IMG/VR virus record: IMGVR_UViG_3300032931_000308
Coordinates: 1-40,521 of that record
Origin: a virus
Length of the DNA stretch: 40,521 nucleotides
Direction: 5' to 3' (one strand)
In this document: positions 1 to 40,521 of the stretch, in pieces
Layout of the letters: every line of letters starts with the position of its first letter
Position numbering within the stretch: position 1 is the stretch's first letter
The notes under the pieces: model-generated
What the model was told of the DNA's origin: nothing
Database searches by the model: none
What the model saw: the letters and a program-made list of their open reading frames with translations, nothing else
Made by a program: the position numbers and the translations under genes

Positions 1-62
1 ATCAATTTAATGTGTGTACGGTTTGGGCGATCAGCCCCCGTGCCACTTGAGAGCCTAAAAAC

Positions 63-509
63 ATGACAGGACCAATGCCAAAAGACCCGAAAATCAGGCA
101 GCGTAGAAATAAATCGGCTTCACGCGCTCTGCTTCCGGCGGAAATCGCACCCATTGTAAAGGCTCCGCGGCTTCCCAAGCACATGGATGCGAGGGGTTGG
201 CATAACATGGCGCACCAGTGGTGGCGAGATGTGTGGGCCTCGCCCATGCACTTCGAGTTCGTGCGCGGGGATGTGCCCGCCCTATTTCGCCTGATCACGC
301 TGGTGAATAGCTTTTGGTGGGATGGAAAACTGGATGTAGCGAAAGAAATCCGTTTGCTCGAGCGTGAATTTGGCTTGACCCCGCTCAGCCGGCGTCGGTT
401 GGAATGGTCGGTGGTCCAAGCAGAGGAGGCCAAAGACATACACGAACACAAACGCTCGAAGCGTGGCCTCATCCTCGATAACGCAGACCCGCGTGAGGTG
501 CTTCAATGA
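63..509 (+). CDS. Terminase small subunit
   Basis: This 148-residue protein is read as the phage terminase small subunit, which recognises phage DNA at the packaging site and hands it to the large subunit. It has a basic, proline-rich N terminus, a helical middle, and a C-terminal stretch GLTPLSRRRLEW followed by an acidic-basic tail ending DPREVLQ, a pattern common in small terminases of siphoviruses. Its stop overlaps the start of the large subunit by 4 nt, so the two are probably translationally coupled. The first ATG has no clear Shine-Dalgarno site; a second Met four codons later is an alternative start. The functional call is by motif and position. Confidence 0.8.
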   Translation: MTGPMPKDPKIRQRRNKSASRALLPAEIAPIVKAPRLPKHMDARGWHNMAHQWWRDVWASPMHFEFVRGDVPALFRLITLVNSFWWDGKLDVAKEIRLLEREFGLTPLSRRRLEWSVVQAEEAKDIHEHKRSKRGLILDNADPREVLQ

Positions 510-2125
510 GCGTGCTTATGATCCCGCGTGATACCAATGCCTACCCAACCCTGGGGCCGCAGGTTTGCGATTTCATCGAGAGTTACCTCGTTCATGGGCC
601 TGGAGATTTGCGCGGATTGCCGATGGTATTGGATGCCGAAAAGCGGGCGCTCATTTATCGGATGTATGAAGTCTATCCCAAGGACCATCCCCAGGCTGGG
701 CGTCGCCGCTTCAAGCGCTGCGCCCTCAGCCTGCGTAAAGGCAGTGCCAAGACCGAGCTGGCTGCCCTCATTGCAGCCGTGGAGTTGCACCCGGATGGCC
801 CGGTGCGCTGCGATGGCTTTGATGCAGATGGCAACCCAGTCGGGGTAGGAATAATCGATCCTTACATTCCCCTGGTAGCCTACACCGAAGAACAATCAGA
901 TGAGCTGGCCTATGGTGCTCTTAGAATCATCCTGACATACAGCCAGCTCGCGGAAGATTTCGACATCGGCCTGACCCGCATCATGCGCATTGGTGGGGAT
1001 GGCAAAGCGATCAGTCTGGCCACCGCGCCGGATGCCCGCGATGGCGCGCGCACAACCTTCCAGGTGTTTGACGAAACCCACCGGCTGAATATGCCGCGCC
1101 AGAAGATGGCCCATCGGACTATGCTGGCCAATATTCCCAAGCGGCGCAAATCCGACGCCTGGTCGTTAGAGATCACAACCGCACCTGCTCCGGGTGAGAA
1201 TTCGGTGGCCGAAGATACGATGGACTATGCGAGACAGGTGGCGGGGGGTGCCATCCAGGACAGTCGCTTATTTTTCTTCCACCGCCAGGCGAGTGAGGAT
1301 CACGATCTATCTACTCCCGAGGATATTCGCGCGGCGGTTATTGAGGCCTCGGGACCCGTGGCGGAATGGTCGGATATCGATGGGATCTGCGAGCAATTCC
1401 GTGACCCGACATCGGACCTCGCTTATCTGCGCCGGGTATGGCTCAACCAACTTGTACGTGCCAGCGAACGAGCCTTTGATGTGAAACGCTGGGATGCTCT
1501 GGCGGACCCTGATTACCTGCCCGCGGATGGCGCCATGATCACCCTGGGTTTCGATGGGGCGCGCTGGCATGACGCCACTGCCCTGGTGGGCACCGAGATC
1601 GCCACAGGTTTTGAGATGCTCTTGGGACTGTGGGAGAAGCCGGAGAATATTGAGGAATGGGAAGTACCGGCGGATGTGGTGAATGAAGTAGTGGCGGAAG
1701 TCTTCGAGCGTTGGGATGTATGGCGCATGTACTGCGATCCTCCTTATTGGGAAAGCATCGTATCTGAATGGGCAGGGAAGTACGGCGATAAGCGCGTGGT
1801 GGAGTGGTGGACTAACCGCCCTAAACAAATGGCATACGCCATCAAGGCATTTGACACGGCGATCACATCTGGCGATCTGCTGCACGATGGCAACCCGCAC
1901 CTGGCCCGGCACATCGGTAACGCGGTTAGGCGAATATTGAAGCTGCGCGACGAAGAGGGAAAACAATTATTCACTATTTATAAGGAACGTTCTGATAGTC
2001 CCCATAAGATAGATGCAGCTATGGCGGCGATCTTGAGTTGGGAAGCACGTGGCGATGCACTGGCGGCTGGCGTGGGCGTCAGGCGCGAGAGTGTGTATGA
2101 AAGTAGAGGATTGGTTTATGCCTAG
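506..2125 (+). CDS. Terminase large subunit (packaging ATPase and nuclease)
   Basis: This 539-residue protein is the DNA-packaging motor and headful or cos nuclease. A Walker A-like LRKGSAKTE lies near residues 76-84 and a Walker B-like FQVFDE near 185-190. The C-terminal RNase H-fold nuclease shows the acidic residues expected: D350 in LGFDGARW, D411 in MYCDPPYW and D503 in PHKIDAAMA. Its length is typical for the family. It overlaps the small subunit upstream and the next small ORF downstream, so the packaging genes form one translational unit. An HNH nuclease gene at the far end of the window (40094-40486) would sit just upstream in the circular genome, an arrangement seen in HNH-dependent cos packaging. 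Confidence 0.95.
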   Translation: MSVLMIPRDTNAYPTLGPQVCDFIESYLVHGPGDLRGLPMVLDAEKRALIYRMYEVYPKDHPQAGRRRFKRCALSLRKGSAKTELAALIAAVELHPDGPVRCDGFDADGNPVGVGIIDPYIPLVAYTEEQSDELAYGALRIILTYSQLAEDFDIGLTRIMRIGGDGKAISLATAPDARDGARTTFQVFDETHRLNMPRQKMAHRTMLANIPKRRKSDAWSLEITTAPAPGENSVAEDTMDYARQVAGGAIQDSRLFFFHRQASEDHDLSTPEDIRAAVIEASGPVAEWSDIDGICEQFRDPTSDLAYLRRVWLNQLVRASERAFDVKRWDALADPDYLPADGAMITLGFDGARWHDATALVGTEIATGFEMLLGLWEKPENIEEWEVPADVVNEVVAEVFERWDVWRMYCDPPYWESIVSEWAGKYGDKRVVEWWTNRPKQMAYAIKAFDTAITSGDLLHDGNPHLARHIGNAVRRILKLRDEEGKQLFTIYKERSDSPHKIDAAMAAILSWEARGDALAAGVGVRRESVYESRGLVYA

Positions 2126-2348
2126 CTTCTTGGATCGCTTTCGGCCTTATCCCGAGCTCAAGACCGGGATCGTGAACCTGAAATCTGGTTCGTCATTTCG
2201 TGGTGTGGTTTGGAAAGTGGTGGGCGCATTCATGATACTGCGCAATGCGGAGATGCTCCAGGATATGGGCAAGGCCGCCCGGCATGTGGTCGATGGGGAG
2301 GTTGTTGTGAGCCTATCCGAAATTGATTTTATCCAGGTGGTAGGGTAA
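2118..2348 (+). CDS. Small conserved protein between terminase and portal
   Basis: This is a 76-residue protein of unknown function. The start is placed at the ATG inside the end of the terminase gene, giving an 8-nt overlap; longer upstream starts would only read terminase sequence in another frame. Its stop TAA shares an A with the portal start codon (TAATG), so it is translationally coupled on both sides. It begins MPSFLDRFRPYPELKTGIV and looks like a compact beta-strand protein (SGSSFRGVVWKVVGAFMILRNAEML) with no membrane segment. Small beta-barrel-like ORFs often sit here in HK97-type phages, but no role is known to me. Confidence 0.65.
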   Translation: MPSFLDRFRPYPELKTGIVNLKSGSSFRGVVWKVVGAFMILRNAEMLQDMGKAARHVVDGEVVVSLSEIDFIQVVG

Positions 2349-4282
2349 TGTCTACAATTCAGTCACTCGGAACGATTACAAGCCTATACCCGGCCTGGCA
2401 GCCTGGTGTTCTGCGCTATGGCGTGTCGCTGTATGACACATTTACCCATGATTACGCGACTCTCTACCGCACGCAGCCCAACATTAGAACGTGCGTGGAT
2501 TTCCTTGCCCGCAACATTGCCCAGCTCGGCTTGCATGTGTTCCGGCGTGTCTCGGATACTGATCGGCAACGTCTGACCGATCATCCCCTGGCTGTGCTAC
2601 TCTCTAATCCGTCGCAGGCAGCGAGTAAGATAACCCGCTATCGTCTGATGGAAGCCTTGATGAGCGATCTGGGAATCTACTTCGATGCCTATTGGCTCAA
2701 ACTCCGCCAGGATGGGGCGCTTACTGGCTTGCTGCGCATCCCGCCCATTTACGTCACCGTTCTGGGCAGCCTGGTACCCAAAGGTTATGAACTTAACTTG
2801 GGTGGAACGCCCATATCATTGGTCCCCAACGACCTGGTACATATGCGCGGCTATAACCCAGAAAACGCGCTGAGGGGCCTGTCTCCCCTGGAAACATTAC
2901 GGCGTGTGCTGGCTGAGGAATACGAAGCAGGCGAATATCGGGAGCATTTCTGGCAGAACGCCGCACGGCGGGAGGGCGTTATCAAGCGCCCGACAACTGC
3001 GCCGGAGTGGAGCGACACAGCCCGTGAAAGGTTCTTGGCAGACTTCGAAGAGCTGCATTCGGGCGCCAAGAACTCAGGCAAGACGGTCGTACTCGAGGAA
3101 GGCATGGAGTGGCAGGACACCAGCTTCAATGCCCAAGAGAGTGAGTACCTGGCCGGACGCAAATTGACTCGTGAGGAATGCGCACGTGCCTATCACATCC
3201 CGCTCCCGATGGTGGGCATCCTCGACAACGCAACATTTTCCAACATTTCAGAGCAGCATAAAAACCTGTATCAGGATTCACTCGGCCCCTGGTGCGAGAT
3301 GATCCAGGAAGACATCGAGCTGCAATTATTGCCCGAATTTACCGACACGGCCGGTGTGTACGTGGAGTTCAACATCGCCGAGAAGCTGCGCGGCTCGTTC
3401 GAGGAACAGACCACCTCGCTTCAAGCTGCGGTCGGGCGTCCCTGGATGACGGCCAATGAGGCCCGCGCCCGCATGAACCTGCCGTCCCTATCCGGGGATG
3501 CCGATAATCTGGTGACTCCCCTCAATGTTCTGGTCGGTGGCCAGGCCTCGCCGCAGGACAGTGCACCGCCGCCCAAAAGCCTGCAGGCGAAAAGTTATTC
3601 TTCTGAGCATGCCGCATTGCGCGAGCGCCATCAACAGAAATGGGTCGAGGTATTGGCCCACCATTACCGCCGCCAGGAAGCCGCCATTACCAGCCGTGTA
3701 CCTAAGTCGATATCCGGTAACAATAAAACAGATATCGGCGGGGTGTGGTGGGACGACGATCGTTGGAATGACGAGCTGACCGCTGACCTGCTGCGATTGA
3801 ACAACCTGACGGCAACGGCTTGGGCAGATTATATGATCGAGCAGACCAATACAGACATTGAGGACACGCAAGCTTTTCACGATCGCATGCTGCCCTGGCT
3901 CTCTGAACATAGCCGCCGCCAGGCCGTGAATTTCAACACTCAGACCCGCGATGCCGTCTCCGGCGCTTTACGTGAACCGGACGCATTGGATGCGGTGAAG
4001 GGCGTGTTTACAATCGCCGTGACAGTCTGGGCGGTGCGTGAGGCCATCGGCGCAGTAACGACGGCCAGCAATTTCGGCTCTACTGAGGCTGCCAATGCCA
4101 GTAATCTGCGCAGTAAGCGCTGGCGAACAAACAGCCAGAACCCGCGTGAAAGCCATGCGGCCATGAATGGCGAGACAGTTGGCATCCGGGATCTATTTTC
4201 TAATGGTCTGCGCTGGCCAGGCGATCCGAGTGGCAGCGCAGAAGATAACGCGAATTGTCAGTGTTCAGTGGATTTTCTATGA
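2348..4282 (+). CDS. Portal protein fused to a MuF-like head protein
   Basis: This 644-residue protein combines two head proteins. Residues about 35-390 match the HK97-type portal family, which forms the dodecameric DNA gateway at one capsid vertex; recognisable stretches include QPNIRTCVDFLARNIAQL, the segment around LVHMRGYNPENALRGLSPL, and ARAYHIPLPMVGI. After a linker (QASPQDSAPPPKSLQAK) the C-terminal 200 residues end in a MuF-like signature: R-x(3)-H-x(2)-MNGETV, then FSNGLRWPGDP, then a Cys-containing NCQCS end. MuF-like domains are minor capsid proteins normally encoded by a separate gene directly after the portal. No separate MuF gene follows here, which supports a real fusion. Confidence 0.88.
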   Translation: MSTIQSLGTITSLYPAWQPGVLRYGVSLYDTFTHDYATLYRTQPNIRTCVDFLARNIAQLGLHVFRRVSDTDRQRLTDHPLAVLLSNPSQAASKITRYRLMEALMSDLGIYFDAYWLKLRQDGALTGLLRIPPIYVTVLGSLVPKGYELNLGGTPISLVPNDLVHMRGYNPENALRGLSPLETLRRVLAEEYEAGEYREHFWQNAARREGVIKRPTTAPEWSDTARERFLADFEELHSGAKNSGKTVVLEEGMEWQDTSFNAQESEYLAGRKLTREECARAYHIPLPMVGILDNATFSNISEQHKNLYQDSLGPWCEMIQEDIELQLLPEFTDTAGVYVEFNIAEKLRGSFEEQTTSLQAAVGRPWMTANEARARMNLPSLSGDADNLVTPLNVLVGGQASPQDSAPPPKSLQAKSYSSEHAALRERHQQKWVEVLAHHYRRQEAAITSRVPKSISGNNKTDIGGVWWDDDRWNDELTADLLRLNNLTATAWADYMIEQTNTDIEDTQAFHDRMLPWLSEHSRRQAVNFNTQTRDAVSGALREPDALDAVKGVFTIAVTVWAVREAIGAVTTASNFGSTEAANASNLRSKRWRTNSQNPRESHAAMNGETVGIRDLFSNGLRWPGDPSGSAEDNANCQCSVDFL

Positions 4283-4290
4283 GGTGAAAG

Positions 4291-4929
4291 ATGATATTTA
4301 CATTATATCAATACACCAATCGACTGAATGATAAGCGTTATATTGGGGTTACATGTTCCCCCCAAAAGAGATTTCGGCAGCATGCCAAAGGCAGTAGTGG
4401 TGCTAGATTATTTAATAAAGCAGTTCGAAAATATGGTGTTGAATCTTTCAATTTGACAATACTAGCCTTATTTGATGATGTGGCTGCAGCAGCTTATCAC
4501 GAACAGACTGCTATAAAAGCATTCAATACTCTTGCACCTGAAGGATATAACCTCACTTCTGGTGCACCTTTTACCATTTTCGGAGGCCCATTAAGTTCTA
4601 CTAGGCGAATGGCTATAACCGAAACCAATAGAAAGACATGGGCTGATACCGGAATTCGGAAAAATAGGATCGAAGGCCTCCGCAAAATTGGTGCAACAAA
4701 AGATTTCCGAGAACATTGTCGCAAATCAAAGATCGGAAACAAAAGTAAATTAGGACAAAAATATTCTGAGATTACTCGTGCAAGAATTGCCAAGGCTGAA
4801 AAATTATATTGGACTAAGGCAAAAGAAACCAACGGTGATTCTAGAATTGGGAAAAAACATTCACCCGAAACAATAACAAAAATGTCTGAAGCCCGAAAAA
4901 GATATTGGGCCGCCAGAAAGAAGGAATAA
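4291..4929 (+). CDS. GIY-YIG homing endonuclease (copy 1)
   Basis: This 212-residue protein is a free-standing homing endonuclease. The N-terminal GIY-YIG nuclease core reads LYQYTNRLNDKRYIGV with a following Arg and the HEQTAI motif. The C terminus has NUMOD3-type DNA-binding segments, for example GKKHSPETITKMSEARKRYW. It lies between the portal and protease genes with a Shine-Dalgarno GAGGTGAAAG just upstream. Its sequence is much more A+T-rich than the head genes around it, as expected for a recently inserted selfish gene. It is related to the second GIY-YIG protein at 19691-20446; the first 100 residues are clearly similar. It does not interrupt a gene and shows no intron boundaries. Confidence 0.9.
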   Translation: MIFTLYQYTNRLNDKRYIGVTCSPQKRFRQHAKGSSGARLFNKAVRKYGVESFNLTILALFDDVAAAAYHEQTAIKAFNTLAPEGYNLTSGAPFTIFGGPLSSTRRMAITETNRKTWADTGIRKNRIEGLRKIGATKDFREHCRKSKIGNKSKLGQKYSEITRARIAKAEKLYWTKAKETNGDSRIGKKHSPETITKMSEARKRYWAARKKE

Positions 4930-4933
4930 GACT

Positions 4934-5728
4934 GTGAAAACTAAAACTTTCTCTTCACCACTTGAATTAAAGGCGGATGGACAACCCGGCGAGTTTAGGG
5001 CAATCTTTTCTCGTTTCAATGTGATTGATCATGATGGAGATGTCACAATCCCAGGTGCATTCAAGGATGGAGAGGCCATACGCATTTCCTATTGGGGGCA
5101 TCGCTGGCAGGATTTGCCAGTTGGGCGTGGTGTAATCCATCAGGATGATAAAGTTGCTTGGGTGGATGGACAATTCTTCTTGGATACCCTAGCAGGGAAA
5201 GAGACCTATCAAACGGTCAAAAACCTGGGCGATCTTCAGGAATGGTCATATGGTTATGATGTGAATGAGGCCGAAACGGGCCAATTTGAAGATCATGATG
5301 TCCAATTTCTCACTAGTTTGACGGTACATGAAGTTTCACCTGTCATGCTTGGTGCAGGAATTGGAACGGAAACTATTGATATCAAGGGTGCAAAACCATT
5401 CCCAAATGAACATTCATGCCGGCTTCGTCCGCCTTCAGCTTTCCAGGCTGATAGCTTCCGGCGCATCACGCGCGAGCACGAGGGTAAACGATATTCCGTC
5501 ATCATGGGTAAGCTGAAAGATGAAGATACCATGAGCGAGCAGGCTTACCGCTATCCCAAGGAAACCTGGGAAGCAGCCGCAGCCCGCTCGCATTGTAAAG
5601 ATCATGATGGTAATTTCGAGCCGGCATCAGCGTCGTCTCGTATAAATCAACCCGAAGACCAGGCCCCTGCGGGTAAGTCGAGCGAGGTAATCAAAACAAG
5701 AATCGAACTAATTGAATTGGAGGATTAA
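4934..5728 (+). CDS. Prohead protease (HK97 family)
   Basis: This 264-residue protein is the capsid maturation serine protease that removes scaffold regions from the assembling prohead. The start is GTG, directly after the homing endonuclease. The expected catalytic His lies in RISYWGHRW (H56) and the catalytic Ser in QEWSYGYDV (S105), followed by the conserved LTVHEVSPVMLGAG stretch. The C-terminal part has YRYPKETWEAAAARSHC and a DGNFEPA segment, a module often found at protease C termini in phages. The major capsid gene begins 1 nt after the stop. The first 450 bp are more A+T-rich than the last 330 bp, so the gene may be mosaic, perhaps through co-conversion with the neighbouring homing gene. 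Confidence 0.9.
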   Translation: MKTKTFSSPLELKADGQPGEFRAIFSRFNVIDHDGDVTIPGAFKDGEAIRISYWGHRWQDLPVGRGVIHQDDKVAWVDGQFFLDTLAGKETYQTVKNLGDLQEWSYGYDVNEAETGQFEDHDVQFLTSLTVHEVSPVMLGAGIGTETIDIKGAKPFPNEHSCRLRPPSAFQADSFRRITREHEGKRYSVIMGKLKDEDTMSEQAYRYPKETWEAAAARSHCKDHDGNFEPASASSRINQPEDQAPAGKSSEVIKTRIELIELED

Positions 5729-5729
5729 C

Positions 5730-7019
5730 ATGAAGACACTGAAAGAGCTGCAAGAACAGCTAAAGAAATACCTCACCGAAGCCCGCGGCCTATGCGATCT
5801 GGTCGATAAGGAAACCCGCGACTTCTCCGAGGACGAGCGTACCAAAGTCGCCGGGCTGATGGAAGAGGCCCGCAAGACCAAGACCGATATCCAAAAGCTG
5901 CAAAGCGATGAAGCCATGCGCAAGCAGATCATCGATCTGGGTGCCGATCTGGAAGCCGTTGGGGCATCCGGGGAACCTGGCCAAGCCCGCAAGGGCAAGA
6001 CCTTGGGCCAGCGCTTCATCGAAGACCCGGCATGGCAGGCATGGATGAAGCAAGTCGCCCCAGGCGGAATCATCCCGCCGGGCCGCAAGGGCCTTTCTTC
6101 ACCATCCGTGATGGTGAAAGATTTTGGCCTCTTTCGCCAGAAAGAACTGATCACCGGCCTGGCGGATAACAGCGCTGGAGCGTTTGTGAATACGGATATC
6201 ACCGGGATCTACGAGCCGATCGGGCGCTACCCGGTAACGATGCGCGACTTGATCAACGTGCGCACCACCACCAGCGATACGGTGGAGTATGTGCGCCAGA
6301 CCAAGCAAGTCACCGAAGCCGCCCCGACTCCCGAGTCGAACGTCAAATATGTCATCGGCTATCCTGGCGAGATCCCCGGCACGAAGCCGCAGGGCGAAGT
6401 CCATTGGGAGGTCGTGCATGAAACGGTAAAAACCATCGCCGTCTATGTAGGCGCAACCAAGCGCGCACTGGCGGATGTGGGGCAGCTGCGCGGCCTGATC
6501 GATCAGGAGTTACGTGATGACCTGGTGGATGAGCTGGAAACCCAGCTACTCACCGGCAACGGCGTGGGCGAGAACTTCACCGGCCTGATCCAGCAGCCGG
6601 GCACGCTACTTCAGGTGTTCAATACCGATGCTCTGGTCACGGCACGCCAGGCGCTCACCACTCTGCTGGTGATTGGACGATCGATCCCCACCGCCTTTAT
6701 GTTCCACCCGACCGATTGGGAAGCCATCGATCTGCTCCGTGATCTCACCGGGCAGTTCTTGCGTGGCAGTCCTTTCACGTCCGGGCCGAATACCCTGTGG
6801 GGTGTTCCGGTGGTACAGTCGTTCCACGTCGGGGTGGGCACGGCATGGCTCGCCAACTGGCGCAAAGCTGTGTTGTGGGACCGTGAGCAGGCAACGATCA
6901 GCGCCACGGATAGCCACGAGGATTGGTTTATCCGTAACATGATCGCCATCCTAGCAGAAATGCGAGCTGCGTTTGGTCTCATCAGACCCCAGGCATTTAT
7001 TCAAGTGCTGCTGGCGTAA
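5730..7019 (+). CDS. Major capsid protein (HK97 fold)
   Basis: This 429-residue protein is the main shell subunit. The start is chosen at the ATG preceded by GGAGG at 5719-5723; an in-frame start 18 nt earlier lies inside the protease gene. Residues 1-75 form a charged coiled coil (LKELQEQLKKYLTEARGL and onward), the usual delta or scaffold domain removed by the protease upstream. The rest fits the HK97 fold, including a conserved FVNTDITGIYEPIGRYPV segment, the TVEYVRQTKQV strand, an E-loop region and a C-terminal TAWLANWRKAVLWDREQATI. Gene order protease then capsid agrees with the family. Confidence 0.93.
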   Translation: MKTLKELQEQLKKYLTEARGLCDLVDKETRDFSEDERTKVAGLMEEARKTKTDIQKLQSDEAMRKQIIDLGADLEAVGASGEPGQARKGKTLGQRFIEDPAWQAWMKQVAPGGIIPPGRKGLSSPSVMVKDFGLFRQKELITGLADNSAGAFVNTDITGIYEPIGRYPVTMRDLINVRTTTSDTVEYVRQTKQVTEAAPTPESNVKYVIGYPGEIPGTKPQGEVHWEVVHETVKTIAVYVGATKRALADVGQLRGLIDQELRDDLVDELETQLLTGNGVGENFTGLIQQPGTLLQVFNTDALVTARQALTTLLVIGRSIPTAFMFHPTDWEAIDLLRDLTGQFLRGSPFTSGPNTLWGVPVVQSFHVGVGTAWLANWRKAVLWDREQATISATDSHEDWFIRNMIAILAEMRAAFGLIRPQAFIQVLLA

Positions 7020-7081
7020 CCATCCAATATATCCAACTTATCGTGAGGGGTGGTCTCTCCACCCCTCACCCAAGGAAATCA

Positions 7082-7753
7082 ATGCTCGAGCAATCCGCAA
7101 TCATCGCAGATAAGGGCGTGTTGTATGTGGCTTATGGAGACAATGCCCGCGAGCAGGCGCGCGGCAGCATCCAAACCGTGCGCGTGAAAGCCCATGGCCT
7201 GCCCGTGGCTGTAGTGAGCAACACTCCGCTTATGGCTGCCGATCATCAAATCTACCATCCTGAAGCTGATAAGGGCGCGCGCACGCAGAAAACTCAGATG
7301 TACCGACTATCCCCGTTCAAACAGACCCTATTTCTGGACGCCGACACCGAGATGCTTGCCAATCCTGCAGCCGGTTTCGAGCTGTTGAAATATGTAGACC
7401 TGGTGCTGGGTCAGGACATAACCCGCAATTTTGCCGATGATCACTGGAAGCCTCACAATAAGGATGAGGTAGTTGCGACTATCAAACAAATAGGCATTGC
7501 CCAACACATGTATTTTAATAGTGGTGTTATCTTTTTTCGACGCAACGCGCGCGTAGCCGCGCTAATGGATGCCTGGTACGAGGAATGGCAGCGTTGGGGC
7601 ATCCATGACCAGATGGCTCTCCTGCGCGCTATCCATCGCTGCCCCGTGCGGATCGCCCCGATGAGGGCGCCCTGGAATACGCACCGCCAATCCGAAGCAA
7701 AGTTTATTTTTCACAAGCACCGCGCCGCTCGCCGTGAAGGAGCGCCATTATGA
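7082..7753 (+). CDS. Glycosyltransferase-like protein (GT-A fold)
   Basis: This 223-residue protein resembles nucleotide-sugar glycosyltransferases. A Rossmann-like N terminus (GVLYVAYGD) leads to the metal-binding DxD motif in QTLFLDADTEM (residues 86-88). Later segments YFNSGVIFFRR and a WGIHDQMALL stretch match the acceptor-side part of GT-A enzymes that transfer a sugar from a UDP-linked donor. The start is placed at ATG 7082, preceded by AAGGAA; a GTG at 7043 would add 13 residues. The gene opens a four-gene modification cassette inside the head operon, and its stop overlaps the methyltransferase start by 4 nt. The substrate is unknown; a capsid or tail protein or a host glycan are possibilities. 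Confidence 0.75.
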   Translation: MLEQSAIIADKGVLYVAYGDNAREQARGSIQTVRVKAHGLPVAVVSNTPLMAADHQIYHPEADKGARTQKTQMYRLSPFKQTLFLDADTEMLANPAAGFELLKYVDLVLGQDITRNFADDHWKPHNKDEVVATIKQIGIAQHMYFNSGVIFFRRNARVAALMDAWYEEWQRWGIHDQMALLRAIHRCPVRIAPMRAPWNTHRQSEAKFIFHKHRAARREGAPL

Positions 7754-8343
7754 TCATACCTGCCGCGGAAATCAAGCAAGTATTGACGATTGCCAATCAG
7801 ATCCCGGGATTGTACCGTCGTGGCGAGGCCGCTTTCCTCTACCGATTGGCGCGGCGGCGTGGCAATCTGGTTGAGTTGGGATGCTGGATGGGTCGGACAA
7901 CCGCGATCTTATTGCAGGCGGCAGCGGTTTGGGGTGCAGAATTAACCAGTGTAGACGCTTTTACTACCATGCCGAGCCAGCGAAAACGCGCAACGCCAGA
8001 ACAATGGCGAGCCAACCTCAAAGGTATCGGGTTGACACCGCCTGATTTGCTGGCAATGACCACCGATGCAGCCGCGGAAATCTACTCGAATGAGCTGACA
8101 ATCTCGCTGCTTTTCATCGATGCGAACCATACCCGAGAGCAGGTAAGCCGCGACCTAGCTAATTGGACACCCCGCATCAAGATCGGTGGCATCGTAGCCC
8201 TCCATGACATGTTTTACCCATCTATTACTGGCGTTTGCCTGGCGGTAGTAGATTGGTGGAGTGCCGCCCGCGACGGGAAGAGCGTGACTTGGAGGTACAT
8301 CGGCCAACGAGATTATACGATTGCATTCCAGAGAGTGCGCTGA
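7750..8343 (+). CDS. Class I SAM-dependent methyltransferase (Methyltransf_24-like)
   Basis: This 197-residue protein carries the class I methyltransferase signature. The SAM-binding glycine loop is VELGCWMGRT (residues 41-50), an acidic strand end is TSVDAF (about 67-71), and the later LLFIDANHTREQV followed by GGIVALHDM is typical of the Methyltransf_24 group that methylates small molecules or sugars. It starts with a 4-nt overlap on the glycosyltransferase gene and ends with an ATGA overlap on the fusion gene downstream, so the cassette is translated as a unit. The likely role is O-methylation of a sugar added by the neighbouring enzymes; this is inferred from context. Confidence 0.78.
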   Translation: MIIPAAEIKQVLTIANQIPGLYRRGEAAFLYRLARRRGNLVELGCWMGRTTAILLQAAAVWGAELTSVDAFTTMPSQRKRATPEQWRANLKGIGLTPPDLLAMTTDAAAEIYSNELTISLLFIDANHTREQVSRDLANWTPRIKIGGIVALHDMFYPSITGVCLAVVDWWSAARDGKSVTWRYIGQRDYTIAFQRVR

Positions 8344-9356
8344 TGACGATCCGTTTACAACCTCATCCTATGATGGACGTACCGGAGATTACTGCCTTGC
8401 GGCGGGTGCTGAACGAGCGCCGCCCTCGGCGAGTGCTGGAATGGGGATCGGGTGGATCGACTCTGTACTGGCCTCGGATGTTCCCTTCCATCGATTGGCT
8501 GTCGATAGAGCACAACCCGCTCTATGCAATGGCGCTAAAAGGCAAGACGATGCCCAATGTAACCCTACTGCAACTGGATTACCCCGCATACTATGAGCTT
8601 ACCCCCGAGAAGGTGGGTATGTTCGATCTGATCATCGTGGATGGTCGCCACCGGGTGCGCTGCCTGAATATTGGGCGGGATCTGCTGGTGCATGGCGGCG
8701 CGGTCGTGCTGCATGACGCCGGGCGGGAACGCTACGCCCCGGCGCAGAAGTATTACCAGACCATAACCGTGCTCAGCCCTCCAAAGAAAACCAAAGACCC
8801 GCGTGGTCTGTGGATGCTAACTGCCCCGCGGCCGACCAAGGTATTTGGGATTGGGCTATCTCGGACCGGCACCAACTCGCTCAATATAGCCTTGGAACGC
8901 TTGGGATACGAAGCCTTGCACTATCCAAGCCCGCATAAGGTGATGGAATTGGCTAAAAAATACGACGCCCTGACCGATACGCCAGTACTTGCCTGCATGG
9001 AAGCCCTTGATCGGCGTTACCCTGGCGCCATCTTTGTGCTGACCACTCGCGAAGAAGAGAGTTGGCTCGAATCTTGTCGGGGCCATTGGGAAAGGCGCAT
9101 ACCCACAGATGAGAATGCCCGGAACCGACGCAATGTGTATGGAACCGCAGAATACGATGAGGCCATCTTCCGGCGCGTTTACCGTGAGCACAACCAGCGT
9201 ATCCGGGATTATTTCGCCGCCCGGCCCTGGAAGTTGGTAGAGATGGATATCATTGCCGGGGATGGATACGAGAAGTTATGCCCAGCGCTGGGGCTGCCGG
9301 CGCTAAGGGAACCATTCCCGCATACCAGCGCTGCGCCCGGAAAGGAAAGCCAATGA
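8343..9356 (+). CDS. Methyltransferase-like and sulfotransferase fusion protein
   Basis: This 337-residue protein joins two enzyme domains. Residues 1-160 look like a SAM-dependent methyltransferase: glycine loop RVLEWGSGGST (31-40), acidic end WLSIEHN, and FDLIIVDGRHR followed by GGAVVLHDAGRERY. Residues 166-320 match the sulfotransferase P-loop family (Sulfotransfer_4-like), with the phosphosulfate-binding KVFGIGLSRTGTNSL, then YPGAIFVLTTREEESWLESC, a segment typical of PAPS-dependent sulfotransferases. The start is the ATG overlapping the previous stop as ATGA; longer starts lie inside the upstream gene. It probably sulfates, and perhaps methylates, a sugar. Phage-encoded sulfotransferases are unusual. 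The fusion is seen directly; catalytic activity is inferred. Confidence 0.72.
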   Translation: MTIRLQPHPMMDVPEITALRRVLNERRPRRVLEWGSGGSTLYWPRMFPSIDWLSIEHNPLYAMALKGKTMPNVTLLQLDYPAYYELTPEKVGMFDLIIVDGRHRVRCLNIGRDLLVHGGAVVLHDAGRERYAPAQKYYQTITVLSPPKKTKDPRGLWMLTAPRPTKVFGIGLSRTGTNSLNIALERLGYEALHYPSPHKVMELAKKYDALTDTPVLACMEALDRRYPGAIFVLTTREEESWLESCRGHWERRIPTDENARNRRNVYGTAEYDEAIFRRVYREHNQRIRDYFAARPWKLVEMDIIAGDGYEKLCPALGLPALREPFPHTSAAPGKESQ

Positions 9357-10213
9357 CAGACCGGGGCGTAATTTACATGTGCTGGGGCGACCCAGCTACC
9401 CGAGAGGCTGAGGCCAGCATGCGCTCGCTGTGGAAACATGCGGCGGAACTGCCCGTGATGGTGGTTGGCGATAAGACCGCGGTACAGCATTTCGCCAACA
9501 AGCCGCGGGTATCCACTCACCTATGCAACGTAGACCCGTTTGCCAGCCAATCTATGTTTGGTTTCATGGCCGGACGCATCAAACCGCTCCTGGCTGGGAT
9601 CAGTCCATTCGAGCATACATTGTATGTGGATGCCGAGACCGAGTTCAAAGTCTCGCCCGCGATTGGCTTCAACCTGCTGGATAAATGGGATTTGGTCATC
9701 GCTGAAGCAGAAACGCGATCCCTGGGGACTACATTTCCCAGCAATCATCACGAGGCAGACAAAACCGCGACCTGGCTCAAGACCGCGCATATCCTATACC
9801 ATAACTCAGGGATGATCTTCTGGCGCAAGAATGAGGCCACCTCCCGATTATTCGATTTATGGTCAGAAGAATGGCTGAAATATAAAGGCTGGGATGAACA
9901 GGTAGCATTATTGCGTGCTCTATTGCGCTCAGATGTGCTGTTCCTGAATGTTCCATTCACCTGGAACTGTCGCGGGCCAGTGGGCGCTTACATGCTATAC
10001 CATCGTTTTGCATCCAGAGCGGCGCGCAAATTCAAGGGCCATGGCTACACTCCGAGGCATACAGGTCCATCTAACATCCCCGCCCGTCCATTAGTGCGGG
10101 TCGAGCTCGCCCCTGGTCGTTTTGTGCGCTGCCACGAGGGCGATGAAGCGAAGGTGCGGGCATATTTCGAGCGCATGAGCGGAATGGCCAGGCGCAAAGT
10201 CAAGGCCGTATGA
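9353..10213 (+). CDS. Second glycosyltransferase-like protein
   Basis: This 286-residue protein is a divergent relative of the one at 7082. Both begin RGVIYMCWGD or KGVLYVAYGD, both have a donor-binding acidic motif (here HTLYVDAETEF, D93 and E95), and both have a YHNSGMIFWRKN-type strand followed by a WDEQVALLRALL segment. The start at 9353 overlaps the preceding stop as ATGA. The C-terminal 30 residues (RVELAPGRFVRCHEGD) resemble the N terminus of the next protein (NIDLGKGRFVKMYEAD), a small shared motif of unknown meaning. The classical DxD is DAE here, so metal and donor use may differ. Confidence 0.7.
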   Translation: MTDRGVIYMCWGDPATREAEASMRSLWKHAAELPVMVVGDKTAVQHFANKPRVSTHLCNVDPFASQSMFGFMAGRIKPLLAGISPFEHTLYVDAETEFKVSPAIGFNLLDKWDLVIAEAETRSLGTTFPSNHHEADKTATWLKTAHILYHNSGMIFWRKNEATSRLFDLWSEEWLKYKGWDEQVALLRALLRSDVLFLNVPFTWNCRGPVGAYMLYHRFASRAARKFKGHGYTPRHTGPSNIPARPLVRVELAPGRFVRCHEGDEAKVRAYFERMSGMARRKVKAV

Positions 10214-10257
10214 TCATCGATAGCAAAGAATGGAAGCTTATTACACAGGAGGCACGA

Positions 10258-10605
10258 ATGAATAAAGGGAAATTGGTAAATATCGATCTAGGCAAAGGTC
10301 GGTTCGTGAAAATGTACGAAGCCGACGCCATCGCCCAGGGATTACTGAAAGCCAAGCCGCAAGCGCCCAATAAGATGCGCGTGCCTGGGCAGAATAAGGC
10401 TGCGCCGGAAGAAAAACCGGAAGCGCAGCCGGAAGAAAAGCCACCTGCCGATGATTTCACCACCATCGCGGGCGTGGGCCCAGCCACGGCACGGGCGCTG
10501 ATCTCGCACGGCATCACCACATTTGAGCAACTTAAAGCCGCGGGTGTGCTGAATTATCTGTCTACCAAGACCACGCAGGCTATCGAGGCCTGGCGAAATG
10601 GCTGA
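10258..10605 (+). CDS. Helix-hairpin-helix domain protein
   Basis: This 115-residue protein has an N-terminal basic part (KGRFVKMYEAD), a Pro/Glu-rich linker of about 30 residues (repeats of EEKP and QPEEKP), and a C-terminal helix-hairpin-helix domain, TIAGVGPATARALISHGI, of the kind that binds DNA without sequence specificity. The start at 10258 is supported by CACAGGAGG directly upstream. Proteins with this layout often lie between capsid and connector genes, where they may act on head-tail assembly or at the DNA exit. The role is inferred from position. Its stop overlaps the next start. Confidence 0.7.
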   Translation: MNKGKLVNIDLGKGRFVKMYEADAIAQGLLKAKPQAPNKMRVPGQNKAAPEEKPEAQPEEKPPADDFTTIAGVGPATARALISHGITTFEQLKAAGVLNYLSTKTTQAIEAWRNG

Positions 10606-11200
10606 TTTCGCCGCCGTCGCTGACATCGAGGCCTTTTTGCAGCTTTCGATCACCACACCGGCCCAGATCGCCTCGGCAGAGATGGCTTTGCGGGACGCGA
10701 CCGCCGCTATCCGCAATTATTGCCGCCAGTTCTTGGAGCGCGTGACCGGCGAAACGATCACCCTGGATTCATCTGGCGGTGTGCGCCTGTTCCTGCCCGA
10801 GCTGCCGGTACTTTCCGTTTCCAGTGTGGTGGAGGACGGCGAGACCCTGATCATTGACGACGATTACAAATTGGGACAGCACGGCATCCTGCATCGTATT
10901 GCTACCACGTGGACAGCCGGTATCCAGATCGTCACGATCACCTATTCGCACGGCTACACCATAATTCCAGATGATATCATGGCTGTTTGTGTACGCGCCG
11001 CAAGCCGCGCCTATCAAGCCGGGCTAAAGGCAGCAGACAGCGCAGGCATTCCGGGAATCGCTTCAAAATCTTTAGGCGATTTCAGTGTCAGTTTCCAAAG
11101 CGAGGCCGGAGGCGGCACGAGTGAGGGCGTGTTGGGCGCAAGCGCGGCGCGGTTGCTGCTACTCAGTGAAAAAGATATCTTGAACGCGTATCGAATATGA
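10598..11200 (+). CDS. Head-tail connector protein (gp6-like adaptor)
   Basis: This 200-residue protein fits the HK97 gp6 / SPP1 gp15 adaptor family, which forms a ring on the portal and begins the neck. Helical N-terminal sequence (AVADIEAFLQLSI, then ALRDATAAIRNYC) is followed by beta strands (LPELPVLSVSSVVEDG) and the usual VTITYSHGY before a long helix (DDIMAVCVRAASRAYQA). The C terminus ends at LLLLSEKDILNAYR, again typical. It overlaps the HhH gene by 8 nt and the head-closure gene by 4 nt. Confidence 0.85.
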   Translation: MADFAAVADIEAFLQLSITTPAQIASAEMALRDATAAIRNYCRQFLERVTGETITLDSSGGVRLFLPELPVLSVSSVVEDGETLIIDDDYKLGQHGILHRIATTWTAGIQIVTITYSHGYTIIPDDIMAVCVRAASRAYQAGLKAADSAGIPGIASKSLGDFSVSFQSEAGGGTSEGVLGASAARLLLLSEKDILNAYRI

Positions 11201-11547
11201 GCGTCTTTACCAGCTTACTCAATAATATTTTCGCAGTGGAGCGCCGCGCGCGGACACCGGATAGTCAGGGCGGTTGGCAGATTTCTTATCAATCGCTTGC
11301 CTCGATTACTGGAAGATTACGCCCCGCGTCGTCTGCTGAGATAATTCAAGCCATGCAGGAATTAAGAAGCATCACACATGTGCTTTATACGGTAGCCAAT
11401 GTGGATATTGAACGCGGCGATCAGGTTACATTAGATGATCTAACGGTAAAAATTCAAGCTCGACGCAATCCATCTACATCGGATGAGCATTGGGAATTTG
11501 ATGCATTAGAAATACAAAGAGAAGTATCGGAGGATGATGGAAGCTAA
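11197..11547 (+). CDS. Head closure protein (SPP1 gp16-like)
   Basis: This 116-residue protein resembles head-closure or head-tail joining proteins, small beta-barrel proteins that plug and seal the portal before tail attachment. The pattern is ERRARTPDSQGGW near the N terminus, then a strand-rich core with HVLYTVANVDIERGDQV, and a short C-terminal IQARRNPSTSDEHWEF segment. It overlaps the connector gene by 4 nt. The late operon is broken directly after it by a minus-strand accessory block (11555-13204); the next plus-strand structural gene begins at 13250. Confidence 0.78.
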   Translation: MSVFTSLLNNIFAVERRARTPDSQGGWQISYQSLASITGRLRPASSAEIIQAMQELRSITHVLYTVANVDIERGDQVTLDDLTVKIQARRNPSTSDEHWEFDALEIQREVSEDDGS

Positions 11548-11554
11548 AATGAAA

Positions 11555-11720
11555 ACCATGCCTTGCCATGCCTTACCCGATCTGGCCTCGCCTGACCTGG
11601 CCGCGCCGCACCATACCATGCCTCGCCACGCCGAACCGAGCCGCGTCCTACCCCGCCCTGCCGAACCTTGCCATACCAGACCAAGCCGAACCTTACCGAA
11701 CCTGGCCCAGCCTCGCCTTG
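11555..11720. repeat. Pentamer array 1 (NNGGY on minus strand)
   Basis: About 33 tandem 5-bp units read RCCNN on the plus strand, which is NNGGY on the minus strand; examples are GCCTT, GCCAT, ACCGA and GCCGC. The central GG (minus strand) is almost invariant while the two N positions vary freely, so the array is periodic but not a simple repeat. It begins right after the stop of the PH-like gene on the minus strand and runs up to the end of the head-closure gene. Long ORFs read through it on both strands are repeat artefacts. Three other arrays of the same type occur at 11986, 37101 and 37964. Confidence 0.85.
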
Positions 11721-11721
11721 T

Positions 11722-11967
11722 TTACAGCTTCTCGACTATCGCTTCCCGTGCGGCTTGCGCTTTGCCGAAACCGCCAATGGAAAATTTATGTTTCTTTCCA
11801 TCATTCGTGCTTATGATCAATAACTTGGTGAACTTGCCTACCTCGATATTTGCGATGTTTCTGAAAGGGATCGTCTGCCGCTTGCGAAAGGGGATCATCC
11901 CCTCCACGACTTCGATCCGGTTATCATGGATCGTCAACGATAGGAATAATCTCTTGAAAGTTTTCAT
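11722..11967 (-). CDS. Small PH-domain-like protein
   Basis: This 81-residue protein reads as a short beta-rich domain: RLFLSLTIHDNRIEVVEGM, then RKRQTIPFRNIANIEVGKF, then LLIISTNDGKKHKFSIGG and a C-terminal helix AQAAREAIVEKL. This matches the layout of bacterial short PH-like domains, whose role is usually unknown. The start at 11967 is supported by AGGAGAATAAAC-ATG on the minus strand, a leader almost identical to that of the gene at 12763 (AGGAGATTAAAC-ATG). A longer ORF reaching 12150 only adds translated pentamer repeat. The gene is sandwiched between repeat arrays 1 and 2. Confidence 0.72.
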   Translation of the reverse strand: MKTFKRLFLSLTIHDNRIEVVEGMIPFRKRQTIPFRNIANIEVGKFTKLLIISTNDGKKHKFSIGGFGKAQAAREAIVEKL

Positions 11968-11985
11968 GTTTATTCTCCTGAAGAA

Positions 11986-12184
11986 AATCCTTGCCTTGCC
12001 CGACCGCACCTCGCCGTACCTCGCCACACCAAGCATCGCCCCGCCACGCCATACCTCGCCGCGCCTTGCCGTGATGGATGATTGCATCCTTGCCAAGCCA
12101 TGCCACGCCAAGCCAAGCCTTTCCCGGCCACGCCCAGCCAAGCCCCGCATAGCCTTGCCTGGCCGTGCCCAGCCTTGCCAGACC
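11986..12184. repeat. Pentamer array 2 (NNGGC on minus strand)
   Basis: Roughly 35 units of the 5-bp repeat, read NNRCC on the plus strand and GGYNN on the minus strand, fill the gap between two minus-strand genes. The array starts at the stop codon of the gene ending at 12185 and stops just before the Shine-Dalgarno site of the PH-like gene. It is interrupted once, at about 12071-12090, by a non-periodic 20-bp stretch with an imperfect inverted repeat (GGATG and GCATCC). The periodicity resumes afterwards. Confidence 0.85.
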
Positions 12185-12763
12185 CTATTTCCCGTTCAGC
12201 CTTTCGGCTGTAAAACGGCCATATTGGGGACGCCAGTCGCAAATGCCGACTTGCGTACCAGCATCATTCAACCATTTATCAACTTGCGAGGGATTTACCA
12301 GGGTATCTTCCATGTGAAGCGTAATCATGGTAGACCATTCTTTGAAGATCGGGCGCATACGGGAAACACGAGCCATGCCAATCCGCACCAAGGCACTAAA
12401 GCGAAAATTGTCATCGGCAAACAATTCATTAGCTGTGCGCGGGCCATCATATTCCAGTCTCGCATGTTCCAAGCAGAAGCATCCCGATTTTGCCATCGTG
12501 CCTTCTTTGGACTTTTTAGCGCCGTTTACGATCACAGAATCAAGCACATTGGCGGGCAGGATCGGGCCGTCTTTATCAAGATACAATCCAGCCATAAATT
12601 CCAGCCGCGCCATTTCTTCATGATCGGCTTCGGTCTTCGTTCTCTTGGAAGAGGTCGCTTTGAGCAATTTCGCCCATTTGTTGAGCGGGTCTGCCGTTTG
12701 CCCGTTGTGCATAATCAGCGGGGCCGAAGAAGTCAACTTGTATTTCAGAGTTTGCCAAGCCAT
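12185..12763 (-). CDS. Accessory protein with PLIMHNG and RPxYGRF motifs (family A member)
   Basis: This 192-residue protein has an N-terminal strand ending in APLIMHNGQTADPLNKW, a middle LPANVLDSVIVNGAKK, and a C-terminal VGICDWRPQYGRF. I recognise this as a protein type seen in many environmental phage genomes, but know no function. The protein at 37412 shares the same three landmarks in the same order with low identity, so the two are probably distant relatives. A RAMP or Cas7-like fold is a speculation based only on the Gly/Arg-rich C-terminal motif. The start is supported by AGGAGATTAAAC-ATG. The upstream HNH ORF overlaps it by 146 nt in another frame. Confidence 0.72.
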   Translation of the reverse strand: MAWQTLKYKLTSSAPLIMHNGQTADPLNKWAKLLKATSSKRTKTEADHEEMARLEFMAGLYLDKDGPILPANVLDSVIVNGAKKSKEGTMAKSGCFCLEHARLEYDGPRTANELFADDNFRFSALVRIGMARVSRMRPIFKEWSTMITLHMEDTLVNPSQVDKWLNDAGTQVGICDWRPQYGRFTAERLNGK

Positions 12764-13067
12764 GTTTAATCTCCTGTCTTATTTGTATACTGGTTTCAAT
12801 AACGGTTGGTTGCAATTCCCGCTTGCCGTACCTGTCTTCACGAATTGCACTCGTGATCAGATCGTGGCAGCGGACGCAGATGGTCACAAGATCATCTGTA
12901 ACGGATTCATTCGGAATTTTCACGTAACTCGATGGGCGATGATGCACCTCCAACTGATAGCGCGTTCCATCTTCATCACACAAACGGCAGTGGTAGCCGT
13001 CAATGGCAAGACGTTCCCGGCGCTTTGCAGCCCAGGAAGACGAAGCAATGTACTGTTCGTAGGTCAT
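12618..13067 (-). CDS. HNH endonuclease in the minus-strand cassette
   Basis: This 149-residue ORF encodes an HNH nuclease. The core is W-x-x-KRRERLAIDGYHCRLC, then YQLEVHHRPS, then DDLVTICVRCHDLI: two CxxC-like zinc knuckles around the HH of the active site. The recognisable domain ends by about residue 90. The last 48 codons run out of frame into the downstream gene (146 nt), which is long for a natural overlap and suggests that the original stop codon was lost when the genes were joined. The start ATG overlaps the stop of the upstream ribbon-helix-helix gene. Confidence 0.75.
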   Translation of the reverse strand: MTYEQYIASSSWAAKRRERLAIDGYHCRLCDEDGTRYQLEVHHRPSSYVKIPNESVTDDLVTICVRCHDLITSAIREDRYGKRELQPTVIETSIQIRQEIKHGLANSEIQVDFFGPADYAQRANGRPAQQMGEIAQSDLFQENEDRSRS

Positions 13068-13204
13068 GCTTCTTCGCGAGTCAGACGTTCCAAGATCGCC
13101 AGGATGATTTCCTGTGTCACCGGTCGCCTGTTTTTCTCTGCAAGTGCCTTGAGGCGCTGCCAGATTTCAAAAGGGAGAAGTAGGTTAAGCCTATGTTTTT
13201 CCAT
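13064..13204 (-). CDS. Small ribbon-helix-helix (Arc-like) DNA-binding protein
   Basis: This 46-residue ORF begins MEKHRLNLLLPFEIWQRL and continues through KALAEKNRRPVTQEIILAIL to a stop overlapping the HNH start. One basic-hydrophobic strand followed by two helices is the layout of Arc/MetJ/CopG-type repressors, which bind DNA as dimers through the paired N-terminal strands. It is the first gene after a strong minus-strand promoter (13211-13239), and a tandem 15-bp repeat covers that promoter, so autoregulation is likely. It controls or marks a four-gene accessory unit. Fold assignment is by eye. Confidence 0.7.
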   Translation of the reverse strand: MEKHRLNLLLPFEIWQRLKALAEKNRRPVTQEIILAILERLTREEA

Positions 13205-13210
13205 GTGGCA

Positions 13211-13239
13211 ATATTATCATAAGGATGTGTATATGTCAA
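13211..13239 (-). promoter_or_regulatory. Sigma70-type promoter of the minus-strand cassette
   Basis: On the minus strand, TTGACA (13239-13234), a 17-bp spacer and TAATAT (13216-13211) form a near-consensus promoter. Transcription would start a few bases before the ribbon-helix-helix gene. An own promoter on the strand opposite to the late operon is the hallmark of a moron. Confidence 0.75.
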
Positions 13240-13252
13240 GGATATGTATATG
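13221..13252. promoter_or_regulatory. Tandem 15-bp operator-like repeats
   Basis: AAGGATGTGTATATG (13221-13235) and AAGGATATGTATATG (13238-13252) are direct repeats separated by 2 bp and differ at one position. They cover the -35 box and spacer of the minus-strand promoter and also include the likely Shine-Dalgarno site and start codon of the plus-strand gene at 13250. Ribbon-helix-helix repressors often bind such closely spaced tandem sites. Confidence 0.6.
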
Positions 13253-13621
13253 AGTGCAGGCTATATCTTGGATTGGAAGCCGGATCAATTCCGCAAGCAA
13301 TTACTCACCGACCTGACAGCTAACGGTGAAGTCGTTGGTAAATTTTGCGAAGAGGACGCGCGCCGTCGTCTGCTGGCCATCAATGATCCAAAATGGGGCG
13401 CGAAATACCGCTCGCAAGTAGTGGCGCGCCTTCTGACGTATGAGGTCGAGACAAAGCCCAAAGAAGTGATTATCAAAGTCGGCGTGCGGGCTTCGGGATC
13501 AGGGCGGCATCATGGCTTTTTTATCGAGTTTGGTTCGAGAACCGCGCCGGCGCATCCATTTCTGAGGCCGAGTGTATTTATGAATGCAAGCCGGATTGTT
13601 GCATTATTGTCAGGCAAATAA
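13250..13621 (+). CDS. HK97 gp10-like tail completion protein
   Basis: This 123-residue protein resembles the gp10 family, a neck protein acting where head and tail join. Recognisable features are an N-terminal helical part (ILDWKPDQFRKQLLTDL), the stretch KWGAKYRSQVV, and the C-terminal HHGFFIEFGSRTAPAHPFLRP, which is a strong family signature. The start is taken at ATG 13250 with AAGGA 8 nt upstream; an ATG two codons earlier is possible. It continues the late operon after the inverted accessory block. Confidence 0.82.
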   Translation: MSAGYILDWKPDQFRKQLLTDLTANGEVVGKFCEEDARRRLLAINDPKWGAKYRSQVVARLLTYEVETKPKEVIIKVGVRASGSGRHHGFFIEFGSRTAPAHPFLRPSVFMNASRIVALLSGK

Positions 13622-13629
13622 TAATGAAA

Positions 13630-13950
13630 TTAATTTCCAAAATAAATCATTTTGGTTTTAACGAGATCGTCCAGAAAGGCAACATGTATGGGTTCGGTGA
13701 TTTCCACTTCACCATCACGCCATTCATAAAAAGCTCGATGGGTATCACTGGATGGTTGCCGTATAAGTCCATTCAACAACTCCTGTATAATGAAAATTAC
13801 ACCAGCTACAATATCATCCCCATCAATAAACAAGGCATTCGAGAATCCAAATTCATTGTTATTTGGTGCGGTCAAAAGATCCCAAATATTGCATATTATC
13901 TTCCGATGAATAGGATCATCCGTTTCAAGTGTGATTGTAACCTTAGCCAT
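13630..13950 (-). CDS. Minus-strand accessory protein (unknown), with structured leader
   Basis: This 106-residue protein has no family that I recognise. It begins MAKVTITLETDDPIHRKII, has a hydrophobic middle (DDIVAGVIFIIQELLNGLI) and an acidic, aromatic C-terminal part. The start is chosen at 13950 because GAAAGGA precedes it; two upstream in-frame starts lie in the leader. It is A+T-rich, lies opposite to the late operon between two tail-completion genes, and has its own promoter (14089-14117) plus a 130-nt leader that contains a pseudoknot-like RNA. It is therefore a second moron in the tail region. Confidence 0.6.
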   Translation of the reverse strand: MAKVTITLETDDPIHRKIICNIWDLLTAPNNNEFGFSNALFIDGDDIVAGVIFIIQELLNGLIRQPSSDTHRAFYEWRDGEVEITEPIHVAFLDDLVKTKMIYFGN

Positions 13951-13973
13951 TTTTGCAATCCTTTCCATTGCGG

Positions 13974-14082
13974 TCAAAGAGCCGAGGCCCTACGCTTTGC
14001 CTATCCTTATCTAGGGAATGGGCGATTCGCGCAGAACCCCGGCTCTTTGACGGCAAATAAAAATCGCCTTCATTCCCTAGAT
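13974..14082 (-). ncRNA. Pseudoknotted structured RNA element, copy A (5' leader)
   Basis: On the minus strand the RNA starts at the predicted +1 with stem strand P (14082-14062), then TTTATTTGCCG holding R (14057-14052), Q (14050-14037), P' (14027-14009), R' (14001-13996) and Q' (13987-13974). P/P' pairs 11 + 7 bp with a 3/1 internal loop. Q/Q' pairs 14 bp with one G-U. R/R' is UUUGCC with GGCAAA. All three helices cross each other. Q' lies directly before the Shine-Dalgarno site of the gene at 13950. Copy B at 36990 has the same order and the same unpaired blocks with different stem sequences. Confidence 0.75.
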
Positions 14083-14088
14083 AGAGTG

Positions 14089-14117
14089 AGTATAGCAGTA
14101 TGAGCATATTAAGTCAA
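14089..14117 (-). promoter_or_regulatory. Sigma70-type promoter for RNA element A
   Basis: On the minus strand TTGACT (14117-14112), a 17-bp spacer and TATACT (14094-14089) form a strong promoter. The predicted start, about 7 nt downstream, coincides with the first base of stem P of the structured RNA. The promoter lies within the first codons of the plus-strand gene at 14100. Confidence 0.75.
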
Positions 14118-14513
14118 GCGATTTTTGATAGATTGGCAGGCGACCTCATCTTGACTGGCATGCTATCGATTTACAAGAACGCACCGGCGATTTTCACTAT
14201 CGATCCCACTCCGGGCGACGCGGCGCTGCCCTACATCGTTTCAAGTGGCGAAATTTCCCAATCGCCCTTCGACACCAAACTCTCCCGAGGACGGTCGCTC
14301 ATTCGTGACGTGCGCTGCTACGCGGACGCAGATGGCAGCGCGGTATTGATCGAGACCATTGCCGAGCGCGTGCGGGCGCTTTTGCACCGCCAGGCGTTGG
14401 TTATCGACGGCTATCAATGGGTTATATCGGACTGCGGCGGGCCTATCGTCGCAGATGAACCTGGCTCTTATGCCAGAATTATATCGTTGAGCCTTACGGC
14501 TCAGGAGGTTTGA
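14100..14513 (+). CDS. Tail terminator / completion protein (DUF3168-like)
   Basis: This 137-residue protein is placed and shaped like the tail terminator family, which caps the growing tail tube and joins it to the neck. The N-terminal helix (SQAIFDRLAGDLILTGML), the PYIVSSGEIS strand, and the DVRCYADADGSAVLIETIAERVR stretch are typical for DUF3168-like members. It lies just before the tail tube gene. A minus-strand promoter for the neighbouring moron overlaps its first codons. Confidence 0.75.
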   Translation: MSILSQAIFDRLAGDLILTGMLSIYKNAPAIFTIDPTPGDAALPYIVSSGEISQSPFDTKLSRGRSLIRDVRCYADADGSAVLIETIAERVRALLHRQALVIDGYQWVISDCGGPIVADEPGSYARIISLSLTAQEV

Positions 14514-14517
14514 TCTC

Positions 14518-14925
14518 ATGGCTATGAATGGTACTGATCTTTTACTGCTCTGCAACACAGGCACCCCCGGCACGCCGGTCTACGAGGCGGTGGGCAGCCA
14601 ACGCGACGCAACGCTCGATGAAGCGACTGCCACCATCGACGTATCCAGCAAGGGTAGCCGCGCCCAGCGCGTGCTGCCCGGTCGCTATTCGGGTACAGTC
14701 TCCCTGGATGCGCTCTACGTACCCACGGATGCGGCCTACCTGGCGCTCAGAGACGCCAACCGCAATGGTGATATGATCCTGATCGCCCGCGAGGAATATG
14801 GCGTGGCGATCGAGACCGTGGACGCCAAGATCGACACGATCTCGGAGTCATTCCCTGACCAGGGCGAAGCGGTAATCTCAATATCGCTGACCATCGATGA
14901 CTTCTGGCAGCCGGTGGGTAGTTAA
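14518..14925 (+). CDS. Major tail (tube) protein
   Basis: This 135-residue protein matches the TP901-1-like tail tube family: a short N-terminal arm (NGTDLLLLCNTGTPGTPVYE), DATLDEATATIDVSSKGS, a beta-sandwich core with SGTVSLDALYV, and a C-terminal strand ending ISISLTIDDFWQPVGS. It would form the stacked hexameric rings of the non-contractile tail. The Shine-Dalgarno CAGGAGG is 10 nt upstream. Its stop overlaps the next start (TAATGAG), so translation is coupled to the chaperone gene. Confidence 0.85.
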   Translation: MAMNGTDLLLLCNTGTPGTPVYEAVGSQRDATLDEATATIDVSSKGSRAQRVLPGRYSGTVSLDALYVPTDAAYLALRDANRNGDMILIAREEYGVAIETVDAKIDTISESFPDQGEAVISISLTIDDFWQPVGS

Positions 14926-15287
14926 TGAGCGCCCGCGGTGAGGGCGTCATTGACGTAAACGGCCGCGAAGTTCCCATTCTGTTTACCAATCGCGCCTTGA
15001 TGAGTGCCGAAAAGCAGCTCAACAAGGGGATCATCGGTATCCTAAACGGGTTGGTGGATGGCGGTTCGGGTATCGTTGACTTGGTTGCACTCTTACGGGC
15101 CGGGATGGAAGCCGCCCGTCAGGATGCGCGTAAAAGTGGCAAGCCGATATCGAATGAGGATGCCATAGCAATCATCGATGAGATTGGCTTCACCGGGGCG
15201 ATTGTGCCCGTGATGGAAGCGGTCGCAGCGGTGATTGGCTATACCAGCCAGGCCGAGCCGGGCGATAAGGGCGAAGACCCAAACTGA
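14925..15287 (+). CDS. Tail assembly chaperone G-type protein
   Basis: This 120-residue protein lies between the tail tube and tape measure genes, the position of the G chaperone of lambda-like tails, which coats the tape measure during assembly. It reads DVNGREVPILFTNRALMSAE near the N terminus and is largely helical afterwards, similar to gene-transfer-agent gp11-like proteins. It ends in PGDKGEDPN just after a slippery heptamer. A fraction of ribosomes should slip -1 there and continue into the downstream frame, giving a longer G-T product of about 237 residues. Confidence 0.8.
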   Translation: MSARGEGVIDVNGREVPILFTNRALMSAEKQLNKGIIGILNGLVDGGSGIVDLVALLRAGMEAARQDARKSGKPISNEDAIAIIDEIGFTGAIVPVMEAVAAVIGYTSQAEPGDKGEDPN

Positions 15288-15320
15288 ACCCGGAGCCGTT
15301 CGATTTGGAACGGCTCCGGG
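15278..15320 (+). promoter_or_regulatory. Programmed -1 ribosomal frameshift site
   Basis: The heptamer C-CCA-AAC (15278-15284) is in the zero frame exactly as X-XXY-YYZ and is followed at once by the TGA stop of the G gene. Four bases later a 13-bp perfect hairpin begins (15289-15301 pairing with 15308-15320, six-base loop). The downstream ORF is in the -1 frame and is open from 15269. Slippery site, stimulator hairpin, frame and gene position all agree. Confidence 0.9.
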
Positions 15321-15637
15321 TACAGGCTTTGCGGGCGGGGATAAATGTCCTGGAGTTTTGGGACCTGACCCCGCAGGAAACGTTTATGATGATCGATGCG
15401 TCTATCTGGCGCGAGGAAATCCAGCAAAAGCGGGATCTGGTTTTGGCCTGGCAGACCGCGGCCTTGACCCGCGCCAAGCGCATGCCATCGCTCAAGCAGC
15501 TTCTTAATACCAAGCCCGCCAGGCCTCTGGTGGGTCAAGAGCTGGAGAAGCGCCGGAAGGAGTTCCGGGATATGACTGCCAACCTGGATATAAGCAAGTT
15601 GGCGAGAAAGAAATCCGATGCAGCCAGCAAACAATAA
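15284..15637 (+). CDS. Tail assembly chaperone T extension (made by -1 frameshift)
   Basis: This 117-codon segment is the T part of the G-T chaperone. It has no ATG with a Shine-Dalgarno site; the only internal start is a TTG at 15305 within the stem-loop. It is helical and charged: LERLRVQALRAGINVLEFW, then LTPQETFMMIDASIWREE, and LAWQTAALTRAKRMPSLKQL, a pattern typical for the second tail chaperone ORF. In lambda the T domain recruits the tail tube protein to the chaperone-coated tape measure. The fusion product would be about 237 residues. Confidence 0.82.
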   Translation: MNPEPFDLERLRVQALRAGINVLEFWDLTPQETFMMIDASIWREEIQQKRDLVLAWQTAALTRAKRMPSLKQLLNTKPARPLVGQELEKRRKEFRDMTANLDISKLARKKSDAASKQ

Positions 15638-15770
15638 AGTAGATGCTCTGCATGTATTACTAATGTCGTTGCGCCAGGCGCTGATCATCGCCCTGGGCGC
15701 ATTAGAAGATTATCTCAGAATGGAGCGCAGCATCGTGCCGCGCAGAAAGAGAAAGGATATCGATGGATAA
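15618..15770 (+). CDS. Small protein before the tape measure gene
   Basis: This 50-residue ORF starts at ATG 15618 within the end of the chaperone extension and reads MQPANNKVDALHVLLMSL, then RQALIIALGALEDYLRMERS and a basic tail VPRRKRK. It is amphipathic and helical with a basic end. Small ORFs of this type are common between tail chaperone and tape measure genes. Its stop overlaps the next ORF. The function is unknown. Confidence 0.55.
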   Translation: MQPANNKVDALHVLLMSLRQALIIALGALEDYLRMERSIVPRRKRKDIDG

Positions 15771-15897
15771 GAAACAAAGATCGAAGTCCGGTGAATTGAT
15801 CGGAAATATACTCTTTTGGTGGCTGTTCCTTATGGTATTTGGTTCTATCACAGCTCTCTGGATCAGGTTCTTTTGGATTGGGTGGGTGCTGCGATGA
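15763..15897 (+). CDS. Small single-pass membrane protein
   Basis: This 44-residue ORF reads MDKKQRSKSGELIGNILFWW and continues through a strongly hydrophobic segment (LFLMVFGSITALWIRFFWIG) to VLR. It would be a one-pass inner membrane protein with a basic cytoplasmic N terminus. It overlaps the ORFs on both sides by 4-8 nt, which supports translation. A role in lysis timing or superinfection control is possible; nothing in the sequence settles it. Confidence 0.5.
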   Translation: MDKKQRSKSGELIGNILFWWLFLMVFGSITALWIRFFWIGWVLR

Positions 15898-16133
15898 CCA
15901 AAAATCCATCACCAACATCAAGCAAGAATCCTGTAGTTCCTGAGAAAAGATTCAGTATTGATTTATTGGCATTCAAAGCTGGCCTACAGGCTCCATCTGT
16001 TCCTGAATTCTTCCTATCTGTTCAATCTTGGGAAGTGACTGCGGATAATACCCTGATTATACGTGAAGAAGGTTTCATCTATGTTTGCCCGTCCGGTATG
16101 TGGCAATCAATAACGGTCAGAGAATTAGACTGA
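15894..16133 (+). CDS. Hypothetical protein upstream of the tape measure gene
   Basis: This 79-residue protein starts at the ATGA overlap with the previous stop. It begins MTKNPSPTSSKNPVVPEKRF, followed by a compact domain with FLSVQSWEVTADNTLIIREE and FIYVCPSGMWQSITV. I do not recognise a family. It is more A+T-rich than the tail genes around it and lies just before a terminator-like hairpin, so it may be an addition to the operon. Confidence 0.5.
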   Translation: MTKNPSPTSSKNPVVPEKRFSIDLLAFKAGLQAPSVPEFFLSVQSWEVTADNTLIIREEGFIYVCPSGMWQSITVRELD

Positions 16134-16171
16134 GCAGATTGGAATAACTAAATAAGTTGCCGGGAAATCCC

Positions 16172-16222
16172 AGCGGCGCAGATCGGATCGGTGTCATACC
16201 GGTTCGAATGCGCCGCTTTTTT
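16172..16222 (+). terminator. Rho-independent terminator-like hairpin with tRNA T-arm-like motif
   Basis: AGCGGCGCA (16172-16180) pairs with TGCGCCGCT (16209-16217), enclosing a smaller CGGT-GTCAT-ACCG hairpin and the sequence GGTTCGAAT, and is followed by six T residues. As a plus-strand signal it is a strong intrinsic terminator, lying unexpectedly just upstream of the tape measure gene. The TTCGAAT part looks like a tRNA T-loop, but no cloverleaf can be drawn. Confidence 0.6.
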
Positions 16223-16239
16223 GTGTTGAAAGGCGAATT

Positions 16240-18651
16240 ATGGGTAGGGCATCAACTCTTGGCGAAGCCGCTGTCATCATCCGAGCCGCATTGGGCCAAT
16301 TAGATAAAGATTTGGCTCAGGGCCGCGGCAAGGTCGAAGATTCTATGAGCGGGATTGCCAAACTTTCCAGCAAAATAGGCGATTCGATTCAGAAGGTTGG
16401 CAAGATCGCTATATTCGGCCTTGGCGCGGGTCTTACTGCGCTGACAGGTGCTATCACCGGCGCTGCTTTCGCCTCGGTATCATGGGCTGAGAAGCTGGAC
16501 AGCGTGAGTGACGTGCTGGGCACGACTACCCAGGAGAGCGCTGCGCTGGCCGTGGCCGCGCAGCACATCGGGGGTAATGTAGAGCAGCTATCAAGCCAGA
16601 TGGCCATCATGACGCGCGGCCTGTTCGATGCTACGGGCGCGATAGGACCCACCGGCGAAGTCCTGAAGGGCCTGGGGATTTCATTCCAGGATGCCAATGG
16701 GAAGATACTGCCGACGACCGATATTCTACAACAGGTGGCCGACAAGATCGGTGGGATGCCTGATGGTCTGGAAAAAACGCAGATTATGATGGATGTGTTC
16801 GGCAAATCGGGCAAGGATATGTCGGATATGCTGGGGGCGTTAGCAGGCGGGGGAATGGCGAAGTTCGACGCTCAGGCTAAGGCGATGGGGTTGAGCATGA
16901 GCCAGGATGCAGTTGATGGGGCCATTGCATTGAATCGCTCACTGAAAGATATGAAAATGGCTGCTCAGGGGGCGCTGGTTTCACTAGGTACGGCGCTCCT
17001 GCCTATCCTGCAACCTGTAGCAGAAGGACTAACCAACCTGGCTATGAAGGGGGTGGAATTCTTACGTGAGAAGATCGCAGTAATCATGCCGACCATTCAG
17101 GGAATAGCCGACGCATTTGGTGAGTTCTTTGGGATTCTGACGAGCGGCGGAGATCCGATATTCGCATTGCAAAGTCTGATCTTGGACCTGGCACAGACAT
17201 TCGGCATGGGCGAAGGTGCTGCGTTTAATCTGGCGATCGGGTTTGGCAATATCATCGACACTATTCGTAATGCTATTGATACCGTGATTGAATTCCTTAC
17301 CCCAATTTGGGAGGCCGTGACCAGCTTCGTTTCCTGGAATGACATCCTGGTTGCCCTGGGCATCGTGATCGCAGCCGTGGTCGTCCCGGCCATCCTGGGA
17401 ATTATTGCTACTCTTGCACCGATCATCGCTACGGTAGTATTGGTGGTAGCCGCCGTCGCTCTGTTGCGCAATGCCTGGGAGAATGATTGGGGCGGGATCA
17501 GGACGGCCTTGATTGATTTCTGGGATAACAAGGGTAAGCCTGCTCTGGAAGCGCTGCGCGAATGGCTGTCGGTTAATATCCCGATTGCCATCCAGAAACT
17601 CACAGACTTCTGGACAAACACGCTGCAACCGGCGATCACCGCGGTGTGGGCGTTCATCAAAGACCCCCTCATCCCAATATTTATAGATATCGTGGGTTGG
17701 CTAGCAGAAAACATTCCAAAGGCAATTCAGAAGCTCTCGGACTTCTGGACGACTGTTCTATGGCCCGCCTTACAAGATGTATGGGGGTTCATCAAGGATA
17801 AATTGATCCCGATCTTCCTCGACGTTGTGGATTGGCTGGCCACCAACATTCCTAAGGCTATTTCTACAGCTAAGACATTTTGGGAAGAGCACCTCAAGCC
17901 TGCGCTCGAGGCCGTATGGAAGTTTATCAAGGAAGATTTGTGGCCTATATTTCTCGATGTGGGTGAATGGTTACTGACTACTATCGGGACTGCCATCAAA
18001 ACCGCGGCGGGCTTCTGGAAAGAGACACTCCAGCCTGCGCTTACAGATTTGTGGAGCTTTATCAAGACCTATCTATGGCCTACATTTTTAGATGTGGGCG
18101 AATGGCTATTAAATACGATTGGTAAAGCTATATCCACCGCATCAACGTTCTGGAAAGAAACGCTGAAACCAGCTTTGGAAACTGTTTGGAAGTTCATCAA
18201 GGAAGACCTGCTGCCTATCTTCGAGGATATTGGCGGGTTCCTGAAGGATACATTACAAGGTATTCTCAATGGTATCAGTGGCGCATTCGATTCCGTTGCC
18301 CAAGCAGTGCAATGGGTAATTGACAAGGTGAAAGAAGTTATCGATTGGTTCAAACAAGTCGGAGATAGCCTCCCCGATTGGTTGAACCCCGGCTCACCAA
18401 CGCCCTTCGAGATGGGCTTGCGTGGGATTGCGGCTCAGCTCAAGAGCATAAATCAGCTCACCGGGACGATGCCGCTTTTCAATGGTTTGAGTGCAACTAT
18501 GCCGGCATTGGCGATGGCAGGCACGGGAGAATCGCAGTCCTCGATCTCAGACAGTTATAATAATTCCTACACAAATATCACCACCAACCGTGACCCGCTG
18601 CGCGTATTAAATGCCGCGCGGCACCTTGACCGTTTGGGGAGGCTGCATTAA
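16240..18651 (+). CDS. Tape measure protein
   Basis: This 803-residue protein sets tail length and is ejected with the DNA. It starts with a tape-measure-like GRASTLGEAAVIIRAALGQL, is helical, and has a hydrophobic membrane-like zone (residues about 370-400, LVALGIVIAAVVVPAILGII). Between 17608 and about 18282 it carries five tandem copies of a 45-residue unit, FW-x2-TL-x-PAL-x2-VW-x-FIK, then PIFLDV-x2-WL and a KAI-containing helix, with a shorter related unit just before. The C-terminal part ends in a Ser/Asn-rich region. The Shine-Dalgarno AAAGG is 8 nt upstream. The gene is preceded by a terminator-like hairpin. Confidence 0.92.
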   Translation: MGRASTLGEAAVIIRAALGQLDKDLAQGRGKVEDSMSGIAKLSSKIGDSIQKVGKIAIFGLGAGLTALTGAITGAAFASVSWAEKLDSVSDVLGTTTQESAALAVAAQHIGGNVEQLSSQMAIMTRGLFDATGAIGPTGEVLKGLGISFQDANGKILPTTDILQQVADKIGGMPDGLEKTQIMMDVFGKSGKDMSDMLGALAGGGMAKFDAQAKAMGLSMSQDAVDGAIALNRSLKDMKMAAQGALVSLGTALLPILQPVAEGLTNLAMKGVEFLREKIAVIMPTIQGIADAFGEFFGILTSGGDPIFALQSLILDLAQTFGMGEGAAFNLAIGFGNIIDTIRNAIDTVIEFLTPIWEAVTSFVSWNDILVALGIVIAAVVVPAILGIIATLAPIIATVVLVVAAVALLRNAWENDWGGIRTALIDFWDNKGKPALEALREWLSVNIPIAIQKLTDFWTNTLQPAITAVWAFIKDPLIPIFIDIVGWLAENIPKAIQKLSDFWTTVLWPALQDVWGFIKDKLIPIFLDVVDWLATNIPKAISTAKTFWEEHLKPALEAVWKFIKEDLWPIFLDVGEWLLTTIGTAIKTAAGFWKETLQPALTDLWSFIKTYLWPTFLDVGEWLLNTIGKAISTASTFWKETLKPALETVWKFIKEDLLPIFEDIGGFLKDTLQGILNGISGAFDSVAQAVQWVIDKVKEVIDWFKQVGDSLPDWLNPGSPTPFEMGLRGIAAQLKSINQLTGTMPLFNGLSATMPALAMAGTGESQSSISDSYNNSYTNITTNRDPLRVLNAARHLDRLGRLH
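17608..18282 (+). repeat. Five 135-bp coding repeats in the tape measure gene
   Basis: The codons for the FW pair that opens each unit lie at 17608, 17743, 17878, 18013 and 18148, an exact 135-nt spacing. The DNA of the units has diverged at many third positions, while Trp, Phe, Pro and Ile landmarks are kept, so the protein repeat is under selection. A truncated 90-nt unit precedes the first copy at 17518. Confidence 0.85.
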
Positions 18652-19592
18652 TGGTAACGCTTACCGCAAAAGTCGCCGGGTTAACTTATAATCTTAATGA
18701 TGGCGATGAGATCCGCCTGTTGGATTACGATCTGGGCGTATCTGCGGCGCGCCGTCTCAGCCAGCGCTCACCCGCTCAACGATTGGGCGATTCTGATCTT
18801 GGCTATATGATTGACCCGCGTTACCTCGATCTCTTTTGGGCCATTCATGGCAGCGACCTGGCGGATTACCTGGCCATCCGTGAGCGGATCATGACCATTT
18901 TCCAACCACGCGATAACGACGCGGTGCAGCTCATCTTCGACTTCGACGGCCTCCAGCGGGCGGTGGATGTGAACCTGGACGGTGAGTTGCTTTGGCGCGA
19001 CCGGGTGGAGCACGTAGAGAAGGTCAGCGGGACATTCAAGGCAAGCGATCCGCGCCTTTATGATCCAGTCAACCATACAATGTTTTTCAGCCTGGAGGGG
19101 GACGGTGGAGGGGGAGGCGGCTGGCCAATTGATTGGCCGATTCCCTGGCCGATCGGTACGGATGTGCTTAACGCGGCCGTCAGCTTTCTGTATGCAGGTG
19201 GAAGCAGACTGGGCGCTCCGGAATATCCCGTGATCAGAATATTCGGCCCGATCGACAATCCGATTCTCACCAATGAGACCACCGGGGAGATTATCGACTT
19301 GAGCGCCGGGGGCGGATTATCGCTGGTTGCCCCGACTGATTGGGTAGAGATCGACCTGGCCAACCCACCGCGCCGGGATGCCAAGACTATCCGAGACCAG
19401 AACGGGAATTCAGCCGACCAATATTTAACTACCGCCTCGGACTTCGCAACCTGGCACATTGCCCCGGCGGGGGAACGGCTCCCCGATGGAAGCTATTGCA
19501 CCGGTACGAATACCATCCGCATATATGGTACTGGCGTCACATCCGATACATTGGCAACCATCAATTATTACGATAGGTACTTGGGAGCATGA
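18651..19592 (+). CDS. Distal tail protein (Dit-like)
   Basis: This 313-residue protein follows the tape measure gene and starts with an A-overlap on its stop codon (TAATG). The N-terminal half has the Dit-type beta sandwich with QRSPAQRLGDSDLGY, YLAIRERIMTIFQP and DVNLDGELLWRDRVEHVEKV, then a Gly-rich hinge (GDGGGGGGW), then a C-terminal galectin-like part with YPVIRIFGPIDNP and STEP-like strands ending TINYYDRYLGA. Dit proteins form the hub linking the tube to the receptor-binding apparatus. Confidence 0.8.
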   Translation: MVTLTAKVAGLTYNLNDGDEIRLLDYDLGVSAARRLSQRSPAQRLGDSDLGYMIDPRYLDLFWAIHGSDLADYLAIRERIMTIFQPRDNDAVQLIFDFDGLQRAVDVNLDGELLWRDRVEHVEKVSGTFKASDPRLYDPVNHTMFFSLEGDGGGGGGWPIDWPIPWPIGTDVLNAAVSFLYAGGSRLGAPEYPVIRIFGPIDNPILTNETTGEIIDLSAGGGLSLVAPTDWVEIDLANPPRRDAKTIRDQNGNSADQYLTTASDFATWHIAPAGERLPDGSYCTGTNTIRIYGTGVTSDTLATINYYDRYLGA

Positions 19593-19629
19593 TGATCACT
19601 TATACGTGGTACAATTGTTCTAATAAGAT

Positions 19630-19685
19630 GACCCCGCACTGCGTAAACAGTCGGGGTCGTGGCCGACAAACTACAAAGGAGTTTG
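19630..19685 (+). promoter_or_regulatory. Two-hairpin leader of the GIY-YIG gene
   Basis: GACCCCG-C-ACTG (19630-19641) pairs with CAGT-CGGGGTC (19648-19658) to form an 11-bp stem with one bulge. A second hairpin pairs CAAACT (19667-19672) with AGTTTG (19680-19685), with most of the Shine-Dalgarno AAGGAG in the loop and stem. The second hairpin would partly hide the ribosome site of the homing nuclease gene, keeping translation low. Confidence 0.55.
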
Positions 19686-19690
19686 CGACA

Positions 19691-20446
19691 ATGAGTATTA
19701 TAACCCCAAACGTATTTACTTTATATCAATATACCAATCGCTTGAATGGCAAGCGTTATATTGGTGTGACTAATGATCCCGCGCGGCGAGCAATGGAGCA
19801 CGCCAGAGGGCATGGTTGGTCAGGTAGTATATTCCATGTTGCTATAAAAAAGTACGGCATCGAAGTATTCGACTATAAGGTCCTGGGGGTTTTCGACGAC
19901 GCGGGGGTGGCCGCTTATCACGAGCAAGCTGCTATATTGAAGTTCGGTACTCTTTCGCCAGGTGGCTATAATCTGAGAGCTGGTGCGCCTGGCACTGCTT
20001 ACAGTGGGTCACAGACTGATTTAAGCCGTGCCAAGATAAGCGCCTCACACAAGGGCAGGCAGAAAAGTCCTGAGCATCTTGCCAAAATAGGAGCTGCAAT
20101 AAAAGCATCTCCAGCCCATAAAGCGGCGATGGCTTCCCCAGAAGTGAAAGAAAGATTAAGAGCTTGCGCTATAGGAAAAAGATATCATCTTGGTTTCAAA
20201 CATAACGCAGAGACACGCGCGAAGATGAGCGCCGCTCGCAAGAAACGAATAATCACATTAGCAACGCGGAAAAAGATGTCTGATGCAATGATGGGCAATA
20301 AGTACGCATTAGGCTGCAAACAGACTGCCAAAAGTATTGCCAAGCGTGTTAAAGCCAATACGGGTCAGAAGCGTACACCTGAAACGCGAGCCAAAATGAG
20401 TGCAGCAGCAAAAGCAAGAGTAGCGCGCAAAGCACGGAAGGAGTAA
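19691..20446 (+). CDS. GIY-YIG homing endonuclease (copy 2)
   Basis: This 251-residue protein has the same N-terminal nuclease core as the one at 4291: LYQYTNRLNGKRYIGVTNDP, then a conserved AMEHARGHGW arm, YHEQAAILKFGTL and GYNLRAGAPG. The C-terminal half contains at least four NUMOD3-like repeats, for example GRQKSPEHLAKI, GFKHNAETRAKMSAARKKR and GQKRTPETRAKMSAAAKAR. The start at 19691 is supported by AAGGAG; earlier in-frame starts lie in the hairpin leader. It sits between distal tail and lectin-like tail genes and interrupts neither. It is a selfish mobile gene. Confidence 0.9.
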   Translation: MSIITPNVFTLYQYTNRLNGKRYIGVTNDPARRAMEHARGHGWSGSIFHVAIKKYGIEVFDYKVLGVFDDAGVAAYHEQAAILKFGTLSPGGYNLRAGAPGTAYSGSQTDLSRAKISASHKGRQKSPEHLAKIGAAIKASPAHKAAMASPEVKERLRACAIGKRYHLGFKHNAETRAKMSAARKKRIITLATRKKMSDAMMGNKYALGCKQTAKSIAKRVKANTGQKRTPETRAKMSAAAKARVARKARKE

Positions 20447-20451
20447 AGAGC

Positions 20452-21417
20452 ATGGAAAAATCGTGGCCGTGGAGCACGGTTGCAGGGCTGGGTGATGGTT
20501 CAGCAGAATTAAACGAAGCCCTAAGTCGTGAGTTTTTGAGTCTGTTTTTTGGAGTACAAAACCCAGCGGTGGAGGGCGTGTGTAAGGGTCTGGATATCGG
20601 GGAATTGGAGGTAACCGGGATAGCTTCTCCGCTCTCGGTGGACCCGGGCGCAGGTATTTGCTATGGCCTGTATGTTAATGATTCGGTCAAAACGTTGGCC
20701 GTCTCCACGCCTGCCGTGGGAACCACCGGCGGGCGGGTAGTTTTACAAACCAACTGGGCAGGCACGGGCGGCGCAGGCCTGGAAGCGCGCACCCGTCTGG
20801 CGGTGAAGATGAGCGCAGATGGCAACCCGGCTATCCCTGGCCTGACCCAGGCATTCGGCACGACCTGGGAGATCAGCCTGGCCACCTTCACGATTACCAC
20901 CGGGGCGGGCGTGATCACGGTCACAGACGATCGCACATTCCGCCGCTCAACGGCAATGGTAGACACGGACGAGATCACCAACCTGGCGGTTGAGACGGGC
21001 AAGATCAATAACCTGGCTGTGACAACGGCGAAGATCGGCAATGATGCGGTGGATGACACCAAAGCCGGTAACCGCGTGCCGCAGTTCTATCGCAGGCAAG
21101 GGGGGCATGCCAATAACTGGAATGTACCAGGAACGACAACCTATACTCCGACCGCCGTTAGGATGCAGGGAGGGGTAAAGGAATGGACGGGTGGTGCGGC
21201 AGCCACGGGTTCTCTCGCAATTACTTTTCCGACCGCCTTTTCATATAGTCCCATCGTATTGGTACAGGTTTTAGGGCAAGCGGCTTCGGATAGTTCAATT
21301 TCTGCCACGGTGCAGGTCGCTATTTCTACCACCGGATTTGTCGTAGATTGGTATGACAATGACGGCACAAACCATATATCGGTATATATTGCCTGGCATG
21401 CGGAAGGCCCTGAGTGA
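20452..21417 (+). CDS. Tail tip protein with lectin-like C terminus
   Basis: This 321-residue protein lies in the tail tip module. The N-terminal 180 residues look like a baseplate upper-fibre domain (GLDIGELEVTGIASPLSVDP, ARTRLAVKMSADGNPAIP and a FTITTGAGVITVTDDRTF strand). A coiled-coil or repeat-like linker follows, with ITNLAVETGKINNLAVTTAK and IGNDAV steps. The C-terminal 85 residues resemble an H-type lectin domain: ITFPTAFSYSPIVLVQV, FVVDWYDNDGTNHISVY and IAWHAEG. This suggests a receptor-binding or carbohydrate-binding role. The lectin call is tentative. Confidence 0.6.
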   Translation: MEKSWPWSTVAGLGDGSAELNEALSREFLSLFFGVQNPAVEGVCKGLDIGELEVTGIASPLSVDPGAGICYGLYVNDSVKTLAVSTPAVGTTGGRVVLQTNWAGTGGAGLEARTRLAVKMSADGNPAIPGLTQAFGTTWEISLATFTITTGAGVITVTDDRTFRRSTAMVDTDEITNLAVETGKINNLAVTTAKIGNDAVDDTKAGNRVPQFYRRQGGHANNWNVPGTTTYTPTAVRMQGGVKEWTGGAAATGSLAITFPTAFSYSPIVLVQVLGQAASDSSISATVQVAISTTGFVVDWYDNDGTNHISVYIAWHAEGPE

Positions 21418-21420
21418 TCC

Positions 21421-22572
21421 ATGTCTTACGAATTTCATCTCCGCCACTATGACCGCGCCGGCATCCTGAAGCATGCCTTCCTCGAGCCACTCTGGGCGCG
21501 CTACACCGAGAGTGTATCGGGCGATGAGCCGCTGGTCTTCGCTCTCAACGCAGATAATCCGGTCGTGGCGGACATGGAGGAATTCGATATCGTTGAAGGT
21601 TGGCTGCGCAACACCGATCTGGGTATCGAGAGCAGCGGCAATTTTGTCCGCGCCTTCGTGGGTATCATCCGACATTGGGACCTCGAAACAGATGACGATG
21701 GTCTATCGTTTTACACATTTTATGCGCCCCACGAGCGTCATATCCTGAGTTGGCGGTCTGTGCTGTGGTATGCCGGGATCGCCAACCGCAGCGAGTTCAA
21801 TGTCGCGCCGGCAGAGACGATCATGAAAACGCTGGTACAGTATAACTGCACCGCAGACGCAACAGTAGCCAATGGCCGCCAGCGCGATGGCGACCTTGCT
21901 ACCGGAATGGGCATTGATCTTATAGTTGCCGCAGATGTGGGAGGCGGCGAAAGCCTGAGCGCATCCGTGATGGGTTTGAACCTCCTGAGCGTTCTGCAGA
22001 AGCTAAGCGATCAGGCCGGTGGGGATTTTTCCCTGGACTGGCAGGGCAGCAATGATTGGTTGTTCAACTTCCATCCGGGACAATTGGGCGTAGATAAATC
22101 CACCGGCGCCGATCGGGTGCTGTTTAGCCTGAAAAATGATACCATGCGCAATCCACGCTTGCGACGGCGCGGTGCTCAGGCGACCACTGCCATTGCCGGC
22201 GGGCAGGGGGAGGGCGTAGATCGGCAGATTTCCGCCGTGAACGGGCCGGACTACGCCGCTGGATATGACCTGGAAACTTTCGTGGATGCGCGCAATGAAC
22301 CTACGGCCACCGGGCGGGAATTCCGCGGCCTGGCACGGCTGGCAGACCTGCGCTTGAGCCAGGAGCTTACTTTTGACGTGCTGCAGACATCCAACCAGTT
22401 CTACTCGCCGATAGCGGTCGCCGGGCGCAAAACTTACCGGGCCGGAGACTTGGTGCTTGCGGTCTACGGCGTGGAAGAGACGCGCAAAGTGGAGCAGGTG
22501 ATCGTCAATTGGAAAACGTCACAGAAAGACGACCCGTGGCAGGTGGCGATCATGACGCGGGAGGTGAGTTAA
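21421..22572 (+). CDS. Gp37-like tail hub protein
   Basis: This 383-residue protein matches the Gp37-like family of siphovirus tail proteins (ReqiPepy6 type). It has YEFHLRHYDRAGILKHAFLE, then FEDIV-like GWLRNTDLGIESSGNFVRAF, the HWDLETDDDGLSFYTFYAP strand and a C-terminal region with FRGLARLADLRLSQELTF and YRAGDLVLAVYG. Such proteins form the trimeric hub below the distal tail ring. It starts 3 nt after the previous gene and ends with a TAATG overlap on the tailspike gene. Confidence 0.78.
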   Translation: MSYEFHLRHYDRAGILKHAFLEPLWARYTESVSGDEPLVFALNADNPVVADMEEFDIVEGWLRNTDLGIESSGNFVRAFVGIIRHWDLETDDDGLSFYTFYAPHERHILSWRSVLWYAGIANRSEFNVAPAETIMKTLVQYNCTADATVANGRQRDGDLATGMGIDLIVAADVGGGESLSASVMGLNLLSVLQKLSDQAGGDFSLDWQGSNDWLFNFHPGQLGVDKSTGADRVLFSLKNDTMRNPRLRRRGAQATTAIAGGQGEGVDRQISAVNGPDYAAGYDLETFVDARNEPTATGREFRGLARLADLRLSQELTFDVLQTSNQFYSPIAVAGRKTYRAGDLVLAVYGVEETRKVEQVIVNWKTSQKDDPWQVAIMTREVS

Positions 22573-23939
22573 TGTTGCCGGATCGTGGTTTGGATGATTT
22601 GCTGGGCAGGCTGGTGGAAAAGATCGAAACATATGGACAGCGCATCAACGAATTAGAAAGGAAAGAAGAGCGGCAACCCTTTTTTAATTTGCGGGATTAT
22701 GGTGCAAAAGGTGATGGGATAACAGATGATACGGCGGGGATTCAGGCGGCGATCAATGCAGCAGGATCAGGCAGGACCGTTTTGGTTCCTGCAGGTACAT
22801 TCCTAACATCCGGAATATCTCTTGGAGATACAAGTCTTATAGGATTAGGTTATGCGTCTATTCTGAAATACACTGGGGCAACCGAGGCAATAAGTCTGGC
22901 TGTCGGCTCTGTCTGGGCAGGCAAAATCGAAGACTTAAAACTTATCAAGGATGGGGCCATTGGGGCTACTGGCATGGCATTGGCTGGTTTATGGACTGCA
23001 ACAGTCAAAAGGTGCTGGATAGAAGGATTTGCAATTGGTATTGATATAGACGGAGCCAGTGTTGGTAATTATTTTTCATTAGTTGATAGCAATCATCTTG
23101 CGTTGAATACAATTGGAATCAGATTGACTGGTAATGTGCAATCCTCCAACAGGATTACAATTTCCTATAACAGGATTAGCGGATCGACTACTGGTATAAA
23201 AGGTGATGCAGGCGCGAACATTGTGCAAGGCATAATCATCATGGGGAATGATATAGAGGGCTTTCTGCCTGGAGTAAGCATCGGAATAGATTTTGCTGGT
23301 GATAATTCCACCCTAATCAATAACTGGGTAGAATCTATTGCTGTGGCTGGAGATACGTTTACAGGAATTAGACTCGCTGGTTTAGGTAATTCACTATTTA
23401 ACAATAAATACGCAATAGTCGCCGCTGGTGGAGTGATTACAGAATTGGATTATGCAACTGCTGGAGTACCACAAATATATGAAACTGGGTTGCAATTGGT
23501 AGTTATAGGAGCAGGATCAATCGACCTGAAGTCAGCTGTATGTCAGGTTCGATTAGATGCAAATGATGATCTTGGGTTTACTAATACTACAAATGGTCGC
23601 GGTATGTATTTCATGATGCCTCCTGGCGCTGGTGCTGGCCCTAATGCATTTGAGATCAGAGATAACTTTGGAACCCCAAAACTCAGAATCGATGCGGTTA
23701 ATACCAACGCAGTCAGTATGTTGGCCGATGGTGTTATGCACGTTGCCGGTGGTGTTCAGCCTGGTACATATACACACGCTTTTCTGCCGAACGGAGCAGC
23801 TGCCCCTGTTGCATCTGTAGTTTATTGTTCAGATGGTCAAAGTGTTGCGGACGGGGCTGGCATTGGGACTGTGGTTGTAGCTGGCGGAACGGGTGTGATG
23901 GTTGTTAGAGTTGGAGTGCAATGGATAACGATGAATTAA
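22572..23939 (+). CDS. Tailspike with right-handed beta-helix (pectate lyase-like)
   Basis: This 455-residue protein has an N-terminal coiled coil (LDDLLGRLVEKIETYGQRIN, then ELERKEER), followed by NLRDYGAKGDGITDDTAGIQ, a strong signature of beta-helix tailspikes related to pectate lyase and GH28 enzymes. The body is rich in Gly, Asn and Ile repeats such as NNWVESI and FNNKY, as expected for a parallel beta-helix. It would bind and perhaps cut a host surface polysaccharide. The start is the TAATG overlap at 22572. From about 22680 the DNA is clearly more A+T-rich than the hub genes, so the receptor-binding part was probably exchanged. Confidence 0.85.
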   Translation: MLPDRGLDDLLGRLVEKIETYGQRINELERKEERQPFFNLRDYGAKGDGITDDTAGIQAAINAAGSGRTVLVPAGTFLTSGISLGDTSLIGLGYASILKYTGATEAISLAVGSVWAGKIEDLKLIKDGAIGATGMALAGLWTATVKRCWIEGFAIGIDIDGASVGNYFSLVDSNHLALNTIGIRLTGNVQSSNRITISYNRISGSTTGIKGDAGANIVQGIIIMGNDIEGFLPGVSIGIDFAGDNSTLINNWVESIAVAGDTFTGIRLAGLGNSLFNNKYAIVAAGGVITELDYATAGVPQIYETGLQLVVIGAGSIDLKSAVCQVRLDANDDLGFTNTTNGRGMYFMMPPGAGAGPNAFEIRDNFGTPKLRIDAVNTNAVSMLADGVMHVAGGVQPGTYTHAFLPNGAAAPVASVVYCSDGQSVADGAGIGTVVVAGGTGVMVVRVGVQWITMN

Positions 23940-23999
23940 GATAACTTTGCTACACTGGAGGCATGATGTGTTTATATTCTTTCCATCCCTGGACACGGA

Positions 24000-25508
24000 T
24001 CACAAAGACACAGCAAACGTGTCAAATACCCCCTCCACTGGTAATCTGTAAGTGATGCTTCCAGCCAGTTCTTTCCTTTGAGGCTTGCTTGCGGTAATAG
24101 AATCGATGAAGCTGCGAAGCACCTGTCCCAGCTCCTCGGGCGGGGCGCTTACCAGCCTGTCGCTGATCGCCCTCGCCACCTGAGCCATATCCATGTCGGG
24201 CAGCACACGCGGGGCAGCTGCTTCCAATTTCGCCAGGCGTTCGCTCAGCTCACGGCCCTCGGTTTCCAGCGCTTCCAGTGACACCAACAACGCCCCAGAA
24301 TGCCCCATGTCACGAATAGCGGCAACGATGCGCCCAACAGCCTGCGTATTGGTAGCCAGTTCGTCCTGTGCCCGCTGGATGGCAGCCAGGCGGTCCGAAT
24401 CACCATTCGCTACAATGCGCTGCGCCCGCGCGTATGCGCCCGAGAGCACTTCGGGAATCAGGATGCGCTCACGCACAACCTGGACCACTCGTCGCTCGAG
24501 CAGAGTCTTGGGTATCACCGAGGCGTGGCATTGGTTCTCTGTGCGGATGCAGCCAATGCACCTGTAGTAAAGTATGTCCGGATAAGGCTTGCGCTTGAGC
24601 ACCCGCCCATTCATGGGGGATCCACACATCCCACATTTGAGTAAGCCGGTGAGAAAGAAACGGGACCGCACCGCCCGCGGATGGTTATACCCGTACCTGG
24701 CGGCTCGTTCTGCACCCAGCGTTTGTACTGCATCCCATATTGAGAGGCCTTCGAGTGGAATGCAAAAATCTTTGATTTCCCCCCGCATGCCAATATAGAT
24801 CGGGTTGCGAAACATCCTGTAGTATGCACCCAGGCGGGCGTGTAAGTGCACGACGGCATGAATCTCGCTGGTGGTTGCACCGGTGGCGCGCATCTCGAAG
24901 GCCTGGCGCACAAGGGGTGCGGTATGTTCGTCCGGCTCGAGCTGGGCTATCACGTGAGGTGTTCCATCTCTGCGTGTGCCGATCTCAACTGGCACGCTTT
25001 TGTATCCTACAGGCGCAGATCCGAGCGCGGCGTGATGCTGGGTGACAACGTAACTCAGGCCACGCTTGACCAGGCGGCGCAGGTCGTCGCTGTATTTTGC
25101 ATTCTTCCAGGCGGTGATGCTTTCGATGAGTCGACCATCGAGGGTGTCTGGAACGGGATCGGTGATGGAGTGCACCACGTAGCCGCGTCTTCGAAGGTCG
25201 GCCAGATAGTAGAGTGTGTCGTCAAATTGGCGGCTGAAGCGGGCCAGCTCGTAGAGTAATACCCCCTTCTCGGCTGCGCCGTCATCGAGGTAGTTGACCA
25301 TGGCCAGGAATTGATCCCGCCCGGTCAGGGAGGTGCCGGAGCGGGCAACATCACGGAACACGCGTGTGAGCAGGTACTCGTGCTCGCGGCACCATGCGCC
25401 GATGGCCTGTTCTTGCTGCGCGATGGATGTATCCTGGCGATCCCCTCCGCTGTCGCGCAGATAAGCCACCAGGCGGGTGGAGGGTGGGAAGGGGACAGGG
25501 GCGGTCAA
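24000..25508 (-). CDS. int: Large serine integrase
   Basis: This 502-residue protein is a large serine recombinase that integrates and excises the prophage. The N-terminal catalytic domain has RLVAYLRDSGGDRQDTSIAQ with nucleophile S20, and the conserved GVLLYELARFSRQ and later arginine-rich helix. The recombinase domain includes HHAALGSAPVGYKSVPV and IYIGMRGEIKDF. A zinc ribbon (KCGMCGSPM, then YYRCIGC and a later Cys) and a coiled-coil segment near the C terminus complete the family layout. The predicted start is TTG with no good Shine-Dalgarno site, 8 nt after the small basic protein, so translation may be coupled. attP should be close by but is not recognisable by eye. Confidence 0.93.
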   Translation of the reverse strand: MTAPVPFPPSTRLVAYLRDSGGDRQDTSIAQQEQAIGAWCREHEYLLTRVFRDVARSGTSLTGRDQFLAMVNYLDDGAAEKGVLLYELARFSRQFDDTLYYLADLRRRGYVVHSITDPVPDTLDGRLIESITAWKNAKYSDDLRRLVKRGLSYVVTQHHAALGSAPVGYKSVPVEIGTRRDGTPHVIAQLEPDEHTAPLVRQAFEMRATGATTSEIHAVVHLHARLGAYYRMFRNPIYIGMRGEIKDFCIPLEGLSIWDAVQTLGAERAARYGYNHPRAVRSRFFLTGLLKCGMCGSPMNGRVLKRKPYPDILYYRCIGCIRTENQCHASVIPKTLLERRVVQVVRERILIPEVLSGAYARAQRIVANGDSDRLAAIQRAQDELATNTQAVGRIVAAIRDMGHSGALLVSLEALETEGRELSERLAKLEAAAPRVLPDMDMAQVARAISDRLVSAPPEELGQVLRSFIDSITASKPQRKELAGSITYRLPVEGVFDTFAVSL

Positions 25509-25516
25509 GGTAGAGA

Positions 25517-25675
25517 TTACTTGATTCCGAACAGTTTTCCGATTGTTTTTCCGACTTTTCGTTTTCTTCCGCTTTTGGTAGTTGGGATTCCGGTTGTTTT
25601 TGCAATACCTCTTTTTATTTTGGTAATACCCGTGGCTTTTCTTAAAAATGAATTTAAACCATGTTTTTTACCCAT
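25517..25675 (-). CDS. Small basic protein between repressor and integrase
   Basis: This 52-residue protein is very basic and Gly-rich, with MGKKHGLNSFLRKATG, then GIAKTTGIPTTKSGRKRK and GKTIGKLFGIK. I recall similar small ORFs with a KATGI...GIPTTKSGRKRK pattern in prophages but know no function. The start at 25675 is preceded by AAGGAGAG. The gene lies between the repressor and integrase genes on the same strand. DNA binding, such as a recombination directionality factor or an accessory role, is conceivable from charge and position, but this is inference. Confidence 0.55.
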   Translation of the reverse strand: MGKKHGLNSFLRKATGITKIKRGIAKTTGIPTTKSGRKRKVGKTIGKLFGIK

Positions 25676-25682
25676 TGGGGTT

Positions 25683-26066
25683 TTACTCTCCTTTTGCTGA
25701 CCTTGCGTAAAGAAACGCAATATATTCCATCGCGCATTCCCTTTGTTCGTCTGGTAGGTTTATGATCTGATAGTACAACACGCGGGAGCATTCGTCTGCC
25801 AAGAGTTCAGCGGGCATAATATTGGCAGCCCGCAAGGTTACCTCAACGGGGACTTTAAAGACCCGCGCTAAAGCTTTACAGGTATCTGCCGATGGACTAT
25901 TTCTGCCAGAAAGCAAGCGGCTGATAGCGGCCTGATTGATACGTGTGCGCTTCGCTAATTCGCTTTGATTCCAGCCTTCGTCTTGCATATGTTCCCGAAG
26001 CCAACGAGTGAACATAGTTTCCATGACAGCAGACATAATACACGAAAACTCTATGACTTTAATCAT
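25683..26066 (-). CDS. XRE-family repressor
   Basis: This 127-residue protein has a lambda-repressor-like helix-turn-helix domain: WLREHMQDEGWNQSELAKRT, then INQAAISRLLSGRNSPSADT and ALARVFKVPVE. The C-terminal part (ELLADECSRVLYYQIINLPD) is short and lacks a peptidase domain, so it is not a LexA-type self-cleaving repressor. The first ATG has AAGGGA 4 nt upstream; starts at 26036 and 26024 are also possible. It diverges from the early genes across the promoter and operator region at 26060-26131, the arrangement of a lysogeny switch. Confidence 0.85.
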   Translation of the reverse strand: MIKVIEFSCIMSAVMETMFTRWLREHMQDEGWNQSELAKRTRINQAAISRLLSGRNSPSADTCKALARVFKVPVEVTLRAANIMPAELLADECSRVLYYQIINLPDEQRECAMEYIAFLYARSAKGE

Positions 26067-26131
26067 AATTCCCTTGACAATTTGTATAAGGGGGTTATAA
26101 TATGCCCGTAATCATAATTATGATGATTACG
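26060..26131. promoter_or_regulatory. Lysogeny switch operators
   Basis: TAATCATAATT occurs at 26060-26070 and again at 26109-26119. The second copy is part of a near-perfect palindrome, CGTAATCAT to ATGATTACG, at 26107-26131. The two sites bracket the early promoter and lie in the gap between the divergent repressor and early genes. They are the best candidates for repressor binding. Confidence 0.6.
26074..26101 (+). promoter_or_regulatory. Early rightward promoter
   Basis: TTGACA (26074-26079), a 16-bp spacer and TATAAT (26096-26101) match both sigma70 boxes perfectly. The promoter would drive the early operon from 26156 and is bracketed by repeated operator-like sites. Confidence 0.8.
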
Positions 26132-26155
26132 AACATGAAAGGAAAAGGTAAGGCA

Positions 26156-26356
26156 ATGGATAGTGAATTTACTACCATCAAAATTAAAAAGAGTGACGCA
26201 GAGGATTTGAAACGACGCTTTTCTTATCTTCGTACTGACGCTTTACGCATGTCGATTTTGCTAAAGCACTACGAAGTAATCAGCGTGTCGGCGCTCCCTC
26301 ATCCACCGGATGCCGAGCTTATACCCCTGGTTCTGGTGGCGGAGCAGCCGGCATGA
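26156..26356 (+). CDS. Small early regulator-like protein
   Basis: This 66-residue protein is the first gene after the early promoter. It reads MDSEFTTIKIKKSDAEDLKR, then RFSYLRTDALRMSILLKHYE and an acidic, hydrophobic end. One strand followed by two helices resembles a ribbon-helix-helix protein and would fit the Cro or antirepressor position, but the fold assignment is weak. The start at 26156 is chosen because the longer ORF reads through the operator palindrome. Confidence 0.5.
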   Translation: MDSEFTTIKIKKSDAEDLKRRFSYLRTDALRMSILLKHYEVISVSALPHPPDAELIPLVLVAEQPA

Positions 26357-26472
26357 ACACGCAGGATGAATACCACAGCCCGTGCCCCGGATGCCTGATT
26401 GGGATACCGATCTCAGTGACGCTTTGGGCTGTCATCATCCTGGCGATCGTGTTGATTGCGAGGCTCGTATGA
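26353..26472 (+). CDS. Small membrane protein
   Basis: This 39-residue ORF overlaps the previous stop as ATGA and reads MNTQDEYHSPCPGCLIGIPI, followed by a hydrophobic segment (VTLWAVIILAIVLIARLV). A CxxC pair precedes the single membrane segment. Its stop overlaps the next start. It would be a one-pass membrane protein expressed early; the role is unknown. Confidence 0.5.
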   Translation: MNTQDEYHSPCPGCLIGIPISVTLWAVIILAIVLIARLV

Positions 26473-26657
26473 TCGACCCGAGGTTCGAGCCCGCGTTGGC
26501 GATATTCGCCTGGTGGATTATCCAGGCGGCGGAAGAGTCGTTGCTGGCTCAGACTGTTAGCCAGTCTGAGGCGGTAATGACGACACCGCCGGTTTCCTCC
26601 TTTGAAAGCCAGCGGGTTGAGGTTAACAACCCGCTGGCCGAAGGGGTTGCGGCATAA
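26469..26657 (+). CDS. Hypothetical 62-residue protein
   Basis: This ORF starts ATGA over the previous stop and reads MIDPRFEPALAIFAWWIIQA, then a Gln/Ser/Glu-rich helix and NPLAEGVAA. No family is recognised. The DNA is unusual because it contains two strong hairpins (26548-26570 and 26608-26638) inside the coding frame, so the region may act at RNA level as well as, or instead of, coding for protein. Confidence 0.4.
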   Translation: MIDPRFEPALAIFAWWIIQAAEESLLAQTVSQSEAVMTTPPVSSFESQRVEVNNPLAEGVAA

Positions 26658-26715
26658 ATAAATCGCCGCCAAGCGTGCTGCGGTGCAACTTGACGGCGAA
26701 AAAGGAATGAACGGC

Positions 26716-27051
26716 ATGATTATAAACCCAAACCACAAAGGACGCAATGCCACCGGCGCCTACACTTGGCGCCCTCTGCTCCAGGCCGAGCCAAACGATT
26801 TCCAGCCCGACTCTGTGTACTGGAAGAAGCGCGCCCAAGGCGCGGTCAATGAGTTGATCGGAGAGCTGGGAGTGGAAGCAGCCAATGACTGGTTCGATGC
26901 CATGTTTCCCGAAGGCGCCAATCCAACCTGGTGGAATATTGCATTGAGGGCTGAGGAGAAGTTGCATGAGCTCAGCATAGCACAGGAGCAAGTGAAAGTC
27001 TCAATCGGGGACGAAACCGGAATGAATACGGGTGCGCAGGTGGATAAATGA
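26716..27051 (+). CDS. Hypothetical early protein
   Basis: This 111-residue protein reads IINPNHKGRNATGAYTWRPL, then DSVYWKKRAQGAVNELIGEL and AANDWFDAMFPEGANPTWW. It is compact, Trp-rich and mostly helical; I do not recognise a family. The start at 26716 is preferred because AAAGGA lies 9 nt upstream; an in-frame ATG at 26707 would overlap that site. A hairpin (26663-26699) ends just before the Shine-Dalgarno site. Its stop overlaps the homing nuclease gene by 4 nt. Confidence 0.55.
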   Translation: MIINPNHKGRNATGAYTWRPLLQAEPNDFQPDSVYWKKRAQGAVNELIGELGVEAANDWFDAMFPEGANPTWWNIALRAEEKLHELSIAQEQVKVSIGDETGMNTGAQVDK

Positions 27052-27545
27052 AAGAGATCCTACTTACTCATGGCATGGTTGTGCAGGTCGATGATGAAGA
27101 TTATGAATGGTTGAATCAGTGGAAATGGTTTTATGCGCCTTCCATAAATAAAAGTAATAAGACAGGATATGCTCGTCGGTTCTTCAAGGTTGACAAAAAA
27201 ATGAAAAGCGTTTTCATACATCGTGAAATCATGAAGACTCCAGCAGACATGGAAACCGATCACATCGATCACGATGGCTTGAATAACCAACGCAGCAATC
27301 TTAGAATTTGTACCCATTCGGAGAATCAGAGGAATAGATTGATAAGTGTCGGCATAAATAAGTCGGGTTATAAGGGCGTATGCTGGAATAAAACCAACAA
27401 TAAATGGAGATCGTCAATAAAGATAAACGATCAAAGAATTGTGCTTGGCGATGTCTCCGATCCTGAGGAGGCAGCTCGTCGCTATAACGAGGCTGCTCAA
27501 AAACTATTCGGAGAATTTGCGCGGCTTAACATTGTCCCAAAATAA
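27048..27545 (+). CDS. AP2-HNH homing endonuclease (copy 1)
   Basis: This 165-residue protein has an N-terminal module MKEILLTHGMVVQVDDEDYE, an HNH nuclease core (HREIMKTPADMETDHIDHDG with NNQRSNLRICTHSENQ), and a C-terminal AP2 DNA-binding domain (GYKGVCWNKTNNKWRSSIKI through AARRYNEAAQKLFGEFARLN). The same layout occurs at 32531. It is a free-standing homing gene, A+T-rich relative to its surroundings. It overlaps the upstream gene by 4 nt and seems to have cut off the start of the small ORF that follows. Confidence 0.9.
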   Translation: MKEILLTHGMVVQVDDEDYEWLNQWKWFYAPSINKSNKTGYARRFFKVDKKMKSVFIHREIMKTPADMETDHIDHDGLNNQRSNLRICTHSENQRNRLISVGINKSGYKGVCWNKTNNKWRSSIKINDQRIVLGDVSDPEEAARRYNEAAQKLFGEFARLNIVPK

Positions 27546-27589
27546 CGACGCCTCGGAAACGCTGGCCGAATCAGGCCGATTGGGCGCGT

Positions 27590-27760
27590 ATGGACAGCAT
27601 CGCCCTGGCGGAGCAAGGTGACCGCATCCTGGATATTCTGATCGACGAGTTGGAGAACATCAACCAGGTGCGCCAGGTCGGGCACGTCAAGGACTACCTG
27701 AAAGAGATCCGTTTCAAACTCACCGTCTGCAAGAGCGATGGCGAAAGTGGACAAGTATAG
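27590..27760 (+). CDS. Small ORF downstream of the homing gene, possibly 5'-truncated
   Basis: This 56-residue ORF reads MDSIALAEQGDRILDILIDE, then LENINQVRQVGHVKDYLKEI and a short tail. The same frame stays open back to 27530 and includes RKRWPNQADWARMDSIALAE, which looks like real protein upstream of the only Met, but no start with a Shine-Dalgarno site exists there. The preceding homing gene may therefore have displaced the original 5' end. Helical, coiled-coil-like; function unknown. Confidence 0.45.
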   Translation: MDSIALAEQGDRILDILIDELENINQVRQVGHVKDYLKEIRFKLTVCKSDGESGQV

Positions 27761-27810
27761 TATGTTTTTGACAATTAACAGTTATCTTAACCATGAAAGA
27801 AGGAGTGAAC

Positions 27811-28935
27811 ATGTCTGACAATAGTATCACCACGGTGGTGCAAGCCACCACCATGCTTGAGGTAATCGAGCAGAAGAAGCAAGCTTATATCCCGCTGCTG
27901 CGGGAGCTGGTTGTCAATGGGCGCAAACTCTCAGACGATCAGATTATAGGCCGGGCCGTGTTCGCCGCCTGCGAAGGGCTGGACCCGCTCTCCGAAGTCC
28001 ACACCCTGGTGGACAAGGAAGGGCGCACGATGGCCCATACGATGGCGATCAACGGGTTACGGCGTAAGAACCAGGAACAGGTAGGCGTGGGTCAGGAGAT
28101 AACCGTATCCTTCCTCGAGATGACCGAACCGGAGTTGGCTAAGTGCGTGGGCGCAGCCATTGGTTATAAGTGCTATCTGCGTGACGGGCAGGCCTACACC
28201 GCATGGCAGAAACGGCTGCTCGAGGTGGGAAAGGCACTCAGGGAAGCGATGGGCCAGGCGATCAGTTTCGCTGAGATCATCCAGGTGTGCGGACCAGCAC
28301 CAGTCACCGAGGGCATTGGTCTGTTCTATAAGTCCGAGTTTAGCCCGGACTGGAAAGACAAGTCCTACAACCCGATTGAGCGCACCAAGAAGCGCGCCGA
28401 GTTGAACGCCAGGCATCACAGGTTTGGAACACATGCGCCTGTGTATGATGGCGAGAATGGCACGGAGGTTATCGAGGCCCCGTATCGGGATGCACTACCC
28501 ACGCCCGCGATAGCACCCGCATTGGAAGCGGCAATACAACTCGAACCTGTCAGGTTGGAGAAGCCCAAGAAAAGCCAGGAGCAACTCATGGCCGAGTTGG
28601 GGTTTGCACCGAAGACCAGGCAAGAACTTGCGCCCTTGCCTGTGGCGAATACTGAGACATTGGCAGCAATCATCGAGAGTGACGAGACACTGAAGGAAAT
28701 GTTTCCTTCCCAGCCGATGTCACTCGACGAGGCGCAAGACAGAACCAATCAGGGTAGGCGGTACGGCGATTTATCCAACGAGGAATTACATAAAATTGCT
28801 GATGTCAGCGCCAAGCGTGCCGGACTTGGCTATAACGACAACTTGCTGGCAGCTCAACTCATTCTGGAGGCACGCGCCCAGGCTCTGGCGGAGGCGGACG
28901 CGGATGCTGAGCAACTCAGTCTGATAACCGGATAG
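27811..28935 (+). CDS. RecT-like single-strand annealing protein (tentative)
   Basis: This 374-residue protein has features of phage annealing proteins: an N-terminal helical region, VFAACEGLDPLSEVHTLVDK near the position of the RecT glycine-leucine-proline motif, a core with YKCYLRDGQAYTAWQKRL, and YNPIERTKKRAELNARHHRF, which resembles the RecT-family segment before the last helix. The acidic C-terminal 120 residues would form a protein-interaction tail. Such proteins anneal DNA in phage recombination and replication. The start is supported by AAGGAG-TGAAC-ATG. An alternative is another early DNA-processing protein. Confidence 0.5.
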   Translation: MSDNSITTVVQATTMLEVIEQKKQAYIPLLRELVVNGRKLSDDQIIGRAVFAACEGLDPLSEVHTLVDKEGRTMAHTMAINGLRRKNQEQVGVGQEITVSFLEMTEPELAKCVGAAIGYKCYLRDGQAYTAWQKRLLEVGKALREAMGQAISFAEIIQVCGPAPVTEGIGLFYKSEFSPDWKDKSYNPIERTKKRAELNARHHRFGTHAPVYDGENGTEVIEAPYRDALPTPAIAPALEAAIQLEPVRLEKPKKSQEQLMAELGFAPKTRQELAPLPVANTETLAAIIESDETLKEMFPSQPMSLDEAQDRTNQGRRYGDLSNEELHKIADVSAKRAGLGYNDNLLAAQLILEARAQALAEADADAEQLSLITG

Positions 28936-29159
28936 GCGCAGTATGTCCGGCAAGAGGGGCGCTCGGACAACGCCCGTCTCCTTTCAAGGCGGAGGGCAGT
29001 GGGTTTGCCCTCCGCCCAAGGCTACTCAGGTAGCTATGACTACGCCCGGAGCGTAGCGAAATGCACCTTACAATCTTCACGACGATGGGAGACATACACC
29101 CCTCAGGCTTAGGCAGTGTCGTGAAGGACAGCCTGGCGACCATGCACCAGGCTGTGACC

Positions 29160-29370
29160 AGGACAAGCCCATCAAACCATCCGAGAGGGAATAATGAAAT
29201 ATTCCTGGGATTAGCAAATGACCTGGCGAGATGGTGTGGATGGGCAAGAAAAGAAACTCCGTGCTTGATAGAGTCGTTACCACTGGGTGTGAGTGGGTGA
29301 AGCCAGCATGCAGACACGGAGGAGCCACACCACATCGGTTGAGAAGCCGAGCCGGATAGTGTAACCGGCA
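29160..29370 (+). repeat. Structural repeat unit 1 in the large RNA
   Basis: This unit holds AGGACAAGCCCAT (29160-29172), TGTGGATGGGCAA (29235-29247) and the hairpin GCCGGATAGTGTAACCGGCA (29351-29370), in that order. The first two can pair through GCCCAT and ATGGGC. The same three motifs occur again in unit 2. Confidence 0.7.
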
Positions 29371-29377
29371 CATGACA

Positions 29378-29828
29378 AGGACAAGCCCATGATGCGCCCG
29401 AGGATACGGATATATCCAGGAGCGTGCGTTTTATCAAGTAGCGTTGGCACTACTTCGACCTTGACGGGGCGCTGTGGATGGGCAAATTAACAACTTATGG
29501 GGCTGCACGCGGCGGGACGTGACGTCGATGACGACGTGGTTTAACGGGATGGCCGATCCCCTCCAACCGAAACGGAGAGACCAGGTTTGATCACCGAATG
29601 TATCCGTGATGGCGGTTCGACTCCGCCCAACTCCACAGATAGTACCGCACCCGGTAGGCGCGGTGAATGCCGGGATAACAATACCCGTGCACAGGCATCC
29701 GCTGAAGTAGCTAATTACGAAAAGGCATAGGGCTTGAGTTGCAGAACAGTAAAACCACCTGGACGCTGGAAAGCGCGCTAGACAACCGCTGTCGTATGAG
29801 TCTCCGACGCCGGATAGAGTAACCGGCA
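29378..29828 (+). repeat. Structural repeat unit 2 in the large RNA
   Basis: AGGACAAGCCCAT (29378-29390), TGTGGATGGGCAA (29473-29485) and GCCGGATAGAGTAACCGGCA (29809-29828) repeat the motifs of unit 1 in the same order, with a longer third interval that contains the tRNA-like domain. The sequence between motifs is not conserved, which fits a repeated RNA architecture rather than a recent DNA duplication. Confidence 0.7.
29499..29637 (+). ncRNA. tmRNA/tRNA-like domain within the large RNA
   Basis: GGCGG-TTCGACT-CCGCC (29611-29627) is a perfect T-arm, followed by CAACTCC-ACA (29628-29637), which resembles an acceptor 3' strand. The matching 5' strand is GGGGCTG at 29499-29505, pairing at six of seven positions. 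Both ends resemble tmRNA ends, but the domain is only about 140 nt and has no tag reading frame, so it is not a functional tmRNA. Confidence 0.45.
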
Positions 29829-30084
29829 AGTACCGCTCGAAACTTAGGCCGAGCCGCGGTCGCCGCAGTGCGTGAAAACGGCAATTTACAACGATAAATA
29901 GCTCCGACATCACGCGGCGGATAACGGCGAGTATGCGAGGACTGGCGGCAACCAGCAAGGGCAGCCTGGGCCAGCTTCCGGGATACGGCTACGAAACTAC
30001 CGACGAAGGAGCACTAATAATACTGACTGAATTTCCCACGGGCAGAGCTGCCCGGCCCGTGGGCACGACAAAAAAGGAGTGAAC

Positions 30085-30465
30085 GTGGACGCTGATGAAC
30101 TGAAACTTGTACTGGAAAACCACAAAAAGTGGTTGGCTGGCGAGGCTGGCGGCGTATATGCCAACCTGCACGGGGCCGACCTGCGCGGGGCCGACCTGCG
30201 CGGGGCCGACCTGAGCGGGGCCGACCTGAGCGGGGCCAACCTGCACGGGGCCGACCTGTGCAGGGCCAACTTAGAATTTTCTTGCTGGCCATTATGGTGC
30301 GGTAGCAAGAACGTCAAGATAGATGCCCAATTTGCAGCCCAATATCTGGCCCACTTTTACGTCTTGGATTGCGATGATCCGAGAGTCAAGGCGTTACAAC
30401 AAGCAGTTTTCGAGTTCGCCCAGACTTGCCACCGGGCCGTAGAATTGGGACTGAAAAAGGAGTGA
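30085..30465 (+). CDS. Pentapeptide repeat protein
   Basis: This 126-residue protein has a helical N terminus ([18 protein letters not shown]), eight pentapeptide repeats of the A(D/N)LxG type ([20 protein letters not shown] and so on), and a C-terminal helical part. The repeats form a quadrilateral beta-helix. In plasmids and phages such proteins can mimic DNA, but most have no known role. The start is GTG at 30085 after AAGGAG. The repeat DNA is itself periodic (GGGGCCGACCTG units), so copy number may vary by slippage. Confidence 0.8.
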
Positions 30466-30566
30466 ACGATATTATCGCCCATCCATGCGCATTCGCGTTA
30501 CTCATCGTTCTGTTCTTCGCAACCCTGATGTATACCGGGCGGCAGATAGCACGAGGGAAGAAATAA
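30462..30566 (+). CDS. Tiny membrane protein
   Basis: This 34-residue ORF starts at a GTG overlapping the previous stop and reads [18 protein letters not shown], then [15 protein letters not shown]. It would be a one-pass membrane protein with a basic C terminus. The Shine-Dalgarno AAGGAG is very close to the start, so the exact start is uncertain. Its stop directly touches the next ATG. Confidence 0.45.
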
Positions 30567-30812
30567 ATGGCCGTGATGACTGACCTCGTGCCCGGCAGGA
30601 CAAAGATCATTTGGAAGCACAAACGCTGGATGACCAGTTCCGATTTGGTTCCCGGTCTCTATCTCGGACGATCACCAACACATCCTATGACGCGCATCCA
30701 CATCCTGGTGTGGTGCATCCGAAATGGCAAATTGTACGAGAAGGACATGACGCAAATCGATCCAATTAACATCATGACCCTGGAGCAATATTATGGATCA
30801 AGAGTTAAATAA
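30567..30812 (+). CDS. Hypothetical early protein
   Basis: This 81-residue protein reads MAVMTDLVPGRTKIIWKHKR, then a beta-rich part with HILVWCIRNGKLYEKDM. No family is recognised. It starts directly at the stop of the preceding small ORF and overlaps the next gene by 20 nt, in line with the compact early operon. Confidence 0.5.
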   Translation: MAVMTDLVPGRTKIIWKHKRWMTSSDLVPGLYLGRSPTHPMTRIHILVWCIRNGKLYEKDMTQIDPINIMTLEQYYGSRVK

Positions 30813-31110
30813 ACGTGTGGCAGTTGAGATAATGAGGCGACAGGTGCTTTCTCCCAAAACTAATGGGACTTCAGTAATACCTATCCCCGATTACAGCGGT
30901 GACATTGCCGCGGCGTGGTTAGTGGTGGAGGAACTGGAAAAGCGCGAACTACAAATTGTATTGTTATATTCTCAAGGATGGAGTTGCCGACTGTGGAAAC
31001 GAAAACCATATACCCTGGTTTTGTCAGTACAGCCCACCGCCCCTCTCGCCATCTGCCACGCCGCCCTGGACATCTGCGAGAAGTTGCGTGAGGCGCAGGC
31101 GGCGAAATGA
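30793..31110 (+). CDS. Phage ABA sandwich domain protein
   Basis: This 105-residue protein matches the small phage ABA-sandwich family: VAVEIMRRQV, then PIPDYSGDIAAAWLVVEELE, an LQIVLLYSQGWSCRL strand, and PTAPLAICHAALDICEKLRE at the C terminus. The PDYSxDIxAAWxVVE and PLAIC motifs are the family signature. Its biochemical role is unknown. It overlaps genes on both sides by 4-20 nt. Confidence 0.75.
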   Translation: MDQELNKRVAVEIMRRQVLSPKTNGTSVIPIPDYSGDIAAAWLVVEELEKRELQIVLLYSQGWSCRLWKRKPYTLVLSVQPTAPLAICHAALDICEKLREAQAAK

Positions 31111-31553
31111 GTTATTGGCTAAAACTCTACATCGAGATCCTCGATGATACCAAAATAGCCAAAATAAGCGATTTTCAGTTTAGGATATTTATGTTGTGCT
31201 TACTGTTCGCCAAAGAACTTGACAAGAACGGCCAACTAGCACCGGCGGGTGATATTGCGTGGCGTTTGAGACTTCCTGAGAAACCAGTCTCTGATGCGCT
31301 GTTAGCGATGAAGCGAGTCGGGATAGTGGATGAGAACGAACGTGGTTGGTTCATTGTCAACTTTGCGAAACGGCAGGCACTTAGTGATAGCGCTGAGCGT
31401 GTAAGAGCATTCAGGCAAAGAGAAAAAGAAAAGAAAAAAGAACTAGATGTAACGGGTGTAACCGTTACATCCTCTTCCTCTCCTCTTCCTCTTGATTCTG
31501 ATTCTTCCTCTTCTTTAACACAAAAGCGAAAATTAACTGAATGGGAATATTGA
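31107..31553 (+). CDS. DnaD-like replication initiation protein (N-terminal domain)
   Basis: This 148-residue protein begins YWLKLYIEILDDTKIAKISD, then a winged-helix part (LAPAGDIAWRLRLPEKPVSD, ALLAMKRVGIV) and WFIVNFAKRQALSDSAERVR, the usual start of phage replisome organisers that load helicase at the origin. After residue 108 the sequence is low-complexity and Ser-rich (TVTSSSSPLPLDSDSSSS) and then stops, so the C-terminal DnaD-type domain of longer relatives is missing. Confidence 0.55.
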   Translation: MSYWLKLYIEILDDTKIAKISDFQFRIFMLCLLFAKELDKNGQLAPAGDIAWRLRLPEKPVSDALLAMKRVGIVDENERGWFIVNFAKRQALSDSAERVRAFRQREKEKKKELDVTGVTVTSSSSPLPLDSDSSSSLTQKRKLTEWEY

Positions 31554-31554
31554 C

Positions 31555-31803
31555 ATGCCTAAAACCATTGTCTTTAATGTGATCTTTGATTATCACACGC
31601 CAAACCTGGTTGGGCAGTTGCGGGTGAACGAGATAAACGGCAAGGGCATTAATAAGTGCATAGTAGGTTTTTGCCGGAGGTTGGCGGATGGCGACTGGAT
31701 TACGAAGTGGCATGCTGGCACGCCGACATCAAGACGGCGAGCGATGCGAGTTGCGCCCCAAGCGCAGGCGAACATAAATACCAACCCGGAAACGAGCGAA
31801 TAA
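31555..31803 (+). CDS. Hypothetical protein
   Basis: This 82-residue protein starts 1 nt after the replication gene. It reads MPKTIVFNVIFDYHTPNLVG, then INGKGINKCIVGFCRRLADG and a basic, unstructured-looking end. No family is recognised. Position in the replication block suggests an early function. Confidence 0.45.
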   Translation: MPKTIVFNVIFDYHTPNLVGQLRVNEINGKGINKCIVGFCRRLADGDWITKWHAGTPTSRRRAMRVAPQAQANINTNPETSE

Positions 31804-31825
31804 TGGAATAGTAAAGGAGTTAACG

Positions 31826-32341
31826 ATGGCAACGTATAAGGAAGTTACCCAAGAAGTGCTGCACCTGGTAGAGGAGCTGATCGCCGAATTCCATAATGCC
31901 CTCTGTCCCTGCAAAATTGGGCTTGTGTTCCGGGACGAAGCTGGATCATCTGGCGGTAGAGCCGTGTTTGCGAAATCCAGCAAGGCTCCTACTAAGCTCC
32001 AGCCACTTTTGCAGGATGAGTTAGACATCATCATTGAAATTGCCGAGGACAAATGGACGAAGTTGGCCAGCGAACAACGGCGGGCATTGCTCGATCACGA
32101 ATTGTGCCATATCGCGATGGGCAGCAACGGCTGGACAATCCGAGCGCACGATATCGAGGAATTTGGTGAGATTATCCAGCGTTATGGCTTATGGAATTAC
32201 TCGCTATATAGCCAGGCCACAACACTCGCGAAGGCTGCCGCGCAAATGCCATTACCGCTAAAGATGGATGTGTCGTACACCAAAGGTTCGTTGGTCGCTT
32301 TGAAACCAGAACAACTAGAAAAGATTGGCACGGAGGCGTGA
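31826..32341 (+). CDS. Putative phage metallopeptidase
   Basis: This 171-residue protein contains a zincin-like active site, RRALLDHELCHIAMG (HExxH form HELCH), preceded by a beta strand KIGLVFRDEAGSSGG and helical DIIIEIAEDKWTKL. It resembles the phage metallopeptidase family found beside recombination or replication genes. The third zinc ligand and substrate are unknown. The Shine-Dalgarno AAAGGAG is close upstream. The next gene starts 1 nt after its stop. Confidence 0.65.
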   Translation: MATYKEVTQEVLHLVEELIAEFHNALCPCKIGLVFRDEAGSSGGRAVFAKSSKAPTKLQPLLQDELDIIIEIAEDKWTKLASEQRRALLDHELCHIAMGSNGWTIRAHDIEEFGEIIQRYGLWNYSLYSQATTLAKAAAQMPLPLKMDVSYTKGSLVALKPEQLEKIGTEA

Positions 32342-32342
32342 G

Positions 32343-32531
32343 ATGAACGCCTGGTTTTGGAGCATCCTGGGATGGCTGGTAGATCATATTCCGGTGCGCT
32401 GCGAGTTGTGCCATGCCTGGGCGTGGCGCATGGACGTGCGCTTCGAGCAGGTGATAACCGGCCACAAGGTAGCTATGTGTGGCGAATGTCACGCTAAAAT
32501 TTTCGAGCCGATTCGATTTGGGCAGAACTAA
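32343..32531 (+). CDS. Small zinc-ribbon protein
   Basis: This 62-residue protein has two CxxC knuckles, CELCHAW and CGECHAK, about 26 residues apart, which should hold one zinc ion. It begins MNAWFWSILGWLVDHIPVRC. The start is two bases after the metallopeptidase stop, and its stop overlaps the homing nuclease start. Such small zinc proteins may bind nucleic acid or a partner protein. Confidence 0.55.
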   Translation: MNAWFWSILGWLVDHIPVRCELCHAWAWRMDVRFEQVITGHKVAMCGECHAKIFEPIRFGQN

Positions 32532-33007
32532 TGAAACAGATCGAACTTACTCAAGGTAAATTGGCACTGGTTGACGATGAAGATTATGAGTGGATTAACC
32601 AATGGAAATGGTGTGTGACTAATAATGGTTACGCCCAAAGACACGATCGAGGAACAATAGCCTTAATGCATCGGGTCATATTGGGAGCCACAGTTAGCGG
32701 TCATAAAGTTCAAGTTGATCACATCAATCATAATAAATTAGCTAACCGGCGTTCAAATTTGAGGTTTTGTACTCCAAGTCAGAATAAAGCAAACATTATC
32801 AAACAAAAAAATAATTCAGGCCAATACAAAGGCGTCAGTTGGGATCGACAACTCAAGAAATGGAGAGTCAAAATAACTCAAAACCAAAAACAGATGTTTA
32901 TAGGTCTATACGACGATCCTGTTATTGCGGCGCAAGTCTATAATGAAAAGGCCATTGGATTATTTGGCGAATTTGCATGTCTCAATAAAATTCAAGAAAG
33001 GATTTAG
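32531..33007 (+). CDS. AP2-HNH homing endonuclease (copy 2)
   Basis: This 158-residue protein is a paralogue of the one at 27048. It has the MKQIELTQGKLALVDDEDYE module, an HNH core (HRVILGATVSGHKVQVDHIN with NKLANRRSNLRFCTPSQNK) and an AP2 domain (GQYKGVSWDRQLKKWRVKIT through YNEKAIGLFGEFACLNKI). It is A+T-rich compared with neighbours and overlaps the preceding stop by 1 nt. It is a selfish homing gene. Confidence 0.9.
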   Translation: MKQIELTQGKLALVDDEDYEWINQWKWCVTNNGYAQRHDRGTIALMHRVILGATVSGHKVQVDHINHNKLANRRSNLRFCTPSQNKANIIKQKNNSGQYKGVSWDRQLKKWRVKITQNQKQMFIGLYDDPVIAAQVYNEKAIGLFGEFACLNKIQERI

Positions 33008-33008
33008 C

Positions 33009-33617
33009 ATGCAACCCCAATATTACAAAACCCGTATGGTGATGGTGACACTTCTATTTGCTTTGCTGCTGAGTGCGTGCGGCTTGAAGGATGCCAGACC
33101 GGGGGTGGTGAAAGCCACTCACGAGGCGGTTGATATGAAAGCTCTTGATGCGGCGAAGAATCTTACCGCCAATGGCAATGCAACCGCCCTGCAGGTCGCG
33201 GCAATCGCCGCCGTTCTGGACAAGGTTCCTGATGCCTTCATGGTGTACAACTCAGCCAAAGATTTGGCTGTCTATGCCGCTCCCATTACAAATGCCGGCG
33301 TCACCGCGTGGCAGGTCACCTTTCTGGATACCGCTCGCGTCGCTATTGTAAGTTCCGAAAGAATTATCGGAGAACTCGGTGGCGTCCCCAGCGAGATCAA
33401 GACTGTGGGCGAAATGAAGGCCTTTTTGTCTGGCGCTGGGTTCAAGGAAGTTTCTGTCCTTGGAGCTATGATGGCTGAGGTAACCTCAAGCGCACGCTTG
33501 GCTATGGGGTTCTTGCGTTCCATCGGTTCGTACAATGTAACCATCGTTGTGATCCCGGGCTACTTCTTTGACCCGGCCGTGAACCCTTTCGTCCAGGACA
33601 CATCAAATCAGCAATAA
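33009..33617 (+). CDS. Phage lipoprotein (unknown role)
   Basis: This 202-residue protein has a lipoprotein signal: basic YKTRM, a hydrophobic stretch MVMVTLLFALLLSAC and a lipobox LSAC. The mature part is Ala-rich and helical (AVDMKALDAAKNLTANGNAT, DTARVAIVSSERIIGELG). It would be anchored in the cell envelope. Phage lipoproteins often block superinfecting phages, but no family supports this here. The start at 33009 is preceded by GAAAGGA. Confidence 0.6.
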   Translation: MQPQYYKTRMVMVTLLFALLLSACGLKDARPGVVKATHEAVDMKALDAAKNLTANGNATALQVAAIAAVLDKVPDAFMVYNSAKDLAVYAAPITNAGVTAWQVTFLDTARVAIVSSERIIGELGGVPSEIKTVGEMKAFLSGAGFKEVSVLGAMMAEVTSSARLAMGFLRSIGSYNVTIVVIPGYFFDPAVNPFVQDTSNQQ

Positions 33618-33630
33618 CAGGGAGGTCGCT

Positions 33631-33822
33631 ATGAGTAAAACTGCATTACACATCAATGAAATCTTGGTCGTCCCGGAGCAGCTGTGGTGGAGACTCGAAG
33701 TACGCCTAGCGGCGGTCTTTGATAAATTCGTGCAGCAGCTAGTGCGTTTTTCTGCGAGGTGGCAAACCCGCGTTCAGGGTTGCCACGGCAGCACCATGAT
33801 CCTGAGGGATGTCGAGCAATAG
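33631..33822 (+). CDS. Hypothetical protein
   Basis: This 63-residue protein has GGGAGG upstream of its ATG. It reads MSKTALHINEILVVPEQLWW and a helical RLEVRLAAVFDKFVQQLVRF, amphipathic with Trp residues. It may lie on the membrane surface. No family is recognised. Confidence 0.5.
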   Translation: MSKTALHINEILVVPEQLWWRLEVRLAAVFDKFVQQLVRFSARWQTRVQGCHGSTMILRDVEQ

Positions 33823-33836
33823 GTAGGAGGTGTGGA

Positions 33837-34088
33837 ATGTTCAGGATGATGCGGTTACGATTACAAATAAAGTTCTGGAAAGCGCTTGGGCGACTGGCGA
33901 TCTGGCTGCGGGATGAGGGGCAGCGCGCCTACGCGTGGTATGAGCAGCATTCGCCGATGAAGATTGTGACGGACGGAAAGCCGCAAATGTGTACCCATGT
34001 CTACGCGTGCCCATACGCAAAAATGTGGCAAAAGGCCGATGAGGGCGTATGGGAAGGTAATATTTATGGAACCGATGGCACGCCATGA
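33837..34088 (+). CDS. Hypothetical protein with amphipathic helix
   Basis: This 83-residue protein starts at 33837 after TAGGAGG. It has a basic amphipathic helix (MMRLRLQIKFWKALGRLAIW) and a C-terminal part with two Cys (MCTHVYACPYAKMW). No family is recognised. Its stop overlaps the next start by 4 nt. Confidence 0.5.
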   Translation: MFRMMRLRLQIKFWKALGRLAIWLRDEGQRAYAWYEQHSPMKIVTDGKPQMCTHVYACPYAKMWQKADEGVWEGNIYGTDGTP

Positions 34089-34345
34089 CCTCCATACAGC
34101 TCACGCATGATGCCGCTGCCCGCACGCTTCGCAATCTGGTTCACGACCAGGGCGACACCGATACATTTGACGCCTACGCGTTTATCCTGGATGAACTCCG
34201 ATTCGCCAACAACAAATCTGACCATCTTCAGCGCATGCTGGACAAGCTGCGCCGTGAATACGCCCTGTTGGTCTCGGATACCTTACGCGACCAGGATCGG
34301 CGCAACCAGGCCACCGTGAGAGCCGTGGCAGAAAAAGGAAAATAA
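34085..34345 (+). CDS. Hypothetical helical protein
   Basis: This 86-residue protein is almost entirely helical: AAARTLRNLVHDQG, FDAYAFILDELRFAN and RMLDKLRREYALLVSDTLRD. The last part could form a coiled coil. It overlaps the previous gene by 4 nt and ends 1 nt before the next ATG. The function is unknown. Confidence 0.5.
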   Translation: MTSIQLTHDAAARTLRNLVHDQGDTDTFDAYAFILDELRFANNKSDHLQRMLDKLRREYALLVSDTLRDQDRRNQATVRAVAEKGK

Positions 34346-34346
34346 G

Positions 34347-34613
34347 ATGGAAGAATTACAGCACAATGAAGTTTTGAAACAATACCCGGATGAGCTAGCG
34401 GAACTGCGCAAGGTAAAGGCGGAGCTTTTCCCGGTCAGGGTAACCGTGGCGGAAGATATTGACAGCGGAACTATACAGTTAACCATAGGTAAAGGAACGC
34501 TTACCTTGACTTCGAACCAGGCGCGTGACCTGGCCACAGAACTGCGTAAGGCCGCCAACAAGCTCGGTGCGCAGCGCTTCGAGCAGGATAAGAAGAAAAA
34601 GCGTAGACGATGA
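34347..34613 (+). CDS. Hypothetical protein with basic tail
   Basis: This 88-residue protein has an acidic helical N terminus (YPDELAELRKVKAELFPV), a beta hairpin (GTIQLTIGKGTLTLTSNQ), a helix and a strongly basic end (EQDKKKKRRR). The basic tail suggests nucleic acid contact. It overlaps the following gene by 4 nt. Confidence 0.5.
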   Translation: MEELQHNEVLKQYPDELAELRKVKAELFPVRVTVAEDIDSGTIQLTIGKGTLTLTSNQARDLATELRKAANKLGAQRFEQDKKKKRRR

Positions 34614-34843
34614 AACCTATCCGTTTCATGGAAGCGAATAAAGACCTATTGAAACCAGAAGGCATGAGCGATCTTGATTGTGGATCGTTGCCAGTTTTTA
34701 CTGATGGTCGATATTGCATTTCTTGCTGGAAACCCAACCTAAAAGAGCGATTATCAATATTTATATTCGGTAAAGTTTGGTTATGGGTCATGAGTGGTGT
34801 TACACAGCCGCCTGTTGCAATAGAAGGAAAGAAAACTGTTTGA
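34610..34843 (+). CDS. Conserved phage protein (MKPIRF...QPPV type)
   Basis: This 77-residue protein is of a type that I recognise from many phage genomes: MKPIRFMEANKDLLKPEGMS, a CGSLPVF strand, CISCWK, and LWVMSGVTQPPVAI at the end. Cys residues are likely structural. No function is known to me. It overlaps the previous gene by 4 nt. Confidence 0.6.
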   Translation: MKPIRFMEANKDLLKPEGMSDLDCGSLPVFTDGRYCISCWKPNLKERLSIFIFGKVWLWVMSGVTQPPVAIEGKKTV

Positions 34844-34871
34844 AAATAACAAGAAAAGAAAGAGGCAGACA

Positions 34872-35096
34872 ATGAAGCCGCGCATTCCTGAGGTGGTTCA
34901 TTTGCCGGTTACATTTCATGCGATGAAAGACCATGTAGTGGCCGTGTTCAAGATAGATTCGCCTGTTGTCGGTGTCAGCACTTTCGGCGTTCGCTTTGAA
35001 AGCCCAGAACAGTTGTTAGAGTTTTTCTCCCAGATGATGGAAAAGGCTGTGAAAGTATGGCCGGACAACGAGTGGATCCAAGAGTATTTGTCGTAA
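34872..35096 (+). CDS. Hypothetical protein
   Basis: This 74-residue protein has two beta stretches (VVHLPVTFHAMKDHVVAVF and GVSTFGVRFESP) followed by a helix (EQLLEFFSQMMEKAVKVW). It lies 28 nt after the previous gene with GAAAGAGG upstream. No family is recognised. Confidence 0.5.
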   Translation: MKPRIPEVVHLPVTFHAMKDHVVAVFKIDSPVVGVSTFGVRFESPEQLLEFFSQMMEKAVKVWPDNEWIQEYLS

Positions 35097-35107
35097 TAGG
35101 AGAAAAG

Positions 35108-35314
35108 ATGACCGGCAAAAATCTCTTTACAGCATTTTGTTTCCTCGGTATTTGCGTGGCAACGGCCATCCTGGTAGTATTGCGTTTACTTAAACTAACC
35201 GCCTTGTCGCCGTGGTTGCCAATGGCAATATTTGTTGCTTTGCTGCTTCCGGTATTCATCGCCTGGATCGTGGTGGTGATATTCGCAAGCACAAATGTGA
35301 GTCAATATAAATAA
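35108..35314 (+). CDS. Small two-pass membrane protein
   Basis: This 68-residue protein has two hydrophobic segments (LFTAFCFLGICVATAILVVL and MAIFVALLLPVFIAWIVVVI) joined by a short loop. The start at 35108 has TAGGAGAAA upstream. It could be a holin-like or exclusion protein, but the lysis module is elsewhere and nothing decides this. Confidence 0.55.
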   Translation: MTGKNLFTAFCFLGICVATAILVVLRLLKLTALSPWLPMAIFVALLLPVFIAWIVVVIFASTNVSQYK

Positions 35315-35325
35315 GGAAATCTTCA

Positions 35326-36060
35326 ATGGGAAAAACTACTGGAATTTCTTGGACAGATCATACACACAATTTTTGGTATGGATGCACTAAAATTTCGTCC
35401 GGCTGCAAAAATTGCTATGCCGAAAGGGATATGAAACGGTTCGGTAAGGATTTTAGTAAACTTACTCGGTCAAAAGATTTTAATGCCCCGCTTCGCTGGA
35501 AAGAACCAGCTCGTGTATTTATAAACTCGTGGAGCGACTTCTTTCATCCCGCCGTGCCCACTTATTGGTTGGATGATGCCTGGGAAATTATACGTAAAAC
35601 GCCGCATCTGACCTACCAGATATTGACAAAACGGCCTCAGAATATCGAGGCCATGCTGCCTCGGGATTGGGGGCAGGGCTGGCCCAATGTCTGGCTTGGT
35701 GTATCCGTGGAGAACCAGCAGACCGCGGATGAGCGCATCCCCTGGTTGCTGAAAACGCCCGCGGCAGTGCGGTTTGTGAGTGTGGAGCCCATGCTGGGGC
35801 CGGTGGATTTGTATGGGCATTTTCATCATATTGATGAGGGATTGGGGCATGATTACAACCCCGGTATCAATTGGGTTATCGCCGGGTGCGAGAGCGGCCC
35901 GCAGCGGAGACATGCACCAAGGATCTGGTTTCGATCGCTGCTCTATCAATGCAGAGAGGCGGGCGTGCCGTTTTTCCTGAAGCAAATGCAAGGTGATAAT
36001 GGCGAGTTCAATAAACATCCCGAATTGGACGGGAGGGTATGGGATGAGTTCCCTGGCTGA
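35326..36060 (+). CDS. DUF5131 / phage Gp37-Gp68 family protein
   Basis: This 244-residue protein carries the family motif GISWTDHTHNFWYGCTKIS with CKNCYAE, a three-cysteine cluster. Other landmarks are VFINSWSDFFHP, YQILTKRPQNI, NVWLGVSVENQQ, RFVSVEPMLGP and WVIAGCESGPQRR. The family is often grouped with radical-SAM-like TIM barrels and in bacteria can be paired with a three-Cys-motif partner in defence contexts. No partner gene is present here. Activity in phages is unknown. The next small gene starts inside its 3' end. Confidence 0.8.
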   Translation: MGKTTGISWTDHTHNFWYGCTKISSGCKNCYAERDMKRFGKDFSKLTRSKDFNAPLRWKEPARVFINSWSDFFHPAVPTYWLDDAWEIIRKTPHLTYQILTKRPQNIEAMLPRDWGQGWPNVWLGVSVENQQTADERIPWLLKTPAAVRFVSVEPMLGPVDLYGHFHHIDEGLGHDYNPGINWVIAGCESGPQRRHAPRIWFRSLLYQCREAGVPFFLKQMQGDNGEFNKHPELDGRVWDEFPG

Positions 36061-36241
36061 CCTAAGGTCCCTGCTCGTGACCCTCCTCTGCGCCGTGGGC
36101 GCATGCGCGGGCGTGGGTACACTCGTTGCTTGGCTGGTGTTGAAGGCAAACAATGCGGAGGTGGCATCAGGCGGTGGCGGGCCTTCGTGGGACGAGATCA
36201 AACACCAGGTACTAATCGAGAGGCAGCTAAACAGGAGGTGA
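36044..36241 (+). CDS. Small membrane protein
   Basis: This 65-residue protein overlaps the DUF5131 gene end by 17 nt, with GGGAGG upstream of its ATG. It has one hydrophobic segment (LLVTLLCAVGACAGVGTLVA), then a Gly-rich linker and a charged tail. The function is unknown. Confidence 0.5.
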   Translation: MSSLADLRSLLVTLLCAVGACAGVGTLVAWLVLKANNAEVASGGGGPSWDEIKHQVLIERQLNRR

Positions 36242-36242
36242 A

Positions 36243-36776
36243 ATGCCTAAGCTCACAGGAACACTCTATACCATTGAATTACATGGCTACATTTGCCCGG
36301 ATGGTTGGCCGCGTGTACTGGCTGAGATGTTCGTGATTGGGTATTTATCCAAGCCACCTGACGAAATAGCCAATTTTCCGCGTAGCTTGGGAGGTGGTTA
36401 TGGTTTGACAATCCGCCACATAGCGCCGCCGCTTATACCCATGAAGACCGAAACCCTTGCGCGTGTACGCAAACTACGCCTCGAGCGCAGGCTAGAAGCT
36501 AAGTTCCCCATGTTTGCAGAACAATTTTTCGCTGAAGAAATTATCAAGAAATCCGAGTATTACAACGGAGAGACGCGGGCAGACATCGAGCGCGAGCGCG
36601 TGGAGGTCCTGGAAGCCGAACATCAAAGATACGATGCGTTGATGGCGCGGCCCGGGCAATTGATTATATATGCCAACGAGCCGGACGCATGCAAACGCAA
36701 GTCAGAAGCATTACTGGCCGAGATAGCAGACATACGAGCAAGGCATCCACCGAAGGAGCCGCATGCAACCCCCTAA
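36243..36776 (+). CDS. Hypothetical protein
   Basis: This 177-residue protein has a beta-rich start (LTGTLYTIELHGYICPDGWP) and a helical, charged second half (RVRKLRLERRLEAKFPMFAE, then ERERVEVLEAEHQRYDALMA). No family is recognised. It starts 1 nt after the upstream stop, preceded by AGGAGGTGA, and overlaps the next gene by 14 nt. Confidence 0.5.
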   Translation: MPKLTGTLYTIELHGYICPDGWPRVLAEMFVIGYLSKPPDEIANFPRSLGGGYGLTIRHIAPPLIPMKTETLARVRKLRLERRLEAKFPMFAEQFFAEEIIKKSEYYNGETRADIERERVEVLEAEHQRYDALMARPGQLIIYANEPDACKRKSEALLAEIADIRARHPPKEPHATP

Positions 36777-36966
36777 CCCGTGTACCAGTTGGAGCCAGCT
36801 CGCCCACGTGCTCCCAGTGGAACAGCGCGAGCAGCTGGCGGCGATCATCCTGGCGAAGATACAAACTGGATGGGGCTGCATCGAATTAATTATTAAAGAC
36901 CATCATATTTTAGAATTTCGTAATACCGATTTCGTACCCGCAATAAAACCTAAGGTTGATCCATAG
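36763..36966 (+). CDS. Hypothetical protein
   Basis: This 67-residue protein reads MQPPNPCTSWSQLAHVLPVE, then QREQLAAIILAKIQTGWGCI and a basic, Ile-rich end. No family is recognised. It is the last gene of the early run before the pseudoknot RNA. The promoter for that RNA overlaps its stop codon. Confidence 0.45.
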   Translation: MQPPNPCTSWSQLAHVLPVEQREQLAAIILAKIQTGWGCIELIIKDHHILEFRNTDFVPAIKPKVDP

Positions 36967-36983
36967 GAGCTTAATGGTATAAT
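36956..36983 (+). promoter_or_regulatory. Sigma70-type promoter for RNA element B
   Basis: TTGATC (36956-36961), a 16-bp spacer and a perfect TATAAT (36978-36983) form the promoter. The predicted start, about 7 nt downstream, is 36990, the first base of stem P of RNA element B. Copy A has the same promoter-to-stem spacing. Confidence 0.75.
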
Positions 36984-36989
36984 ATCCCC

Positions 36990-37088
36990 GTCACAGATAC
37001 GCGGCGCTTTTTATTTGCCGATAAAGTCCCGTCATTTTGCGAAGCGTCCGTATCTGTGACAAGAACTGGCAAACGCAAGATGACGGGA
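36990..37088 (+). ncRNA. Pseudoknotted structured RNA element, copy B
   Basis: Order of parts: P strand GTCACAGATACG (36990-37001) with CGCTT (about 37005-37009), the block TTTATTTGCCG (37010-37020) holding R, Q CCCGTCATTTTGCG (37028-37041), P' (AAGCG to CTGTGAC, 37042-37060), AAGAACT-GGCAAA with R', and Q' CGCAAGATGACGGG (37075-37088). P pairs 12 + 5 bp with an internal loop; Q pairs 14 bp with one G-U; R is TTTGCC with GGCAAA. Compared with copy A the unpaired blocks are the same and the stems are different in sequence. It precedes pentamer array 3 and the cassette at 37174. Confidence 0.75.
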
Positions 37089-37100
37089 TTATATTTTATA

Positions 37101-37170
37101 ATGGCGTGGCGTGGCGTGGCGGGGCTGGGCTGGGCTGGGCTGGGCCGGGCTGGGCAAGGCAAGGCAAGGT
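37101..37170. repeat. Pentamer array 3 (NNGGC on plus strand)
   Basis: Fourteen perfect-phase units: ATGGC, GTGGC x3, GGGGC, TGGGC x4, CGGGC, TGGGC, AAGGC x2 and AAGGT. The last unit is followed by TAG-ATG of the GIY-YIG gene, so AAGG of the array doubles as its Shine-Dalgarno site. Several GGG runs spaced by CT make a G-quadruplex possible. Confidence 0.9.
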
Positions 37171-37173
37171 TAG

Positions 37174-37596
37174 ATGATCTACATCATCAATGAAACTGGT
37201 ACAGATTTATACAAGATAGGCTTTACTGATAGGCCAATCGAAAAACGTTTAGCATCCCTTCAGATAGGATGTGCTAATCAACTAACAGTAACCGCAACCT
37301 TAGATGGTGATCAACTACGCGAAGATGAATTACATCGGCGTTATTGGCAATACCACGTAAAAGGCGAATGGTTCAAATTAGATGCAGACACATTAGAAAG
37401 GATCATAATAGATGGACACCGATTTTTATCACATCAAGGTTCAATGCAAGGGAATTCGCCCTATGATGTTCGACCGATATGCCGGGGACAATTCCACCCA
37501 ACTTCCAATAGCGGAGAAAATGTATCTGACCGAAGATCGCCAACTGATCATGCCCGCGATCAACGTCCTTTCATTGCTGGCAGCCGAGAACGGTAA
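37174..37596 (+). CDS. GIY-YIG (MUG113/T5orf172-like) nuclease in the plus-strand cassette
   Basis: This 140-residue ORF has a short GIY-YIG-type domain: MIYIINETGTDLYKIGFTDR, then IEKRLASLQIGCANQLTVTA and ELHRRYWQYHVKGEWFKLD, typical of the MUG113/T5orf172 group. The domain ends near residue 80. The remaining 60 codons run out of frame through the start of the next gene (185 nt overlap) and look like a read-through tail. The HNH gene of the minus-strand cassette shows the same kind of overlap. The role may be DNA cleavage for cassette mobility. Confidence 0.75.
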   Translation: MIYIINETGTDLYKIGFTDRPIEKRLASLQIGCANQLTVTATLDGDQLREDELHRRYWQYHVKGEWFKLDADTLERIIIDGHRFLSHQGSMQGNSPYDVRPICRGQFHPTSNSGENVSDRRSPTDHARDQRPFIAGSRER

Positions 37597-37963
37597 AAGT
37601 GTTTGCCGTCAATTCTTCGGGAAGAATGGTAAAACGATTGCCCTGGGAATTTCGTCTTACTGTAATATCACCCCATTTGAAATTCCCATTATGGATGACA
37701 ACGGGCCGATTTTCTTCAAAGACTGGAATAAGCAAATTAGCGTGCATAAAGCCGTTGCACGTTTAGCAAAAGGAATACCGAACCCGAAAGAGCGCCCATT
37801 GCTGGCATTACCCTGGTATCTATCATTTGAGTTTGAATATCAGGAAAACAAATATTGCACGCTGGAGAACCTTCGCCAGGCTATAACGATGGGCGGTATT
37901 CTAGGTATGGGAACATTCCGCCCTTTTTTCGGGCGTTATGAAGTGACGAAGTTTGAATATTAG
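37412..37963 (+). CDS. Accessory protein with PMMF and RPFFGRY motifs (family A member)
   Basis: This 183-residue protein resembles the protein at 12185-12763: an N-terminal KVQCKGIRPMMF strand, a middle IMPAINVLSLLAAENGK, a WYLSFEFEYQEN strand and a C-terminal GGILGMGTFRPFFGRYEV. Identity is low but the landmarks match in order and spacing. The Gly-rich C-terminal loop recalls RAMP proteins; this is speculation, and no CRISPR array is present. The start has AGAAAGGA upstream. It is followed at once by pentamer array 4 and then a terminator. Confidence 0.68.
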   Translation: MDTDFYHIKVQCKGIRPMMFDRYAGDNSTQLPIAEKMYLTEDRQLIMPAINVLSLLAAENGKSVCRQFFGKNGKTIALGISSYCNITPFEIPIMDDNGPIFFKDWNKQISVHKAVARLAKGIPNPKERPLLALPWYLSFEFEYQENKYCTLENLRQAITMGGILGMGTFRPFFGRYEVTKFEY

Positions 37964-38097
37964 GGCGTGGCCGGGCACGGCTAGGAGGGGCCGGGTCAGG
38001 CAAGGCGCGGCGTCGTCAGGCGGTGCGAGGCACTGCCGGGCCGGGCAATGCTCGGCGGGGCACAGCGGGGCGCGGCAAGGAATGGCACGGCAAGGAC
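37964..38097. repeat. Pentamer array 4 (GGCNN on plus strand)
   Basis: About 27 units read GGCNN on the plus strand (GGCGT, GGCCG, GGCAC, GGCTA and so on), starting directly after the TAG stop of the gene before. A few units have lost one G (TGCGA, TGCTC). The array ends 2 nt before a terminator hairpin at 38100, so it would be the transcribed 3' end of the cassette. Confidence 0.88.
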
Positions 38098-38099
38098 AT

Positions 38100-38130
38100 A
38101 AAAGCCCCAGCTTTACGCCGGGGCTTTTAT
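38100..38130. terminator. Rho-independent terminator after the plus-strand cassette
   Basis: AAAAGCCCC (38100-38108) pairs with GGGGCTTTT (38120-38128). The A-run and T-run allow function in both directions. It separates the accessory cassette from the lysis genes. Confidence 0.8.
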
Positions 38131-38198
38131 TGGGCTTGAGGTCTTGTCTGCGAATTCATGAATTATACCACGGCGCGGCTGGCGAGGGTTATACTTAG

Positions 38199-38227
38199 TT
38201 TACTTTAAAGTGAATCGATGTTACAAT
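38199..38227 (+). promoter_or_regulatory. Promoter of the lysis operon
   Basis: TTTACT (38199-38204), a 17-bp spacer and TACAAT (38222-38227) form a plausible sigma70 promoter. Transcription would begin near 38234, just before the leader hairpin at 38248. Confidence 0.55.
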
Positions 38228-38247
38228 AATCTTATCGATGAGCCGTG

Positions 38248-38297
38248 AAGCGGCCAGGATACATTTCCTGGTCGCTTTTGTGTTTCAGGCGACCAGG
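38248..38297 (+). terminator. Attenuator-like hairpins before the lysis genes
   Basis: AAGCGGCCAGGA (38248-38259) pairs over 12 bp with TCCTGGTCGCTT (38266-38277), followed by TTTTGTG, giving a terminator-like hairpin. The strand CCTGGTCGC (38267-38275) can instead pair with GCGACCAGG (38289-38297). The two structures exclude each other, a layout suited to attenuation of lysis gene expression. Confidence 0.55.
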
Positions 38298-38320
38298 GGC
38301 GAAAAATACGGAGGCTTCCC

Positions 38321-38629
38321 ATGACTTCAGATAAACTTGCAACTTTGGTTGGTGTGTTGATATCCCTGTTATTTGCGTATCTCCCAGGTTTGAAAACCTG
38401 GTTTGAAAAGCAGGCATCCGAGGTGAAGGGCGGCATTACGGCAGGCGTTACCGTACTGGCCGCCCTCGCTATTTACGGCCTGTCCTGCGCGGGCTGGTTC
38501 ACCGAGTTGGGCGTGACCTGTTCACAGGGCGGCCTTCAACAGCTCGTCGCTATCGTAATTGGCGCGCTTGTGGGCCTGGCCGGTACATACGTGACGCTGG
38601 TCAGGCCTTTTAAGGCGCAGTTACCTTGA
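38321..38629 (+). CDS. Holin-like membrane protein
   Basis: This 102-residue protein has at least two and probably three hydrophobic segments (LATLVGVLISLLFAYLPGL, GVTVLAALAIYGLS and LVAIVIGALVGLAGTYVTLV) with short loops and a short polar tail. Size, topology and position in front of an endolysin gene are those of a holin, which permeabilises the inner membrane at lysis. The sequence itself matches no holin family that I can name. Confidence 0.7.
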   Translation: MTSDKLATLVGVLISLLFAYLPGLKTWFEKQASEVKGGITAGVTVLAALAIYGLSCAGWFTELGVTCSQGGLQQLVAIVIGALVGLAGTYVTLVRPFKAQLP

Positions 38630-38889
38630 CCGGTGCAGGTTGGGAAACACTCGCTGCACAAATCCCCGTCGTGCTGGTATTCGCCGGGGCTGTAATTTTG
38701 CTCATGCGTGACCAAGCGAAAAGTACCAAGGCATTGATGGATACCTTCATCGCGTTTATGGAACTGCGAGATAAGTCCTTCCAGAAGTCTCTTGAAGGGA
38801 TAACCGGTCGCATGGATACTCACAATGACCAATCTCTTGCTCAAGATGCTTTTGTGCGTGAGAGGCTCTCGGAACGGGAAAAAGTGTGA
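38626..38889 (+). CDS. Membrane-anchored coiled-coil protein of the lysis module
   Basis: This 87-residue protein starts at a TTG overlapping the holin stop. It has one membrane segment (IPVVLVFAGAVILLMRDQ) followed by a helical, charged tail (AKSTKALMDTFIAFMELRDK). It may be a second holin, an antiholin or a spanin-like component. Its stop overlaps the endolysin GTG start. Confidence 0.6.
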   Translation: MTGAGWETLAAQIPVVLVFAGAVILLMRDQAKSTKALMDTFIAFMELRDKSFQKSLEGITGRMDTHNDQSLAQDAFVRERLSEREKV

Positions 38890-39632
38890 ACTATATTCTT
38901 GGCGTGGACGTGTGGGAAGGCCATCCGGTCATCGACGAAGCGGTACTTAAGTCGAAAGGCGTGGAATTTATGATTGTCCGCCTAAATGACATGAACGCCG
39001 AAAATCATCTGGATAAAAACTTCGCCGCTCAATGGGCGCAGGCTCAGCCATTTATCCACTGGCCTTATTATGTCTACTCGCCATGGTATTCTGGCGAAAC
39101 CAATTTCGCCTGGCTTTCCACCCACATGCCCGCTGATGCCACCGCTCTGATGGTGGACATCGAAGTGCGCAAGAATGGATATTCACCTGCGGAATATTCC
39201 AGGCAAGTCGATAGTTTCCTGGCGCTTGCCACGCGGCGATGGAAGGACATGATCTATACCGGCAAATGGTTTGAGTCTTACCTTGCCACGTGGCCCAAGA
39301 ATAAAGAATATGTCTATGCCCGCTATCCACTCATCGTCTATCCGCCCTCCCGCGAACATTGGACTTGGGAGAAGCTCAAGCAAATCATGTATAACATGAC
39401 CTGGAACCCTGGTGCAGCGCCCGGTCCATGCCGCATGTGGCAAATAACCGGCGACCGGCTGATCCTGCCTGGATGTGATGAGACATGCGTGGATATCCTG
39501 GCCTGGAATGGAACAATTGAAACACTTGCCGCATTCGTGGGCGCGCCTGTTCCGCCTGCTGCCGATTGGGCGCATTTGATTACTACCTGGGCGCGAACAA
39601 AAGGATACACAGGCCCGGGGCCTGAGAACTAA
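38886..39632 (+). CDS. Endolysin (GH25-like lysozyme)
   Basis: This 248-residue protein fits the GH25 lysozyme fold. It begins YILGVDVWEGHPVIDEAVLK, then KGVEFMIVRLND, FAAQWAQAQPFIHWPYYVYS, the catalytic-strand region TALMVDIEVRKNGY, and WKDMIYTGKWFESYLATWPK. Acidic D and E residues of the DVW and DIE strands are the expected catalytic ones. It lacks a signal peptide, so it needs the holin to reach the cell wall, where it cuts the glycan backbone. The start is a GTG overlapping the upstream stop. Confidence 0.75.
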   Translation: MNYILGVDVWEGHPVIDEAVLKSKGVEFMIVRLNDMNAENHLDKNFAAQWAQAQPFIHWPYYVYSPWYSGETNFAWLSTHMPADATALMVDIEVRKNGYSPAEYSRQVDSFLALATRRWKDMIYTGKWFESYLATWPKNKEYVYARYPLIVYPPSREHWTWEKLKQIMYNMTWNPGAAPGPCRMWQITGDRLILPGCDETCVDILAWNGTIETLAAFVGAPVPPAADWAHLITTWARTKGYTGPGPEN

Positions 39633-39643
39633 GGAGTTTAGCA

Positions 39644-39925
39644 ATGGTTGATACATTTATCGTTCCCAGTCCATTGGATTGGTTTTTTGTTGCTACTACC
39701 TGGTCTGTGTCGAACAATAAATGCAGGTTCTACTTCAATGGTACACAGTTTGGCGCTGACGCAGATGCGGAAGCATGGAACGGTATCCTGACCGGACAAC
39801 GGGAAATTATTGGGGCAGATAGCAATAGTGGGGTAGGAGGTACGTGGATTGGGTGGGTCGCCCATTGTGCAGTTTGGTCAAAGGCACTGACGGCGGCGCA
39901 GATTGCATACCTTAGTAAGGTGTGA
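39644..39925 (+). CDS. LamG-like domain fragment
   Basis: This 93-residue protein looks like the second half of a LamG/concanavalin-like lectin domain: WFFVATTWSVSNNKCRFYFN, GTQFGADADAE, REIIGADSNSGVGGTWIGWV and a C-terminal ALTAAQIAYLSKV, the usual end of such domains. The first half is missing, so it is a fragment or an unusually short lectin. It is preceded by AAGGAG. It could be a remnant of a tail adhesin left next to the lysis genes. Confidence 0.6.
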   Translation: MVDTFIVPSPLDWFFVATTWSVSNNKCRFYFNGTQFGADADAEAWNGILTGQREIIGADSNSGVGGTWIGWVAHCAVWSKALTAAQIAYLSKV

Positions 39926-40093
39926 TTGTAGTAAACCATGCTATCTCCCGCCTCTTCTCCGCCCTCTCGCCTGTGCCCCAAAAGATGACCCTGCCCTCAG
40001 GAGTTGAACTGTGAGACGCGCCCCCCATGTTGCCTCGAAAGAAAATAAGGAAACATTCATGGTGGAATGGAATTTTGTATAGGAGTGCCCCCA

Positions 40094-40486
40094 TTGGCTG
40101 CTAGAGTTCTAAAAGTCTGCCCCATGATTGGCTGTCCTGAGTTAGTGTACAGCCCAGCGCGCTACTGCGCGAAGCATACCCGACTCATGCGACCCAAGGA
40201 TACACGACCAAACTCTGCCCAGCGTGGCTATGATGCGGCATGGCAAATAATAAGAGCCGCCTATCTCAAAGCTAACCCGTGGTGTGTGATTAAGGGATGC
40301 CCCCCCCACCCTGCTACTGATGTGGATCATATCGTGGCACTTGTGGACGGCGGAACGAATGATTTTATTAATTTGCGGTCTTATTGCCATAAGCACCATT
40401 CCCGGCGTACCGCGCACGATCAGCCGGGCGGATTTATCCAGCGTTCGAAAAGGCACGTGTCGCAAAATGTTTCGCGTGACGGGTAG
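40094..40486 (+). CDS. HNH endonuclease beside the terminase
   Basis: This 130-residue protein is an HNH nuclease of the type encoded next to terminases. It has an N-terminal zinc pair (CPMIGCPELV, YCAKH), RGYDAAWQIIRAAYLKANPW, CVIKGCPPHPATDVDHIVAL and NLRSYCHKHHSRRTAHDQPG. In several cos-type phages this nuclease works with terminase on DNA cutting during packaging. The TTG start at 40094 has AGGAG 8 nt upstream; an ATG at 40067 would add nine residues. In the circular genome it lies just before the small terminase gene. Confidence 0.78.
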   Translation: MAARVLKVCPMIGCPELVYSPARYCAKHTRLMRPKDTRPNSAQRGYDAAWQIIRAAYLKANPWCVIKGCPPHPATDVDHIVALVDGGTNDFINLRSYCHKHHSRRTAHDQPGGFIQRSKRHVSQNVSRDG

Positions 40487-40521
40487 GGCGTCGCAATCGC
40501 TACGCACTTTTGCTTCTCGAC

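Follow-up and report, generated by a model that had tools for sequence, protein, structure and literature searches.

The viral DNA analysed here (the window: all 40,521 nucleotides of IMG/VR record IMGVR_UViG_3300032931_000308) carries two copies of a previously undescribed structured RNA of about 105 bases, which is located at the message start of small mobile gene cassettes and is present in at least three distinct phages. Both window copies, A on the minus strand and B on the plus strand, have three crossing helices in the order P-R-Q-P'-R'-Q'. Six copies are recognised on three distinct contigs, two in the window, one (C) on another contig and three (D, E and F) on a third; this class of P-R-Q leader, and its position at the predicted +1 of a promoter, are well supported.

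The joint motif TTTGCCG-N30-60-AAGNANNGGCAAA matches the window at two sites, against zero matches in 100 shuffles, which bears out the two elements that an earlier note on this DNA had placed at these sites with this plan (Table 1). Several dimensions have been revised. Q, which the note took to be 14 bp in each copy, does pair in both, and comprises 22 bp in A and 21 columns with one mismatch in B; P likewise pairs, with 12+6 bp (A) and 12+7 bp (B) and a bulge of 1-2 nt in place of the proposed 11+7 and 12+5 bp; and copy B ends near 37094, not at 37088. The stems change on both sides together, as claimed, but they are not wholly unrelated between the copies, as 13 of 21 bases are identical in the Q strands of A and B.

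Table 1. Features of the two leader copies in the window and of the genes and cassette associated with them (CM R1, covariance model).
Feature	Position	Strand	Remark
Copy B promoter, TTGATC-16-TATAAT, extended -10 TG	36956..36983	+	10/12 match
Copy B, whole structured leader RNA	36990..37094	+	CM R1 102.6 bits (in training set)
Copy B, P 5' strand: GTCACAGATACG, bulge C, GGCGCTT	36990..37009	+	12+7 bp, one G-U
Copy B, TTTA between P 5' strand and R 5' strand
Copy B, R 5' strand TTTGCC	37014..37019	+	covaries in copy E
Copy B, single G between R 5' strand and Q 5' strand
Copy B, Q 5' strand, 21 nt	37021..37041	+	20/21 positions pair
Copy B, P 3' strand: AAGCGTC-CGTATCTGTGAC	37042..37060	+
Copy B, AAG-N4 linker, AAGAACT	37061..37067	+	AAG invariant across six copies
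Copy B, R 3' strand GGCAAA	37068..37073	+
Copy B, Q 3' strand, 21 nt	37074..37094	+
G-rich tract of 5-base repeats separating leader B from its ORF	37102..37172	+
ORF after copy B, MUG113/T5orf172 (GIY-YIG type) domain	37174..37596	+	Pfam PF13455 E=5.6e-13, PF10544 E=2.5e-7
Copy A promoter, TTGACT-17-TATACT, extended -10 TG	14089..14117	-	10/12 match
Copy A, whole structured leader RNA	13974..14082	-	CM R1 110.6 bits (in training set)
Copy A, P 5' strand: ATCTAGGGAATG, bulge AA, GGCGAT	14063..14082	-	12+6 bp
Copy A, R 5' strand TTTGCC	14052..14057	-
Copy A, Q 5' strand, 22 nt	14029..14050	-	22/22 pair
Copy A, P 3' strand	14009..14026	-
Copy A, R 3' strand GGCAAA	13996..14001	-
Copy A, Q 3' strand	13974..13995	-
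ORF after copy A, 106 aa	13630..13950	-	no family match
Inserted cassette carrying copy A, ~480-bp	13622..14099	-	missing in close relatives L190, L149, L153, L154

Copy C (contig IMGVR_UViG_3300044712_000977) was recovered by a relaxed motif scan of viral contigs followed by a test of P and Q pairing, copy D (contig IMGVR_UViG_3300046488_000110) by a scan anchored on the -10 box, and copy E, in the same contig as D, by a fuzzy motif plus pairing. Copy F, also in that contig, was found with a covariance model trained on A, B and C. Further copies with covarying stems, for which the earlier note had asked, do exist. Copies E and F match none of the exact motifs used; the covariance-model E-values are 5e-13 for D, 4e-9 for E and 2e-10 for F, none of which was in the training set. 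The three phages have few, weakly similar proteins in common and are otherwise distinct. Exact-motif scans of viral and genome contigs returned mostly chance matches and, among the matches listed, only C and D were real as judged by P/Q pairing. A scan free of both R and the U-rich block (P', AAG or AGG, and Q) over 4.34 Mb, both strands, gave 27 places, and wherever P is preceded by at least 5/6 of a -10 box, the place is one of the six copies. When 50 virus records, most of them relatives of the window phage by their portal, were searched with the covariance model, only C was found, and about 1,500 sampled bacterial genomes from five phylum draws yielded no copy; the scanned viral contigs may contain further ones. 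A P/Q-like arrangement at L012 11056 (+) was rejected as a further copy: it is followed by a T-run and resembles a terminator with a chance flanking repeat.

The proposal of a structured RNA family with covarying stems is supported by the six copies, in which P, Q and, in copy E, R covary. Q is 18-22 bp long; among its 17 aligned pairs, 97% of the cells are standard and 11 pairs have changed on both sides. Its covariation score is 0.682, compared with 0.274 in shuffles and at most 0.22 when the alignment is slid; not one of 500 shuffles is as high on either paired cells or covariation, and a slide by one column lowers pairing to about 50%. Each copy forms between 12 and 19 P pairs, every one of them standard, and P is interrupted by a bulge or an internal loop; its outer strands have 5 of 12 bases in common between A and B, other comparisons ranging from 2 of 8 up to identity (D and E). 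R had been described as an invariant TTTGCC/GGCAAA helix, which holds for five copies; in E it is TTTCCG/CGGAAA at the same positions, with two of the six pairs changed, both sides together. Because its covariation comes from that single copy, R is less certain than P and Q.

In all six copies P begins with a purine, and the -10 box (TATAAT, TATACT or TAGAAT) ends 6 nt upstream of that base; A and B have a -35 box as well (Table 1). Hence the RNA starts at the transcription start predicted from the sequence, and the earlier placement of P at the predicted +1 of a sigma70 promoter holds throughout. Every copy is followed by an ORF with an ATG, 111-184 nt from the start of P, and the distance from Q to that ATG is 79 nt in B, 23 nt in A and 10-16 nt in C to F (10-11 nt in D to F).

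The downstream genes belong to different families. The ORF after copy E, like that after B, is of the MUG113/T5orf172 GIY-YIG type, F is followed by an HNH endonuclease and C by a C5 cytosine methyltransferase; the ORF after D is GIY-YIG-like by motif only (LYVL...LYIG, E...PPLN), with no profile match. Nuclease-like genes thus follow four of the six copies, D being counted by motif reading only. Structure models of the copy A and D proteins have pLDDT below 40. The genes that flank cassette A (13244-13621 and 14100-14513) abut or overlap in the four relatives that lack it; this empty site is seen for a cassette whose ORF is no recognised nuclease, and nuclease domains are seen for other copies (B, E and F). 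The leader is missing from all ten INPHARED loci with related GIY-YIG or HNH genes, and therefore does not go with those gene families in general.

Some further features of these regions are recorded here. G-rich arrays of 5-base GGCNN units lie on either side of the copy B gene pair (37102-37172 and 37964-38095), and after the second array comes a hairpin with a T-run (about 38098-38133). Another ORF, at 37412-37963, shares part of the span of the GIY-YIG ORF in a different frame; it matches phrog_4652, whose function is unknown. Just past the stop of the GIY-YIG ORF, positions 37601-37611 (TTTGCCGTCAA) equal 11 bases of copy A across R and Q, and TTTGCC also occurs 11 nt past the copy A ORF. 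Recognition of an insertion site by R, for which the TTTGCC past the ORFs of A and B was considered, was rejected: the sequence is absent at that place in C to F, and there is no TTTCCG near E. Direct repeats flanking the cassettes were likewise discarded, their scores being within the shuffle range; this applies also to a near-direct repeat at the copy C methyltransferase cassette (G050 contig, L481; GCATAAAA..AATTTTGT, 19 of 23 bases). Elsewhere in the window, the proteins encoded at 4291-4929 and 19589-20446 are both about 38% identical to one protein of phage G071 (35933-36619) and, judged by this similarity, may be paralogues.

The earlier note left a choice between a ribozyme, a regulatory leader and a small RNA; as an ORF follows every copy, the leader is favoured over the other two. 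Folding suggests how such a leader might work. In a nested energy model, P forms in all six copies when the 5' part is folded alone, and the predicted minimum of the full element contains Q, again in all six; the Q-forced fold is better than the P-forced one by 1.6-12.5 kcal/mol, in models that cannot score a pseudoknot of P and Q, which could be the true final state. On both strands, only 0-2 nt separate R from Q. Since joints of this length cannot span a 20-bp helix, pseudoknot geometry and loop lengths indicate that R and full-length Q should be mutually exclusive, and it is probable that the three helices do not all exist at the same time; P and Q could in principle form one long pseudoknot.

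We tentatively propose, at somewhat less than an even chance, that the element is a cis-acting 5' leader that refolds from P, together with R, to Q and so limits expression of the mobile cassette. The RNA would start at the +1 of its dedicated sigma70 promoter and, in most copies, would end just before the ribosome-binding site (RBS) of a short mobile phage gene cassette, the gene usually being a putative homing-type endonuclease. P would form as soon as it is transcribed and, with R, would hold an early fold that leaves the 3' strand of Q unpaired and the start region accessible; Q, the more stable helix in the nested model, would then displace R and P, and a Q helix of about 21 bp set against the RBS would close or slow translation, so that the cassette gene would be made only in a limited burst. 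The predicted openness of the start region in D to F is 0.77-0.83 in the P fold vs 0.40-0.57 in the Q fold; accessibility is unchanged in B and C, and at the AUG of A it changes the other way. The greater distance from Q to the ATG in B (79 nt) and A (23 nt) also speaks against the proposal. The translational switch is accordingly a hypothesis fitted to three leaders (D, E and F), and both the refolding in the cell and its effect on translation are inferred.

An unlikely but serious competitor is a static leader, in which P and Q would combine into one long H-type pseudoknot, either closing off the 5' end of the mRNA against 5' decay or acting as a receptor for a ligand, a host protein or RNase III, with the U-rich loop, AAG and the R strands making loop contacts. 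Such an arrangement is consistent with the retention of these loop blocks while the stem sequences vary, with the start of P exactly at the predicted +1 in all copies, and with one U.G wobble in Q that is kept in all six. The R strands, however, covary in E, which argues for pairing over plain loop sequence; in copy F only 9 nt would have to span the 21-bp Q, which is tight; and a nascent RNA still tied to the polymerase could hardly wind Q by two turns through a P loop that is already closed.

We regard as improbable a trans-acting small RNA that travels with the cassettes and is freed from the mRNA, for example by RNase III, to act on phage or host targets. Its own promoter and a compact fold of about 105 nt in all copies would suit such a molecule, but the start codon that follows within 111-184 nt of the RNA start in every copy points to a leader, for A and B a scan for intrinsic terminators gave none in the stretch that separates leader from ORF, and the divergence of the stem sequences leaves no common target-pairing region. 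A DNA-level site for cassette movement, folded as a single strand like an integron attC, is very improbable: the structure indeed persists as the sequence changes, a single ORF accompanies each copy, cassette A has been inserted, and Q of copy C has RYYYAAC/GTTRRRY-like ends, yet where attC is a nested hairpin with RYYYAAC and GTTRRRY cores, the present element is pseudoknotted with no single nested hairpin, the core-site bases occur only in C (AAC/GTT is missing at that place in the other copies), and the -10 box at a fixed distance in all six points to transcription. A self-cleaving ribozyme, finally, is the least probable of all, since crossing helices and conserved loop bases as in small ribozymes are set against a scarcity of invariant unpaired bases (AAG, and the U-run in part), a start at +1 that leaves nothing 5' of P to remove, and no match to an Rfam ribozyme.

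The claim that no described class has this helix order agrees with the Rfam comparison, which gave no matching family. Rfam 15 has no matches on the window, and at E<=10 there is nothing over A, B, C and F, and over D and E there are sub-threshold miRNA-type matches (E=0.51 and 1.7) with scores about a quarter of the cut-off. A literature search of open-licence papers found no description of a P-R-Q leader RNA. Several known systems are comparable in part. HEARO, or omega RNA, is an HNH-associated structured RNA beside a nuclease gene in mobile DNA and guides one nuclease family; the P-R-Q leader, in contrast, precedes nucleases of different families and has no Rfam match. In the leader of the MS2 maturation-protein gene, slow RNA refolding sets a transient window for translation; the logic proposed here is alike, in an unrelated RNA with a different fold, MS2 being an RNA phage. 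Metastable-to-stable mRNA folding is also known from hok, a type I toxin gene. In the type I toxin mRNA aapA1, an early 5' structure is replaced by a more stable fold that controls translation (PMC6733600), as is proposed here; type I systems, however, use an antisense RNA and a toxin peptide, neither of which is seen with this compact 105-nt leader.

The closest functional parallel may lie in the homing endonuclease genes of T4-type phages. There, leader RNA structure holds back the expression of I-TevI, I-TevII, I-TevIII, segB, Aeh1 mobE and seg43, and in the case of seg43 (Aeromonas phage 25) the hairpin is very stable and immediately precedes the RBS (PMC2988022). In both settings the RNA structure is found at the RBS or just ahead of it, the genes are mobile phage genes for GIY-YIG or HNH endonucleases, and the proposed role is to time the translation of the nuclease (PMC2988022). 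Each T4-type structure is one hairpin; most of them hide the RBS in read-through transcripts, and transcripts from the late promoter lack them (PMC2988022). The P-R-Q leader, by contrast, starts at its own promoter, has three mutually crossing helices and common loop blocks, and occurs in distinct phages; instead of one hairpin with the RBS in its stem, Q ends 10-79 nt before the ATG and does not include the RBS. The job may thus be the same and the RNA different.

In a broader and improbable reading, the leader would be a shared, exchangeable part of a class of selfish phage cassettes, its three crossing helices used in turn or together (with Q bent or partly open), and unrelated nuclease and methyltransferase genes would depend on it for their spread or control. 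The P-R-Q class would count as a new regulatory module in phage mobile elements. It lets one test how selfish nuclease cassettes keep their expression harmless to the carrier, and would offer a compact natural system in which to study how crossing helices that exclude one another refold.
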